Below, in pieces: positions 1 to 64,000 of a stretch of DNA of 64,000 bases. The translations under genes were made by a program, and so were the position numbers. A model generated the notes under the pieces. That model was not told the DNA's origin and made no database searches. It saw nothing but the letters and a program-made list of their open reading frames with translations. Source of the DNA: Lathyrus oleraceus (Eukaryota > Streptophyta > Magnoliopsida > Fabales > Fabaceae); assembly GCF_024323335.1 (NCBI RefSeq), contig NC_066581.1:438874281-438938280 (forward strand). The letters are read 5' to 3'. Position 1 is the first letter of the stretch; each line of letters begins with the position of its first letter.

Positions 1-495
1 TCAACAATCATCGTCTGGTCTTTCAACTGATCTCTGGTCTCCCAGAAGCTTACCGCTATGTTGCTACTCTGATTCTTCAAAGAAACCCTCTTCCGGCATT
101 CTATTAGGCTTGTTTCATGCTCCCTTTGGAAGAAGCCGGTATGGCTAAGATGGAAACACAAACTCTCATGCTGCTATGCACACCACTCAGCTAAAACCTA
201 CTGAAGACACCTCTCAGCGTGGCAACCTCCGCCCCGGCAACCGTTCTCGCTCCCGTGGAAACCAGGGTCGCGGAGGGGGACGTGGTAACCGCAGTACACC
301 TCAGTCTGGAGCTCCCAGCGCTCCCTCACCTTGGTTCGCTCCTCCTTGGAAACAGCAACAACAGTACCCTACCTGGAAACCATGGGTTAGACTCCACCAC
401 CATGGATTATGCCACCGTGTCCGTATCCCACCTCTTAGTGGACACGCCTTTCCGGTCCTCCTAAGAAGCCAGACATTCTATGACAGTGACCTCAA
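1..495 (+). pseudogene. copia gag C-terminal remnant
   Basis: Frames covering this stretch give a gag-like tail: a segment resembling the end of the UBN2-type gag domain, then a basic Gly/Arg-rich stretch (RSRGNQGRGGGRGNR, in the frame open from 176) and a Pro/Gln-rich linker ending just before the protease. Gly/Arg-rich tails are common in plant copia gag proteins that bind RNA. The reading shifts frame at least twice: one frame carries the basic tail and another the linker into the protease. The N-terminal part is outside the window. No zinc knuckle is visible. Confidence 0.6.
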
Positions 496-1125
496 GTGTA
501 TGCAACCTCTACCTCATCTCAGGTACCGACAGACATTGAGACCGCAATGCACACCATGTCACTCCACACTCTTGATAGTCAGTGGTACATGGACACGGGC
601 GCAACATCTCACACAGCTGCATCACAAGGTAATCTCTCGTCTTATTTTCGAGTAAGTAATTCAAATCAGAAAGTCATTGTAGGCAGTGGCCATGAAATTC
701 CAATTCACGTCTCTCACCACATACAAATAACCACATCTCACCAACCACTTCACCTTAACCATGTCCTGCATGCCCCCGAAAATTATTAAAAATTGAATTT
801 CTGTGAGACGACTCACCACTGACAACAATGTTTCTGTTTCCTTTGATCCTTTTAGTTTTAATTTCTCTGATTTTTAGACGGGGATCACCCTTCTCAGATG
901 TGACAGTCATGGAGATCTTTATCCAGTTACCATTCCTCCTAGTTTTGCCAGTCTCACATCCAGTCTTTGGCATAGTCGTCTTGGTCATCCTGGCGTGTTT
1001 GTTTTGAATTCCCTTTGCAAAAATAAGTTCATATATTGTGAACCTTTTAATTCTTCTATAGTTTGTGACTATTGTGTTTTAGGGAAACAAGTTAAATTGC
1101 CATTTTTTTATTCTTAAACTACGAC
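496..1125 (+). pseudogene. copia aspartic protease and GAG-pre-integrase region
   Basis: The protease carries the copia-type catalytic motif WYMDTGATSH at about residues 31-40 of the frame open from 496, so the catalytic DTG is intact. This frame ends at a stop near 789. The following bases, read with frame changes, contain a GAG-pre-integrase segment (LWHSRLGHPG-like, about 968-1000) and the zinc-binding C..C end (VCDYCVLGKQ, about 1060-1090) of the integrase HHCC domain. Stops between the parts show decay. In an active element this would be one continuous polyprotein. Confidence 0.75.
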
Positions 1126-1126
1126 T

Positions 1127-1865
1127 TTGATGCCTTTTGACATTTTACATAGTGATTTATGGACGTCTTCAATTTTAAGTTCTGCTGGTCATAAATATTA
1201 TGTCTTATTCTTAGATGATTTTACAAACTTCTTGTGGACTTTTCCTATTAGAAGAAAATCTCATGTGTTTGAAACGTTCAAGTCACTTACTCAACTCATT
1301 CAAACTCAATTTTTGCAAAAAGTCAAAAACATTTCAATGTGACAATGGTGGTGAATATAATAATGAGCTTTTTCAAAAATATTGCACTGATCATGGTCTA
1401 GTTTTTCGTTTCTCTTATCCCCACACATCCTCACAAAATGGGAAAGCGAAACGCAAAATAAGAACCATTAATAATATGATACGCACTATGCTAGCTCATT
1501 CTTCTGTTCCCCCTTCGTTTTGGCATCATGTTCTCCAAATGGCAACTTACTTGTTAAATATTATTCCCTGTAAAACACTACATAATCTGTCACCAACACA
1601 ACTCATGTATCATCGTGATCCCGCCTACACACATCTCAGAGTCTTTGGTTGTCTATGTTATCCATTATTCCCGTCATCTACCATTCATAAGTTACAACCC
1701 CGCTCTACTCCGTGTGTCTTCTTGGGTTATCCGCCGAATCATAAAGGTTATAAGTGTTCTGATTTGTCTAATAGAAAATTAATAATTTTGAGGCATGTTA
1801 TCTTTGATGAAACTCAATATCAAGATACACTCCCCTTCACCTCACTCTTATCAATTCCTAGATGA
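1127..1865 (+). pseudogene. copia integrase core, frameshifted, catalytic Glu lost
   Basis: The first half reads to about 1342 and includes the first catalytic Asp in HSDLW. A one-base frameshift in the A-rich stretch near 1313-1335 moves the reading to the frame open to 1865, which carries the second Asp (CDNGGEY). It continues through the usual copia C-terminal signature (RVFGCLCYP, FLGYP). The third catalytic residue, normally Glu in an NGxxERK-like motif, is Lys here (codon 1449-1451, NGKAKRK), so this integrase would be inactive even without the frameshift. Confidence 0.85.
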
Positions 1866-2217
1866 TGACCTTCACCCCTACCTTATACATCAGTGGAAAA
1901 ATCAAATTTCACCACCTGTTGCATATAACCAACCAAGACTCATAATCCCAATTGACCAACTACTACCCTCAATAAACCAACAATCATCATCTCCTACCTC
2001 TTAGATCAACACACCTATTATAATAAACTCTCCATCACCACCATCAATTCAACTCCATCCACCTCCACCTACACGAACCATCACCACCCGAATCATGAAA
2101 GGAATTGTCAAACCCCGTATGCTATTTAACTTATCAATCTCTCACTCTGACCACACCATCTCTCCCATACCTAAAAACCCAAAACTAGCCTTATTAGACC
2201 CGAATTAGAAATCCGCA

Positions 2218-3303
2218 ATGCAATCTGAATTTGATGCTCTTATTCAAAATAAGACATGTGATTTAGTTCCTCGTCCTTGTGATGCTAATCTTATTCGATG
2301 TATGTGGATTTTTAGGCATAAGAAATTTTTTGATGGATCCTTTGAGCGTTATACGCCCCGTCTTGTAGGTGATGGCATGTCACAGGTTGCAGGTGTGGAT
2401 TGTGATAAGACTTTTAGCCCTATGGTGAAACCCGTTACCATTCGAATAATGCTTACCATTGCTCTCTCCAAATCCTGGCTCATTCATCAACTGGATGTCC
2501 AGGATGCCTTTTTACATGGTGATCTTCATGATACTGTTTACATGCATCAGCCATTGGGTTTCTGCAACCTATGTCATCCAGATTATGTGTGTCGGTTGAA
2601 GAAGTCATTGTATGGTCTCGAGCAAGCGCCTAAGGCATGGTATCAATGTTTTGCTGACTATATCGCCCCCATTGGCTTTCACCATAGCACATCAAACCAC
2701 TCCCTCTTCATATATCGACAAGGTTTAGACATGGCCTACATTCTGTTGTATGTAGACGACATCATCCTCATCATCTTCACTCAGGTCCTCCACCAATCAA
2801 TTATGTCACTCTTAGCATCTGAGTTTGCAATGAAGGATTTGGACCCTCTGAGTTACTTTTTGGGTATTGCAGTATCTCATCATCCTGATGGCAGATTTCT
2901 TAGTCAAAGTACATATGCATCAGAGATCATTGAACGTGTTGGTATGGCGTCCTGTAAACCATCAACCACTCATGTTGACACCAAGCAGAAACTCATCACC
3001 TCCTTTGACACTTCTTATGAGGATCCCTCCTTATATCGGAGTCTTGCAGGGGCCCTACAGTATCTAACCTTCACTCGACCTGATATATCATATGTTGTTC
3101 AACAAGTTTGCCTTCACATGCATGCCCCTCACACGGAACACATGTTTGTTCTTAAGCGCATTTTGCGCTATGTCCAGGGCACCTTACATTTTGGACTGCA
3201 CTTATCCACATCTTCCAATACAAAGTTTATTTCCTACACTGCACTGATTGGGGTGGATGTCCTGACACCAGACGCTCTACATCTGGTTATTATGTTTTTC
3301 TAG
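2218..3303 (+). pseudogene. copia reverse transcriptase
   Basis: An open frame of 361 residues covers the copia RT_2 domain. The start is only the first Met after a stop; in the intact polyprotein the frame would run on from integrase. Motifs in order: VDCDKTFSPMVKP, the QLDVQDAFLHGDL block with a catalytic Asp, YGLEQAPKAWY, and LLYVDDIILI with the two catalytic Asp residues. The palm and thumb are nearly complete. The frame ends at 3303, where the sequence shifts into RNase H. The Pro/Ser/Thr-rich linker between integrase and RT lies at about 1866-2217 with stops. Confidence 0.9.
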
Positions 3304-3705
3304 GTGACAACCTTATTTCTTGGTCTTCCAAAAGGCAGTCAACTCTCTCCCGTTCCAGTGTTAAGCTGAATATAGGGAGGTTGCCAATGTTGTCTCTGAA
3401 TCGTGTTGGATTCGCAATCTTCTCCTGGAACTCCATTTTCCTATTCCTCAGACCACTTTGGTGTATTGTGACAATGTTAGTGTCATCTATCTATCTGGTG
3501 ATCATGTGCAACATCAGCGCACTAAGCATATTGAAATGGACATTCATTTTGTTCGGGAAAAGGTAGCTCGTGGTCAGGCTCGCGTCCTTCATGTTCCCTC
3601 AAGACATCAGATCGCAGACATCTTCACCAAAGGACTTCATCGCATTCTCTTTGATGATTTTCGGACCAGTCTAAGCGTCCGTGAACCTCCCGCTTCGACT
3701 GCACC
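3304..3705 (+). pseudogene. copia RNase H, fragmented
   Basis: Continuing from RT in shifted frames, the sequence gives an [12 protein letters not shown] segment, then a [15 protein letters not shown] segment and [13 protein letters not shown] with HQIADIFTKGL near the C terminus. These are standard landmarks of the copia RNase H end of Pol. At least two frame changes are needed, one near 3303 and one near 3450. The reading stops just before the poly-G run. Confidence 0.8.
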
Positions 3706-3725
3706 GGGGGGGGGGGGGGGGGGGG
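3706..3725 (+). repeat. G20 homopolymer at the polypurine tract
   Basis: Twenty consecutive G residues follow the RNase H end and precede a purine-rich GATAGAATAGAA stretch. The position fits the polypurine tract that primes plus-strand synthesis. The run is much longer than usual for a PPT, which suggests slippage expansion or a sequencing or assembly artefact. Confidence 0.8.
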
Positions 3726-3741
3726 ATAGAATAGAATATTT

Positions 3742-3857
3742 TGTTATAATTAGTCATAATTAGTTTCCTATAATTATGTTGTATCATAATTAGATAGTTG
3801 ACCAAATATTACACATTGATGTATATATATTCTATTCAGATCAATGAGAAGGACACA
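3742..3857 (+). mobile_element. probable short 3' LTR of copia 1
   Basis: An AT-rich stretch starting TGTTATAATTAG and ending GGACACA (TG...CA) lies immediately after the purine tract. It holds a TATA-like TGTATATATATTC. No second copy is available in the window to confirm the ends, so the boundaries are tentative. Confidence 0.4.
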
Positions 3858-3899
3858 ATTTCCATTATCTTATAGATATTGCATTAGAGTTTCATGAGA

Positions 3900-4480
3900 G
3901 GATATATCATTAGAGTTGCTCAATTTTATCAAGAGATTGCAAGTCTGAAGCAAAGTAATAAAAATATTTAAGATTATTTCAATGAATGGAGAGGTATTTA
4001 GGAATAATCATATCAATATAGACCAATGTGTAATTTTATTGGATCTACGCCTTGCTTATGCTTATCAATGAGAAATTCTAAGAGATTTAGATCTATGGAT
4101 AGGATAATCCAATTCTTGGGTTGTTGAGTGAAAAATATAAAGGAGTGGCATCACAAGAGATGCTTATGGATCATATGCCACATATAAATAGAGTGTTTTC
4201 TTTATTTATGGAGAAAGAAAGAAAGTTGTAGTATGGATCCACCTCATCTAGTGTAAGAGGAAGAGGAAATGGTAACTATGGTCAAGGAAGACGAAGAGGA
4301 AATGACAAGGTATATGCACACACTGTGGCAAAATAGGTCATATTGTTGATGTTGTTACAAGAAGCATGAGTATCCACCTAACTTTGGAAGAGGGACTTCT
4401 TATGTTAATCAAGTTGAAGGTGATAAATCAGAGGCAAAATCAATAATATCCACCAACGACAATTGCAACATGACATTGAC
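3900..4480 (+). pseudogene. copia 2 gag remnant with broken zinc knuckle
   Basis: Frames read a UBN2-like gag segment (EKYKGVASQEMLMDHMPHIN, about 4130-4185) followed by a Gly/Arg-rich tail and a CTHCGKIGHIVDV knuckle (about 4315-4355). The final Cys of the C-X2-C-X4-H-X4-C knuckle is replaced by Val because of a small deletion in the following bases. Several stops interrupt the domain. Confidence 0.65.
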
Positions 4481-4496
4481 CAAGGATCATTAGAAT

Positions 4497-4793
4497 TTGA
4501 TGATGTTGCTTGAGAAAAGCACAAGATCAGTTAATTTGACCAAGGGATGTAATTTCTATATTCCTAATTTTAATGCAAAAGATAGTAATATAGACCGGAT
4601 ATTAGACACAAGAGCCACAAATCATATAGGTTTTATTTTAGATTGGTTTACTAAGCATAATAAAATTAGTCCTATAATGGTGAATTTACCGAATGTAAAT
4701 TCTATAGCTGCATCTATATGTGGAGATATAAAACTGTCTCATGATTTGATAATAAAAAATGTATTTTATTTTCCTCAGTTTGAAGTGAATTAA
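4497..4793 (+). pseudogene. copia 2 protease with DTR in place of DTG
   Basis: The frame contains RILDTRATNHIG, which aligns with the copia protease signature LDTGATxH. The invariant Gly after Asp-Thr is Arg here (codon AGA at 4611-4613), which should abolish activity. The rest of the domain (GDIKLSHDLIIKNVFYFPQ) matches the family pattern, with a hydrophobic flap and C-terminal segment. Confidence 0.7.
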
Positions 4794-4859
4794 TTTAATA
4801 TAAGTATCAAAATTGTGCAAAGAGTAAGATTGTAACTTGCTTTTTGAGATGATAAATGT

Positions 4860-5120
4860 GTGATACATGCAAAGAAGAATTTGAAGACGATTGGTTTAAC
4901 TAAGGAGCATGAGGGTCTCTACTATATAGAAGCTAAAATAAACAATAGTAATGTAGGGTTAGTTTCCAATGTTTTTGTTAATAAAAATTCAGATAAAAAT
5001 GTAGTAGTGCCACCAAAAGTACTATGGCATCTTAGGCATGGTCATCTATCTCATGATAGGATGAAACACATGAATAAGATGTATAACTACATTCCTACTA
5101 ATGTTCATATAACTTCTTAA
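4860..5120 (+). pseudogene. copia 2 GAG-pre-integrase
   Basis: This short open frame ends with LWHLRHGHLSHDRMKHM, the copia LWHxRLGHxS signature of the GAG-pre-integrase/HHCC region, with Arg in place of the usual Leu in LGH. The Met is an arbitrary start inside the former polyprotein. The following Cys pair and integrase core are displaced. Confidence 0.65.
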
Positions 5121-5199
5121 CTATAAATAATAAAAGATTTGTCATTTTCCCATAAATAATAAAAGTCATAGTTTATATAGATGTATGGTTTTAAATACT

Positions 5200-5830
5200 G
5201 ATTGAATGCATGGTTTTATTACTTCTTAACTATCCTAGATGATTGCAGTAGGCATGTTTGGGTAATAATGTTGAATTCTAAATTACAAGTTTCATAGAAG
5301 GTGAATGACTTCATTGCAATGGTAGAGACTCAATTTGATAAGAAAGTAAAGATAACAAGGAGTTGTAATGGGCCAGAGTTTATATCATCTCTCTATTATG
5401 CTCCAAGAGCTATTTTTCATCAAATAAGTTGTGTGTATTTCAATCTAGAAAACTTAAGAAGTATTGGTCCTATTTAGTATTGCATGTAGTATTTCTCATG
5501 AAAAGAATTCCAACCAAGGTCTTGCATAAAAATCTTCATACGAAGTATTATATGGAAGTGTACCTGATCTCATTCATCTAAAGGTATTTGGTCGTTTGAG
5601 TTATGACTCAACACTTCCAAAAAATAGACACAAGTTTTATCCAAGAGCAAGAAAGTGCGTTTTCTTGGGATACAAGTCGAGAATGAAATAATTTGTTCTT
5701 TTGGATGTTGTTACAGATCATGAAATCATAGTTTATATAGATGTGAAATTTTTAGACCTCGAACTTCCCTACTATTGTTATTCTAATGAAGTCATATCCA
5801 CCACATTTATAATTACCTCTCAATAAATTA
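5200..5830 (+). pseudogene. copia 2 integrase remnants
   Basis: In shifting frames there is FLTILDDCSRHVWV (first part of the core), a KVKITRSCNGPEF segment in which the usual second Asp of the CDNGxEF motif is missing, and a C-terminal LGYKS-like piece (about 5670-5690). Several deletions separate these. The catalytic triad is not preserved. Confidence 0.6.
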
Positions 5831-6164
5831 TAATCAACCTATTTATGATTCTGATGAGAACAACTCTAATTCCACAACAATGCCTCAACCTAAACTTATA
5901 ACCATACATGATCCCACATCTGATAGAAAATCTATCCTTATTTCATTTGATTTTTCATCCAAGACATATGTCCATACCATTTCTTCATCTTCCTAACTTG
6001 AACTCACAAAATCCACCAGGACTATTAATCTACCTACACAGCTTGAAGATTATGTTTGTACCTCTAGTGTTCCCAACACCTGTCAATATCCTCTAGCCAA
6101 TTTCATCTCATACTCAAATATTTCACCCAACCACCAAGCCTACATTATGTCTCTTTCTACATAA

Positions 6165-6400
6165 ATGGTGTCTTCAAACTTCCAAGCTAGAAGTAGAGAT
6201 TCTAGATGGACTGCAACTATTGACAAAAAAAAATTAAAGCTCTTAATGCTAATCATACATGGGAATTTGTTTATTTACCTACTTATGCTTCACTTATTAG
6301 TAGAAAGTGGACTTACAATATCAAAATGCCTGCAAATGGTTCCATTGAACGATTCAAGGTAAGACTTGTGATAATCAAAATGCACTTCATATGAGTGTCA
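6165..6400 (+). pseudogene. copia 2 RT N-terminal remnant
   Basis: One frame gives ALNANHTWEFVYLP and another KWTYNIKMPANGSIERFKVRLV, which correspond to the N-terminal part of the copia RT domain upstream of the first catalytic Asp. The palm motifs are not found, and the sequence jumps to the RNase H tail within about 100 bases, so a large internal deletion is inferred. Confidence 0.6.
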
Positions 6401-6489
6401 ATCCCGTGTTCCACGAGTGTACAAAAACATCTGGATATTGATTCCTATTTGGTGTGTGAAAAGCTTTAAGTTGGACTCATATGCTTGTT

Positions 6490-6645
6490 TCTCGTGTCTT
6501 CTTAAAATCAAATCACTGATGTTTTCACCAAAGCTATTGGATCTCGCCCTTTTCTCGATTGCTTAATCAAGATTGGTATGGTAGACATTTACCAACCTCA
6601 AACTCGTGGAGGAGGAATGGATACTATAATTAAATGAAGAAGAGT
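6490..6645 (+). pseudogene. copia 2 RNase H tail and purine tract
   Basis: The frame reads ITDVFTKAIGSRPFLDCLIKIG and a QTRGGG end, the standard C terminus of copia Pol. The purine tract GTGGAGGAGGAATGG at about 6606-6620 overlaps the coding end, as in many copia elements. Confidence 0.7.
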
Positions 6646-6860
6646 GTCGATCAAATTTCTTGTGATACAAAACAACTTGACTAATTAACTAGTTTACTCT
6701 TTCTAGTTTTATTTAACTTCAAATATGATTTTGTATTTCATTTGGAGTTGGTTAAACTCTCGTTTGGAGTTCATTTAGTTAGTTAGTTAGAGTTTCTATA
6801 TAAATGATTGCTTGCATAATTTTTTAATCAATAATGAAAATTTGAGGTTCATCTTTTTCC
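6621..6860 (+). mobile_element. probable 3' LTR of copia 2
   Basis: About 240 bases of AT-rich sequence follow the purine tract, with a TATA-like TTTCTATATAAATG near 6790 and T/C-rich sequence to 6860. No partner LTR is in the window, so the ends are approximate. Confidence 0.4.
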
Positions 6861-7314
6861 TTTCTTTCAAATGTGCTCAAGAAAATTACCGTTGAAAAAG
6901 TAAAACTTTAGACTAAAAGAGAAAACTCAAATGTAAAAAGTGCACTTAAATAGAATATTTAATATTTAATATTTAATATTTAATATTTTTTTTAAAATAA
7001 AATATATTATTTATTTTAAAAAATTAAGGTTAATTTTGTGAGATACATTTTAATATCTTTCATATCTCATCCAAAAATTACACGTGTGAACATATATTAC
7101 ACATTTGAAAATTTGAAGCATAATTAATTAAGTGATTCAGGGACCAATAAATATTTCTGACCCACGATTTCTTTTAAGGAATAATTTAACTATTTCGTCA
7201 ACTAATTTCTTTTGAGATGTCACGTGAACTCGCAAAATTTGTGCAACCATATTATAAAATTAAACATGAATTTAATCCGGTTAATAATAGTCAGAAAGAG
7301 AATCATATTGATAC
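6861..7314. other. AT-rich spacer between copia 2 and the GDSL gene
   Basis: This stretch includes a short tandem of TTTAATATTTAA-type units at about 6953-6985. Neither strand encodes the expected last exon of the GDSL gene (block with DxxH), so the gene is cut off here. No RNA gene is seen. Confidence 0.6.
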
Positions 7315-10085
7315 CTGATTTTATAGCATTACTGATTAGTTCATATTTTGCAGAGAACATGTCGACATATGTTAAAGAAGCATTAGGGAAGACTGTCCTT
7401 AATTTGAGAACTTCATCTTTAAGCTTTTTATTGAAGTCTTTGGCCAAGTCGTTTTGGTAGTTGACGCAGCCGTTTTGATCAAGGTAACCAGGAAGTAGAG
7501 TACTGTTGTGGTGGACATTGTGAATTGGCATGGAAACTGGTAGGCAACCAATGGGGCCTGTGTTGTGTATCCAAAATCTTCTTGCTCCATAACTATATAC
7601 ATTCTGTATGCCAATATGGTTTATATTAATACTTGATAAAAAAATGCGACAGAAATTTTATTTTTTAATCTCAAATTATACATGTAAAATAATTATTAAT
7701 GTCATTATTACTAATAATTTTTTATTTTAAAACTTTGAATAAAAATTACAGAAAGTTGACTACTACTTGTATTAATGTATTTTTAGATCTGCAGTATAGC
7801 TAACTTCTTTTATAAATAAATATATATAAAAGTGTGTTTTTAGATCTAAAACAATATGGCTGACTTCTTTGGTCAATTAATCTATATATAAAAATTTATA
7901 GGAATAGGCCCTATGAATTTTTTAATGGCTTAAAAAAAGTTTTTTTTAAATACATATAAATTAATGGATTGAAAATTGAATTAATTAAATTTAATTAATC
8001 TTTTTTTTGGAATTATTAAACAATACCCGCTAATCTGATCTAATGTTTATAAATATTAGAATTTTTTTTGCACCTATTGAGTACTTTAATGATTTAATAT
8101 AGGGTTAATATAGTAGTTTTGTCATCCATTTTGATAAATTTTGAATTTTCTTAATATTTTTGTTTAAAAAAATGGATGATATACTGACGGTGACTGTGTA
8201 AATTAATTTATACTATTAATCAATAACGATCGTATATTTCACCAAATTAAATTAAAAATAATTTTAATTAAATTTAAAATAATTTTAAATTAGTTGTATG
8301 ATATGACAGAATGATATATTTTTATTAAATGATAATATAAAATATTTTTACATTGTCAGAGGCTTGAGAAGAATTAAAATGCACAACTCGCATTAAATAT
8401 ACATTTGATAAAAGCAATACTACATTCAGTCATATTTATAAGAGACAATTTATTTTCTAAATATATTAAATAATTAATGTATATGAATTATATAGAATAA
8501 ATATATTAATTATTTAATATAATATTAATTATTTAATATATCAAAAATATAAAAAGTTCCTTTTATAAATTAGATCGGATGGAGTATTAAACTAAAAAAA
8601 ACTAAAAATATAATATATTACATAGTTGAAATAAAAGAATTAGGATAAAAAAAACATAACCTATTACATAGTTGAAATATAGAAAGAAAATTAGATTAGG
8701 AAAAAACATAATATATTACATAGTTGAAATATATAAAAAATTAGAGTAGAAAAATCAAAAGCCGACCAAATAATCATAAAACAAAATTTTTAACCTTTAA
8801 ATTTACAATATTGTCATTAACTTATAGTCTAAAATTAATTTACATTAGTGCATCTTTTATTTTCTCACATACTATTTGAATTCTATATTATACGCCACTT
8901 CAGAATTTTAATAAAATTTTAAAATTTTATCTTTTTTATAATTTTTGTTTTAACATTTTCATTCAAAATCATTTACATGATTCAGTTTCTATAAAATATA
9001 AAAAATATCGTTATAATTTAAAATGGAGAGATAATAATTACATATTATTATATTATTATAATACATGTGAATACTATTATTTACCATATTTATTAGGAAT
9101 GATTTACTAATTTTTATTGTTAATATTATTAGTAATCATTATGAATGATTCATCATGATTGAAATTTAAATATTTTTAGATGCGGGGTATCATCAAATGC
9201 GAATTGCACAAGTGTGATGAATGATTTTTTAGTAACATATCTATAAATAAAATACATTTATGCTCCATAATATAGAAACAACTTATGACTTACTTGAAGT
9301 TGTTTAGAAAAATATTCCACAATATTTGAGATCAATTCTTGGGAATCTTCCTTTCCCACCTTACTAAGAACATAAGCAATATCATTTTGACCAATATCAA
9401 AAGTGTAAATAGCCTTGCCAAACTCCTCTGGCTTTGGATAGTGTGCTCTGTAAGAATTTTTATTTGCTGCAATTCAAAATCATATACATTAAATTAAACA
9501 TCAAGCTTAAAAATATGCAATTCTCAGGAGTATTGATTAATTAACCTTGTGTGAAGAACTTGGCAGTGCGTGTTTTGAAATTGTTAAATTGTTGTATTTG
9601 GATTTCAAGAGTGAAAGGAGTTCCGCCGTCGAAGTAGGTCTTGTTTTGTCGCATGATTGTGGACGATCCTGCAGCAAAGTTTGCACCATGTCTATAGCTT
9701 GTTCCAATTGAGTTTATATATGCACTCAACAATGACATTCCAAGGTGCTTTGCTACATACATATATATATAAAAAATTATTCACAACATACATACATATA
9801 ACAATGTTGAAAGGATATATAGAGTTATATTATACCAATGAAATCTATGATAAGACGGCCATCAGAAGCTCTGCCAACAGCCTCATGGAAAAATGTCTGA
9901 CCATAAGGCAAAATAGCAGGGAAAAATGCTGCTGACATAGAGCCAGTATCTGAATTTGAGTCACCAAAATTGAAGATTGCTTGAAAATCACATGGTTTTT
10001 GTGAAGTTTTCAGTTCATCTGCTTGGATACTCACTAACCAAGAGAGTAAAAAAACAATAGTGGCAAAATGTGTGAGGGACCCCAT
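7315..10085 (-). CDS. GDSL esterase/lipase (ENOD8-like), four exons, last exon missing
   Basis: Four exons join in phase with consensus GT/AG sites: 9836-10085, 9546-9752, 9294-9466 and 7315-7603, giving about 306 residues; plant family members are usually 360-390. The third Met of the open frame (10085) was chosen because a typical signal peptide (residues 1-22) follows it. The product should be a secreted SGNH hydrolase acting on ester bonds. Block [12 protein letters not shown] holds the nucleophile (about Ser43), HGANFA is block II, and FDIGQND holds the block III Asn (about 180). [17 protein letters not shown] is the conserved exon 4 signature. The block V Asp-His pair is absent: the donor at 7314 has no downstream exon before the copia 2 remains. 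There are no internal stops, so truncation is probably recent. Substrate unknown. Confidence 0.85.
8420..8584. mobile_element. Stowaway-like MITE
   Basis: This 165-bp element is flanked by TA dinucleotides (8418-8419 and 8585-8586), the Tc1/mariner target duplication. Its ends are imperfect inverted repeats: CTACATTCAGTC...ATTTATAAGAG at the left and the complement of CTCCATCCGATC...ATTTATAAAAGG at the right, matching the CTCCxTCCG-like Stowaway end. The AT-rich interior contains inverted TATTAATTATTTAATAT segments. There is no coding capacity. Confidence 0.7.
8599..8750. repeat. three-unit AT-rich tandem repeat
   Basis: ATTACATAGTTGAAAT recurs at 8617, 8663 and 8714 with A-rich spacers, giving units of about 46-51 bases. 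It lies inside intron 3 of the GDSL gene. Confidence 0.7.
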
Positions 10086-10129
10086 TATTGACATTGCACA
10101 AAACAATACAGCAGGAGGGTTCTCTTATT

Positions 10130-10140
10130 GTATATATATA
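10130..10140 (-). promoter_or_regulatory. TATA box of the GDSL gene
   Basis: A TATATATATAC run lies about 45 bases upstream of the chosen ATG on the minus strand. The short leader between them is consistent with transcription starting about 15-20 bases upstream of the start codon. Confidence 0.55.
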
Positions 10141-11070
10141 GTTGTGATTTTGGAGCTTAGTGTATAAGTTTAAATAGTAATATAATGTGTCAATATTTGG
10201 GTATCACGTGTGTTGCAAGTTATTATAAGTATATAAAATATTATGAGTAATGAGTGTAATGGACTCAAGGCCCACTATATAATGTAATTTAAGGTCACAT
10301 GTGATACTCACAATTGTATTTTCTCAATAAATTTAATTAGATTAAATATTATTTTCTCTCGTGATCTTTATCTTGAGATCTATTTTAATTCTTTAATTTT
10401 TTAAAAAGATCAATTTGATCCATTATTTTTCAATTTGTATCATTTTTATCATTTCTCTTAATCAGTTAGTCAAAGTCAAATACAATGATCTCGTCATGTA
10501 CACTTGACATGGAGCCAAGCTACAATAAAATCTAATGGTCTCTTTCTTCTTAATCATTTTTTTCATTTGGTTCCACTTTTACTACAATTCATTCATTTCT
10601 CAACTGTTTCTCAACTTTACAAGAAAAAATCTTTCATCTTCTAGAAGTCCCTTAAAGTGATCATTTTGATTATAAAGATCATAGAATTTGCATACCATTT
10701 TTCCAATCATTTTCCATCAAGTCATGAGTTTACAACAAACAAACAATGGAAAATAATAAAAATCATACTTTGGTACACTTATTTAGAAATGAATAACATA
10801 AATATATACCAGTATCTCATTGGAAAGTATCGCATTGGAAAGTTGTGAGGGTTCAACGGTAGGCATAATTGTTTTTGCTGCTATTGGAAAATGAAAGTAA
10901 TACTTGTTGTGATATAATCCAAATTAGTTAGTTATTTGGTTAGTAAGTTAGTTAGTTGGTTTTTAAGTTAATTAGTTTGCTATGTCAGTTATGTAATTAC
11001 ATGTCTCTACTTCAATAGGGGGAGCGTCTATATCCGGTTATTTTATTGTTTGTCTGTTAGCTGGTATTTT
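10141..11070. other. intergenic region upstream of the GDSL gene
   Basis: No gene is recognised on either strand. 10920-10990 holds a GTTAGTTAGTTGGTT-rich stretch followed by a purine tract (GGGGGAGCG, about 11018-11026), possibly the remains of a copia LTR. The rest is AT-rich sequence that could contain promoter elements of the GDSL gene. Confidence 0.4.
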
Positions 11071-11870
11071 TGATAGGACCAAAATCTGAGTATAATAAAA
11101 TAGACTTAAATGTTGAAAGGATTAAGGGACATTTTCAACATGTTGTGTTAGCCAAGGAAGTTGAAGTCTCAAGATGAGAAATAAAGATTGAGATTTAGTA
11201 TTTTTCTGAAAAGAAATATTTCGTCTAGCATTTCGAAGGTAGTATTGCTCAAGATTTCGACATTGGTAGTGTTTTGGCGCGAAGAAGTGTTTGTTCAAAA
11301 CGAGTAACTACTTCTCAATCTTATCCCAAGAGACACGTGGAAGACACTTCAGAAGCGAAAGGCATGCAGATATTTACGTGACAAATACTAAGGAGAAGAA
11401 TGTTACAAAACATTTATTTTACACTTGTATAAATAGGACTTCTAATATTAAGATTCGAAGTGTTGTGTTGAATTCACTACAAAACTCAAAAAAATTAAAA
11501 GTACCCAGCGTAACGAAAAACAAGTTTCACTGAGAAAAATGTATGATTTCTGAAACACCATTTTTTTCAAATGCAAAGTCTTTGACTCCATTTTATATTC
11601 TTTACAAATCTGCTTTCATTCATTTGTTAATTTCATTGTCACTTTACATTTACTTTTACAAAGTTTCCCTTTATTGTCAAAATTACTTATATTTCCAAAC
11701 AATCTACCTTTTTTGCATTAACTTTACTCAAAGATTTCGACCAAGTCGAAATCCTTCCTTTTTCTACACAAAACTTTGTAAAAAGTTTAGCATTATCTCC
11801 TAGGAGTATCTGATCGATCCTAAAAGTAACATTTAATAAGAGATTAGCGTTTGTTTACCAAATTTCACAA
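11071..11870 (+). mobile_element. probable 5' LTR of the old Tat/Ogre-like element
   Basis: The sequence from TGATAGGACC to TTTCACA contains a clear plant promoter core and lies directly before a primer-binding-like sequence. The true left end cannot be fixed without the partner LTR, which is not in the window. Confidence 0.45.
11428..11436 (+). promoter_or_regulatory. LTR TATA box
   Basis: TATAAATAG follows TTTTACACTTG, a strong match to the plant TATA consensus, in the middle of the probable 5' LTR. It would drive the genomic transcript of the element. Confidence 0.55.
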
Positions 11871-11878
11871 TAAACAAA

Positions 11879-11897
11879 TTGGCACGCCTAGTGGGAC
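11879..11897 (+). other. primer-binding-site region
   Basis: TTGGCACGCCTAGTGGGA lies a few bases after the probable LTR end. This kind of sequence typically follows Tat-clade LTRs. The priming tRNA could not be assigned by eye. Confidence 0.4.
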
Positions 11898-12240
11898 ATG
11901 TGCTAAATCTTTTTTATCTTTTATAGATAATATAATTTTATTTTATAAAGTGTTATACGTCTATGAAATGTTTTGAATATTTGTATGTGTTTAAGAAGTG
12001 GAAAATCTTTACCAAAAATAACGCGTCCTTCTATGGACAACTCTAATTCACAGAGCAATCCTCAAAGTATAGTAGAACAATCATTCAGATCGACGGTTGA
12101 AGAGGGAGTTATTTCAACGTCTATTAGAACAAATGTTCATATGGTATCATCAACACAAGTTGCACTGATACCATCACAAGGGATGATTTCCCCCACCACA
12201 ACTAGGAAATTACCTTTTTAACCTAGTAGTTGCAAGATCT

Positions 12241-14891
12241 TTGTTTGATTTTTCAAATCCAATTAATAATAGGGAGTACCCTTATGGCATGCTAACATCG
12301 ATGATGGTTGGGCTTCACACTAACATGTCGACATATAGTGACAATGCAATGACCACCAGGCCATCATATAATCCCCATAATGCCTCTACTTGGACCAAGA
12401 GGGATATGTTATATCCCTCAATTGATGCCATCTTTAAATACGACGTCTATGATGGCTATGAGGAAACAAATGGATGAAAGCAATTTAGAAATAGTTAATA
12501 CTTTAACCCAACAAATGGGAACTATATTTAATCCTTTGATTACAAATGCAAACAAAACTTACAAGTTGTTAGCCAATCAAATGGGTCGAATAGCCGACTC
12601 TTTCGGCACACCTCAAGTTCTGACTCGACCAACCCCGTAGATATCAAATGTTAGGCATTTCGAAATGCCCGGAAACGTGATGGCCCAAGTAAACTTAGGT
12701 CAACATCAAGGTTTTCGATCACCAGAACAAACCTCAAATAGGAAGGACGAAGAATACATAGGTTAGCATAACCATAGGCCTGTAATGGTACAGAGAAATT
12801 AGGATGCTGACCAAGTGCTTCGACATGTCGAACAAAATAACTTTGGGAGAATAACAATATAACTAATGTGGTCAAACAAATTTTTTCCTAAAATGGCCTT
12901 AATTTATGACTCCATTGACCCAATTTTATATCCCCTTTGTCAGAATATGTTCGATAAATAGAACTTCCTAGGGGATAGAAAGTCCCCAAGTTTACCAAGT
13001 TCGCTGGTGACACCAGTGAATCTACGATTGAACATGTCGCTAGGTATCAAACTGAGGATGGCGAGATAACAAACAATGAGAATTTGAAAATGAAGTATTT
13101 TATGAATTCTCTAACGAAAAATTCCTTCACTTGGTTTACCACACTCTATACAAACTTGGAGTCAATTGGAGAGAATGTTCCATAAATAATTTTACACGGG
13201 TCAGTCGAAGATAAACCTTAAAGTGTTGGCTAGTGTTAGAAGAAAAGTCCCTGAGTCAATTGACGATTATTTGAATAGGTTCAGACTTCTTAAAGCAAGG
13301 TGCTTTACACAAATCTCTGAACATGAGTTAGTCGAAATGGATATAAGAGTCCTAGATTATTCCATTAGGAAGTAACTAGACATTCACTACCTTAGGGACA
13401 TGGCACAATTGGCAGACATGGTTCGCCAGGTCGAATGCTTGAAAGTTGATAAAGCCAGAACAAATAAGTAGCATAAGAAAGAAAAGGTCGTATATGTAGA
13501 GACATATTAATATCTTTCAATTTTAGGCGACGAGTATGTCGAAGAGAGTGAGGTCAATGTTGCTGAACTTAAGCCATGACCTCCTTACATATGTAAATTG
13601 CTGAAGCCTCAAAACAGGAAGAATCTTGTTGAAACTAGCAAAAATGATAAATTTGTCACAAAAACATACACTTTTGATAATACCAAATGTGATGAAATAT
13701 TTTATTTATTGGTTACTCATGGGCAGATAATAGTGCCTCCGGCCTTAAGAACACCTCCATTAGAATAAAGAAACAAGAGAGGTTTTTGTAAGTACCATAA
13801 TTTTCTGGGTCATAAAACTTCTCAATGTGTGTTTTTCATGGATTTGATGCAGAAAGCATTGAAAGAAGAAAGGTTATTGTTTGGCGAGAAGCAAAAAGCT
13901 TCAATGGAAGTGGATGTTGATCCATTCCAAACTAAAGAGGCTCACTATGTTGAGCCTGTCGAGATCCTTATGGTGGAAGCTACTAGGGGCTTCGACATGG
14001 ATGTCAAGAAAGATGAACAGACTTATACAATTGCTGATGAAGAGATGTAACTAGTATACCCTCAGGATGAATAGGGACTGGTTGACTTCTTGGAGCGTTG
14101 CAAGCTAAGTGACTCCAAAATGATATTATGCCCCAAGTGTAGCACTGCTTTTGACGAGGAGGCGGAAAAGAAGCTTGAAGAAACCAGAGTGCATGATCCC
14201 AGGAAGAGTAAGGGAGGAAATTCAAATGCTAGGTTCTCTTTCGACAAAGTGGGTGTTCCTCACAGAAACGAATAATATAGGAGGCATTTTCGACAACCTC
14301 ACAAAAGAATCTATCGTTCTTCTGCAAATGTACCCCAGGGAAAGTGGGTAAAACCTCTGAAGCAGAGAGAGGCGAATCTTCCAAAATGGAAAGTGGTCGA
14401 CCCAAAAGTAGGGTGGCCAAACCATAGAAATCCAAATTTGTCAAAGGGTTATTCATATATCTCTCAGAACTACAAGAGAGAAAAACCTTATGACACGGAC
14501 ACAATGGAGGCATCACCAAAGAAAGAAGAAGGTTGAGCGTGAAACCTTTGTGATGAAGTGTGAAGCCATGGTGGAGAAATGTGATGTGGTAGGGTCGAAC
14601 ACTCTAAAGAAACCTTTCACAAGGAGACTGGGTGAAGAAGACAATAAAATAGCCAACCACATACTAGCCTTAAGAATTGCACCTTTGGTAAAAGGTGATG
14701 TTAACACAGGGAGAAAAACTCCTGAATATACTCCTCATCCAGATGATGAAATGGTAGAGGACAACTTCGACACAAAGTCTAAAGATGATCTTTTAATAGA
14801 CTATGACATAGTCTCAATTCTCCTGGCAGAATATGATCGTGTCTCGGAAGTATCTGAGACAAAGGAGAACTACATACAAGATGAGGAATAA
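12241..14891 (+). pseudogene. gag of the old Tat/Ogre-like element, decayed
   Basis: Readable pieces in shifting frames include RDMLYPSIDAIFKYD (about 12400-12450), SVRRKVPESIDDYLNRFRLLKARCF (about 13230-13310, the retrotransposon gag helical core), a knuckle-like FCKYHNFLGHKTSQC (about 13784-13828), and an acidic C-terminal segment (13829-14050) with ILCPKCS further on. Many in-frame stops occur throughout. The order and spacing match a Ty3/gypsy gag precursor followed by protease. No function remains. Confidence 0.7.
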
Positions 14892-14919
14892 AATTAGAAG
14901 TCGTTATGTTATTACGTCA

Positions 14920-15476
14920 TGAATAATGGCATTGTCGAGGAACAACAAGCAATTTTTGAGAAGCCAAATGATGGGATGATGTATCGTCTGAAACCTTTGT
15001 TCATAAGGGCGAAGGTAGATAATACGGTTGTCAACAAGGTCTTTGTTAATGGAGGAGCGAATATTAACTTGATTTAGAATTCTCTATTTAGGAGAATAGG
15101 GAAACCCGATGCAGATCTACGACCTCACAACATAGTTCTGTCAAATTATGAAGGCAAGACTAGTCATATCTTGGGGGTGATTCAGGTCAAACTGTTAGTT
15201 GGCACTACAACTAGGCAAACACTATTTATGGTAATTGTGTATAATGCAAACTACAACTTGTTGCTTGGATGTGAATGGATCCATGGAATAGGTGTTGTCC
15301 CTTCAACTTTGCACCAAAGGATTTGCATATGGCGCCAGGATGGCATAGTAGAGAACATTGAGGCCGACCAAAGCTATTATATGGCTGAAATCAATAAGGT
15401 TCGAAAGAAACACTTTGACATAAACTTGGCCAAGATCTTTCCATGTTATGTAGTAGAAGAAGTTTATACTCCCTAG
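14920..15476 (+). pseudogene. aspartic protease of the old element, catalytic Asp replaced
   Basis: The frame reads FIRAKVDNTVVNKVFVNGGANINLI and continues through a GCEWIHGIGVVPSTLHQ block, the usual G-(R/C)-x-W-I-H signature downstream of the Ogre/Tat protease. The catalytic Asp position is Asn (codon AAT at 15048-15050; family DGGA or DTGS). An in-frame stop follows NLI. The C-terminal part (15171-15476) is open. Confidence 0.7.
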
Positions 15477-15639
15477 AAAGATGCTACATACTTCTTGAAA
15501 CTCCATTCCAGTCATGGTTTCATCTGGGATAAGGAGGATGTAGGGGACCATATTGTCGAAGAGAGCAGTGTCGCACCCACTAGGTGGATCATGGTAGATG
15601 ATAATGACTACTGAGTGAAAAATTTTGGCTCAAATTTAG

Positions 15640-16879
15640 GCTCATATGGTCAAAATTAGACTAAACTCGGACCTCGATCCCTTGAAGGAAATAAATCTAG
15701 GTTATTGAGCAGTGAAAAGACCAACCTACATCAGTGCTAAAATCAAACGAAGCATGAGGAAAGTGTGGTTTAATTACTTAAAGAATTCAAATATTGTTTC
15801 ACCTGGGATTACAACAAGATTCCAGGGATGAGTCGAAGTATGGTGGAGTTAAAGCTACCAATTTGACCTGGTAAGAAGCCGGTGAAGCAATTATCAAAAA
15901 GGTTTACAGCTGAAATTATGTCAAAGATCAAAGAGGAGATCAAAATGCTTCTCAGGAATAAGTTTATTAGAAAGTCCATGAATGTCGAATAGTTAGGAAA
16001 TATTGTGCCTTTTATAAAGAAAAAAGGAAATCTTAGAGTATGTATAGATTTCATAGACTTGAATAATGTTACACCTAAAGACGAGTATCCAATGTCTCTG
16101 GCAGAAATCTTAGTAGATTCAGCAACATGTTTTGAATAAAAGTGTCTTAGATGGATATTCCGGGTACAACCAGATTTTTATATATGAAGAAGACATACCT
16201 AAAATGAATTTTTGATGCCCATGTGCTTTAGGAACTTATTAATGGGTAGAAATTCCCTTTGGGTTAAAAAGATGCGGGGGAAACCTATCAGAGGGCTATG
16301 AATTTGATGTTCCGTTACTTCATTGAAACATTCATGCAAGTTTACATGGATGACATAGTCATAAAGTCCTCATCAGAAAATGGTCACTTAGGCCATCTTC
16401 GACAATCCTTTAAGAGGATGAAGAAATATGGATTAAAGATGAATCCATTAAAGTGTGCTTTCTGTGTTCATGCAGGAGATTTCTTGGGATTCATAGTGCA
16501 CAAAAAAGGCATAGAGATCAATCAAAACAAAACAAAATCGATATTGGATCTCAAGCCTCCTTCGACAAATAAACAACTCCAATCTTTGTTGGGGAAAATA
16601 AACTTCCTAAGAAGATTCATCTCCAATTTAAGTGGAAAGACTCAAGCTTTCTCGCCATTAATTCGACTCAAGAAAGAAAGTGACTTCAAACGGGGGAGTG
16701 GGAAGCAAGAGGCTTTCAACAAAATCAAGGACTATCTGATGAAGCATCCTATCTTGTTACCTCCAAGTAGAAATAAGAATATGAAATTGCACATAGTTGT
16801 ATCAGATTCGACCATAGGAAGTATGTTAGCCCAAGAGGATGAAAATAGCATCGAAAGTGCCATTTATTACCTCAGTTGA
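15640..16879 (+). pseudogene. reverse transcriptase of the old element
   Basis: The N-terminal half (about 15770-16300) is recognisable in broken frames (PGMSRSMVELKLPI, VPFIKKKGNLRVCIDFIDLNNVTPKDEYP). The second half is open from 16298 and contains the active site VYMDDIVIKS (catalytic Asp pair at about 16347-16352). It then runs through GFIVHKKGIEIN, LGKINFLRRFISN and SPLIRLKK, the connection to RNase H. Stops near 16136, 16194 and 16215 break the palm. Confidence 0.85.
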
Positions 16880-17700
16880 ATCCTAATTGATGTAAAAACT
16901 AGGTATAATGCAATAGAAAAGTTATGTTTGTGTATATACTTTTCATGTATAAAACTAAAGCATTATATAAATCATGTTGCCATTTATTTGTATTATCATT
17001 TTGATGTGATCAAACACATGTTGTCAAAGCCTATACTTCATAGTTGAATAGGGAAGTGAGCTTTAGCACTCATTGAGTATTCACTAACTTATTGTATTTC
17101 GAAAGCAATAAAAGGCCAGATTGTCGCAGACTTCATTGTTGACCACTTAATGGTTGAAGCAATAAAAAGTTATGTATAGACTAGGCCTTAGAAATTATAC
17201 TTTGATGGTTCTAGTAATAAAGATGGAACATGAGTTGAAGTGTTTATAATTTCGTTAGAGGATATACTAACAAGGTTCAAGTTTAGAATCAAAGGTCCTT
17301 GTTCAAACAATGAGGCTGAATATGAAGCCTTGATAATGTGACTTTAGATTTTATTGGAATTAGGGGCAGAGAGGTCAAAATAAAAGGTGACTCGGAGTTG
17401 GTGGTTAGATTGTTGAAAAAATAATATAAGTGAATCAAAGAAAATTTGATGATGTACTTTGTCACTACCAATTCCTTACTGAAAAGTTTCGACCACATCT
17501 CCATAGACCATATACCTCAACTAGAGAATCAAGAGGCAAATGACTTAGCCTAGATTGTTTCAGATTACAAAATCTCTAAGGAGGGATTATAGGATTTGGT
17601 CGAAATTAAAGATAAGATAATCTCAGTAGACAGCTCTTTAGAGATATTGGCAATGTCAAAACTTGGGGGCAGACGAAACTGAGATATCATAAAACTTAAA
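16880..17700 (+). pseudogene. RNase H of the old element, decayed
   Basis: Fragments include KAIKGQIVADFI (about 17104-17140), KLYFDGSSNKDG (about 17190-17230, with the first catalytic Asp) and NNEAEYEALIM (about 17306-17338, with the catalytic Glu). The Asp expected in a GDS motif lies in a shifted frame near 17380. Several stops and frameshifts are present. Confidence 0.7.
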
Positions 17701-17799
17701 AAATTCTAAGTTTTTTGAAAATTTTGAAGCCTTCGAAGTTTTGGATATTGACCTAATGTTAGATAAGGACTATAAAAAACCTAATGTCGAATACTTGGG

Positions 17800-18607
<808 letters not shown>

Positions 18608-21099
18608 TGTTGGTGTAAGCCCTAGAGGCCAATACTTTTGGTACTTGTATCGAATTATTTATTAATAATAAAAGGTTTTTTCTTTATTACGGTTGTTTAT
18701 TAAAGTCCCTGGAATAGATAGTCCGTTTAATGCATCAAGTGTGACTTGATCATGAGACCACATTAAACATTAGGACACTATTCTTAAAGTATCTGTAGTC
18801 GAGCTTTATTATGAAGTGGGATAACATTAAAGCATTAAGACTATTATGTTTGTAGACTGATGATCACATCTCATGGATCATGGATAAAGAGTTATCAAGT
18901 CTTAAACATAGGTATGAATATTAAGAGTAATATTTATACCGGATTGACCCACTATGAGAATACTATATAGAAAGTTATGCAAAGTGTCATAAGTTATTCT
19001 CATGGTGATAATGGTGTATACCACTCTTCGACCTGAAACCACTATGGATCCTAGATGTAGAGTCGAGTGCTTTATTGTTGATCCAACGTTGTCCGTAACT
19101 GGATAACCATAAAGACAGTTGATGGTGTAGCACCTCAAATTTGCACCTATCATTGTACATACATTTTCATATTAGGTCATAACATATCATAGTCCATTGC
19201 ATAGTATTTGCATTGTCCTCAGTTGCCTCAAGTGCAAGCAAGCAAGAATTAGGTCAAATTGATCAGGAGATCAGTCAACCAGTCAAGCAAGGATGTTTCT
19301 CAAGGAATCAAAACCCTAGGGTTTGTCCAACAAGTTCACATGCCTTGGGGGTCTTTTTGAAGTGTTCAAGTCAAGGTTTGAAGCCTCAGAGGTCAGCAGT
19401 CAATGCATAGCCAGGCAGAAAACCCTAAACAGTCAACAATCAATCAAAGCAGTGGATGGTGGCCATTCTTGTGGAATTTGGGCACCATGGTCAACAATCA
19501 AGAGTTCATGTGTCTTGGGACATCATTTGAAGTCAAGTTCTCAAGGAACTAGGGTTTGGAATTCATCAGAAGTGCACAGTCAAGTCCAAAACCCTAGAAA
19601 GTCAAAGTTGGTCAACTGTGGTTGATTCCTTGGATTTGATGGATGGAAATGGTTTGAAGGAGTTTATTCATGTCCTAATAGGCCTCATGTGTCATGGCAA
19701 TCAACATCATGGAAGAATTTGAAGCAAATCAGAAGATTTCCCAAAATAGAAAGTGGACCTGTAATTTCAACTGCCAAAAATGGAAACTTCTTGATCTTAA
19801 ACTTACATCATGATACAAGCTCCAAATGAATTTTTGCCCAACATGAAAGTTGAATATCTTGTTCTCCCATTTTCAAAAAGTCCAAGAACATCAAAATCCC
19901 ATGTGTGGTTGTCAAGATATGATCAAATCATTTTCACCAATTTTTGAACTTCAACAAGCCATATCTCTCAAACTATAAGGCCAAATTTGGTGGGGTTTTT
20001 TCCTACAAACCACATTTTTCATCCTCTTTCCAAAAATATAAATTTCATGACCTAAAATCTTGCCAATCAAAATGGCATTTTTGGACCTTTTGCATTTAAA
20101 TTCAAAGTTTGACCAAACTTTGACTTTTTGAGTTTTTGACTTTTTCTTGATTTGGTCAATTGGGAAATGTTCCATATCACATTTGTGACTTGTTCCAATT
20201 CCAAAACCATGTCCCTACCATCATTCCATCATCATTTTGAATCAAAATGCAAATTTGGCATTGTTGCAAATAGAAGTACATAAGCAAAGCAAGGTACAGC
20301 ATGCTGCAGCAGACCACAAACAGCATTTTGTTTGGTCATTTGCAGTCTGTCCAAGCCCACTCAAGCAGACAAACACACCCCATTTTCCACTGGTTCCACA
20401 ATTAGCAAAATTGCCAATTTGAATCATTAAGCATAAACCAGCTTACCACTTAATTAACCAATGCTAAACAGACCCTTATAAGCTTTCTTCTGTCACATTT
20501 TTACCCTAGTTTTTGGCAGCCTACATCACAGAAAAAGACACTTTCTCTCTTTCTTGCATATTGGCCAAAAGAGAATTTCTGCAGAACCATCAAAAGAAAC
20601 TCGAATGCCCTTGGTTCCTCCCTGCTCTAGACAACATTTAGAGGCTTTTTGAACCATTAAAACCCTGCTGGAACTCCATCCTCGAGCTCTGTTTTCCTCA
20701 GCCCCTTCCAATGGCAGATGGTTATTTGTTTGTTTCCAAGCTTCCTTGAGTCAAGAGAACTTCACCATCCAACATCTCCAAGCATAAACACCATCTGTTT
20801 CAAGGAGGATCATCAAGAACATCACTGTTGCACGATTTCCTCCAAAACAAGTAAGCAATTCGACTTCCTCCTTTTACCATGCCATGATGTGCTTTGGATA
20901 GTTTGTTTGATGCTGATTCAAATGAATGTTAGCTTGCTTGAAATGGTTATGTCATGGCCAAGAAATTTAGATTTCATGTTGTGTGTCCAAACTTATTTCT
21001 GTTCGATTCACCTTGCTTGCTTTGATTCCTTAAAATGTGATGCTATATTATTGTTCCTTGATGGTTAATGATGCTGTTGGTATGATTGATTATGGATTC

Positions 21100-23350
21100 T
21101 GGACATCTTGAAATTTCAATCTGCATATTATTGATGAAGGCATGCTGCTGTTCTGAAACCCTCATGCTGTTTCCAGAAATCCACTTGGATTGTGTTTTGT
21201 GTGTTGGTATTAGTATGCTACATAAGTACATATGCCTGGCCATTGAGTGGTTTTGCTCAAAATCTGTTTGATGTTAATGATGAACATTGTTGCTGATGAA
21301 TATGCTGCTGCTGTGCAAATTTATAACCTGTCCAGGATTTCCATGATTATGTTTGTTTGATTGATTGGTTAATGCCTACTTGATATTCATTGCACCATGC
21401 CCTTGTGTGTTTTTTGCTTGAAAACTTATTGGATGATTGTTGAATCATGGAGTTGAAATTGATGAATGCTGCTGTATTGGTATTGGCATGATCACTTGTA
21501 CTGCTATGTTGTTATGCCTGAACCATTTCCACTGCAATTGCTATGCCATGACATTGTGTGTTTGTGTTTAAAATTTGTTGGATGTTGATGAATCATAAAC
21601 ATGAAATGGATGCTGCTTACCCTGTTAAGTGATTTTTGTTTTCTTTGATGTTGGTTAAGCATGAGGTGAGTTTGTGCAAGTTGCTGTTTAAACCATAGTC
21701 TTCCAGAAGCCTACATGAACTTAGTGGCTTACTATTGTTTTAGTTGTGTGAGAGCCAACATTATGTTAAACCCTGTTGCTGCAATTATTTGTTAATGTTG
21801 TTGTTCATGTTGAGGATTGACTGATGAATGTTGGAGATGATGACATGCTACTGTTAAACTACCTGTCCTGCTCAAAGTTTTGCTTGAATGTTGTATTGGT
21901 ATGGTGCTGTTGACTGCTTGATGCTAAACCATGCTGCTAAAACCATGCTGCATTTTTGAAATCCCATGAGCATTGTCCTGAAATGAATGTATACATATGT
22001 GCTGCTATTTAAACCAAACATCCTGTTGTTTTTCCAGAAAACTGGTTCACGTATGTTGACTGCTGTTTGTTATATGAGCATCATGGTTGTGTTACATTTG
22101 TGGTTTCCATGTGGCTGATTAATTTTTATTTGATAAGAGACATGATGATGACTGCTTGCTGCAGCTTAGAGAGCTTTGCCTAGGAATGTTCTTGCTTGTT
22201 TTGTTTTGATGTTTATGACATGAAGCACATTGAGATTTTCCTGCTGTTGGCTTGATGATGATAATTACATGATGATAACATTGAATGATGATGCCTGCTG
22301 CTGTTTTTGAAACCTTGTGAGTATTGCCTAGAAATCCATGTAAATCATGTTAGCCATGCTGTTGTTTGGTTGCATTGTGAACATTACCAATTGCCATGTC
22401 AGTTGTGTATTGTTGGAATTTCAATTGCCATGACCTCAATGTTGATTACATGAACCATGCTAGTTAAACCCTGCTGTTGTGATTGCTTGCTCAAATTTTA
22501 TGTTATGATGTTGTTGAACCCTGCTTGCTATGCCATTTTGTCCATGTGTTGTTATTGGATTTCATTGTAATTGCTTTGATGATGAACACTGAATGGTGCA
22601 TACTGCTGTGTAAAAACCTATCATTTCCGGAACTTCCTTTTGATATGCTTGTTTTGTTGTTGGTCGATATTGCTTCATGATGACAGTGTTTCCTTGCCAT
22701 GTTGAATGCTGTTGTTGCCTGTTGATTGAACATTACCATTGCCATGTTTGTTCTGCTTGGTTTGATGATGTTGAACATTGGGTGATGAATATACCTTGCT
22801 GCTATTTTAAGCTGCCAAGAATTCTCATGATTAGGCTTGTTTTGGTTGATTAGCTGATGATGCATGATGTTGGTATCTCATAAGTCGTGCTCCTTTGGTT
22901 GACTATGGTGTGTGGGCTGTTTGGTGGATGATTGAACATGATAGACATGAAACCATGCTGCTGTTTCCAAAACCTGCCCTGTCCAGATTTGTTTTCATGA
23001 TTAATATTTGCTTTGTTGTTGATTGATGTTTGAATGATAATGATGCATACCATGCTGCTGTTATGCTTGAACCATGCCCTTCTGCTGTTATGCAATGAAC
23101 ATGAATGCCCTGCTGATGGAAAACTTCAAACCTGCTTGCTAAATTCATGCTGTTGTGTGCTGTTGTTTGTTTTGGTGTGGATGTTGGTAACTACATGTAT
23201 ACCCTGCTGCTGTTTCGCATGAACCTAACCATGTCCAGAAATTCACTTTGTTTCATACTCTGTTTGTTGGTTAACATTGCCTAATGATGATATTACCTTG
23301 TCATGATTGATCATTGATGCTGTTGTATTGTTTGATCATGCCTTTGCTGC
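21100..23350 (+). repeat. degenerate CTGCTG-rich repeat region within the long solo LTR
   Basis: A motif like ATGCTGCTGTT followed by AAACC and then TGTCCAGAAATCCA recurs about nine or ten times (for example near 21140, 21301, 22290, 22597, 22796, 22950, 23048 and 23204), spaced roughly 100-200 bases and strongly diverged. This expansion largely accounts for the extra length relative to the related LTR at 42837-47769. Confidence 0.5.
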
Positions 23351-24942
23351 TTAAACCTTAAAGTTTCATTTGAAAAAACCAGAAATTTGAACTTGTTTGG
23401 CCATGTACTGTTCTATTGGCTGGGAGCCAATCAGAACATTTCGTTTTGCCTTGCCAAAACGCAGTAGTTTTGATTAATGAACCCAAAATTACTAGTTTGC
23501 CACTGCGTTGACTTATGTTGACCAATTGCCATACCATTTTGTTCATGTTTGCATCATAATTTCATCCAATTTCCACAATTTATTTCTCATTCAATTTTCA
23601 TCAAAAAATTATGAATTTTTTTTCCTCATACTCATGAATGTGTCTAGTATTTTATGGTGAATTTTAATTAATTTTCCATTGGCTGGATTTTAATTGGTAA
23701 TTATTTTCTTGACATGTATGCCAAAATGATACATTGAGCCAAATCTTTTGTGAAATTGTCATGTTATATCCAATGAGCCTGAAATTTTTTGTGGTGAAAC
23801 TAGACACATTGATCTTCATTTCCATATAAAGTTTGTGCATTTATCATTTGTGGATTGATAGTTATGATTTTTTGAAGTTGTGTGTTGCATTTGGTGCTAT
23901 ACCATGATCATGCATTTTCACAATTTTTGTTCACACACTTCCTTACATCCAAATGACTCCAAATTTTGCATGAATGATCCCTTGTATGTCTAATTGATGT
24001 ATGAATTTGCTTGGAATTAATCTTGCTGTTTTCCATTTAATTGAGAATTTTCTTCCATACTTGGTCATTTGTTGACTTTTTGTGCTATGCCTTGCCAAAT
24101 CTTTTTGTGAAATTCTCAAATCTTATCACATGACCATGAAATTTCATATGTGATAACTAGACATCTCAAGCTTTGCATTGGTGTTAATCTCATTCATTTA
24201 TCTTCTGTTTTCAAATTGATATGATTTTTTGAAGTTGACCCATGCTTGTTGACTTTCACCATGCTTACTTGAATGTGGTTTGATTTCATGATTTTACTTG
24301 ACTGCCTTCCTCTCATCCAAATGCCATGAAATTTGACATGTATACCATGTTAGTTGTTAGAATTGAGTGTGATTTATTTCATGATTTTTGAGATTGTTTG
24401 AGTTGACTTTTGAAGGAAGTCTTTGCTGTTGACTTTTGTATGCTTCTCTTGCCATGCTTTGCATCCTTTTGCATATGAAATGACCATTGGTGCATGATAT
24501 AAGTTTGAATCCAATTGTGTTTGTTTCCTACATGATTAATGTTTGACTTTGGTTGAATATTGCTTGCTGCCTTGACCTTCTTCTTTCATCTTTGACCCTA
24601 GGCTAGTCCTAGTGGTCTTCTGAGCTTATGTTGAGTTCATCTGTTTCAGGTTAAGCATCAATGCTTTAAGGATCATCCAAATGTGATTGAATTTGATTGT
24701 TTGCCACATGCTAACCCTTGTTTTGTAGGTGACTCATACTTGAGTCTTTGTGCCTTGCACAATTGGTCCCTCTGTGTGACTATTGGTTCATTTCCTTTTG
24801 GTTTTGACCGTTGACTTATTTACTAATGAGTTTGACTTTTGCAGGTACTTTAGTTGCCTAAGTTCTTTGAACTTGATTGCTTGCTTTGCTTTTTAGCATT
24901 TGCTTTGAGGTATAATTACTTCTTCTTCATGTAGTCTGGAGA

Positions 24943-24964
24943 CCCGGTCTGTTATTTGACCGGG
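24943..24964 (+). other. LTR hairpin, CCCGGTC stem
   Basis: CCCGGTC (24943-24949) pairs perfectly with GACCGGG (24958-24964) across an 8-base loop. The same position in the related LTR (46389-46410) keeps pairing with different bases. A second short paired segment, CCTCCTTAAGAGG, follows at about 24979-24992. Confidence 0.65.
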
Positions 24965-25524
24965 CAAACTGTCTGAAGCCCTCCTTAAGAGGCAATGCCT
25001 GTGTTTGTTTATATTTGTCCTCAGCAGGAAAAGTCCTTCAAGTAAGGCAATTGGTGGAAGGTAGGGATAAGCAATCTATCCCCCACTATTCAGTGTGTCC
25101 TCTCTTTGCTCCCATTACATGGTTGAGCATTGAGATAAATACCCAAGATCCAATCGAGTCAATAATGGGGAAAGAGTTCCATCTTTCTGAACTCCCCCAC
25201 TTTCTATTTGATGCTCTCTCTTACCTGAGATAGAAGCAATGAGGCACACCCCTCATCTCCTATTCATCTGCTTCACCTGAGCCCCTCAATGGCCAGGTTA
25301 AGAGCGACCTTCACCCATTACAGTGGACTTTCAAAGTCAAACCCTCTTGTGTGAGCCCCCAATTGTTTGGCTATAGAGTGTGCTGTTTGCTATTCATTGA
25401 CTGATTGCTTGCTCTATGTGCATTTGCTTGCCTATATGTTATGCATTTATCACCATCAATTGTCATTAATGCATGAGCATCTCTTTTGTCTGTTTGACAT
25501 CATCATTGTTGTTTACCCATTGAG

Positions 25525-25960
25525 GACAATTGTAAGTCCCACGAGTTGGCATTTGTTCCTATGATATGGAAGTGAGTATAAGTCCATCACATTGGCCACT
25601 CATCTTATTTTGTTGTACTGTTTGTATGTGAGGATACAATTGTAAGTCCCACAAGTTGGCATTTGTCTTCCTAGGATCATACTGTGTGTTAGAGTAAGTC
25701 CCACAAGTTGGCATCTGACACCCCTGTTTTTGCTTTCCCTATGATCATGTGTGGGGTTAACCTAAGTCCCACAAGCTGGCAGTTGACTTCCATATTTCTT
25801 CATTGTTTTCTTTTTGAGGAGATTAGTGTAAGACCATTGAGTGGCCTCTGATATCCAGTTCTGTTTTAGGAGATTGGTGTAAACCCAGCCATTGGTATCC
25901 GATATCCGCTTTTGTTTGTGAGATTGGAGTAAGACCATTGAGTGGCATCCGGTATCATTT
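25525..25960 (+). repeat. GTAAGTCC...TGGCAT repeat array near the LTR end
   Basis: Seven diverged copies of a GTAAGTCCCACAAGTTGGCA-type unit occur at about 25531, 25642, 25694, 25764, 25829, 25879 and 25931. Each begins with a sequence resembling a 5' splice site. Three related copies occur at the same place in the LTR at 42837-47769. Confidence 0.65.
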
Positions 25961-27454
25961 GTTTGTTTATTTTATCATTACTTACTTTCCATTCCAAAGG
26001 ACACCCTTGAATCATCCTCTATATGATCTCAAGAAGTGAACCTCCTGAGAAGCTTTACTTTCCATCCTCACTCATTCATCCTCATTGTGTCCTAGAACCT
26101 TTTCACACTTTGATCTTAAACTTGACTTAGACATTGTGCAAACATCTTCATGTTTTTCAAACTAAAAACCTGGACCCAAGTCCTTGACTTTCTTCAAACT
26201 TCATTTCATAATACTTTTCTGAATCGATCCTAATCATACTCTGACTTCACTTTCTTAATCACAATCAATTAACTTCACTCATTCACTTGTTTTGGCCATG
26301 TCCATTAATCTTTTCGTGCATTAGCCGTAGGTTTCAATTATCATTGTGGTTGATGTAAACCTCACCTTATCTTTAGTGAGTCGACAGTAAGACTTCCGTA
26401 CTGAAAACAGGGTTAACTCCTCTCGTACGTCGAAGCTATCCTCGCATGGTGGATGTTGGTTTTGGTCGAGTTTTCTCCCGTTGATAATGAAAAGCCTCAG
26501 TGCTTGTGTTTAAAATTGAATCCAACTCACTTTTGGAAATCTTTTAGCCGAACTACGGTGTTTTGATCCTTACCTTTGATGGAAGGTACGTAGGCAGCGG
26601 GTTCATCCGCTCAAACCCAATAAAACTTGTACATTCTTTTCTCATCATCTCACTCATGTTTGCACAATGCATATGTCTTAACAAATAACAATTTTTTACA
26701 ATAAGTGTGAAAAGGGCTCCCTAGGAGTACCTAGGACGTAGTGGGTGCCTAACACCTTCCCATTACGTAACTTACCCCTTACCCGGAATCTCTGATCTTT
26801 TATTAGTTTTCTACGTGTAAAACTTCTTAGGCTTTTGTTCGCTTTTTAGCCAGTCCTTTGGATAAATAAAAGTGCGGTGGCGACTCGAAACTTCATTGTA
26901 CGCTTTGCTTATGGTTTAATTGATAAATCATATGGCGACGAATACACCGCTACAGATGGGTACTCCACAAAGCATACTGAGGGACATGAGTGTCCTAGAT
27001 GGAATTTGCCCATCCTGCGTAACAGGATAAATGTCTATGGGCCCAATATTGAACTGGACAAGGATGACACGGTCTATACCTTGTGTTCAATATAGACATA
27101 AGGGAAAAGGGTTAATTATACACATAATTATTATCACAGGAAGTTTTGTCAGATCACATGACATTTTCGTGACTTGGGTAGCAGTGATGTGTTGCTAGAT
27201 ACCGCTCACTGTTTATTATGTTAAATGCGTGATTTAATATAATTGCCAACGTCGCGAAAACCTACAGGGTCACACACAAAGGACGGATTGATGAGAGATA
27301 GAGTAACTAAGGAATATCATAAGGTACAGTGTACTTAAGTAGAATACGAAGTATGGTAAGGTACCAAATACTTAAGTGATTTTGGCATATTATGAGATAT
27401 GGGCAAAAATACACTTAAGTGGGCTTTTTGGCTTGAAGCCCACACAAGTGGTTC

Positions 27455-27463
27455 TATAAATAG
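27455..27463 (+). promoter_or_regulatory. TATA box of the copia solo LTR
   Basis: TATAAATAG preceded by GTGGTTC, with a leader-like stretch downstream (CTCTTTCTCTCACTC at about 27520-27540). It lies about 340 bases before the LTR end. Confidence 0.6.
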
Positions 27464-27803
27464 AACTCTTGTGCAGAAGCATTGTATGGGAATACAACAC
27501 AACTAAAGAGTTGGAATTTCGTATCTCTCTTTCTCTCACTCAAAGCCTTCATTCATAACTGCTAGCGCTGCGATTGAAGGAATCCGTTCGTGTGGACTGA
27601 GTAGAGACGTTGTCATCGTTCAACGTTCGTGATCGCTCCGTGGATTTGTATCCAAGGTTTTGATCGTTACAAGAGATCTGCACCAAAGGTTTGAATCGCC
27701 ACAAGAGGTAACGATTCTATCACTGATCATGCCCATCCGTAAGGATCACTAAATGGAGAAAATTTTTAAATTCCGCTGCGCCTTGGATGGCAATTCTCCT
27801 TCC

Positions 27804-28350
27804 GTGATTACTTTAATAAGAAGCATGTAGGTCAAAATCCAAGAAATTGGCATAGAACTTTAAACCAAGTACTTTGGGTATGTCGAAACTCTCCCAAGGA
27901 GTAAACTAATTCCACACCATTTCAACTTGCCTATGGTCATGATGCAGTACTCCTTCTAGAAATATATTTACAGACAATTAGAGTTCAAAGGCAATCTAAA
28001 ATTCCAATTGAGTATTACTGAGGTATGATGCTAAATGAATTAAGTGACTTGGACGAAGAAAGATTAACTGCTCTAGATCTCTTAATGAGATAAAAAGAAA
28101 GAGTAACTAAGGAGTATAATAAGAAAGTTAATCACAAAATTTCATATTAGGAGACTTAGTATGGAAAGTCATCATGTCCATGGGTAAAAAATATAGAACC
28201 TTGGGTGAGTGGTCCCTAATTGGGAAGGGCCATATAGAATCCTGCAAGCATTCACCAATAATGCATATGAGGTCAAAGAATTGACTCATGAAGGTCAAAT
28301 CCTTCAAATAAATGGAAAATACTTAAAGAAGTATAGGCCTACGTTGTAGG
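27804..28350 (+). pseudogene. integrase of the old element, C-terminal part
   Basis: Directly after the second GTGAT the frame continues TLIRKHVGQNPRNWHRTLNQVLWVCRNSPKE, the helix-rich region after the catalytic Glu. Later come PFQLAYGHDAVL, LDEERLTALDLL and KERVTKEYNKKV, leading to a GPYRI-like segment near 28225. Several stops are present. It matches the frame left off at 18607. Confidence 0.8.
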
Positions 28351-28559
28351 AAATCCATATTAATGTAGAATAGAAATTTTACTTCAATATTGAAAAGGCT
28401 AAAAATATTGGCCTGAATGTCGAAATTCCATAAAGGGCATATTTAAAAGTTTACAAAAACCAAAATGCAATTCAAACGACAGAAAACCTTAAAAAATAAT
28501 AAAAATGCAATTCCTAAAAAGGGAAAGAGGCCTTGAGTCTGTCATATTGGATCTTCCCT
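28351..28559. other. non-coding stretch between integrase and the antisense gene
   Basis: A-rich sequence without recognisable coding on either strand. It separates the convergent ends of integrase (+) and the antisense gene (-). Confidence 0.4.
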
Positions 28560-30399
28560 GTAGACACTCGATGATCAACTTGTGAAATAGTATAGGCAAA
28601 AACATCAATCTCATCATCTAGAGTATTGACATTCTCTAAATGTTAGATTCCAACCAGGGACTCTGCATCTAATTGTTTTTTACTAACCTTCCAAATTTCC
28701 ATCTTTTCATCTTCAGTCTCTTGCACCTTTACTGCAACGCCTCAATTTCTTTCTTCCAGTTAAGGATCTTTACATCCAAGGCATCAACATCTCCATCTTC
28801 TTAGCAAAGAGAATCTTCTAGATGTTCAGCTCGATTGTTGGACTCATTAGCCAAGTTCCATTCCTTTGACCGAGCGTTTACCTTAAGTGTCATCTTTGTC
28901 TGTGCTTCATGTTTCCTCTGGAAATTTGCAAAAATATGGACGAAGAGAGGTCCAAATGCACCATAAAATTGACAACATCGTTGATGGGAATTTGGAATGT
29001 TGAGTTTTTTCAGCAATGACTTGATTCCATAACCATGAATTAAGTTCTTTTCAAGTGCTTCAAATAGATCATCCTCTGCAAGTTTGTCTTTCAATTGTTG
29101 AAGAACCCCATCAACAGCCTTAGGTGTAGTGTTTCCTCTAGAAGAATTCAAATAACTTGAGCATTTATCATCCGAACTACCCCTGGTAATCATTATTAGT
29201 TTCATGTAGGCTCGTGGATTGGTATTTTTCATCTCTTCAACTCCTTCTGGGATAGAGAGATATTGGGTGAATGAGTTGGTTTAGTAGTTGAAATCTTTGC
29301 AATTTCTTGTTCGATCTTCGATGCAGTCTCTGTAGTTGGTTATTTAGCGATTGTAAGAGGGTCAATGATTTATGGACCCTTGTGAGCATCACTATTTTGT
29401 TTGGGGCTTCCAGAAAGAGAAGTGTTTTTTGCCCTTCTTGCTCAAGAATTTTGTCTTAAGAAGCGTAATCCATGCCCATTTAATTGTCACATTCGCCATC
29501 AGTTTCGAAGATGATGTTTCAGAAGGTTGTTCTTTCTCATCTGAGTCATAAGATGAATTTATGTCTTCTTTTGTAGGTTTGTTGACTTCTTCAGCAAATT
29601 CTTTGAGTGGAGTATGTTGGATTAATGGGGAGTTAGTGGTTTAAGGTGTTGGGCATTTGAAACTCGACATAGGATTGGTCGGAGGATTCTCCTAAAATAA
29701 CTTAAGTATTAGTATTTGGAAAAATATCGAACAAAGGAAAGGTATAAGGAAAGTAAACTCACTTTGGGAGCATCCACATATGGGCTTGAGATGGCACTTT
29801 CAGGATTAATGGAGACCAATTTTCTTATTGTCTTGATTTCTTTTTTTCCCTTTCCTTAGGTTACTTTCTTTTCCTTATTTGCTTTAGGAGTAGGGGAAAT
29901 TTTTAGGCTGTGAGCAACCTTTCTAGATCCAACCCCAATAGTCTTTGGCTTTTTCTTCTTAGCTTGAGTTTAAGGAGAGGAATCCTAGACAAGTATGGTT
30001 TGACTTTCTCCATCAGCCTGGATAAGGGCAAGAAATTTGTATAGAGAAAAGTCAAGTAAGATTAATACGACAAACAATTCAAAATCTAGTTTCAGGCATT
30101 AGAACTAACCTGTGTGTTTTTTATTGGAGTTGCTTCAACCTTGGGTTTCTCTAAGGCTACAGAAGCACTGGCAGCATCTCTTATTCTCTTCCTGTGCTCG
30201 ACCGCTAAAAGCATACAAAGACAACAATAAATAAGGAAGAAAGGAATAATGAGTTAAGATGATTTGGAGTGATCCTTCACTTTTCTCACCTTCATATATA
30301 GGGTTTCAACCTTGACATGGTCTATGTCGACATGAAGGTGTCCTTTGAAATTGCGTACATCATGCTTAATCTTTAGCTCACACCTATTTGAGCATAGAA
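28560..30399 (-). pseudogene. spliced antisense gene remnant downstream of integrase
   Basis: On the minus strand four exon-like open segments are joined by short introns with consensus sites: exon 30290 to about 30399, intron 85 bases, exon 30110-30204, intron 92, exon 29763-30017, intron 71, then a long exon from 29691 towards 28560. The exons encode a basic Lys/Pro-rich middle, an acidic Ser/Glu stretch, and a 143-residue open part (29232-28801) containing AVDGVLQQLKDKLAEDDLFEALEK and GYGIKSLLKKLN. A helical Lys/Glu-rich tail follows. There are stops in the third and fourth exons. Some Tat-clade elements, for example maize Grande, carry an antisense gene at this place, so it may belong to the element; a captured host gene is the alternative. 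Function unknown. Confidence 0.55.
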
Positions 30400-30705
30400 C
30401 AATGAAAATGGTTCCTATTGAGTATAACAAATATGAGAGGTGCTAATATCTTCCCCTTACATAATCAAATTCCTTACCCAGTTATCTCTTTCCTCCGAGT
30501 TTTATCCATGTTTTCCCTTTCCTTAGGGAATAAGTAAAGTTTGATGGCGACTATGTCGTATGTTCAAATGTGCGATGCATTCGGGTATACTTCCGCTAGC
30601 TTCAAATATATTTAAATAGAGTCAGAGTGGAGTTGTTTTGCATCTTTTGTTGTCGAGTAATTATGTATAGTCAGAGTGCGGTTATACCACTTGTTTATAT
30701 GACAT
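30400..30705 (+). mobile_element. Ogre-type LTR 3' tail fragment
   Basis: GAGGTGCTAATATCTTCCCC (about 30454-30473) and a following GGTGGCGAC-like GATGGCGAC block (about 30542) match the tails of the LTRs ending at 26954 and 47769. Only the last few hundred bases are present. It abuts the truncated chromovirus gag at about 30709. Confidence 0.65.
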
Positions 30706-30708
30706 TCA

Positions 30709-31200
30709 TCATATGTTTTGTTGTAGTGAAAGAGGCATGTTCTCTAGTTCATATGGGTGGCTAGTTGTCGCCTCACCGTAATGAGGGTAGAATATAAAAT
30801 GTTCCCCAAATCTGGCAGCATACTCAGTAATCAACAAGTTACTATGCTTCAGCTCCAGAAACTCAATCTCCTTCTTCCCACGAACATCCTCAGGAAAGTA
30901 CTTTCTCAGAAATTCCATGTTGAACATAGTCCAAGTCATAACTTCAACTGCAACGTCTAATAGTTGACTAGTGGTGATCCACCAGTCATCAGCTTCCTCA
31001 GTTACAATATGCGTTCCAAACCGCACCTTCTGTGCTTCATAAAAATCCACCACTCTGAAAATCCTCTAAATCTCCCCAAGCCAAGTTTGCGCTTCCTCAG
31101 GATTGCACCTACCCTTGAAAGTAGGCAGATTGTTCCTCTGGAACTTCCCTAAGTGTTAGAACTTGTCATTCCCACCAGTATTAGGTTGATTCTGCATAGC
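30709..31200 (-). pseudogene. chromovirus (Tekay/Del type) gag, truncated
   Basis: The minus strand reads an N-terminal part with NNLPTFKGRCNPEEAQTWL, then the open frame VVDFYEAQKVRFGTH, FLRKYFPEDVRGKKEIEFLELK and ITEYAARFGEHFIFYPHY. These are typical of the Ty3/gypsy Retrotrans_gag domain in Tekay/Del chromoviruses. A stop lies in the N-terminal part near 31155. The domain is cut at about 30709 by the Ogre LTR tail, so the zinc knuckle and everything downstream are lost. Confidence 0.85.
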
Positions 31201-31362
31201 CTAAGAAACAACCTTCAAAGAAGCAGCAATAGCAATATCGTTTCCTCCATACATTTTTTGTTTCACACCAACAACATCAAGAATGGTTAAAGAGACAACA
31301 TCGATAATATTCAACTGTCACACCATACCGACTCAACAACTTGGACAAATAGACCGACCTGC

Positions 31363-31374
31363 TCTGATACCACT
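31363..31374 (-). other. primer-binding site, initiator-tRNA-Met type
   Basis: On the minus strand the sequence is TGGTATCAGAGC, the standard complement of the plant initiator tRNA-Met 3' end, used by chromoviruses and many copia elements. It lies just inside the LTR end at about 31380 and upstream of gag, fixing the orientation. Confidence 0.9.
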
Positions 31375-31379
31375 ACATA

Positions 31380-33262
31380 ACACCCCAAACTTTCCTCGCG
31401 TAAATTTAAAACATTTATCAGAGTAAAACAAATCAGCATGCAATTTAGGATGCTACACTACAACATACAATCAACCTGCTCAATCGAAAAGACATGTAAC
31501 ACCTTGCTGTTATAAAAGTAGAAGTAATAACCACATGTTTGAATGTTTACTTTTATTAAATCGCAGTGAAATAACAAAAACAAATATTTAACCTAACATA
31601 TCCAATCATCAACATAACATGTCATATAATAATTGTTAAAATATAAAGAAAGACACAATGTTCCAAATCCCCAGTATTACATATCAGAGCAGACACCGAC
31701 ACTAAAATAAAATGGAAGACTTCATCTTCCACTCACATTTGAGCTCATACTACAGATTATCTGCATGTTACCCACGTGGAGGGAACATTCAAACATAAGG
31801 GGTGAGATATCATAATTATATAAAGGAAAGCATGATAATAAGTAAGCATCAGATTCTCACATGCACATCACCCATTCCACAACACAATTCCATATAAATC
31901 CAGATAACAACTATTCACAATATAATAGCAACATAACAACCATCCAACACCTTAACAACATAATCAACCATTCACGCAATAACAAATGCAACCAACATAC
32001 AATGCAACTCGACTTAACAACTCGATTCAATGCATGTGAGACCATTACGTGAATACTCAGGTTCACCACTTCGATCCTCACCTCCTAGAATCAAAGTCAT
32101 TAATTTGTTACCATCACCTCCGATAACATCTCATTGATTCCATCACCTTCGAAATCAGCTACCGGCCCAATCCACACAATGGGATTTGAGGCTCACAAAC
32201 AACTGACCATCTGTCCAACAACATGAATGCATGAAATATACAATACATGCAACAACAACATCATGCACAATGACCCACTTCCATAGTCAATGTACACCTC
32301 CGATATTGGCCATCATGCATCAAACACGTGTTATACAGCTTAACAACATCACCATACAACATAATAAGCAACAACAATGCATTTAAGGTTATGTCACACC
32401 ACCACATATACATTTGAATGCATATCAACACCATCACACAGAAAAATATTCATTTTCAAGTATTGAAACAAATTTTAAATGACAGTACACACTCTCATAA
32501 CTCAGTTCTGACTCTGACCCAAAACCACATCAATTAACACAACATTTACATCACACAATCCAATCAAATTTCATGACTCTAGCATCAACAATTCATCATT
32601 CCACATTATTCCCAACATAATCATACACGCAATTCAACAATTTGACAAATATCACATTGATCATGAACAAAGAGAAGAAAAACACAAAACCTACATGACA
32701 TATCTACCCACCATTATCATGTTAACCCTTTGATAATCATAAATCCATCCTTACCTTAGAGTTCCTAGCAATCGATTCTTTAACCTTCAATAATGGTGAA
32801 TCTCCCCTTGAGCCCTAGCCTCTTGTTCTCTCTTTCTCTGTTTCTCCTCTTTTCTTTCTAAAAGTTACGTTACTGAGTTTCTATCCCAAATCCCCTTTTC
32901 TATTCTTTTTATTATAATTCCTATTATTTTATTAACTTATTATATTATCACTATTTTCTTAATAATAATAATAATAATAATAATATCATAATAGTAATAA
33001 TCCACTCAAATTAAATAAAAATTTAATATTCATATAATATTAATTAATTAAATAAATAATAACTAATATGATTAATTATTTTTACTCACCACACCACCGT
33101 TTCTACATTTTTGCTCAAACACTTCCCAACACCTTAATTTCTAAGGCAACTACCCCGCGTCAAGGATACACAACACATCAAAACACCAATCAACACAACA
33201 CAACAAGAACTATCACATAATTAAATTACGGAAAATAATTTAAATAAAACCAGGGCATTACA
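31380..33262 (-). mobile_element. chromovirus LTR shared by two tandem copies
   Basis: On the minus strand the LTR begins TGTAATGCCCTGG at 33262 and ends about 31380, roughly 1.9 kb. On its upstream side lie a polypurine tract and an integrase/chromodomain end; on its downstream side lie a primer-binding site and gag. One LTR with internal sequence on both sides is what unequal recombination between two copies produces. Confidence 0.75.
32961..32984. repeat. (TAA)n microsatellite
   Basis: Eight trinucleotide units of the ATT/TAA type inside the chromovirus LTR, followed by diverged units to about 33000. Confidence 0.9.
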
Positions 33263-33275
33263 ACTCTCCCCTCTT
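33263..33275 (-). other. polypurine tract of the chromovirus
   Basis: AAGAGGGGAGAGT on the minus strand lies immediately before the LTR start TGTAATGCCC. Confidence 0.8.
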
Positions 33276-33719
33276 AGAACATTTTCGCCCTCGAAAATTA
33301 CCTGATGCAAACAACTCGGGATACGACTCTCACATTCTTCTTTCTAACTCCCAAGTCATACTTCCTCCGGCAACGCCTCCCCACACTACCTTCACGAGAG
33401 CAATCTCTTTTCCTCTCAACTATTTCAGTTCTCGATCAACAATCCTTATAGGCAGAGCCTCAATTGTAAGGTAATCCCTCACCTGAACATCATCCATCGG
33501 AATCACATGCAACGGATCCAAAACATACTTCTGAAGTTGTGAAACTTGGAACACATCATGCAGATTTGACAAATTCGGTGGCAACACCACTCTATAAGCA
33601 ACAAGTCCAACTCACCCGAATATCTGATACGGACAAATTAATTGAGGAATAAGCTACCTCGACTTCAAAGCATGTCCTACACCGGTTAACCAGAGTGACT
33701 CTCAAGAATACATGGTGTC
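33276..33719 (-). pseudogene. chromovirus integrase C-terminus and chromodomain
   Basis: The minus strand reads YRVVLPPNLSNLHDVFQVSQ, LQKYVLDPLHVIPMDDVQV, RIVDRELK and a VKVVWGG...TWELE segment, the last part of integrase leading into a chromodomain-like W..TWE motif. Stops are present (for example in RELK*LRGKE and ERRM*ESYP). Its upstream part is cut at 33719, where the LTR beginning at 33720 is inserted. Confidence 0.8.
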
Positions 33720-35234
33720 TGTAATACCCTAATTTTGACCCTAAGATCCCTCATGGCATCATATCATTGCACATTTGCATTTGCCTCAAGGATCATAACA
33801 TCTTGGCTCCTTAACCCTAGGGTTTGGATTTCTGTGAGTTGGTTTGAGACCACCAAGCATGCTTGAATTGTATATTATTGTTTTTATTATTTTGTTTACT
33901 AACCAAAAGCACAAAAATATGTCAATAACAGCTTTTGTTTTGTAGCTTGAGCAATCATAAGATCCAAGGCTCCAAGGAGATCCCTATACTCAATGATACA
34001 GCCAGGTGAAGTGGAAAGCAAGCATGAAAATGGTTCACAAATCTCTCATTAATCATATATGCCTCCCAAGTATCTGAATTTGTCAATTTGATCAAGATAA
34101 ACCAAAGGGCTTGAGGATTGTTTCCCAAGGAAACCCTAATTCATTTGTGCACCAACTATGCCTTGCCAATGAAGCAACCTCAACCCATGATCAAATAAAA
34201 TCAAGGTAAGTTATTCCATTCATAATTTAATGCATATATGGGCTTATGTGAGTGTCCTCAATCATCAATTCATCAAGGTTTGAAGTTTGGACTTGAGAAG
34301 TTGACCAGTCAATTCATCTGACTATTTTGAAATTCACTTAGACCTAACGTTTGACGTGTTTGTCAAATGATGATGAACCCAAGAGAAAAGTGTTCTTCAG
34401 AACCATATGAACAAATTTCATGTTCATCAAAAATTGATTTTAAGCTTGGAAGGTCATCATCCATTTCAAAACATTATAGGTCATTTTGACTGAAACCCTA
34501 ATTTTGGGTCAACTTCCCAAGAACCTAACTCATTCATTTTTCATGATTTGGAGGTGGGATCAAGTTGAAAATTTTAAGATGTATAATTCATTTGTTATGT
34601 TTAACAAATTTTCATAATCCTAAAAGAAATACATGTGATAATATAAAACATTATAGGTCACTTTGGACCAAAGGCATTGAAATGTGAAAAAGTCCAACTT
34701 CAAGTGCCCATAACTTTCTCATCAAAAATCCAAATGAGGCAAAATTTGAGTCCAAATTAGTTGTCTTGAAAAGATCTACAACTTTGATGTTTAAGGTTTT
34801 GTCATTTGAGGCTTTCATAATTGAAATCGAAGGGCTTGAAGTTGGTCCATTTTGGCTAAATTCTCATGCACATGTTTTGCACCTTGAACTTTATGACCAA
34901 TTTTCATTAATTTCCCAACTCCAAATGGATTTTTATTTAACATAACAATTGTCCCTAATGTCAAGACCTTTCCAACCATTACCCACAAGGCCATGTTTCA
35001 TTTTGGTAAGAGGTATTTTCGAAGAGGACAAGATTCATGTGCATTTTTGGAAACATTGTTAAAACTTCATGCACACTCCAATTCAATTACCTGTGCACGT
35101 CCAAACCTGCTCAATTACAATTCAGCATGCCAAATCAATTGGATTTGGGCCTCCCATGCGCCTGTACAGGCCCATGCATGAAGGCCCTCACTTCACGCAC
35201 ACATGAAATTTGCCTTGCTTCCATCAGCTTTTGC

Positions 35235-35243
35235 TATAAATAG
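35235..35243 (+). promoter_or_regulatory. TATA box of the plus-oriented LTR
   Basis: TATAAATAG preceded by CTTTTGC and followed by AGGTGCTTAGC; identical in the inverted copy at 50020-50028. This is the likely LTR promoter core. Confidence 0.65.
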
Positions 35244-35682
35244 AGGTGCTTAGCTTCACCATTTCTGAACCTCAAGGTGCCTTATATGCTGCAAAACTCA
35301 ATCCAAACCTCACTCAAAATGAATTTTGCAATTTCATTTCAATTTTTCAGATCCAATTTTCAACTTCCTTGGTTGATTATTGGACTCTAGTTCCTTAGCC
35401 TAGCCCTATTTCCATCTCAAGAACAAGCTGCTATCAAGAATTGGGAGAGCTCGTGCTTCATAGATCTGCATTTCAAAGGTGGATATCCAAACTTTTTTCA
35501 ATTCGAAACTAACTGATTATAGCTCATTTCTTGTGGTTATTGGCTCCTCTGAAGTCCTCTCATAAGAGGCAATTGAATTGTGCATTTAATTTTGTAAATC
35601 CATCAAGTTCAGATTGAACACCATTATTTTCCATCTCTAGTTTCTCTTCCTATGAGGATCTAGAGTGAAAACCAATGGCACA

Positions 35683-35702
35683 GGGGTGATGTACATCACC
35701 CC
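35683..35702. promoter_or_regulatory. perfect 20-bp palindrome in the LTR
   Basis: GGGGTGATGT is followed immediately by its exact reverse complement. It lies about 440 bases downstream of the TATA box and is kept unchanged in the inverted copy at 49561-49580. It could bind a dimeric protein or form a hairpin in the transcript. Confidence 0.7.
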
Positions 35703-35789
35703 AGCTTTCCAACGATATGAGGATCGCTTGTTTTGGTTAAGTTTTTCATACCTGCAACTTCCACCGGAGATTACCAGCTCGCCGGAGAA

Positions 35790-35811
35790 GACGGTGGTGT
35801 ACACCACCGTC
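35790..35811. promoter_or_regulatory. perfect 22-bp palindrome in the LTR
   Basis: GACGGTGGTGT is followed directly by its exact reverse complement. The centre TGTACA and flanking GGTG/CACC resemble the 20-bp palindrome 87 bases upstream. It is preserved in the inverted copy at 49452-49473. Confidence 0.7.
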
Positions 35812-36209
35812 CCAGTTGCCAGATCTTATGTGGACCATTTGATCATGTTTCCAGTTTGAATCGTGGCCCTTGGATCTTATGACTTTTAATAATTCATTGT
35901 GTTGCTCAGTTGACTCAAGGCTATGATGCGCACGCGCCTGTGAGCCATTTGATGTGCCACATCATTTAATGAAATGAATCCAACGTGCCAGGCTTTTTCC
36001 TATTTTCTGATTTTCTATTTTTATTTTCTTTATTTCATTTTATTTAAAAAATTCATAACTCTTTCATTTTAAATCCAAAAAATATGGGACCAATTGTATT
36101 ATTTCCCTTTTTAATTCTAGTTTCTGAAAATGATTTTTAATATTTTTTATTTTGTCATTCGATATTTTTTGTGAATTTTCTCTTTTCTGGTTATTTTTAA
36201 TTCATTTTA

Positions 36210-37315
36210 GATTTATTGACTAAATCAAAAGTAAATCATACAACTCAAGTCGCCACCACACTTCTATTTATCCAAAGGAAAGGTTAGAAAGCGAAAAAAA
36301 ACCGAGAAGTTTTATCAAATCAAAAACTAATAAAAATGTCAGAGATCTGGGTAAGGGGGTTGGTTATGCAATGGGAAGGTTTTAAGCACCCAAAACATCC
36401 TTAGTACTTTAAGGGAGCCCTTTTCACTAATGTTGTAAGGTAGGTTGATATTTGTGAAAAATTATTTGTGCAAACATGATTGGGGAGATAAGAGAGGAAT
36501 GTACAAATTATTTACAAGTTTGTGTTTGAATGGATAAATCCATTGCCTACGTACCATCTTAAAAAAGATTAGGATCAAAACCTCGTAGTTCGGGGTAAAA
36601 ATCTCAAAAGAAGTTGGTGAATTGATTGGACCAAAAGCCTTAAGGTCTTTTGTTATCAAAGGGAGAAAACTCAACCTAAAACCACAAATCCACCATGTGA
36701 GGAGAGCTTCAACATGCTAGTGAGGGGTTAACCCTATAATAAGCATGAAAGTCTTATAGTCCATCACCAAGGATGTAGGTGAGTATTATATCAACCTCTA
36801 GGATAACTCAAACCTAATAGCTAATGTTTATGAAAAGCTTTGGCAAAAGTGGCCATTGAAACCACAAAAAACAATTGAGTGAGTTGTATTTACCAATGAA
36901 AAGTATTTACAAAGTGTGGTCAAAGTTGACTTAAGGATTCAATTCAAAATAAGTGTTATGAAAAGAAGTTTGGAAAATCAAAAGCATAGTGCTTAGGTTT
37001 CTAATTTTGAAAACAATGTTAATGTTTGCACAAAAGTTGGCTTGGGTTAGAGTGGAGGGAAGAAGAAGAATGGCTAAGTCCTAAGCATACAAAGATGAAG
37101 GAAAAGAAATAATACCACATTGGAGTTCCCTTCTTGAGATCATAGTAATGATCCAAGTTTCTCCCATCCTTTGGAATTAGCAAATAATAAGCAAAGAACT
37201 CAAGCAATCAAGCACACAAATCAAGCTCCTAGGAATCTTCCAATGGCTTTTGTAGCTCTCACTTTGGATGCTCATGACAATGGTTCTTCTAATTGGCAAG
37301 TTTTGGGATCCCTAG
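36210..37315 (-). mobile_element. 3' part of a minus-oriented Ogre-like LTR
   Basis: Read on the minus strand, this contains the conserved Ogre LTR tail: a TACGTAGGCA segment (about 36550), a GAAAAGGGCTCCCTT block (about 36412-36426), CTTCCCATTGCATAAC (about 36370) and GTGTGGTGGCGACTT (about 36249-36263). It continues the LTR at 47775-50973 from which the element at 37316-47769 separates it. Confidence 0.75.
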
Positions 37316-37570
37316 TGTAACACCTAAAAATTTGCCCTCCTCTCTTGGGACTAGCTTAACATATTGCATATCATTTTAGGGAATTAGGCATTGCATATTG
37401 CATATCATGTGGTTACATTGTGCAAGTCATCCTCATAAGTCTTGGTCAGAAGATAGGAGGTTGAGATTCAAGCCTGAGGGTTTATGGACTGGTCACTAAC
37501 TGTCTAAGGATGTGGTGCATCAAATTAGGGTTTTTGATTCTCAAGGAGATTGGTCTTTATCTTGGTTGCC
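37316..37570 (+). mobile_element. 5' LTR fragment of element B
   Basis: Nearly identical to 42837-43091, the start of the 3' LTR. It breaks at TTGCCA, where the sequence jumps into pol. The matching pol end also carries TGCCA in related copies, so the deletion junction shows about 5 bases of microhomology. Confidence 0.9.
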
Positions 37571-37989
37571 AAGCGGCATTTGAAAAAATAAAAGAGTATT
37601 TGCAGGAGCCTCCGATTCTGATGCCTCCTGTGGAGGGAAGACCGTTAATTCTGTACCTGACGGTCCTCGAGGGGTCTATGGGGTGTGTATTGGGGCAGCA
37701 TGACGAGTCTGGTCGAAAAGAGCATGCCATATACTACCTTAGCAAAAAGTTTACCGACTGTGAAACAAGATATTCACTGCTCGAGAAAACTTGTTGTGCT
37801 TTGGTCTGGGCTGCTCGCCGACTAAGGCAGTATATGCTGGTTCATACCACTTTATTGATTTCCAAGATGGATCCAATCAAGTACATTTTCGAGAAGCCAG
37901 CATTGACCGGACGGGTTGCGAGGTGGCAAATGATTTTAACAGAATATGATATATAGTATACCTCTCAGAAGGCTATCAAGGGGAGTGTA
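37571..37989 (+). pseudogene. RT/RNase H connection of element B
   Basis: It starts in the region after the RT thumb (AAFEKIKEYLQEPPIL), then CVLGQHDESGRKEHAIYYLSKKFTDCE and WAARRLRQYM, the RT-linked RNaseH-like fold of Ty3/gypsy elements, and KPALTGRVARWQMIL. The frame is the same as in the downstream 619-residue frame but is interrupted by a single TAG at 37957-37959 where related copies have Glu, so one base change closes the frame. The upstream palm with the YVDD site is deleted. Confidence 0.85.
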
Positions 37990-39865
37990 TTGTCTGATTA
38001 CCTCGCCCAGCAACCCATTGATGATTATCAACCGATGAAGTTTGAATTCCCTGATGAGGACATCATGTTTCTCAAATCGAAAGATTGCGAGGAACCAATC
38101 CCGGAGGAGGGGCCTGACCCTGAATCCGAATGGATTCTGATGTTTGATGGGGCCGTTAACGTGAATGGAAGCGGTGTTGGTGCTGTTTTGGTTACGCCGA
38201 AAGGATCCCACATTCCTTTTGCTGCCCGGCTAACATTTGAGTGTACCAACAACGTGGCTGAATACGAAGCTTGTATATTGGGGATTGAAGAGGCGATTGA
38301 TTTGAGGATCAAGAACCTTGTCATATATGGAGATTCAACTCTGGTGATAAATCAGGTTAATGGGAAATGGTATACGCATCAGTCTCATTTAGTTCCATAT
38401 CGGGATTATACGAGGAGGTTGTTGACGTTTTTCACCAAGGTGAAGATGCATCATGTGCCCAGAGAGGAGAATCCTTTGGCAGATGCTTTGGCTACTTTGG
38501 CCGCCTTGATTAAGGTGCAGTGGTGGAATCAGTTCCCCAGTGTTGAAGTGGGTCGTCTGGATAGACCGGCTTATGTGTTTGTTGTTGATACAGCGCCTGA
38601 TGATGAGAAGCCGTGGTATTACGATATCAAGCGCTATCTTGAGACTCAAGAATATCCCGAGGGAGCATCTAAGAAGGACCGAAAGACTCTGCGGAGGTTG
38701 GCCATGGTGTTCTATCTGAACAAGGATGGGGTTTTGTATAAGAGAAATTTTGATTGGGTCTTGCTCCGATGTGTTGATGATAAAGAAGCAAGCCAGTTGA
38801 TGAAAGAGGTTCATGAGGGATCGTTCGGTACCCATGCCAGTGGGAATGCGATGGTAAAGAAGCTGCTGAGGGCAGGCTATTATTGGATGACCATGGAGGC
38901 CCAATGTTTCAATTTCGTGCGGAAGTGTCATAAATGCCAGATTTATGCTGATAGGGTGCACGTGCCTCCAAACCCGTTGAGTTTAATGTCGTCCCCATGG
39001 CCGTTTGCTATGTGGGGCATTGATATGATCGGAAAGATCGAGCCTACGGCTTCGAATGGGCACAGATTCATATTAGTGGCTATTGATTACTTCACCAAGT
39101 GGGTTGAAGCAGCCTCTTATACGAACGTGACGAAGCAGGTCGTTGCCAGGTTTCTCAAGAGAGACATCATTTGCAGATATGGGGTTCCCGAGAGAATCAT
39201 TACTGATAATGGTTCTAATTTGAACAATAAGATGATGGCAGAGCTGTGCCGGGAATTCAAGATTGAACATCACAATTCTTCTTCCTATCGTCTGAAGATG
39301 AATGGGGCGGTTGAGGCAGCCAATAAGAACATAAAGAAGATTGTGCAGAAAATGGTGGTGACCTATAAAGACTGGCATGAGATGTTGCCGTTTGCATTGC
39401 ATGGGTATCGAACGTCGGTGCGGACGTCTACTGGGGCAACTCCTTTCTCATTGGTATATGGGATGGAAGCGGTGTTACCTGTTGAGGTTCAGATTCCCTC
39501 TTTGAGAGTCCTGATGGACGTGAAGTTGCAAGAGGCTGAATGGGTAAGAACCCGGTACGAAGAATTGAGCCTAATTGAGGAAAAGAGGCTGGCGGCCATC
39601 TGTCATGGGCAGTTGTACCAGCAAAGGATGAAGCGTGCTTTTGACAAAAAGGTGCGACCTCGGGTATATCACGTTGGTGATTTGGTGCTGAAAAGGATCC
39701 TTCCTCCTCAAAACGATCGAAGGGGCAAATGGACACCCAATTATGAAGGTCCATTCGGTGGTCAAGAAGGTTTTCTCTGGCGGAGCCTTGTTGTTAACAA
39801 CCATGGATGGCGAGGATTTTCCATCCCCTGTGAATGCGGACGCAGTTAAAAAATACTTCGTATAA
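37990..39865 (+). pseudogene. RNase H and integrase of element B
   Basis: The open frame of 619 residues holds RNase H at about residues 48-170 (FDGA, AEYEA, YGDS and ADALA, covering the acidic catalytic residues). Then comes integrase with its zinc finger (HEGSFGTH...CHKC, about residues 275-318) and a core with all three catalytic residues: WGIDMIGKI, IITDNGSNL and MNGAVEAANK. A C-terminal KWTPNYEGPF segment follows. One extra G at about 39755 shifts the final 30 residues, giving a stop at 39847; the family frame instead ends at the TAA at 39863-39865. Integrase inserts the cDNA and RNase H removes the RNA strand during reverse transcription. Apart from the stop at 37957 and this frameshift the region is well preserved. 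Confidence 0.9.
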
Positions 39866-39872
39866 AGGAGAC

Positions 39873-40072
39873 CCGCTGGACGAAAAGAATAAAATAGTCC
39901 AGGCAAAAATGGGCATCCCGGCGAACCAAAAAAACAGAAAGAAAGGTTCGGGCAAAAATTAGGGATAAAATGAAAAAATATACACCCGGCAAGTCGAAAA
40001 CCTGAAAAGGCGACTTGGGCAAAAAAGGGTATCCCGGTGGGCTGAAAACCCGAAAGGGCGGTCCAGGCAAAA
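39873..40072 (+). other. array of four covarying hairpins after integrase, element B
   Basis: Four hairpins start about 10 bases after the ancestral integrase stop. Outer stems: CTGGAC/GTCCAG (39876-39881 with 39897-39902), CGAACC/GGTTCG (39922-39927 with 39945-39950), CAAGTCG/CGACTTG (39990-39996 with 40011-40017) and TGGGCTG/CGGTCCA (40038-40044 with 40059-40065). Units 3 and 4 contain an inner stem with a GAAA loop: CCT-GAAA-AGG at 40001-40010 and CCC-GAAA-GGG at 40049-40058. Each unit ends in GGCAAAA. The stem sequences differ while pairing is kept. The same four-hairpin layout occurs in the element at 62840-63036. Confidence 0.8.
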
Positions 40073-42826
40073 GAGGGATTGAAACGAACAACTGCGTCTG
40101 GCATGATCGTTTGCGCTTTGGTTAAAGCATCATGGATAATACCCGGTAGGGATCAATCGGAATCGTCTTGTTCAGAAGGCAGAAAGCACGGAGAGTCTGA
40201 GGACATATGGGGTGTAACCGAGTTGGAACTCGATGAGATCACGGGTTTCACATTGCCATTAGGATAGATTTTTCCTTTTGTGCGCAATTACCTCTTTTCA
40301 GGAATTGCTTCCTTTGTATTGCTCGGTTTTGAGCCACACTTTTCCAAATCAATAAAATGCATATTCAGTCAAATAATTTTGTTTTTGTTTTTCATTACCG
40401 CTTTGATTGCAAAAACATCCAGGTTATTTTTGATAAAGAATTTTGCATTTTTAAGACATACAGGTCCCTTCCAATGCATGTTTATAAGATTGAAAGCTTG
40501 AAATCTTATTCGGAAGGTTGAGTGACCCAAATGTTGAAATCTTGAAACACCTGGGGCACGGTTTTATCTAACGATCTATTTTGCAGGTACTGTTAGATAT
40601 TTGCGCTCACTTGCAGGTTGTGATGCGGAAGCTTTTGACAAAGCCAATCCCCATGGGGTCCAATCAGGGACGAATGAATGTGAAGGGATGACGAAGAGAC
40701 GTTGAGACGTACGACGATCCTTGAATGATAATCAAGAAGACTCTTCAAAATCGGAAGATTGGAAAGTCTGTAGAAATTCCCCGCAGGGTCCAATCAGGGA
40801 CGAATGAGCAGAAGAATGATGAAGAGACGGCAGGACGTACGATGATCCTTGGAATTAATCAAGAAGACTCTTCAAAGTCGGAAAATTGAAAAGTCTGTAT
40901 AGTCCCCAGGAGTTCGCTCTCCGTCGAGCGCGGAGCGGTTGGGAATACAAGATGATGGAGCAGAAAAGGTCTAGACGAGTCGGGATGTATATCCCCAAGC
41001 AGAGTCATGAAGACCAAATCCCCGGCAGATCCAAGGTCTGTGGTTCCCCTGGCAGGGTCGGGATCGTTATCCCCAGCAGGTGTCAGACCGATGCTTCCCC
41101 AGTCGCCAGGCCTGGAGGTTGTTGTTTCCCCAGCAGAGCTATCTGTGAGCATTTCCCCAGTGAAGTCGCCAGGTATTTGTGAGGGTTCTCCAAGCAGAGT
41201 CGGGATTGATATCCCTAGTAAGTCAAAGACTGTTGTATCCCCACAGAGTGTTGGTGGTTCTTATACCCAGCAGTTTCCCGAGCGGATTAGGTGCAAAGGA
41301 GGTTCTTCCCCAGCAAGGGTTACCTTTTCCCAGCAGCAGCAGTGCTATTCTCCAGCGGGGTGGAGATCGGAGAATTGACGAGTTCCTCAACGGAGTGTCT
41401 CGTGCTCCCCAGCAGAATCCTTTGAGGGGGATGCTTTTTATGCATTCATCATGTAGAATAAGCATAGCATGTTGCATAGAAAAATAAATCGCGTAGCATT
41501 TCCATAATGGTGGAGCATTACGCAGAAAAAGTCATGCATCATATTGCAAGCATAAACTAGTCTCAGGCCGTGGTTACTGTTTGAGAGGTGGTTTTGCCCA
41601 AAGGTGAAGGTGTTACTCCGAGGAGTTTAGCATCGTGGTTTTAATCAAAGGTATTCCCCAGTAGTGCGATACTGGAAGAATTTGTTTTCTGTCGGCCAGA
41701 GATGGAAATATTACGCGATCAGCGCGACTCAAGCCGTGGTTACCGCTTGAGGTTTTGGTTTCGCCGGATGGTGAAGATGTTACTCTGAGGAGTCTAGCAT
41801 CATGATGTCAGATCAGCAATGTTCCCCAGTAGTGCGATACTGGAGGAAATTTTTTCGTCGGACGGAGATGGAAATGAAATCAAAGGATGTTACGCGATCA
41901 GCGCGATTATCGGGGTTCAATTGGAGAAAGGGAAATGTTAAGACATTTTCTGGAGATTGGGGACCAAATAGAGATTGGAGTTGAAGATTATATCCAGGAT
42001 GAGGTCCGCAGGATTATCTTCTGTTCATGTGTCACCTTAGACTTTGGCTGAGGTCAATGGAAGTCGTTAAGGGTGTCTTCTGAAGAAGAGATGCACATGT
42101 TACCTTCCTTTTGTGAAGGTTTACCCTCTGATATGTCGCCCTCAGAGTGGTTTGGTGTTATTTCCGATGTTGCCAGCGGAATTATCACAAGAAATTGGAG
42201 AACGGGGTTCAAACGGAGAAAAGGAAATGTTGAGACATTTTCTGGAGAGCGGGGTTCAAATGGAGAAAGGGAAATGTTGCGACATTTTCTGGAAAATGGG
42301 GTTCACAATGGCGATCGCAAGTTATCGTCAGGCGACTGGGGTTCAAATGGAGAAAAGGAGACACGAGGTGTCTTCTGGAGATTGGGATTCATTATTTTGG
42401 CAAACAAGGTGTTGGGGTTCAAATGCAGTGATCTGGGATCATTTGCGCAAAGAAAATTTCGGGGTTCAAGAAAATGAGAAAGAGAAGAAAAATTTTGGGG
42501 TTCAAAATAAAAATAAAAATAAAAATAAAAAAGGAAGAAAGAGATAATAATCCCTAGCGGATGTGGTGTTCAGGCCAAGGTTATCCCTGCGTTACCATTT
42601 ATTTTGGTATCCAGGTTGATGTTGTTGTTTCGGTGATCAAGTCGACTTTTTCCGTACTAGACGGATGTTTCTTCAAGATTGTGTTCTTCGCCGATTCTGA
42701 CAGGCGTTGTTAATTATTTCCCATCAGAGTGCAAATTGTTCGTCTGTTCTTGGTATTCAATCACTCTTCATCCTGATCATCTGAAAGCCGAGGCTATTCA
42801 TATTGACAGATTCACAGTGGATTGAA
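40073..42826 (+). repeat. hypervariable 3' region of element B with several tandem duplications
   Basis: There is no coding sequence. Repeats seen: two copies of a roughly 125-160-bp unit with GGGTCCAATCAGGGACGAATG (at about 40660 and 40783); a CCCCAGCAG...CGGGAT-rich stretch (about 40900-41420); two copies of a roughly 160-bp unit with CCGTGGTTAC...CCCCAGTAGTGCGATACTGG (about 41567-41725 and 41730-41890); and a 52-bp-like unit with GGAAATGTTGAGACATTTTCTGG (about 41920-42300). Short open frames here are repeat artefacts. In Ogre elements this zone before the polypurine tract is known to be variable and to give rise to satellites. Confidence 0.7.
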
Positions 42827-42834
42827 TAGGGGCA
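42827..42834 (+). other. polypurine tract of element B
   Basis: AGGGGCAAC directly before the 3' LTR start TGTAACACC. A similar GGGGCAGC precedes the LTR of the minus-strand element at 60051. Confidence 0.75.
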
Positions 42835-45800
42835 ACTGTAACACCTAAAAATTTGCCCTCCTCTCTTGGGACTAGCTTAACATATTGCATATCATTTTAG
42901 GGCATTAGGCATTGCATATTGCATATCATGTGGTTACATTGTGCAAGTCATCCTCATAAGTCTTGGTCAGAAGATAGGAGGTTGAGATTCAAGCCTGAGG
43001 GTTTATGGACTGGTCACTAACTGTCTGAGGATGTGGTGCATCAAATTAGGGTTTTTGATTCTCAAGGAGATTGGTCTTTATCTTGGTTGCCATGATACAT
43101 CATCATCATCATGGTCTTGCTATCATCCAGGAGATTCAAGTGATTGATCAGCTACCTTGAGATTAGGGTTTTGACCACTGGTCAACCCTAATCAGTTGCA
43201 TTGGGCCAATCAGGGCATGGCAAGGAGATGGGGTCTACAATGGATATGGGGATCATCATGTGGTTGTTTTGAGCTTATGGAAGCTAGGGGTTCATCCTTG
43301 AGCCATTTCATCAGAGAATTGAGCTTCAACTGGATCAGTGCATTGCCAAATTCATCTATCAGTTGAAAAAGTCAATTATGGTCAATTGTGCTTGATTTTA
43401 TGGATTTGGAGGTGGGAGAGAGTTGGATATACTTCATTCATGTTGAAACAAGCTTCATTTGACATTTCAAACCTCAAGAATGAAGAAAATAAAATCAGAT
43501 GGAAAATTGCCAAAAATAGAAAGTGACTTGTAATGGAAGTTTCCAAAAATGGAAAGTTTTTCATCACAAAATTACCTGTCCAAAAAAGCTTCAAATGAAA
43601 ATTTGTCCATCATGAAAGTTGTGGATCTTGCTCTCACCTTTCCAAAAAGTCCAAGAACTTGAAATTCCCATGTATGGTTGACAAGTTATGGTCCATTCAT
43701 TTTCCAAAAATGCCTATAATCAAAGTGGCATAACGTTCACATGGAATGTCCAATTTGGGTGATCTTTTTGTGAGCAAACCCCATTTCACATGTACTTTCA
43801 TAATGTGTGATCAAAATTCATCAAAAATGGTCAAGGCAAAAAGTCAATTTTCAAGTGGATGCATTTGTACTTTTGGTGTGAGATAGTGAAATTGAGTTTT
43901 ACAAGGAATTTGCACATGAAACCAATGCCAACACACTCCAAATTCCAAATAAAACATGTTTGAGCTGTCATTTGCTGTCATAGTGCATTATTTTGAAAAG
44001 GTCATTTTGGACATTGCACTTAAAATCACATTATGCTAAATCAAGCTAATTTGCTAATTGTGATTAAGGAAAGGGATTAAGGAGTGAGTATAAGTTTCTA
44101 ATCCTAACAGAATCATAATCACAATTCCATTTTCCAAGATTCATAACTGAATTTCTCTCCAAAACCACAAAATTCTCTCAAAACTTCATCACTTTTTTTC
44201 ACATTTCTTCATCAATTCTTCATCAATTTGCTTCGTTCTTCTTGGATCCACACTCCACAAGTGATGTTGATGAACTGTCTTACAAAATTTGTGGCCAAAG
44301 CTTGATGAATGTGGACTGTCCAAAGCTTGCTCATCAATGGAGTTTTGAAGATTCTTGCAATTGGTGCTGTTTCGAGCTAGCCTAATCTTTCCAATCATCT
44401 TCCTAAACATCAAGCTGCATCTGTTTGGACCTTTTGCACCTGGAAAAGCACAAATTCGCGTCTGCCATCTCCAAGAGGTTAGGTTTCGAATTTCACCATT
44501 CATTGAATTGAGATATGGCATTTATAGATCTTCCAATGTAGAATGCTATGCTGCTTGTAGTTTTGATTTTGGTTAATTATTGAGAGAGAAATCTTGTTTT
44601 AAAGTTTAGATGCCAAAACTTCTTTCAATCGATTCGCATTGTATATGAATTTCTGGACAATTTCATGATGATATATGTGATGTGTGTGCTTAGACGGTTC
44701 CAACGGTACCTCGTTTGTTAATTTTGGTTGAGTTTTGTTCGTTATGACTTCTGGAGTTTGAATGGTGAAGAACAGCGAAGAACTTGAAAAATTCTGGAAA
44801 AATTAACGTGTTGATCTTCTTTCCCTGGCCGCGCTTTCAAATCCGTGTTTCCCTCCAAGCTGAGCGAATCAGAACGCGCCATCACATCAAGTGATGCGCT
44901 GCGTTTTGGGCCAGGGTTTCAGTAATTACGACTTTGCCATTCAGAATTAATAAATTCATTTTCATGTTAAATAAATATTTCATTATTTCAATAAACTTCA
45001 AAAAATCAAAACAAATCCCATTTTCATCCAAATTGCATGGGAATTTTTGTGTTGGATCCCAAATTTCATCTAGTTTTTTATAGGCATGGTAGTCAAAGTT
45101 GTGCCTGGAGAATTTTTGACTTTGCCTATTGATCTTGTTCATGTATGCATTTTGTGTATGTTTCACCATATTGATCATGAAATGATGATACCTTAGCCAA
45201 AATGCATGAAATTTTATAGGCTTGTTCTTGACTCATTGCTAGTGATTTTGATGTGTGGTTTGTGAATTTTGGATTTATGGTTTGCAAGTTATGATGTGTG
45301 CAAGTTGAGTGTGACAATGTGTGTCACACTAGGTTAGGTCAACTTCCTGATTTTATTTGATATGTCTATGCTTTGCCAATTGACCTCAAATTTTGCATGT
45401 GATCTCCTCTGTAAGTCTAGTTTTTCTATGATTTTATGTAGGAATTGTTGATTCATTTCCTATTTGATTGGGATTTTTTCTTGCTGTTTAGACATTTTAG
45501 GGTTTTGCTTGAGTGATTGCCTTAAATGCTATGTGAAATTGCCATACCTTATCATATGAAGATGAAATTTGATGGAGTGATTCCTCACATGTTTGAGTTC
45601 ACTTTGGCTTTGGTCCCATTCATTTCTTATTTGTTCTCACTATTTTGCATTTGATTGAAGTTGATGTTTGTTTGGATGCCTTGTGTTGGCTTGTTTGAAA
45701 TTGTCTGAACTTCTTGATTTTCATTGACCTACTTCCTCTTGTCCAAATTGCATGAAATTTGATATGCTATTCATTGGATATGTTTTGTTTAGGTTGGGAT

Positions 45801-46388
45801 TTTTGTGGAATTTATTGAGCTGTTTTGATATGGATTTGATTGAGATCTTTCTGTTTGGTCTTTTGAAGTTGCAAATTGCATGTTTGATACTATTTTGTGC
45901 ATAAAATGATAATGGTGATTGATATGAGCATGGGACCAATTGCATTTGCTTCTAAATTGTTTGAATGTGATTTTGGATAATTTTCACCTGCTGTTTTGGA
46001 TTTTTCATCCCCTTTGGATCCTAGGCTTGGCCTAGTGGTCTATTTTCTCATGTTTGGTTTGGATTTTCAGGTTGAGATGCAAAAGCCTTAAGGAGAAAAT
46101 TGCAAGCTGATTAAATTGAGTTTTGTTTGATGTTGTAAACTAACTGTTTTGTGTTGTAGGGTTTAATGCTTGAGTTTGAGCTCATGGCTTGCACTTGTGT
46201 GCATTAATTTGTGTTTGACTGGACAGATTAACATTTGCTGTTTACTGTTGGTTTGTCTGGTATACTGACTGTACTTGATTGATTCCAGGTACCATAGTCG
46301 CTTTAGTTCTTTAAGAACTTGCTGTGCTGCTGCTTGGTTGTATAAACCAGTTGAGGTAGACTCTCTTGTCTCCATGTAGTCTGGAAGA

Positions 46389-46410
46389 CCTGGCTTGTTA
46401 TTTAGCCAGG
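46389..46410 (+). other. LTR hairpin, CCTGGCT stem
   Basis: CCTGGCT (46389-46395) pairs perfectly with AGCCAGG (46404-46410). The homologous hairpin at 24943-24964 has CCCGGTC/GACCGGG, so three stem positions have changed on both sides. CCTCCTTAAGAGG follows at about 46424-46436 as in the other LTR. Confidence 0.65.
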
Positions 46411-47198
46411 CAACTGTCTGAAGTCCTCCTTAAGAGGCGATGTTTGTGATTGTTTACTTTTGTCCCCAAGCAGGTAAAGACCTCTATGAGGTAATTGGCG
46501 GAATCCAAGGGATATGCAATCTATCCCCCGCTATTCTGTTGAGTCGTCCCTCTGCTCACACCACTGTGTTGATGCAATGGGACATTAACCCAAGATCTTG
46601 TGCTGTTGTACAGTTGTGTCAGAGTCTTGAGCGTAGAAGGGTTCCTCCTTTCTGGACCCACGCTCCTTTGTCTGAAGCTCGCCCTGGCCAGGGATAAGAG
46701 CTGAGAAGTCTAATCTTCACTCACCTTTCATCTGCTTCACCCTGACTCTCAATGTCAGGGTTAAGAGCGAACAATACCCTGTACAGTTGACTTGCCTCGG
46801 CAGTCCACCCTTGTTTGAGCCTCACTTGACTGGATATAGTGTGTGCTATGTGAATGTTTGCTTTATTTCGTTGATGCTTGCATGCTTGTTTTTCCTGGTT
46901 AGGATTAGCGTGCTGTTGAGCAAGTAGATAGGAACCACAACATAGGGCAATGATGCATGATAACACTAGGCTCGAGTCCAGCTCCCTAGTAGTGTGTCTC
47001 CCCTTGGTTTCTGGCTAGAATTTCTTTCCCTTTGAGGGGAACTACGTCGCCCTGATCCTCATACCAGATGAGGTACGTAGGCAGGAGACCGTGCGAGGTC
47101 TCTCCAGGCACTTTTCTTTCTTTTTGTGTGTGTGCTTGACAGTTATAGGCTCGAGTTCCCGACTCCCTATTAACTTGTTGGTTGTTGTGTGCTTGGAA

Positions 47199-47370
47199 GC
47201 TGATGTAAGTCCATCGAGTGGCATTCGGGTTCCAGTGTGCGTGTGTTTGGTTCGGATGCCGATGTAAGTCCAGTGATTGGCGTTCGGGCTCCACGTTTGC
47301 CTTTTTGTGTGTGTTTTGGTTCGGATGCTGATATAAGTCCAGTGGTTGGCATTCAGGCTCCATGTTTGCC
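47199..47370 (+). repeat. three GTAAGTCC repeats in the element B LTR
   Basis: Units near 47204, 47266 and 47333 contain (G/A)TAAGTCC then TGGC(A/G)TTC. In the second and third, GGATGCC/GGCGTTC and GGATGCT/GGCATTC flanks can pair, enclosing the GTAAGT-like motif in the loop. The first unit has one mismatch. Confidence 0.55.
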
Positions 47371-49451
47371 TGTGTTTGTGTTTGTTTGTTTGGCGTGCGT
47401 GAGCCGAACTACGGCAGCTCTGATTCTCGTTCCAGACGAGATACGTAGGCATAGGACGCAATATCCTAGCGAGCCCTCTTCCTCTTAACCCCACCTGCGT
47501 TGTCATTGGTGTGTGTGTGTGATGTTTGTTTTAGCAACCTTTTCTTTCTTTTAGAGCGTGGATCCCGTCGAGTACGACGGACGTGAGGGGTGCTAATACC
47601 TTCCCCTTGCGTAACCGACTCCCGTACCCTTTCTCTTTGGTCGCGAGACCATGCTTTTCCCAGGTTTACTCTGAGCGTTTCCTTTCCCTCTTTTGGGATA
47701 AATAACGCACGGTGGCGGCTCTGTGTTGTTTTTGTTTCAGCCCGCCGGTTGTTTTTCGCGGATGCGACACCTAGCACAAGAACACACACATTAAAAAGTT
47801 CCATAATGCAAACAAAGAATTGACAAGAGTGAGTTTAGAGATTGGGTCCTTTCAATGTTCATCTTCATCTTTAAGCATTCTAAAGGCATGAGGCCTAGTT
47901 GATCTTTGACATTTATAGCATTCTAAAGGCATGAGGCCTAGTTGCTCTTCAAACTCCATTAGCATAAGGAAAGTCCTAAAATCTAAGTCCTTTTGTCCAT
48001 TTGCATTTGGTTCACACAATCAAAACAAAACAAGCACAATAATATATACACAATAATATGCTCAAGTGAGCAAAAGGCAAATTGCATTAACATAAACATG
48101 AGCTCAAGTGAGCAAAGGGCAAAAGCAAATGAATAATGTACGAGAATATTAAATTGCATTAAAGTAAATTGCAAGAATTAAATGACTTGAATTAAAAGTT
48201 AGTGTTAATAGTCAATGTTAGTGTGCCATAAGGCAATTTAGTGCTATGTTAAGAAATCGTAAGTGGACTAATGTAGTAGTCACACCAATCTGAGGCCGGT
48301 CAATAAAACTATAGGCAACAAACACAAGTTAGAGGCCATGGCTAGTAAGCCAAGCTCCTACAACTTGCCAGCCAAAAGAAAAGAAGAATGATCGTGTATT
48401 GACTTAGGTTTTTTGCTTGACCAAGAAGCAATCTATCCTTAATGCAAAGCCATTCACTTGATCTATGATCAAGATGAATTAGATTTGAATCAAAGAAGGT
48501 TAAGCCTCCCAAATGTTAAGGCTAACCACCAATCTTTAACTCATTGATCAAAAAGAAAAAGAAGAAAAAGAAGATGAATAAGAATATACATGAATTGAAA
48601 TTCAAATGAAAAAAGAAAATTACATTGATCAAAGATGAATGGAATCAAAGTCAATCAATGGTAAACAGAATCAAAATGAAACTTAGAAGTCAAGAAACAA
48701 ATAAAATATTTTTGGTATTTTTGAAAATTAAAATAATACTTGAATTAAAATAATCAAACAAAGGTCAAACTTCAAATCCATTTCAAATCAACTTGGAAAA
48801 GTCTAAATGGATCATCCTAAGTTCAACAAAGTCAAACAAAGTTTGACAAAATTTTTCAGCATTTTTGGAAACCAGAAACTATTTTTAAACAATTAAAAAT
48901 GAATAAAAATAACCTAATTGAACTAAAATCTCAAATAAATCTCAAATAAATCTCAAATCAATTAATAAATTGATGAGAATATTTTTCATAGATCCATCAT
49001 CATTCAAAGAGGTTAAGAAAATATTTTTGTATTCTTTGAATATTGGAAACTATTTAAAATGAATTAAAAATAACCAGAAAAGAGAAAATTCACAAAAAAT
49101 GTCAAATGACAAAATAAAAAATATTAAAAATCATTTTCAGAAACTAGAATTAAAAAAGGAAATAATGCAATTGCTCCCATATTTTTTGGATTTAAATGAA
49201 AGAGTTATGAATTTTTTAAATAAAACAAAATAAAGAAAATAAAAATAGAAAATCAGAAAATAGGAAAAAGCCTGGCACGTTGGATTCATTTCATTAAATG
49301 ATGTGGCACATCAAATGGCTCACAGGCGCGTGCGCATCATAGGCTTGAGTCAACTGAGCAACATAATGAATTATTAAAAGTCATAAGATCCAAGGGCCAC
49401 GATTCAAACTGGAAACATGATCAAACGATCCACATAAGATCTGACATTAGG

Positions 49452-49473
49452 GACGGTGGTGTACACCACCGTC
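49452..49473. promoter_or_regulatory. perfect 22-bp palindrome, inverted LTR copy
   Basis: Same palindrome as at 35790-35811 (half-site GACGGTGGTGT). Confidence 0.7.
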
Positions 49474-49560
49474 TTCTCCGGAGAGCTGGTCATCTCCGGT
49501 GGAAGTTGCAGGTATGAAAAACTTAACCAAAACAAGCGATCCTCATATCATTGGAAAGCT

Positions 49561-49580
49561 GGGGTGATGTACATCACCCC
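49561..49580. promoter_or_regulatory. perfect 20-bp palindrome, inverted LTR copy
   Basis: Same palindrome as at 35683-35702 (half-site GGGGTGATGT). Confidence 0.7.
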
Positions 49581-50019
49581 TGTGCCATTGGTTTTAACTC
49601 TAGATCCTCATAGGAAGAGAAACCAGAGATGGAAAATAATGGTGTTCAATCTGAACTTGATGGATTTACAAAATTAAATGCACAATTCAATTGCCTCTTA
49701 TGAGAGGACTTCAGAGGAGCCAATAACCACAAGAAATGAGCTATAATCAGTTAGTTTCGAATTGAAAAAAGTTTGGATATCCACCTTTGAAATGCAGATC
49801 TATGAAGTACGAGCTCTCCCAATTCTTGATAGCAGCTTGTTCTTGAGATGGAAATAGGGCTAGGCTAAGGAATTAGAGTCCAATAATCAACCAAGGAAGT
49901 TGAAAATTGGATCTGAAAAATTGAAATGAAATTGCAAAATTCCTTTTGAGTGAGGTTTGGATTGAGTTCTGCAGCATATAAGGTGCCTTGAGGTTCAGAA
50001 ATGGTGAAGCTAAGCACCT

Positions 50020-50028
50020 CTATTTATA
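50020..50028 (-). promoter_or_regulatory. TATA box of the minus-oriented LTR
   Basis: TATAAATAG on the minus strand, in the same context as at 35235-35243. Confidence 0.6.
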
Positions 50029-50973
50029 GCAAAAGCTGATGGAAGCAAGGCAAATTTCATGTGTGCATGAAGTGAGGGCCTCCATGCATGGCCTGTACAG
50101 GCGCATGGGAGGCCCAAATCCAATTGATTTGGCATGCTGAAATGTAATTGAGCAGGTTTGGACGTGCACATGTAATTGAATTGGAATGTGCATGAAGTTT
50201 TAACAATGTTTCCAAAAATGCACATGAATATTCTCCTCTTCGAAAATACCTCTTACCAAAATGAAACATGGCCTTGTGGGTAATGGTTGAAAAGGTCTTG
50301 ACATGAGGGACAATTGTTATGTTGAACAAAAATCCATTTGGAGTTTGGAAATTAATGAAAATTGGTCATAAAGTTCAAGGTGCAAAACATGTGCATGAGA
50401 ATTTAGCCAAAATGGACCAATTTCAAGCCCTTCTGTTTCAATGATGCAAACCTCAAATGACAAAACCTTCAACATCAAAGTTGTATATGTTTTCAAGACA
50501 ATCAATGTGGACTCAAATTTTGCATCATTTGGATTTTTGATGAGAAAGTTATGGGCACTTGAAGTTGGACTTTTTCACATTTCAATGCCTTTGGTCCAAA
50601 GGGACCTATAATGTTTTGTATTATCACATGTATTTCTTTTAGGATTATGAAAACTTGTTCAACATAACAAATGAAGTAGACATCTTAAAATTTCCAATTC
50701 ATTTGATCCCACCTTCCAATCATGAAAAATGAATGAGTTAGGTTCTTGGGAAGTTGACCCAAAATTAGGGTTTCAGTCAAAATGACCTATAATGTTTTGA
50801 AATGGATGATGACCTTCCAAGCTTAAAATCAATTTTTGATGAACATGAAATTTGTTCATATGGTTCTTAAGAACATTTTTTCTCTTGGGATCATCATCAT
50901 TTGACAAACACGTCAAAAGTTAGGTCTCAGTGGATTTCAAAATAGTTAGATGAATTGACTGGTCAACTTCTCA

Positions 50974-51692
50974 TTCATTATATCCAGGATAACCTGTCCG
51001 GTGCCGCATTGAGATGGTACATGGGTTTGGACAGCGCGGACATCCGCTCTTTCAACGACCTTGGCGAAGCCTTCGATAAGCAATACAAATACAACATTGA
51101 TATGGCTCCCGATAGGGACCAGCTGAGGGCCATGTCCCAGAAGGATAAGGAAACTTTTAAGGAGTACGCTCAGAGGTGGCGATAATTGGCTGCCCAGATC
51201 GTGCCTCCGCTAGAAGAGAAAGAGATGACCAAGATCTTTCTGAAGACCTTGAGTTCATTCTATTATGAGCGGATGATTGCTAGCGCTCCTTCTGACTTCA
51301 CCGCGATGGTGAATATGGGGATGCGTCTAGAAGAGGGAGTCAGGGAAGGGCGCCTGACCAGAGAAGAAGGCTCTTCTGCCAAACGTTATGGGGCGTTTGC
51401 AAAGAAGAAAGATGGTGAGGCACATGCTGTGACCTCCCATGTTAAATCTAGAAGACCCTCTATGAAGAGGAAGACCGTGCGTCCCGCCAGTAACTAGCAC
51501 CAGGTGGCTCATATAGCACTTGTTTTCAGAGATAATCAGCAATATCAACATCATAATCAGAACCAGTAACAACAACATCAACAGTATCAACAACAACAGC
51601 ATTATCCTCAACAACAGGCCTACCATCCTCGAAACAACAATCAGACCAGTACAAGCTATGATAGGAAAAGGGTCAGCTTTGATCATATTCCC
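50974..51692 (+). pseudogene. Ogre gag (element D), interrupted
   Basis: The frame reads NLSGAALRWYMGLDSADIRSFNDLGEAFDKQYKYN and DRDQLRAMSQKDKETFKEYAQRW, the core of the retrotransposon gag domain. It is cut by a TAA at 51183-51185 and continues in the same frame with LAAQIVPPLEEKEMTKIFLKTL. A second stop at 51495-51497 precedes a Gln-rich linker (about 51530-51630) with one more stop. The N-terminal part of gag is missing because the inverted LTR abuts it. Confidence 0.85.
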
Positions 51693-52355
51693 ATGACCTA
51701 CGCAGAGCTATATCCTTCTTTGATAGAGAGGAAACTGATCACTCCACGTGACCTACCTGCTATACCTACTAACCCTCAGTGGTGGTATAAGCCGGAGCTT
51801 CATTGTGTTTATCATTCCGGTGCTCCTGGACATGATGTGGAGAACTGTTACCCGTTGAAGACCAAGGTTCAAGACCTTGTGAGAAACGGTATATTGTTTT
51901 TCAAGGACGTAGGTCCTAATGTCAAGAAGAACCCATTACCCGAGCATGGGAAGTCTGCTGTCAACATGGTTCAGAGTTGCCCTGGCAAATATAAGGTCCG
52001 ATATGTCAGCCATATCCGACAATCTTTGGTTGAGATGCATAGATTGTTGTATGGATATAGTCACTACGAGCATGACCACGACAGTTGCCGTGTTTGCACT
52101 GTCAATGAGAGAGGATGTCGTCAAGTTAGAAACGACATCCAAGAAATGCTGGATGAAGGTGTAATTGAGATACTTCAGAATCATGATGAGGATGATGAAG
52201 TTAATGTGATATCACCGGTACTCAGGATACCTGAGCCTGTTATCGTCCGATATGATGGCAGCAAGCAGAAGGCTTCTCCTACTCTCATAATTAAGCCAGC
52301 TAGCCCTGTGCCATATTTTCTGACAAAGTTGTTCCTTATCGTTATAATCCTATGA
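51693..52355 (+). pseudogene. Ogre gag C-terminal part with knuckle-like motif (element D)
   Basis: The open frame contains MTYAELYPSLIERKLITPRD and a Cys/His cluster CVYHSGAPGHDVENC, which resembles a modified CCHC zinc knuckle. Then come a KTKVQDLVRNGIL helix and an ELxR-like region before protease. The frame ends in VPYFLTKLFLIVIIL because of a one-base loss near 52320. The related frame resumes at 52352 (YNPMTLEDG in the overlapping frame). Confidence 0.8.
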
Positions 52356-53680
52356 CATTGGAAGATGGGAAGGAGGAGCCCCTACCCTCCACCTCTGTTG
52401 TTAATATCGCTGATGTCAGTGGCCTGACCCGTAGTGGTCGTGTTTTTTCGGCGCCGCCGAAACCCCAAGCTGACACTAGAAGGGTTGATACTACTGATAG
52501 TGTCGTTCGTCCTTTGGGGAATTCTACTATTTCTCCGAATCCGACACTTGCTGTTAATAGACCTGCCGCCGCTATTGCTAAAACTCCTGTCCCTGCTGGC
52601 CAGAATGGCGTGATTAGAGAGGACTATGATGAGATGCTGAGGCTCATCAAGAGGAGTGAGTACAATGTTATAGACCAGCTTCTACAAACGCCTTCAAAGA
52701 TATTTGTGCTGTCTTTGTTAATAAATTCTGAGCCACACCGTGAAGCTCTGCAGAAGGTGTTGGATGTGGCGTATGTAGACCATGACGTCACAATAGAACA
52801 ATTTGATAGCATTGTTGTAAACATTACTGATTGTAACAATCTGAGTTTCTGTGATGCTGATCTCCCCGAGGAGGGAAGGAACTACAATTTGGCACTTCAC
52901 ATCTCAATGAATTGCAAGGATGATGCCATGTCTAATGTGCTGGTAGACATTGGATCATCGTTGAATGTGTTGCCAAAATCCACTCTGGCTAGACTTTCTT
53001 ATCAGGGGCCTCCCATGAGGCAGAGTGGAGTGGTCATGAAAGCTTTTGATGGATCCTGCAAGACAGTGATTGGAGAGGTTGAGCTCCCAGTCAAAATAGG
53101 ACCTAGTGATTTCCAGATCACTTTTCAGGTCATGGATATCCACCCATCATATAGCTGTTTGTTGGGAAGACCATGGATTCACGAGGCAGGTGCCATGACA
53201 TCCACCCTACACCAAAAGTTGAAGTTCGTGAAGAACAAGAAGTTGGTGGTGGTAGGGGGAGAGAAGGCTCTCTTGGTTAGCCATTTGTCTTCCTTTTCTT
53301 ATATTGATGCTGAGGACGAGGTTGGGACGTTGTTCCAAGCCTTGTCTATTGTTGAGCCTTCTAAGAAAGGAACTTCTTCATTTGCGTCCTACAATGATGC
53401 GAAGTTGGCCATTGAGCATGGCGCAACTACTGGTTTAGGACAAATGATCAAGCTGGAAGACAATAAATCCCGGGCTGGCATAGGTTATTCTTCAGGCACT
53501 TTCAACAAGTATGGGTTGTTTCAGAGTGGTGGTTTTATCCACACGGTTGAAGACCAGGAGGCTGCTGCTATTGTGGAAGAGGATGCAGAGGAAGATTATG
53601 GCAACTTTGTCATCCCTGGAGGAGTCTGCAATAATTGGGTCGCTGTTGATATTCCAACAGTTGTCCATAAGTCCACGTAA
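52352..53680 (+). pseudogene. Ogre aspartic protease (element D), DTG changed to DIG
   Basis: The 442-residue frame begins with a Pro/Ser-rich linker containing GLTRSGRVF. It then holds a helical segment EYNVIDQLLQTPSKIFVL and the protease fold with VLVDIGSSLNVLP, whose catalytic Asp codon is at 52946-52948. The following residue, normally Thr, is Ile (ATT at 52949-52951). GLLGRPWIH-type sequence (SCLLGRPWIHEAGA) follows. Downstream are GLGQMIKLEDNKSRAGIGY and an acidic tail ending HKST at a TAA (53678-53680) that overlaps a candidate donor. Confidence 0.85.
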
Positions 53681-54011
53681 TGTTCATTTTTGTTTAAAAA
53701 CCCTTCTTCCATGCCAAAAGGAGAAGTGATGACATTGTTGGCCCATAAATACAATGATATTCATTCAATAAATTCATGTTAAATGTTTATTTTTCCAAAT
53801 TTATTTTCACTTTTCGCTTTTTTGCATGAAATTGGTGATCACATAAAACCCTAAAAAATAGAATAAAATCAATCTTTTCATCTGCACGATGATTTGCTTT
53901 GCTTGAATTCTAAAATCTCTTTTATATCCAAAATCATTATGCAGGTTGATCAAACCCATTAAACATAATGATCCAACATCATCTCCCAACTTTGAGTTCC
54001 TTGTATTTTAG
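53677..54011 (+). other. candidate Ogre intron between protease and RT
   Basis: The stretch has no pol-like reading, is T-rich, begins with CAC|GTAATG and ends with TTGTATTTTAG before GACGAAGAAG, where the RT frame starts. A second possible acceptor is TTATGCAG at 53944. Ogre elements are known to carry an intron between the protease and RT frames, so splicing is a reasonable explanation, but the exact sites are inferred. Confidence 0.55.
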
Positions 54012-55000
54012 GACGAAGAAGATGATGTTGAAGAGATTCCTGATGAGATTACCCGTCTACTTGAGCACGAAGAGAAGATCATTCAGCCACATCTTGAGAA
54101 TCTGGAAATAGTCAACTTGGGGTCTGAAGATTGTTAGCGAGGAGTGAAGATTGGGGGACTCCTGGAAGAGTCTGTAAAGAAGGGGTTGATTGAGTTGCTA
54201 CGAGAATATGTCGACATCTTTGCTTGGTCATATAAAGACATGCCTGGTCTAGATACTGATATCGTGCAACATTTCCTGCCTTTGAAGCCTGAGTGCATGC
54301 CTGTGAAGCAGAAGCTTAGAAGAACTCATTCCGATATGGCAGTGAAGATCAAAGAGGAAGTTCAAAAGCAGATGGATGCAGGGTTTCTGGTGACTTCTAC
54401 ATATCCTCAATGGGTGGCCAACATTGTGCCCGTGCCTAAGAAAGATGGAAAAGTCCGAATGTGTGTGGACTATAGAGACTTGAATAAAGCTAGTCCGAAA
54501 GATGATTTTCCTCTACCACATATTTATATGTTGGTAGATAATACAGCTAAATTCAATGTCTTCTCATTTATGGACGGATTTTCCGGTTATAATAAGATCA
54601 AGATGACACCCGAGGATATGAAGAAGACAACATTCATCACACCTTGGGGAACATTCTATTATCGAGTGATGCCCTTCGGTTTGAAGGACGCTGGAGCCAC
54701 ATATCAACGAGCTATGACTACCTTGTTTCATGATATGATGCATAAGGAGATTGAGGTATATGTTGATGACATGATTGCAAAGTCGAGAATGGAAGTTGAA
54801 CATGTAGAGCACTTGTTGAAGCTTTTCCAGAGTTTGAGGAAGTATAAGCTTTGTCTAAATCCTAACAAGTGTACATTTAGAGTCCGTTTTGGCAAGTTAT
54901 TGGGCTTTATTATCAGCGAGAGAGGTATTGAGGTTGACCCTGCCAAGGTCAAAGCAATACAAGAGATGCCTACGCCCAAAACTGAGAAGCAAGTCTGAGG
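54012..55000 (+). pseudogene. Ogre reverse transcriptase (element D)
   Basis: The frame starts after the intron with an acidic segment (EEIPDEITRLLEHEEK), has one TAG at 54135-54137, and is then open to 54998. RT motifs: VPVPKKDGKVRMCVDYRDLN, the FMDGFSGYNKIKM block with the first catalytic Asp, TFITPWGTFYYRVMPFGLKDAGATYQ, and VYVDDMIAKS with the catalytic Asp pair (about 54760-54765). The thumb (LGFIISERGIEVD) is complete. The stop after EKQV lies in the TEKQVRGFLG-like junction of related copies. Confidence 0.9.
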
Positions 55001-55953
55001 TTTTCTTTGCCACTTGAATTATATTTCCAGATTTATATCTCACATGACTGCCACATGTGCACCAATATTCAAGCTCCTTCGGAAAGATCATCATCATGAT
55101 TGGACCGAAGACTGCCAGAAGGCCTTTGACAGTATTAAAGAGTATCTATTTGAGCCACCGATTCTGTCTCTGCATGTGGAAGAAAGACCCTTGATTATGT
55201 ATTTGATTGTCCTTGAAGACTCTATGGGTTGTGTCCTTGGTCAGCAAGATGAATCAGGGAAGAAAGAATATGCCATCTACTATCTGAGTAAAAAGTTCAC
55301 TGACTGTGAGTCTCGATACTCGATGCTTGAGAAAATATGTTGTGCTTTGGCTTGGGCTGCTAATCAAGTATATGTTGAATCATACGACTTGGTTGATATC
55401 AAAAATGGATCCAATCAAGTATATCTTTGAGAAGCCTGCTTTAACTGGGAGGATTTCCCGTTGGCAGATGCTGTTGTCTGAGTATGATATTGAGTATCGA
55501 GCTCAGAAGGCTATTAAAGGTAGTATCTTGGCTGACCACTTGGCACATCAACCAATTGAGGATTATCAGTCAGTTCAGTACGACTTCCCTGATGAGGAGA
55601 TTCTGTATTTGAAGATGAAAGATTGCGATGAGCCTACGCTCGATGAAGGACCAGAGCCTGGTTCCCGAAGGAGCATGGTGTTTAATGGCACTGTAAATCA
55701 GTATGGAGATGGTATTGGGGCAGTGATTATTACTCCTCAGGACACACATTTTTCTTTTACAGCAAGGCTAACTTTCAAATGCACGAATAATATGGCGGAG
55801 TATGAGGCCTGTATTATGGGTTTAGAAGAGTGTATTGATCTTAGGATCAAGCATCTTGATGTTTATGGTGATTCAGCCCTTGTTATTAATCAGATTAAGG
55901 GTGAATGGGAGACGAATCATCCTGGCCTTATCCCATATAGCCCTTGTTGTTAA
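55001..55953 (+). pseudogene. Ogre RT connection and partial RNase H (element D)
   Basis: Reads LNYISRFISHMTATCAPIFKLLRKDHHHDWTEDCQKAF and the RNaseH-like connection, with a frameshift near 55365 in the AANQVYVE region, then KPALTGRISRWQMLLSEYDIEYR and true RNase H. Its first Asp is changed in MVFNGTVNQ (FNG instead of FDG). AEYEA and YGDS are intact. The protein is cut at HPGLIPY by the junction at 55938. Integrase is absent. Confidence 0.85.
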
Positions 55954-55975
55954 TCAGATTAAGGGTGAATGGGAG
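55875..55975 (+). repeat. 37-bp direct duplication at the junction of elements D and C
   Basis: A 37-base RNase H segment (55875-55911) recurs at 55939-55975 with one difference, immediately before element C begins. Such a copied patch looks like filler DNA from double-strand break repair. Confidence 0.75.
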
Positions 55976-58900
55976 TTTGTTTATTAGTGTGCTCGCGAAG
56001 ATACACTAATCTCCTGCCTACGTATCCTTAAATAAGGAAGTCAGAGCATTCGTAGTTCGGGGAACTACGGTTAATTGGTGTTTTTTAATGAGCAACTGTT
56101 TAGATTGTATCCTAAAGGCTAAACGTTGGCTTGTCTACTCTCGGCGGAGGCTTAAATACTAGTTTGTTGTGAGCGTTAGAAGAGATTAAATAGTGTTCTT
56201 TCTGAAAAGAGTTTTGATCACGCGAGGGTGACAAGTTGAATTAATATATTGGGTGTTTTGTTTGATTGGTTTTGATTGCACAAGGGCGAGAAAAGGATAT
56301 GATTGATATGTTAAGATATTTTTGTTTGGATGACGATTAATCGGATAGTCGAGTAAGACAACTCGTATCCTAATAGTCGAGGAGAGGAATCAAAGGCTCT
56401 AGACCATCTCCCTTTTCATCCTTAAATGTAAAAGGAGTTTAATAATAGTTAAGGTACTTTAAATGGATGATGATTACTCAGATAATCGAGTAAGACAACT
56501 CGTATCCTAATAATCGGGAAAGGGAATAGAAGACTCTAGAAACGCTTTCTGTTTCATCTGAGTAATTATGAAAAGAAGGTTGTATATGGTTGACGTATTT
56601 TAGAATGAACGACTAGTACTTGAATGATTGAGTAAAACAACTCATATCCAAGCATTTGAGAAGAGGAGTTGAAAGCTCAAAACCATCTCCTTTTTCGTAC
56701 AGTTTGTTATGAAAATGATTTGATTAAGTTGTAAGTTGGTGGAAAAATGACAATTGTTCGACTGACCGAGTAAGAAACCTCGTATTCAAACAATTGAGGA
56801 GAGAAGTCGAAAACTCAAAATCATCTCCCTTTTCATTTCTTTATTATGACAATGTTTTGATTTAATTGGGGTTTGGAAGTTTGTAGAGGAACGACAATTA
56901 TTTGACTAACCAAGTAAGAGAACTTGTATTCAAATAGTCGAGGAGAAAAATTGAAGACTCAAAGTCATCTCCCTTTTCGTTTCTTATTATAAGATGATTC
57001 GATTTGTTTATGCTTAGGTGGATGAAAGTGACGACTATTTGACTAACCGAGTAAAAGAACTCGTATTCAAATAATCGAGGAGAGGAGTTGAAAACTCAAA
57101 ACCATCTCCTTTTTCTTTTCTAAATGAAATAGTATTTAATTGTGATTAGGTATTTTACTTTAATTTTAATAAAGAATACTTGATGTTGGATCGAGATTTT
57201 AAATTTGTGTTTATGCATGAAATGAATTTTATTTTAGTGTATCGATTACCTGCTCGATTAAAATCGAATAGGTCTCATTGTAAGAAAGCCCAAGAGTAAG
57301 CCATGTGAGGTTGATGGCAATACTTTTACAAGTAATCGACTTACAGAGGTGTTTTGGAAATGGGCTCGACTTTGAATCGAGATGTATATGATTTATTTTC
57401 AAATTGGCTCGAATGATTTTTAAATCGATGAAAGCGACATAATTTTGTCGCAATTATAACATGTCATTTCGTGTGCACTCAAGGTTCGGTATAAACAAAT
57501 AAATAAAGAATAATCATGCACATACACTCCACAAGATAAACAAACATCTAAGTTATGAAGGACATTTGTGATGATATAATTAATTAATTAATTGAACATT
57601 TAACGGATTATTTTATTTTAATTAAATAATAAGTAATAAAAAAATGGATATAACCAAATAATTGCATATTTATTAAATAGTAATAATGATAATAACAATA
57701 TAATTGTGTATTTACTTTTAAAAGTTAATAATAATAATGTTAATATAATTACATATTTACTATATTAAAAAAAATATTAATAATAATATAATTATAATTT
57801 CAAAATAAAATAAATAAACCAAAGCATTGTCTTATTTTAATAACCAAAGAATCTATTGTATATTTTTTATGTATAAAAAATAGAGTAAGTGAAATAACTT
57901 GAAAATGCATGTAAATGGGCCAAGGGAAACAGACCAAGCCCTAAATAGGCACTGCTAGAAGTTTCCAGGAGGGTGTTATCAGCAGAAAAATCGAAAAACA
58001 CAATGAAGAGGAAATGGGCCTAAAGAAAGGGAAATCCAGGAAAGGTCCGGTCAACCGTGTTGATCCAAAAGACTCCCTTTGTTCTGGTGACAAGTGTCCA
58101 AGACTCGTGACACTTGTCACCACTACCCACAAGTCTCACACGGCTACTTTAAAACAATATATGGAAAAAAAGAAACTTTATTTTACAAATCCTTTCTCTC
58201 TCCTCAATCTTCCAAACGCTCAGAAGGAATTCTGCAACCCTAAAAATACGTTCTTCCCTCCCGGAGAAGACGGCGGAAGGCGGCGGCTCACGGTGGAGCC
58301 TCCCTTCTTCTCCGGCCACCCTAACCAAAACACAACCTAGCCCACTAAATGCAACCTTCCGAGTTCGAACCCGAACTCCAAAATCCCTAAACCAAACTCA
58401 AACCTTCTAGATCGGAGCAAAATCCAACCGATCTAAAACTTCTCCAATCCCTAAACCCTAGTTTCGAAATCAAAGCTTTTGCAATCACGATTTAAGGAAA
58501 ATAACAGGGGGTTTGTTCCACTTACCACGACGAAGGAGATTGAGTAATGATTTCAGGCGAGAGTGGGAGAAGGAACGTTTTTGGTCTGAGTTCGTCGCCG
58601 GCGATCCGTCACGGCCCAGATAAGCTTTCTTTTCCTCTTGATCTCTTCCGTCCTCCTCTGTTTTCTTTTCTTAAAAAAAATTTCTTTGATTTTTCTTTGC
58701 CTTATGGTTCACCGTCCCTTGTCCTTTTGAATACTATGTCTTTTATGTTTTTTCAGAAAACCAAAAGTTATTTCTTGATCGCCTCTCTCCTCCTACTGTT
58801 AACTTATATATGATAAGCTTTTCATGATGAATTTTAAGTCTTAAAAAAACTATTTGTCAGTTTTCATCCCATCCCAGATTTCATGGGATTTGATTTTGTA

Positions 58901-60051
58901 GATTTGTTATTGTTTTGAACCGTTTGTGAAATACTTTTTGGGTACTCAAGTTGGTTTTCTGGGCAAAGTTTTGAACTGATTAATTTATTAATTACTCTTT
59001 AGTTTTTTAAGTGCTTATGGAAAGGACATTTTGATTCAAGCTGTTTTCCTCTGCAGGTTACAAAGCGAAGTGACCTTATTTTGGGAAGAAGCCTGCGTCT
59101 ACTCTATGAGGCAATTGGGTTTAGGAGCGTTTTGGCCTAAAATATGGTTTTGGCTGTTGGTTCTTCAAAGGCCATGTTCCCAACCTGTCATTGTTGCAAC
59201 AACTTTTGTTTTTTTAGCTTTGATGTAACATTTGGACTTTTATTTTGGATAATTATGCAACTACTCTTGGATTGTTTGTAACGTATGAGGTTTTAGAAAT
59301 TGTTTATATAATTAATCTTCTTTTTTCAAACAATTAAATTTTATTTTAATATTTTTTTTGTATAAATCCATCAAGGTGCTTTAAATTTGTCCTGTTATCT
59401 CAATTAGAAACATGTTTGGACCATTATGAGCATTCAACTTAAAAGGTTGCTTTTAGCATGTCATTATTTAACAAAATACAACCGTGACCAAAAGTTTAAA
59501 ATGAAACATGTCATTGCAATTTCAACTCTAATAACAACACACTTTCAACTTTGGCACAAAGAACCCAAATATGGTGACTTGATTTAAAAACAACACAATT
59601 CCAACTTCAACACATGAGTCTAAATATGGTGCTTTGATTTAAGAATCAACACATACATGCCTCAAAAAATGCAAATTTAATTTAGGGACCTATGAAGGAC
59701 TTAGAATTTGGCATAAACATTTGGGATGTGTAAATGGACTAATAAATAGTGACCATAAAAATAATAACATGGCTCTTAATACTTACTAATAAGAAAATAT
59801 ATTTTTGATTAGTAATGTAAAAAGATTCAAACCACATTTTAAATTATGGACACGCTTAAGCAAATGGGCCTTTGAAACAAAGAGATCTCATGGGTACACC
59901 ACAATGGGCTTTGTTATCCAAAAATGCACATACCATCCCATGCTTCAGTAAAACACCAATACAACAGATATTTTCTTAAGGACCCTAACAGATGAAAAAT
60001 GTCACTGAAGACTTGATGTCACCAAGGACCGGACAAAATTTGGGTATGACA
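55976..60051 (-). mobile_element. 3' LTR of element C (about 4.1 kb, truncated)
   Basis: Start TGTCATACCC lies right after a purine tract. Near the other end, on the minus strand, are CGAACTACGAATG and GGATACGTAGGCAGG (about 56013-56066), which resemble the TACGTAGGCA blocks of the other Ogre LTRs. Inside are a 139-bp tandem array (56320-57130), an AT-rich part (57500-57900), a GC-rich stretch with GGCGG repeats (58250-58330), and two copies of a roughly 60-bp unit (about 59530-59650). No gene was recognised. Confidence 0.7.
56320..57130 (-). repeat. six-unit 139-bp tandem repeat with a covarying hairpin
   Basis: Units are spaced 137-144 bases. Each carries a hairpin around CGAGT...ACTCG: 56350-56365, 56487-56502, 56629-56644 (TGAGT/ACTCA), 56767-56782 (CGAG/CTCG), 56911-56926 (CAAGT/ACTTG) and 57048-57063. 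Several units have a longer outer stem, such as GGATA/TATCC in unit 1 and TATTTG/CAAATA in units 5 and 6. Unit 3 and unit 5 differ from the consensus on both sides of the stem. Confidence 0.75.
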
Positions 60052-60070
60052 GCTGCCCCTATTTAATTAC
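60051..60070 (-). other. polypurine tract and LTR start of element C
   Basis: On the minus strand TAGGGGCAGC is followed by TGTCATACCC. This parallels AGGGGCAAC-TGTAACACC of element B. Confidence 0.75.
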
Positions 60071-60229
60071 CTCAAACCGGAAAGTAAGAATGATAGCAGT
60101 CTTTATGCATTCGCGGTAGGAGATAATTAAATACAAGAAGACCCAAATTTTGTCCTAGGAAATGAAAGGAAGAAAATACAGGAAGAAAATGCGGTGAGAA
60201 ATGGCAAAAGACATTATCCTACAGTAAAA

Positions 60230-61440
60230 TGGAACAGTCAAGACTTTCTGTGAGTCATCAGAATAATATCTTGGATATCTCAGTCGAGATATGTGGAATA
60301 ACATCCCTAGATAAATCTCAAGACTTTCCAGGATGCTAGAATAATATAAAGGAACTCTGACATGAGACTCTTCATTTTGATGAAGCAGCATCTCAAATAG
60401 TAAAAGTGAGATTCTTTGTATCGAGTCGAAACAACATCTTATACGATAGAATTAAGAGATTCTATCAAAAGGAAAAAATACCTTGATTGAATCTAAGATT
60501 CTCCAAGGATATTAGAGCAGTATCTCTAAAAAAATCTGAAATGAGACTCTTCATATTGATGAAGCAGCATCTCAAATTGTAAAAATGAGATTCTCTGTAT
60601 CGAATCGAAACAACATCTTATATGATAAAATTATGATATTCAAGCAAGGAAGAAAAATACCTTAGTTGAATCTAAGACTATCCGATGATATTAGAGCAGT
60701 ATCTCTAAAAAAATCTGAAATGAGACTCTTCATATTGATGAAACATCATCTCAAACAGTAAAAATGAGATTCTCTGTATCAGATCGAAACAGAATCTTAT
60801 ATGATAAAATTAAGATATTCCAGCAAGGAAGAAAAATACCTTAATTTAATCTAAGACTTTCCGAGGATATTAGAGCAGTATCTCTAAAAGAATCTGAAAT
60901 GAGACTCTTCATATTGATGAAACAGCATCTCAAACAGTAAAAAATGAGATTCTTTGTATCGGATTGAAACAACATCTTATATGATAAAATTAAGATATTC
61001 CAGCAAGGAAGAAAACTACCTTAATTGAATCTAAGACTTTTCAAGGATACTAGAGCAGTATCTCTAAAAGAATCTGAAATGAGACTCTTCATATTGATGA
61101 AACAACATCTCAAACAGTAAAAATGAGATTCTCTGTATCGGATTGAAACAACATCTTATATGATAAAATTAAGATATTCCAGCCAGGTAGAAAAATACCT
61201 TAATTGAATCTAAGACTTTCCGAGGATACTAGAGCAGTATCTCTAAAAGAATCTGAAATGAGACTCTTCATATTGATGAAACGTCATCTCAAACAGTAAA
61301 AATGAGATTCTCTGTATCGGATCAAAACAACATCTTATATGATAGAATTAAGATATCCCAGCAAGGGAAAAATACCTTAATTGAGTCTAAGACTCTCCGA
61401 GGATATTAGAGCATATCTTAAACAGATAAATGAGATTCTT
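60230..61440 (-). repeat. 179-bp tandem array in the 3' region of element C
   Basis: GAGATTCT(C/T)TGTATCG recurs at 60408, 60587, 60766, 60946, 61125 and 61304, a spacing of 179-180 bases. The middle units are very similar; the outer copies (60230-60407 and after 61390) are diverged. It lies between integrase and the polypurine tract. Confidence 0.9.
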
Positions 61441-61510
61441 CAGATAAATGAAGCAGTATCTCGAACAGATAAATGAGATTCTTCAAATAAATGAAGCAAC
61501 ATCCCAAATA
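61395..61510 (-). repeat. short 45-bp repeats at the array edge
   Basis: ACAGATAAATGAGATTCTTC recurs at about 61414 and 61459 followed by AAATGAAGCA; the units are derived from part of the 179-bp repeat. Confidence 0.7.
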
Positions 61511-62839
61511 TTCGTCTGTTGGGGGAATTTTTAAAGAAAGGACTCCTTTTGAGGGAGATTTACTAGAAATGTTCTGCAGGGGGAAAAGCTCATGAGCGAC
61601 TTTTTAGGGTAACCTCCGCTTGGGGAGCAATGATTGTAAAAAATGTTGGGAATATCAATTTTAATCATAAAGTTGAAAAAATGGCTTACTGGAAAATGAT
61701 TCCACGAGCACATGCAGGGTAGTAACTTCATTTGGAAATGAGGAATGTCCAAGATACACATGAACAACCTTGGTTCCTGATATTTTATATTTGATTTTTT
61801 GTATGATGTCCCACTTTAGGCGGGAATTCCATGCATGGGATGCATGCAAGTATGCAATGTTGCTGGGGATATCTGGTTGTGCATGTAGGAATGCGAACGA
61901 TTTTTTTTTATTTTTTTGTTGAAATTCCCATTTTGTGGGAGTGTTATGCATGAGTGCGCTGATGATTGATATGACTATGTTTTTTTAATTTTCTGCTTGG
62001 TAGGAAAACCATTTATGAATGATTTATATGATGCATGTTAGAATGCAAATGGGTAATTGGATATGCCCCGGTTAAGACATTTCGCTTTGAGGTACGATGC
62101 CAACAGTGTGGACTTTTGTCATTGGGGTGATTAATGTAGATCAAATTTTAATGCCCCTTCTAGGTGGTTTTAGGAATATATTTGGGTTGTTCTGAGTTAT
62201 TGAAGGGTTCAGACTTCTCAACACGTGATACTCCATCCATGATTTACCAATGTTTCTGTTGGAAACGAATGGGTCCTTGCCCCGGTCTGGCTAAACCATG
62301 AGTACATTTATGAGAGGTATGAATTAGTAGTTGAAAGGGACATAACCATTTGCGATCAATCCTACACCTTTATGAAAAACAAGAATGAATCTTGGAGACT
62401 AAAGGATTCGTCCACTTTACTGTTTCAAAAGCAATTTTACCACTCTAATCAAACATGTGTTTTATTTTCTCCAATAATTTTTAAAAGTGATGTTTATCAA
62501 AAATAAAAAGGTGCTTTGCAAACAAACAGATAAAACAAAATAAAAAAATGATTTTGGGCACACTTTTGTTGCGAAAAATTCTCTTTTATTGATTTGACCC
62601 TTAAATGGGTGATTGTACATAAAGACGCAATTCCTTAATGAGGTAATTGTTGCGCATAGAAACAAAATGGCAATGAAAATTGAGTCCTTATTGAGTTTCC
62701 ACACTGCTATGATCCTTATGTCTTTGATAATCCAAGCACTTTGCTTTCGAAAAGTGAGGTAAGTTGATTCTTTGTCTTCGAGGGTATGTCAGATGTCTGT
62801 AAGTACAACTCTTTGCCTTGGAATTAATCCCTAACTTTT
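61511..62839 (-). other. non-coding 3' region of element C
   Basis: No coding or further array is recognised. The sequence has several short diverged repeats (for example GGGAATTCCATGCATGGGATGCATGCA near 61820). Small open frames are not supported by any domain. Confidence 0.4.
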
Positions 62840-63036
62840 TCCTGGACCGCCCTTTCGGGTTTTCGATCCACCGGGATACCCATTTTTGCCTGAGTCGCCC
62901 TTTCGGATTTTCAACTCAGCGGGTCAAATTCTTTTATTTTTATCCCTAATTTTTGCCTGGATCGCCCTTTCGGGTTTTCGATCCACCAGGATAGCTATTT
63001 TTGCTTAAATCTCCCTTTCAGGTTTTCGATTTAGCG
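62840..63036 (-). other. array of four covarying hairpins after integrase, element C
   Basis: In minus-strand order: TAAATC/GATTTA (63028-63033 with 63006-63011), TGGATCG/CGATCCA (62979-62985 with 62958-62964), TGAGTTG/CGACTCA (62912-62918 with 62891-62897) and TGGATCG/CGGTCCA (62864-62870 with 62843-62849). Each encloses GAAAA plus an inner (C/T)C(C/T)-GAAA-GGG stem-loop and is followed by GCAAAAA or a close variant. Spacing between hairpins (48, 67, 48) matches that of element B (46, 68, 48). Confidence 0.8.
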
Positions 63037-63056
63037 ACTTTTGTTATTCCACTTTT

Positions 63057-63998
63057 TTAGGCGAAGTATTTTTTAACAACATCAGCGTTGGTAGGAAGCG
63101 GCAACTCATCACCATCCATAGTAGCTAGAATCAGAGCGCCTCCGAAAAAGGCTCTAACCACCACAAATGGACCTTCATAATTTGGCGTCCATTTCCCTCT
63201 GAAGTCTTTGTGAATAGGCAAGATTTTCTTCAGCACTAAATCTCCCTCTTGAAACACCCTGGGACGAACTTTCTTGTCGAATGCCTTTTTAAGACGCCTC
63301 TGATAGAGTTGATCATGACCTAACACTTTCAAGTGTTTCTCCTCAATAAGGTTGAGCTCGTCGTACCTTGATTGAACCCATTCTGCCTCGTCTAACTTAG
63401 CCTCCATCAATACTCTCATCGAGGGGATCTCCACCTCTATAGGGAGAACTGCTTCCATACCATAAACCAAGGAATAAGGGGTTGCCCCTGTTGAATTTCG
63501 TACCGACGTGCGATAACCATGTAATGCAAAAGGTAACATCTCGTGCCAATCCTTATACGTGACAACCATCTTTTGGATTATTTTCTTGATATTTTTATTT
63601 GCAGCTTCAACAGCCCCATTCATCTTGGGTCGATAGGGTGATGAGTTGTGATGCTCAATTTTGAACGTTGCGCATAAAGTATCCATGGTTTTGTTGTGGA
63701 GATTGGACCCATTATCAGTGATTATTTTGTTGGGAATCCCATATCGACATATGATGTTAGTTTTTAAGAAACGAGCGACTACGTGCTTCGTGACGTTTGC
63801 ATAAGACGCGACTTCCACCCATTTGGTAAAGTAATCTATGGCCACCAAGATAAATCTGTGTCCATTTGATGCTTTGGGTTCTATCATTCCAATCATGTCG
63901 ATGCCCCACATAGAGAAAGGCCAAGGTGATGATATGACATTTAGCAGAGTAGGTGGTACATGTATTTTGTCAGCATAGATTTGGCATTTGTGGCACGC
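63057..63998 (-). CDS. Ogre integrase (element C), open to the window edge
   Basis: On the minus strand the frame is open from the window edge. It contains the last Cys pair of the zinc finger (CHKC, at about 63989-63978) and the integrase core with WGIDMIGMI (first Asp), IITDNGSNLHN (second Asp) and MNGAVEAANK (Glu). The C-terminal part runs through PYSLVYGMEAVLP, KKAFDKKVRPRVFQEGDLVLKKIL, KWTPNYEGPF and VVKKYFA before a stop at 63057-63059. No lesion is visible in the 313 residues present. It aligns along its whole length with integrase of element B on the other strand. It would insert element cDNA into chromosomes; whether the whole polyprotein is intact cannot be seen. Confidence 0.9.
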   Translation of the reverse strand, partial: ACHKCQIYADKIHVPPTLLNVISSPWPFSMWGIDMIGMIEPKASNGHRFILVAIDYFTKWVEVASYANVTKHVVARFLKTNIICRYGIPNKIITDNGSNLHNKTMDTLCATFKIEHHNSSPYRPKMNGAVEAANKNIKKIIQKMVVTYKDWHEMLPFALHGYRTSVRNSTGATPYSLVYGMEAVLPIEVEIPSMRVLMEAKLDEAEWVQSRYDELNLIEEKHLKVLGHDQLYQRRLKKAFDKKVRPRVFQEGDLVLKKILPIHKDFRGKWTPNYEGPFVVVRAFFGGALILATMDGDELPLPTNADVVKKYFA

Positions 63999-64000
63999 TC

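Follow-up and report, generated by a model that had tools for sequence, protein, structure and literature searches.

A repeated hairpin module behind Ogre-like integrases of Lathyrus oleraceus, a structured retrotransposon RNA with a possible role in nuclear export

Directly behind the stop codon of a retrotransposon integrase, the DNA analysed here (a stretch of 64,000 nucleotides from Lathyrus oleraceus, hereafter the window) carries a row of short inverted repeats. Do these fold into an RNA structure that selection has maintained and, if so, what could that structure do for the element? Papers are cited by PMC accession, for the excerpts available from them.

Layout of the hairpin array

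The initial annotation had described four consecutive hairpins shortly after the integrase stop, with four different stem words each matched by its complement, one of them with G-T pairs, and with two GAAA-capped inner stems, CCT/AGG and CCC/GGG. All of these are present in the sequence, with the hairpins (array A) at 39871–40079 and the stop at 39863–39865; R1 in the list is a covariance model built from 23 units.

37957–39862, plus strand: second RNase H domain and integrase, upstream of array A (Pfam RVT_3, Integrase_H2C2 and rve in a 630-aa frame, 37957–39846)
39863–39865, plus strand: conserved integrase stop codon (from the sequence)
39871–39914, plus strand: hairpin 1, CTGGAC/GTCCAG, plain A-rich loop (from the sequence)
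39915–39966, plus strand: hairpin 2, CGAACC/GGTTCG, outer helix ATCCC/GGGAT (R1 match 39913–39968, E 1.3e-10)
39984–40030, plus strand: hairpin 3, CAAGTCG/CGACTTG, AAAA bulge, CCT-GAAA-AGG tip, outer helix ACCC/GGGT (R1 match 39986–40028, E 6e-8)
40031–40079, plus strand: hairpin 4, TGGGCTG/CGGTCCA, AAAA bulge, CCC-GAAA-GGG tip, outer helix ATCCC/GGGAT (R1 match 40029–40081, E 7.5e-16)

All four hairpins are genuine, and they are part of a more extensive repeated RNA module. A unit consists of an outer helix (CCC/GGG type) and an inner helix whose sequence varies, with an asymmetric internal loop between the two. The letters of the internal loop are nearly frozen, with G-G or G-C on the left strand and GGCAAAAA on the right, where GGCAAAA(A) and a few further letters separate the helices before the outer helix closes. 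Outer helices in array A are of the ACCC/GGGT or ATCCC/GGGAT type, with only CCC/GGG in hairpin 1, and the inner stem of hairpin 4 is the one that contains G-T pairs. Units 3 and 4, like many units of the repeated module, carry an extra AAAA bulge and a 3-bp tip with a cap that is usually GAAA, as it is in both of these. Array A is laid out as two modules of two hairpins (1–2 and 3–4) with an A-rich linker between them. In sister copies, the stem homologous to that of hairpin 1 reads CTAGGT/ACCTAG.

Of 200 dinucleotide shuffles of the 220-nt stretch of array A, 199 fold less well than the original (z −2.8), which is only suggestive. The minimum-energy fold of array A counts against the hairpins, with strands of units 1 and 4 engaged in long-range pairings instead; the centroid fold contains the inner stems of all four. 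Across 36 modules, the predicted pairing is 0.87 and 0.91 for the inner helices, 0.74 and 0.80 for the outer helices and 0.05 for cross-pairing, and 25 modules have a mean folding z of −2.2 (range −4.2 to +0.3).

A second array of the same layout (array B) lies at 62827–63035 on the minus strand, behind another integrase, and R1 finds three units of array A and four of array B and nothing else across the 64-kb window. Array B goes beyond the initial annotation, as do the outer helices, the near-constant internal loops, the AAAA bulges and the grouping into modules.

62827–62877, minus strand: array B hairpin 4 (R1 match 62825–62879, E 3.7e-20)
62878–62924, minus strand: array B hairpin 3 (R1 match 62882–62918, E 3.3e-8)
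62941–62993, minus strand: array B hairpin 2 (R1 match 62940–62994, E 1.4e-19)
62994–63035, minus strand: array B hairpin 1, with degenerate tip and outer helix (R1 match 62997–63033, E 1.7e-6)
63060–63998, minus strand: integrase of the array B element, an open frame up to the stop (Pfam rve, E 1.2e-13)

The host element

The element that carries array A (element A) is likely an Ogre-type retrotransposon. Ogre and Retand are distinguished by a second RNase H, of archaeal type, located between RNase H and integrase (PMC6317226). Element A has this second domain, the Pfam order being RT_RNaseH, then RVT_3/RNase_H, then the integrase zinc finger and core, and it fits Ogre and Retand alike. We provisionally take the family to be Ogre on the basis of the initial annotation and of family abundance.

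Element A is flanked by 256-bp direct repeats (TG...CA, 99%) at 37316–37571 and 42837–43092, around which no matching 5-bp flanks were seen. The copy is broken, because the conserved C-terminal end of its integrase (39692–39862) reads in another frame than the rest. It also lacks the 5′ coding part, the stretch between the repeats starting in mid reverse transcriptase/RNase H, and its 5′ junction looks like a microhomology-mediated deletion. Tandem repeats begin at about 40656, downstream of array A.

Abundance and position behind integrases

A skeleton pattern made of unpaired letters only, and therefore blind to structure (AAAA-N3-GAAA-N10-GGCAAAAA), occurs 65,930 times in the genome as an exact match (33,008 + 32,922), and the reversed control 12 times (5 + 7). 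The first 30 places among the matches listed comprise 23 distinct arrays, and each of the 30 has, immediately upstream and in the same orientation, an integrase C-terminus resembling the one before array B. Counted by eye in 24 arrays, there are four hairpins in 14 (clade 1) and three in 10 (clade 2).

Approached from the other side, a pattern for the integrase end has 26,189 + 26,043 = 52,232 exact matches in the genome and none in the reversed control. The first 62 among the matches listed, minus two near-identical neighbours, gave 60 integrase ends chosen blind to the array. The initial annotation had named absence from most Ogre families as one result that would count against it; in this genome R1 matches behind 59 of the 60 ends (E ≤ 0.01; 58 of 60 at 1e-7), with five of the 60 loci holding an R1 training row letter for letter. 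The sole locus without a match (L090) has no array by eye either. Among the 138 matches at E ≤ 1e-7 behind these ends, none is antisense. A looser descriptor of the full two-helix unit hits 52 of the 60 loci but is permissive, hitting 124 of 300 anchor-preserving shuffles as well.

Another integrase-ending pattern (596 + 634 matches, control 8) supplied the first 20 among its matches listed as a lineage control; their frames, several of them truncated, share about 25–38% identity with the array B integrase, 17 of the 20 at E < 1e-5 and the rest at 0.003–0.045. R1 has no match at E ≤ 1 behind any of these 20 ends, which come from the same genome but are less closely related. Scans of IMG/VR returned no relatives or matches, and a search of bacterial and archaeal contigs returned none.

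One of the distant integrase types (L136) has a G+C-rich, hairpin-prone stretch right after its stop (424–623 of that locus, z −2.0), of other sequence than the array and perhaps another structured 3′ UTR.

Structure close behind a stop codon is a known readthrough layout, and the first helix of array A begins 5 nt past the integrase stop. A stimulator of stop-codon readthrough is nevertheless very improbable: the frame after the stop closes after 8 codons in array A and 12 in array B, the first hairpin, as located with a simple pattern, starts at 8–11 nt in most clade-1 copies and at 17–42 in most clade-2 copies, and readthrough would leave four units unexplained. Variable stop spacing and short post-stop frames led us to reject it.

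Compensatory changes in the helices

From 74 parsed units, 47 were kept as the main alignment (A1); degenerate units and near-duplicates were dropped, as were the central units of L040–L069, which had been selected for their broken pair. A2 (23 units) and A3 (17 units) are equal-length subsets. Paired cells amount to 97.9% in A1 against 87.2% in shuffles, and covariation to 0.578 against 0.343 ± 0.019 in shuffles and at most 0.224 when the alignment is slid. Both sides have changed in five of the 10 pairs of A1. By number of pairs, such double changes are no more frequent than in shuffles, 235 of 500 of which attain the same count; by number of cells they are (72 versus 25). Outer helix pairs divide into GC 11/AU 10 and UA 13/CG 10 in A2 and into AU 12/GC 3 and CG 11/UA 6 in A3. 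All double changes counted in A1–A3, the five pairs of A1 included, are transitions, a point against the reading favoured below. Hairpin 1 exists in two forms, TGGAC/GTCCA (31 of 37) and TAGGT/ACCTA (3 of 37), which differ by three compensated pairs.

To look for transversions, we used a pattern in which the middle inner position on the 3′ side has to be a purine; it has 546 matches (control 23). Among 30 that were fetched, eight were A-rich chance matches and 22 were the motif, with the pair broken in all 22 motif units. These broken middle pairs are post-insertion decay without compensation, and there is no compensated transversion among them.

The array-blind loci give a second sample, of 103 distinct matches, which were found by the model and aligned to it: 95.4% of cells are paired and covariation is 0.422 versus 0.245. 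In the same model-found and model-aligned matches, the GGCAAAA letters are 91–100% identical and the inner-stem letters 54–84%. For hairpin 3 across the two clades (63 copy pairs), identity is 44% at 4-fold sites, 67% at paired positions and 99% at unpaired positions, the last value being inflated because units were picked by their unpaired letters. A plain MAFFT alignment across clades (three of 60 loci omitted) placed the arrays out of register, and its 61% unpaired-column identity was not used.

Because shuffles ignore relatedness, changes were also mapped on a tree of the integrase ends, under a null in which each column's changes are redistributed over its branches. Tested per column pair in hairpin 3 (50 loci), no single pair is significant, the best values being E 1.2 for outer pair 3 and E 2.25 for inner pair 1. 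With the four hairpin sets taken together, the tree shows 25 double pair-keeping changes, where the null has a mean of 3.4 and never exceeds 10 in 1,000 replicates; pair-breaking changes number 54 against 67.7 (5 of 1,000 as low). This sum draws on 81 loci, among which a few may represent the same copy twice, and its hairpin-4 set holds at least two wrongly registered rows. No doubles are counted in the hairpin-1 set, which probably reflects a change located at the root of the tree. Taken alone, hairpin 3 and the last clade-2 hairpin account for 14 doubles, where the null means are 1.0 and 0.6.

Covariation was one check that the initial annotation had proposed for its claim of a selected RNA structure, and a lack of significantly covarying pairs would have told against the claim. 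That objection applies in part, since covariation holds for all pairs summed and does not reach significance for any one pair of hairpin 3; the compensating changes, the pairing rules of the sense strand described below and the presence behind 59 of 60 integrase ends favour the claim. Selection on RNA structure in the element's transcript is supported. The array shares with elements of the CTE/RTE type that it is a conserved RNA structure from the 3′ portion of an LTR element.

In 36 modules, the middle outer pair is C-G in both hairpins 3 and 4 in 22, T-A in both in 12 and mixed in 2; the matching pairs may reflect one event at the clade split or an alternative pairing between hairpins.

Could the hairpins be a by-product at the DNA level, inverted repeats duplicated by mutation, comparable to the hypervariable tandem repeats in the 3′ regions of Ogre, with no function as RNA? 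Those regions are known for tandem repeats (PMC7004042, PMC3305785), and one array-blind copy (L077) has its two-hairpin module twice, so arrays can grow by module duplication. We regard this explanation as scarcely credible: the stems covary around loops that hardly change, G-U is commoner than A-C, and the array stays in position although the sequence downstream cannot be aligned by eye between the clades.

Sense-strand pairing and variable parts

Over the four hairpin sets, 1668 cells are Watson–Crick pairs, 135 G-U, 31 A-C and 56 other mispairs. Since an antisense RNA would show A-C, the excess of G-U points to selection on the sense RNA. The same counts (G-U 135 versus A-C 31) led us to reject a DNA cruciform or an antisense RNA.

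In class-1 units, the bulge is AAAA in 73 of 74 and the tip loop GAAA in 54, GCAA in 7 and AAAA in 7, counts made with a pattern that limited the letters allowed. Hairpins 1 and 2 and the last clade-2 hairpin have other apical parts. Since the internal loop between the helices is common to the units, it is the likely recognition site.

A candidate role in export of unspliced RNA

If, as we infer, the array is transcribed in vivo, as part of the 3′ untranslated region, its most probable role is tentatively that of a protein-binding platform for nuclear export of the unspliced, intron-containing element RNA; we would rank this first, closely followed by a role in stability or translation and by packaging. 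Inner and outer helices would form a scaffold, free to drift in sequence, that displays three or four successive internal loops. On these, one protein, with a host export adaptor or the element's own Gag as candidates, would bind in several adjacent copies, and the bound array would mark the RNA as exportable despite its retained intron. A loop that recurs along a scaffold of freely changing sequence points to one protein bound at several successive sites.

We favour export because of the intron of Ogre, the unstudied state of export in plants and the distribution of the array among integrases. According to a 2025 review, Ogre has a functional intron, plant LTR elements are generally without one, and RNA export of these elements has had no direct study in plants (PMC12786077). 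In MPMV, IAP and musD, structured RNA elements export unspliced RNA (PMC7551171, PMC12786077). Presence behind Ogre-like integrases and absence behind the 20 others fits a need tied to that lineage. Against export, the array would be in spliced and unspliced RNA alike and therefore could not by itself mark the unspliced form. To our knowledge plants lack a clear NXF1 orthologue, so the animal export route is not directly copyable.

An array directly 3′ of the coding region could also be thought of as a 3′-UTR stability or translation element, in which the hairpins with A-rich loops would bind a protein that protects the RNA or recruits translation, with no export role; we consider this unlikely, although it comes next after export. 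An A[AT]TAAA hexamer lies +380 to +560 after the stop in 18 of 24 loci, in both clades and before the variable repeats, and with this hexamer downstream the array could lie in the 3′ UTR of an internally polyadenylated mRNA. The hexamer evidence comes from A+T-rich sequence with no chance estimate, which weakens this case. A precedent is the ENE in the spacer between the ORF and the 3′ LTR of Arabidopsis Evade, which stabilises the RNA and promotes mobility (PMC12501189), but the array is no ENE, as set out below. In the window, the hexamer occurs at 40351 (plus strand) and 62585–62590 (minus strand).

Packaging or dimerisation is the slightly less likely of these two close alternatives. Here Gag (nucleocapsid) would bind the repeated loops and select genomic RNA for particles, and several near-identical loop motifs in a row would suit such a multi-site signal. 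The array would, however, not be confined to unspliced RNA, and apical loops differ between paralogous hairpins, so there is no evident kissing loop. In the small sample of 30 skeleton loci, moreover, the coding end of the integrase is always retained, with no array-only non-coding derivative.

Relation to known RNA elements

The closest parallels to the export reading are the MPMV constitutive transport element and the IAP RTE/musD MTE, which are likewise structured RNAs of LTR elements, the MPMV element being a stem with two internal loops (PMC7551171, PMC12786077). The array described here is instead a tandem series of short hairpins, its internal loop is a different one, its host is a plant element, and it has no Rfam match.

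The ENE of Evade/Copia93, too, is structured RNA from a plant LTR retrotransposon and lies between coding sequence and 3′ LTR, but its defining feature is U-rich internal loops engaged in a triple helix with poly(A) (PMC12501189). Loop and bulge letters of the arrays are A/G-rich (A 1122, G 476, C 141, T 116). Among 45 array-blind arrays with at least two GGCAAAA, a T5 run occurs in none, and with no U-rich loop either, identity with the ENE was rejected.

Hypervariable tandem repeats or minisatellites occupy the same interval between coding region and 3′ LTR in the same lineage; these are family-specific direct repeats that spread as satellites (PMC7004042, PMC3305785). By comparison, the array is short, structured and kept across clades, and in element A it lies upstream of such repeats. 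The genomic RNA of yeast Ty3 shows structured cis elements in a gypsy-type retroelement, and the excerpts of its description mention no repeated hairpin array behind the integrase (PMC11381356).

Searched with Rfam 15, the interval 39800–40400 of the window gives six matches up to E 5, all far below the gathering score, and a known Rfam family was rejected on that ground. In the excerpts of open-licence PMC literature we found no description of a hairpin array behind plant integrases; literal motif words have no occurrence in PMC text, and the word hairpin is absent from the main texts of PMC11963269, PMC3305785 and PMC6317226. The array is thus a conserved structured RNA module with no description found in Rfam or open papers, on an element with tens of thousands of integrase-end copies. 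Mutants of the loop, the helices or the whole array would give a handle on nuclear exit of plant LTR-element RNA, a subject described as unstudied in the excerpts of PMC12786077, and the array is a non-coding signature of element copies that can be searched for in other plants.

A bolder form of the export reading, which we hold to be doubtful, is that these two-helix modules of ~50 nt, with their shared loop GG/GGCAAAAA, make up a new RNA family. They would be the first element known to export the RNA of a plant LTR retrotransposon, and would take a non-NXF1 route to a plant export adaptor. Were this true, the ~66,000 exact-skeleton matches would place it among the most abundant structured RNA motifs of the genome.

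Other repeats in the window

The window also holds six tandem copies of a 179-bp repeat at 60223–61418, tandem repeats of about 137–144 bp at 56312–57122, and a 1.9-kb inverted repeat, 96% identical, at 34294–36212 and 49052–50973.
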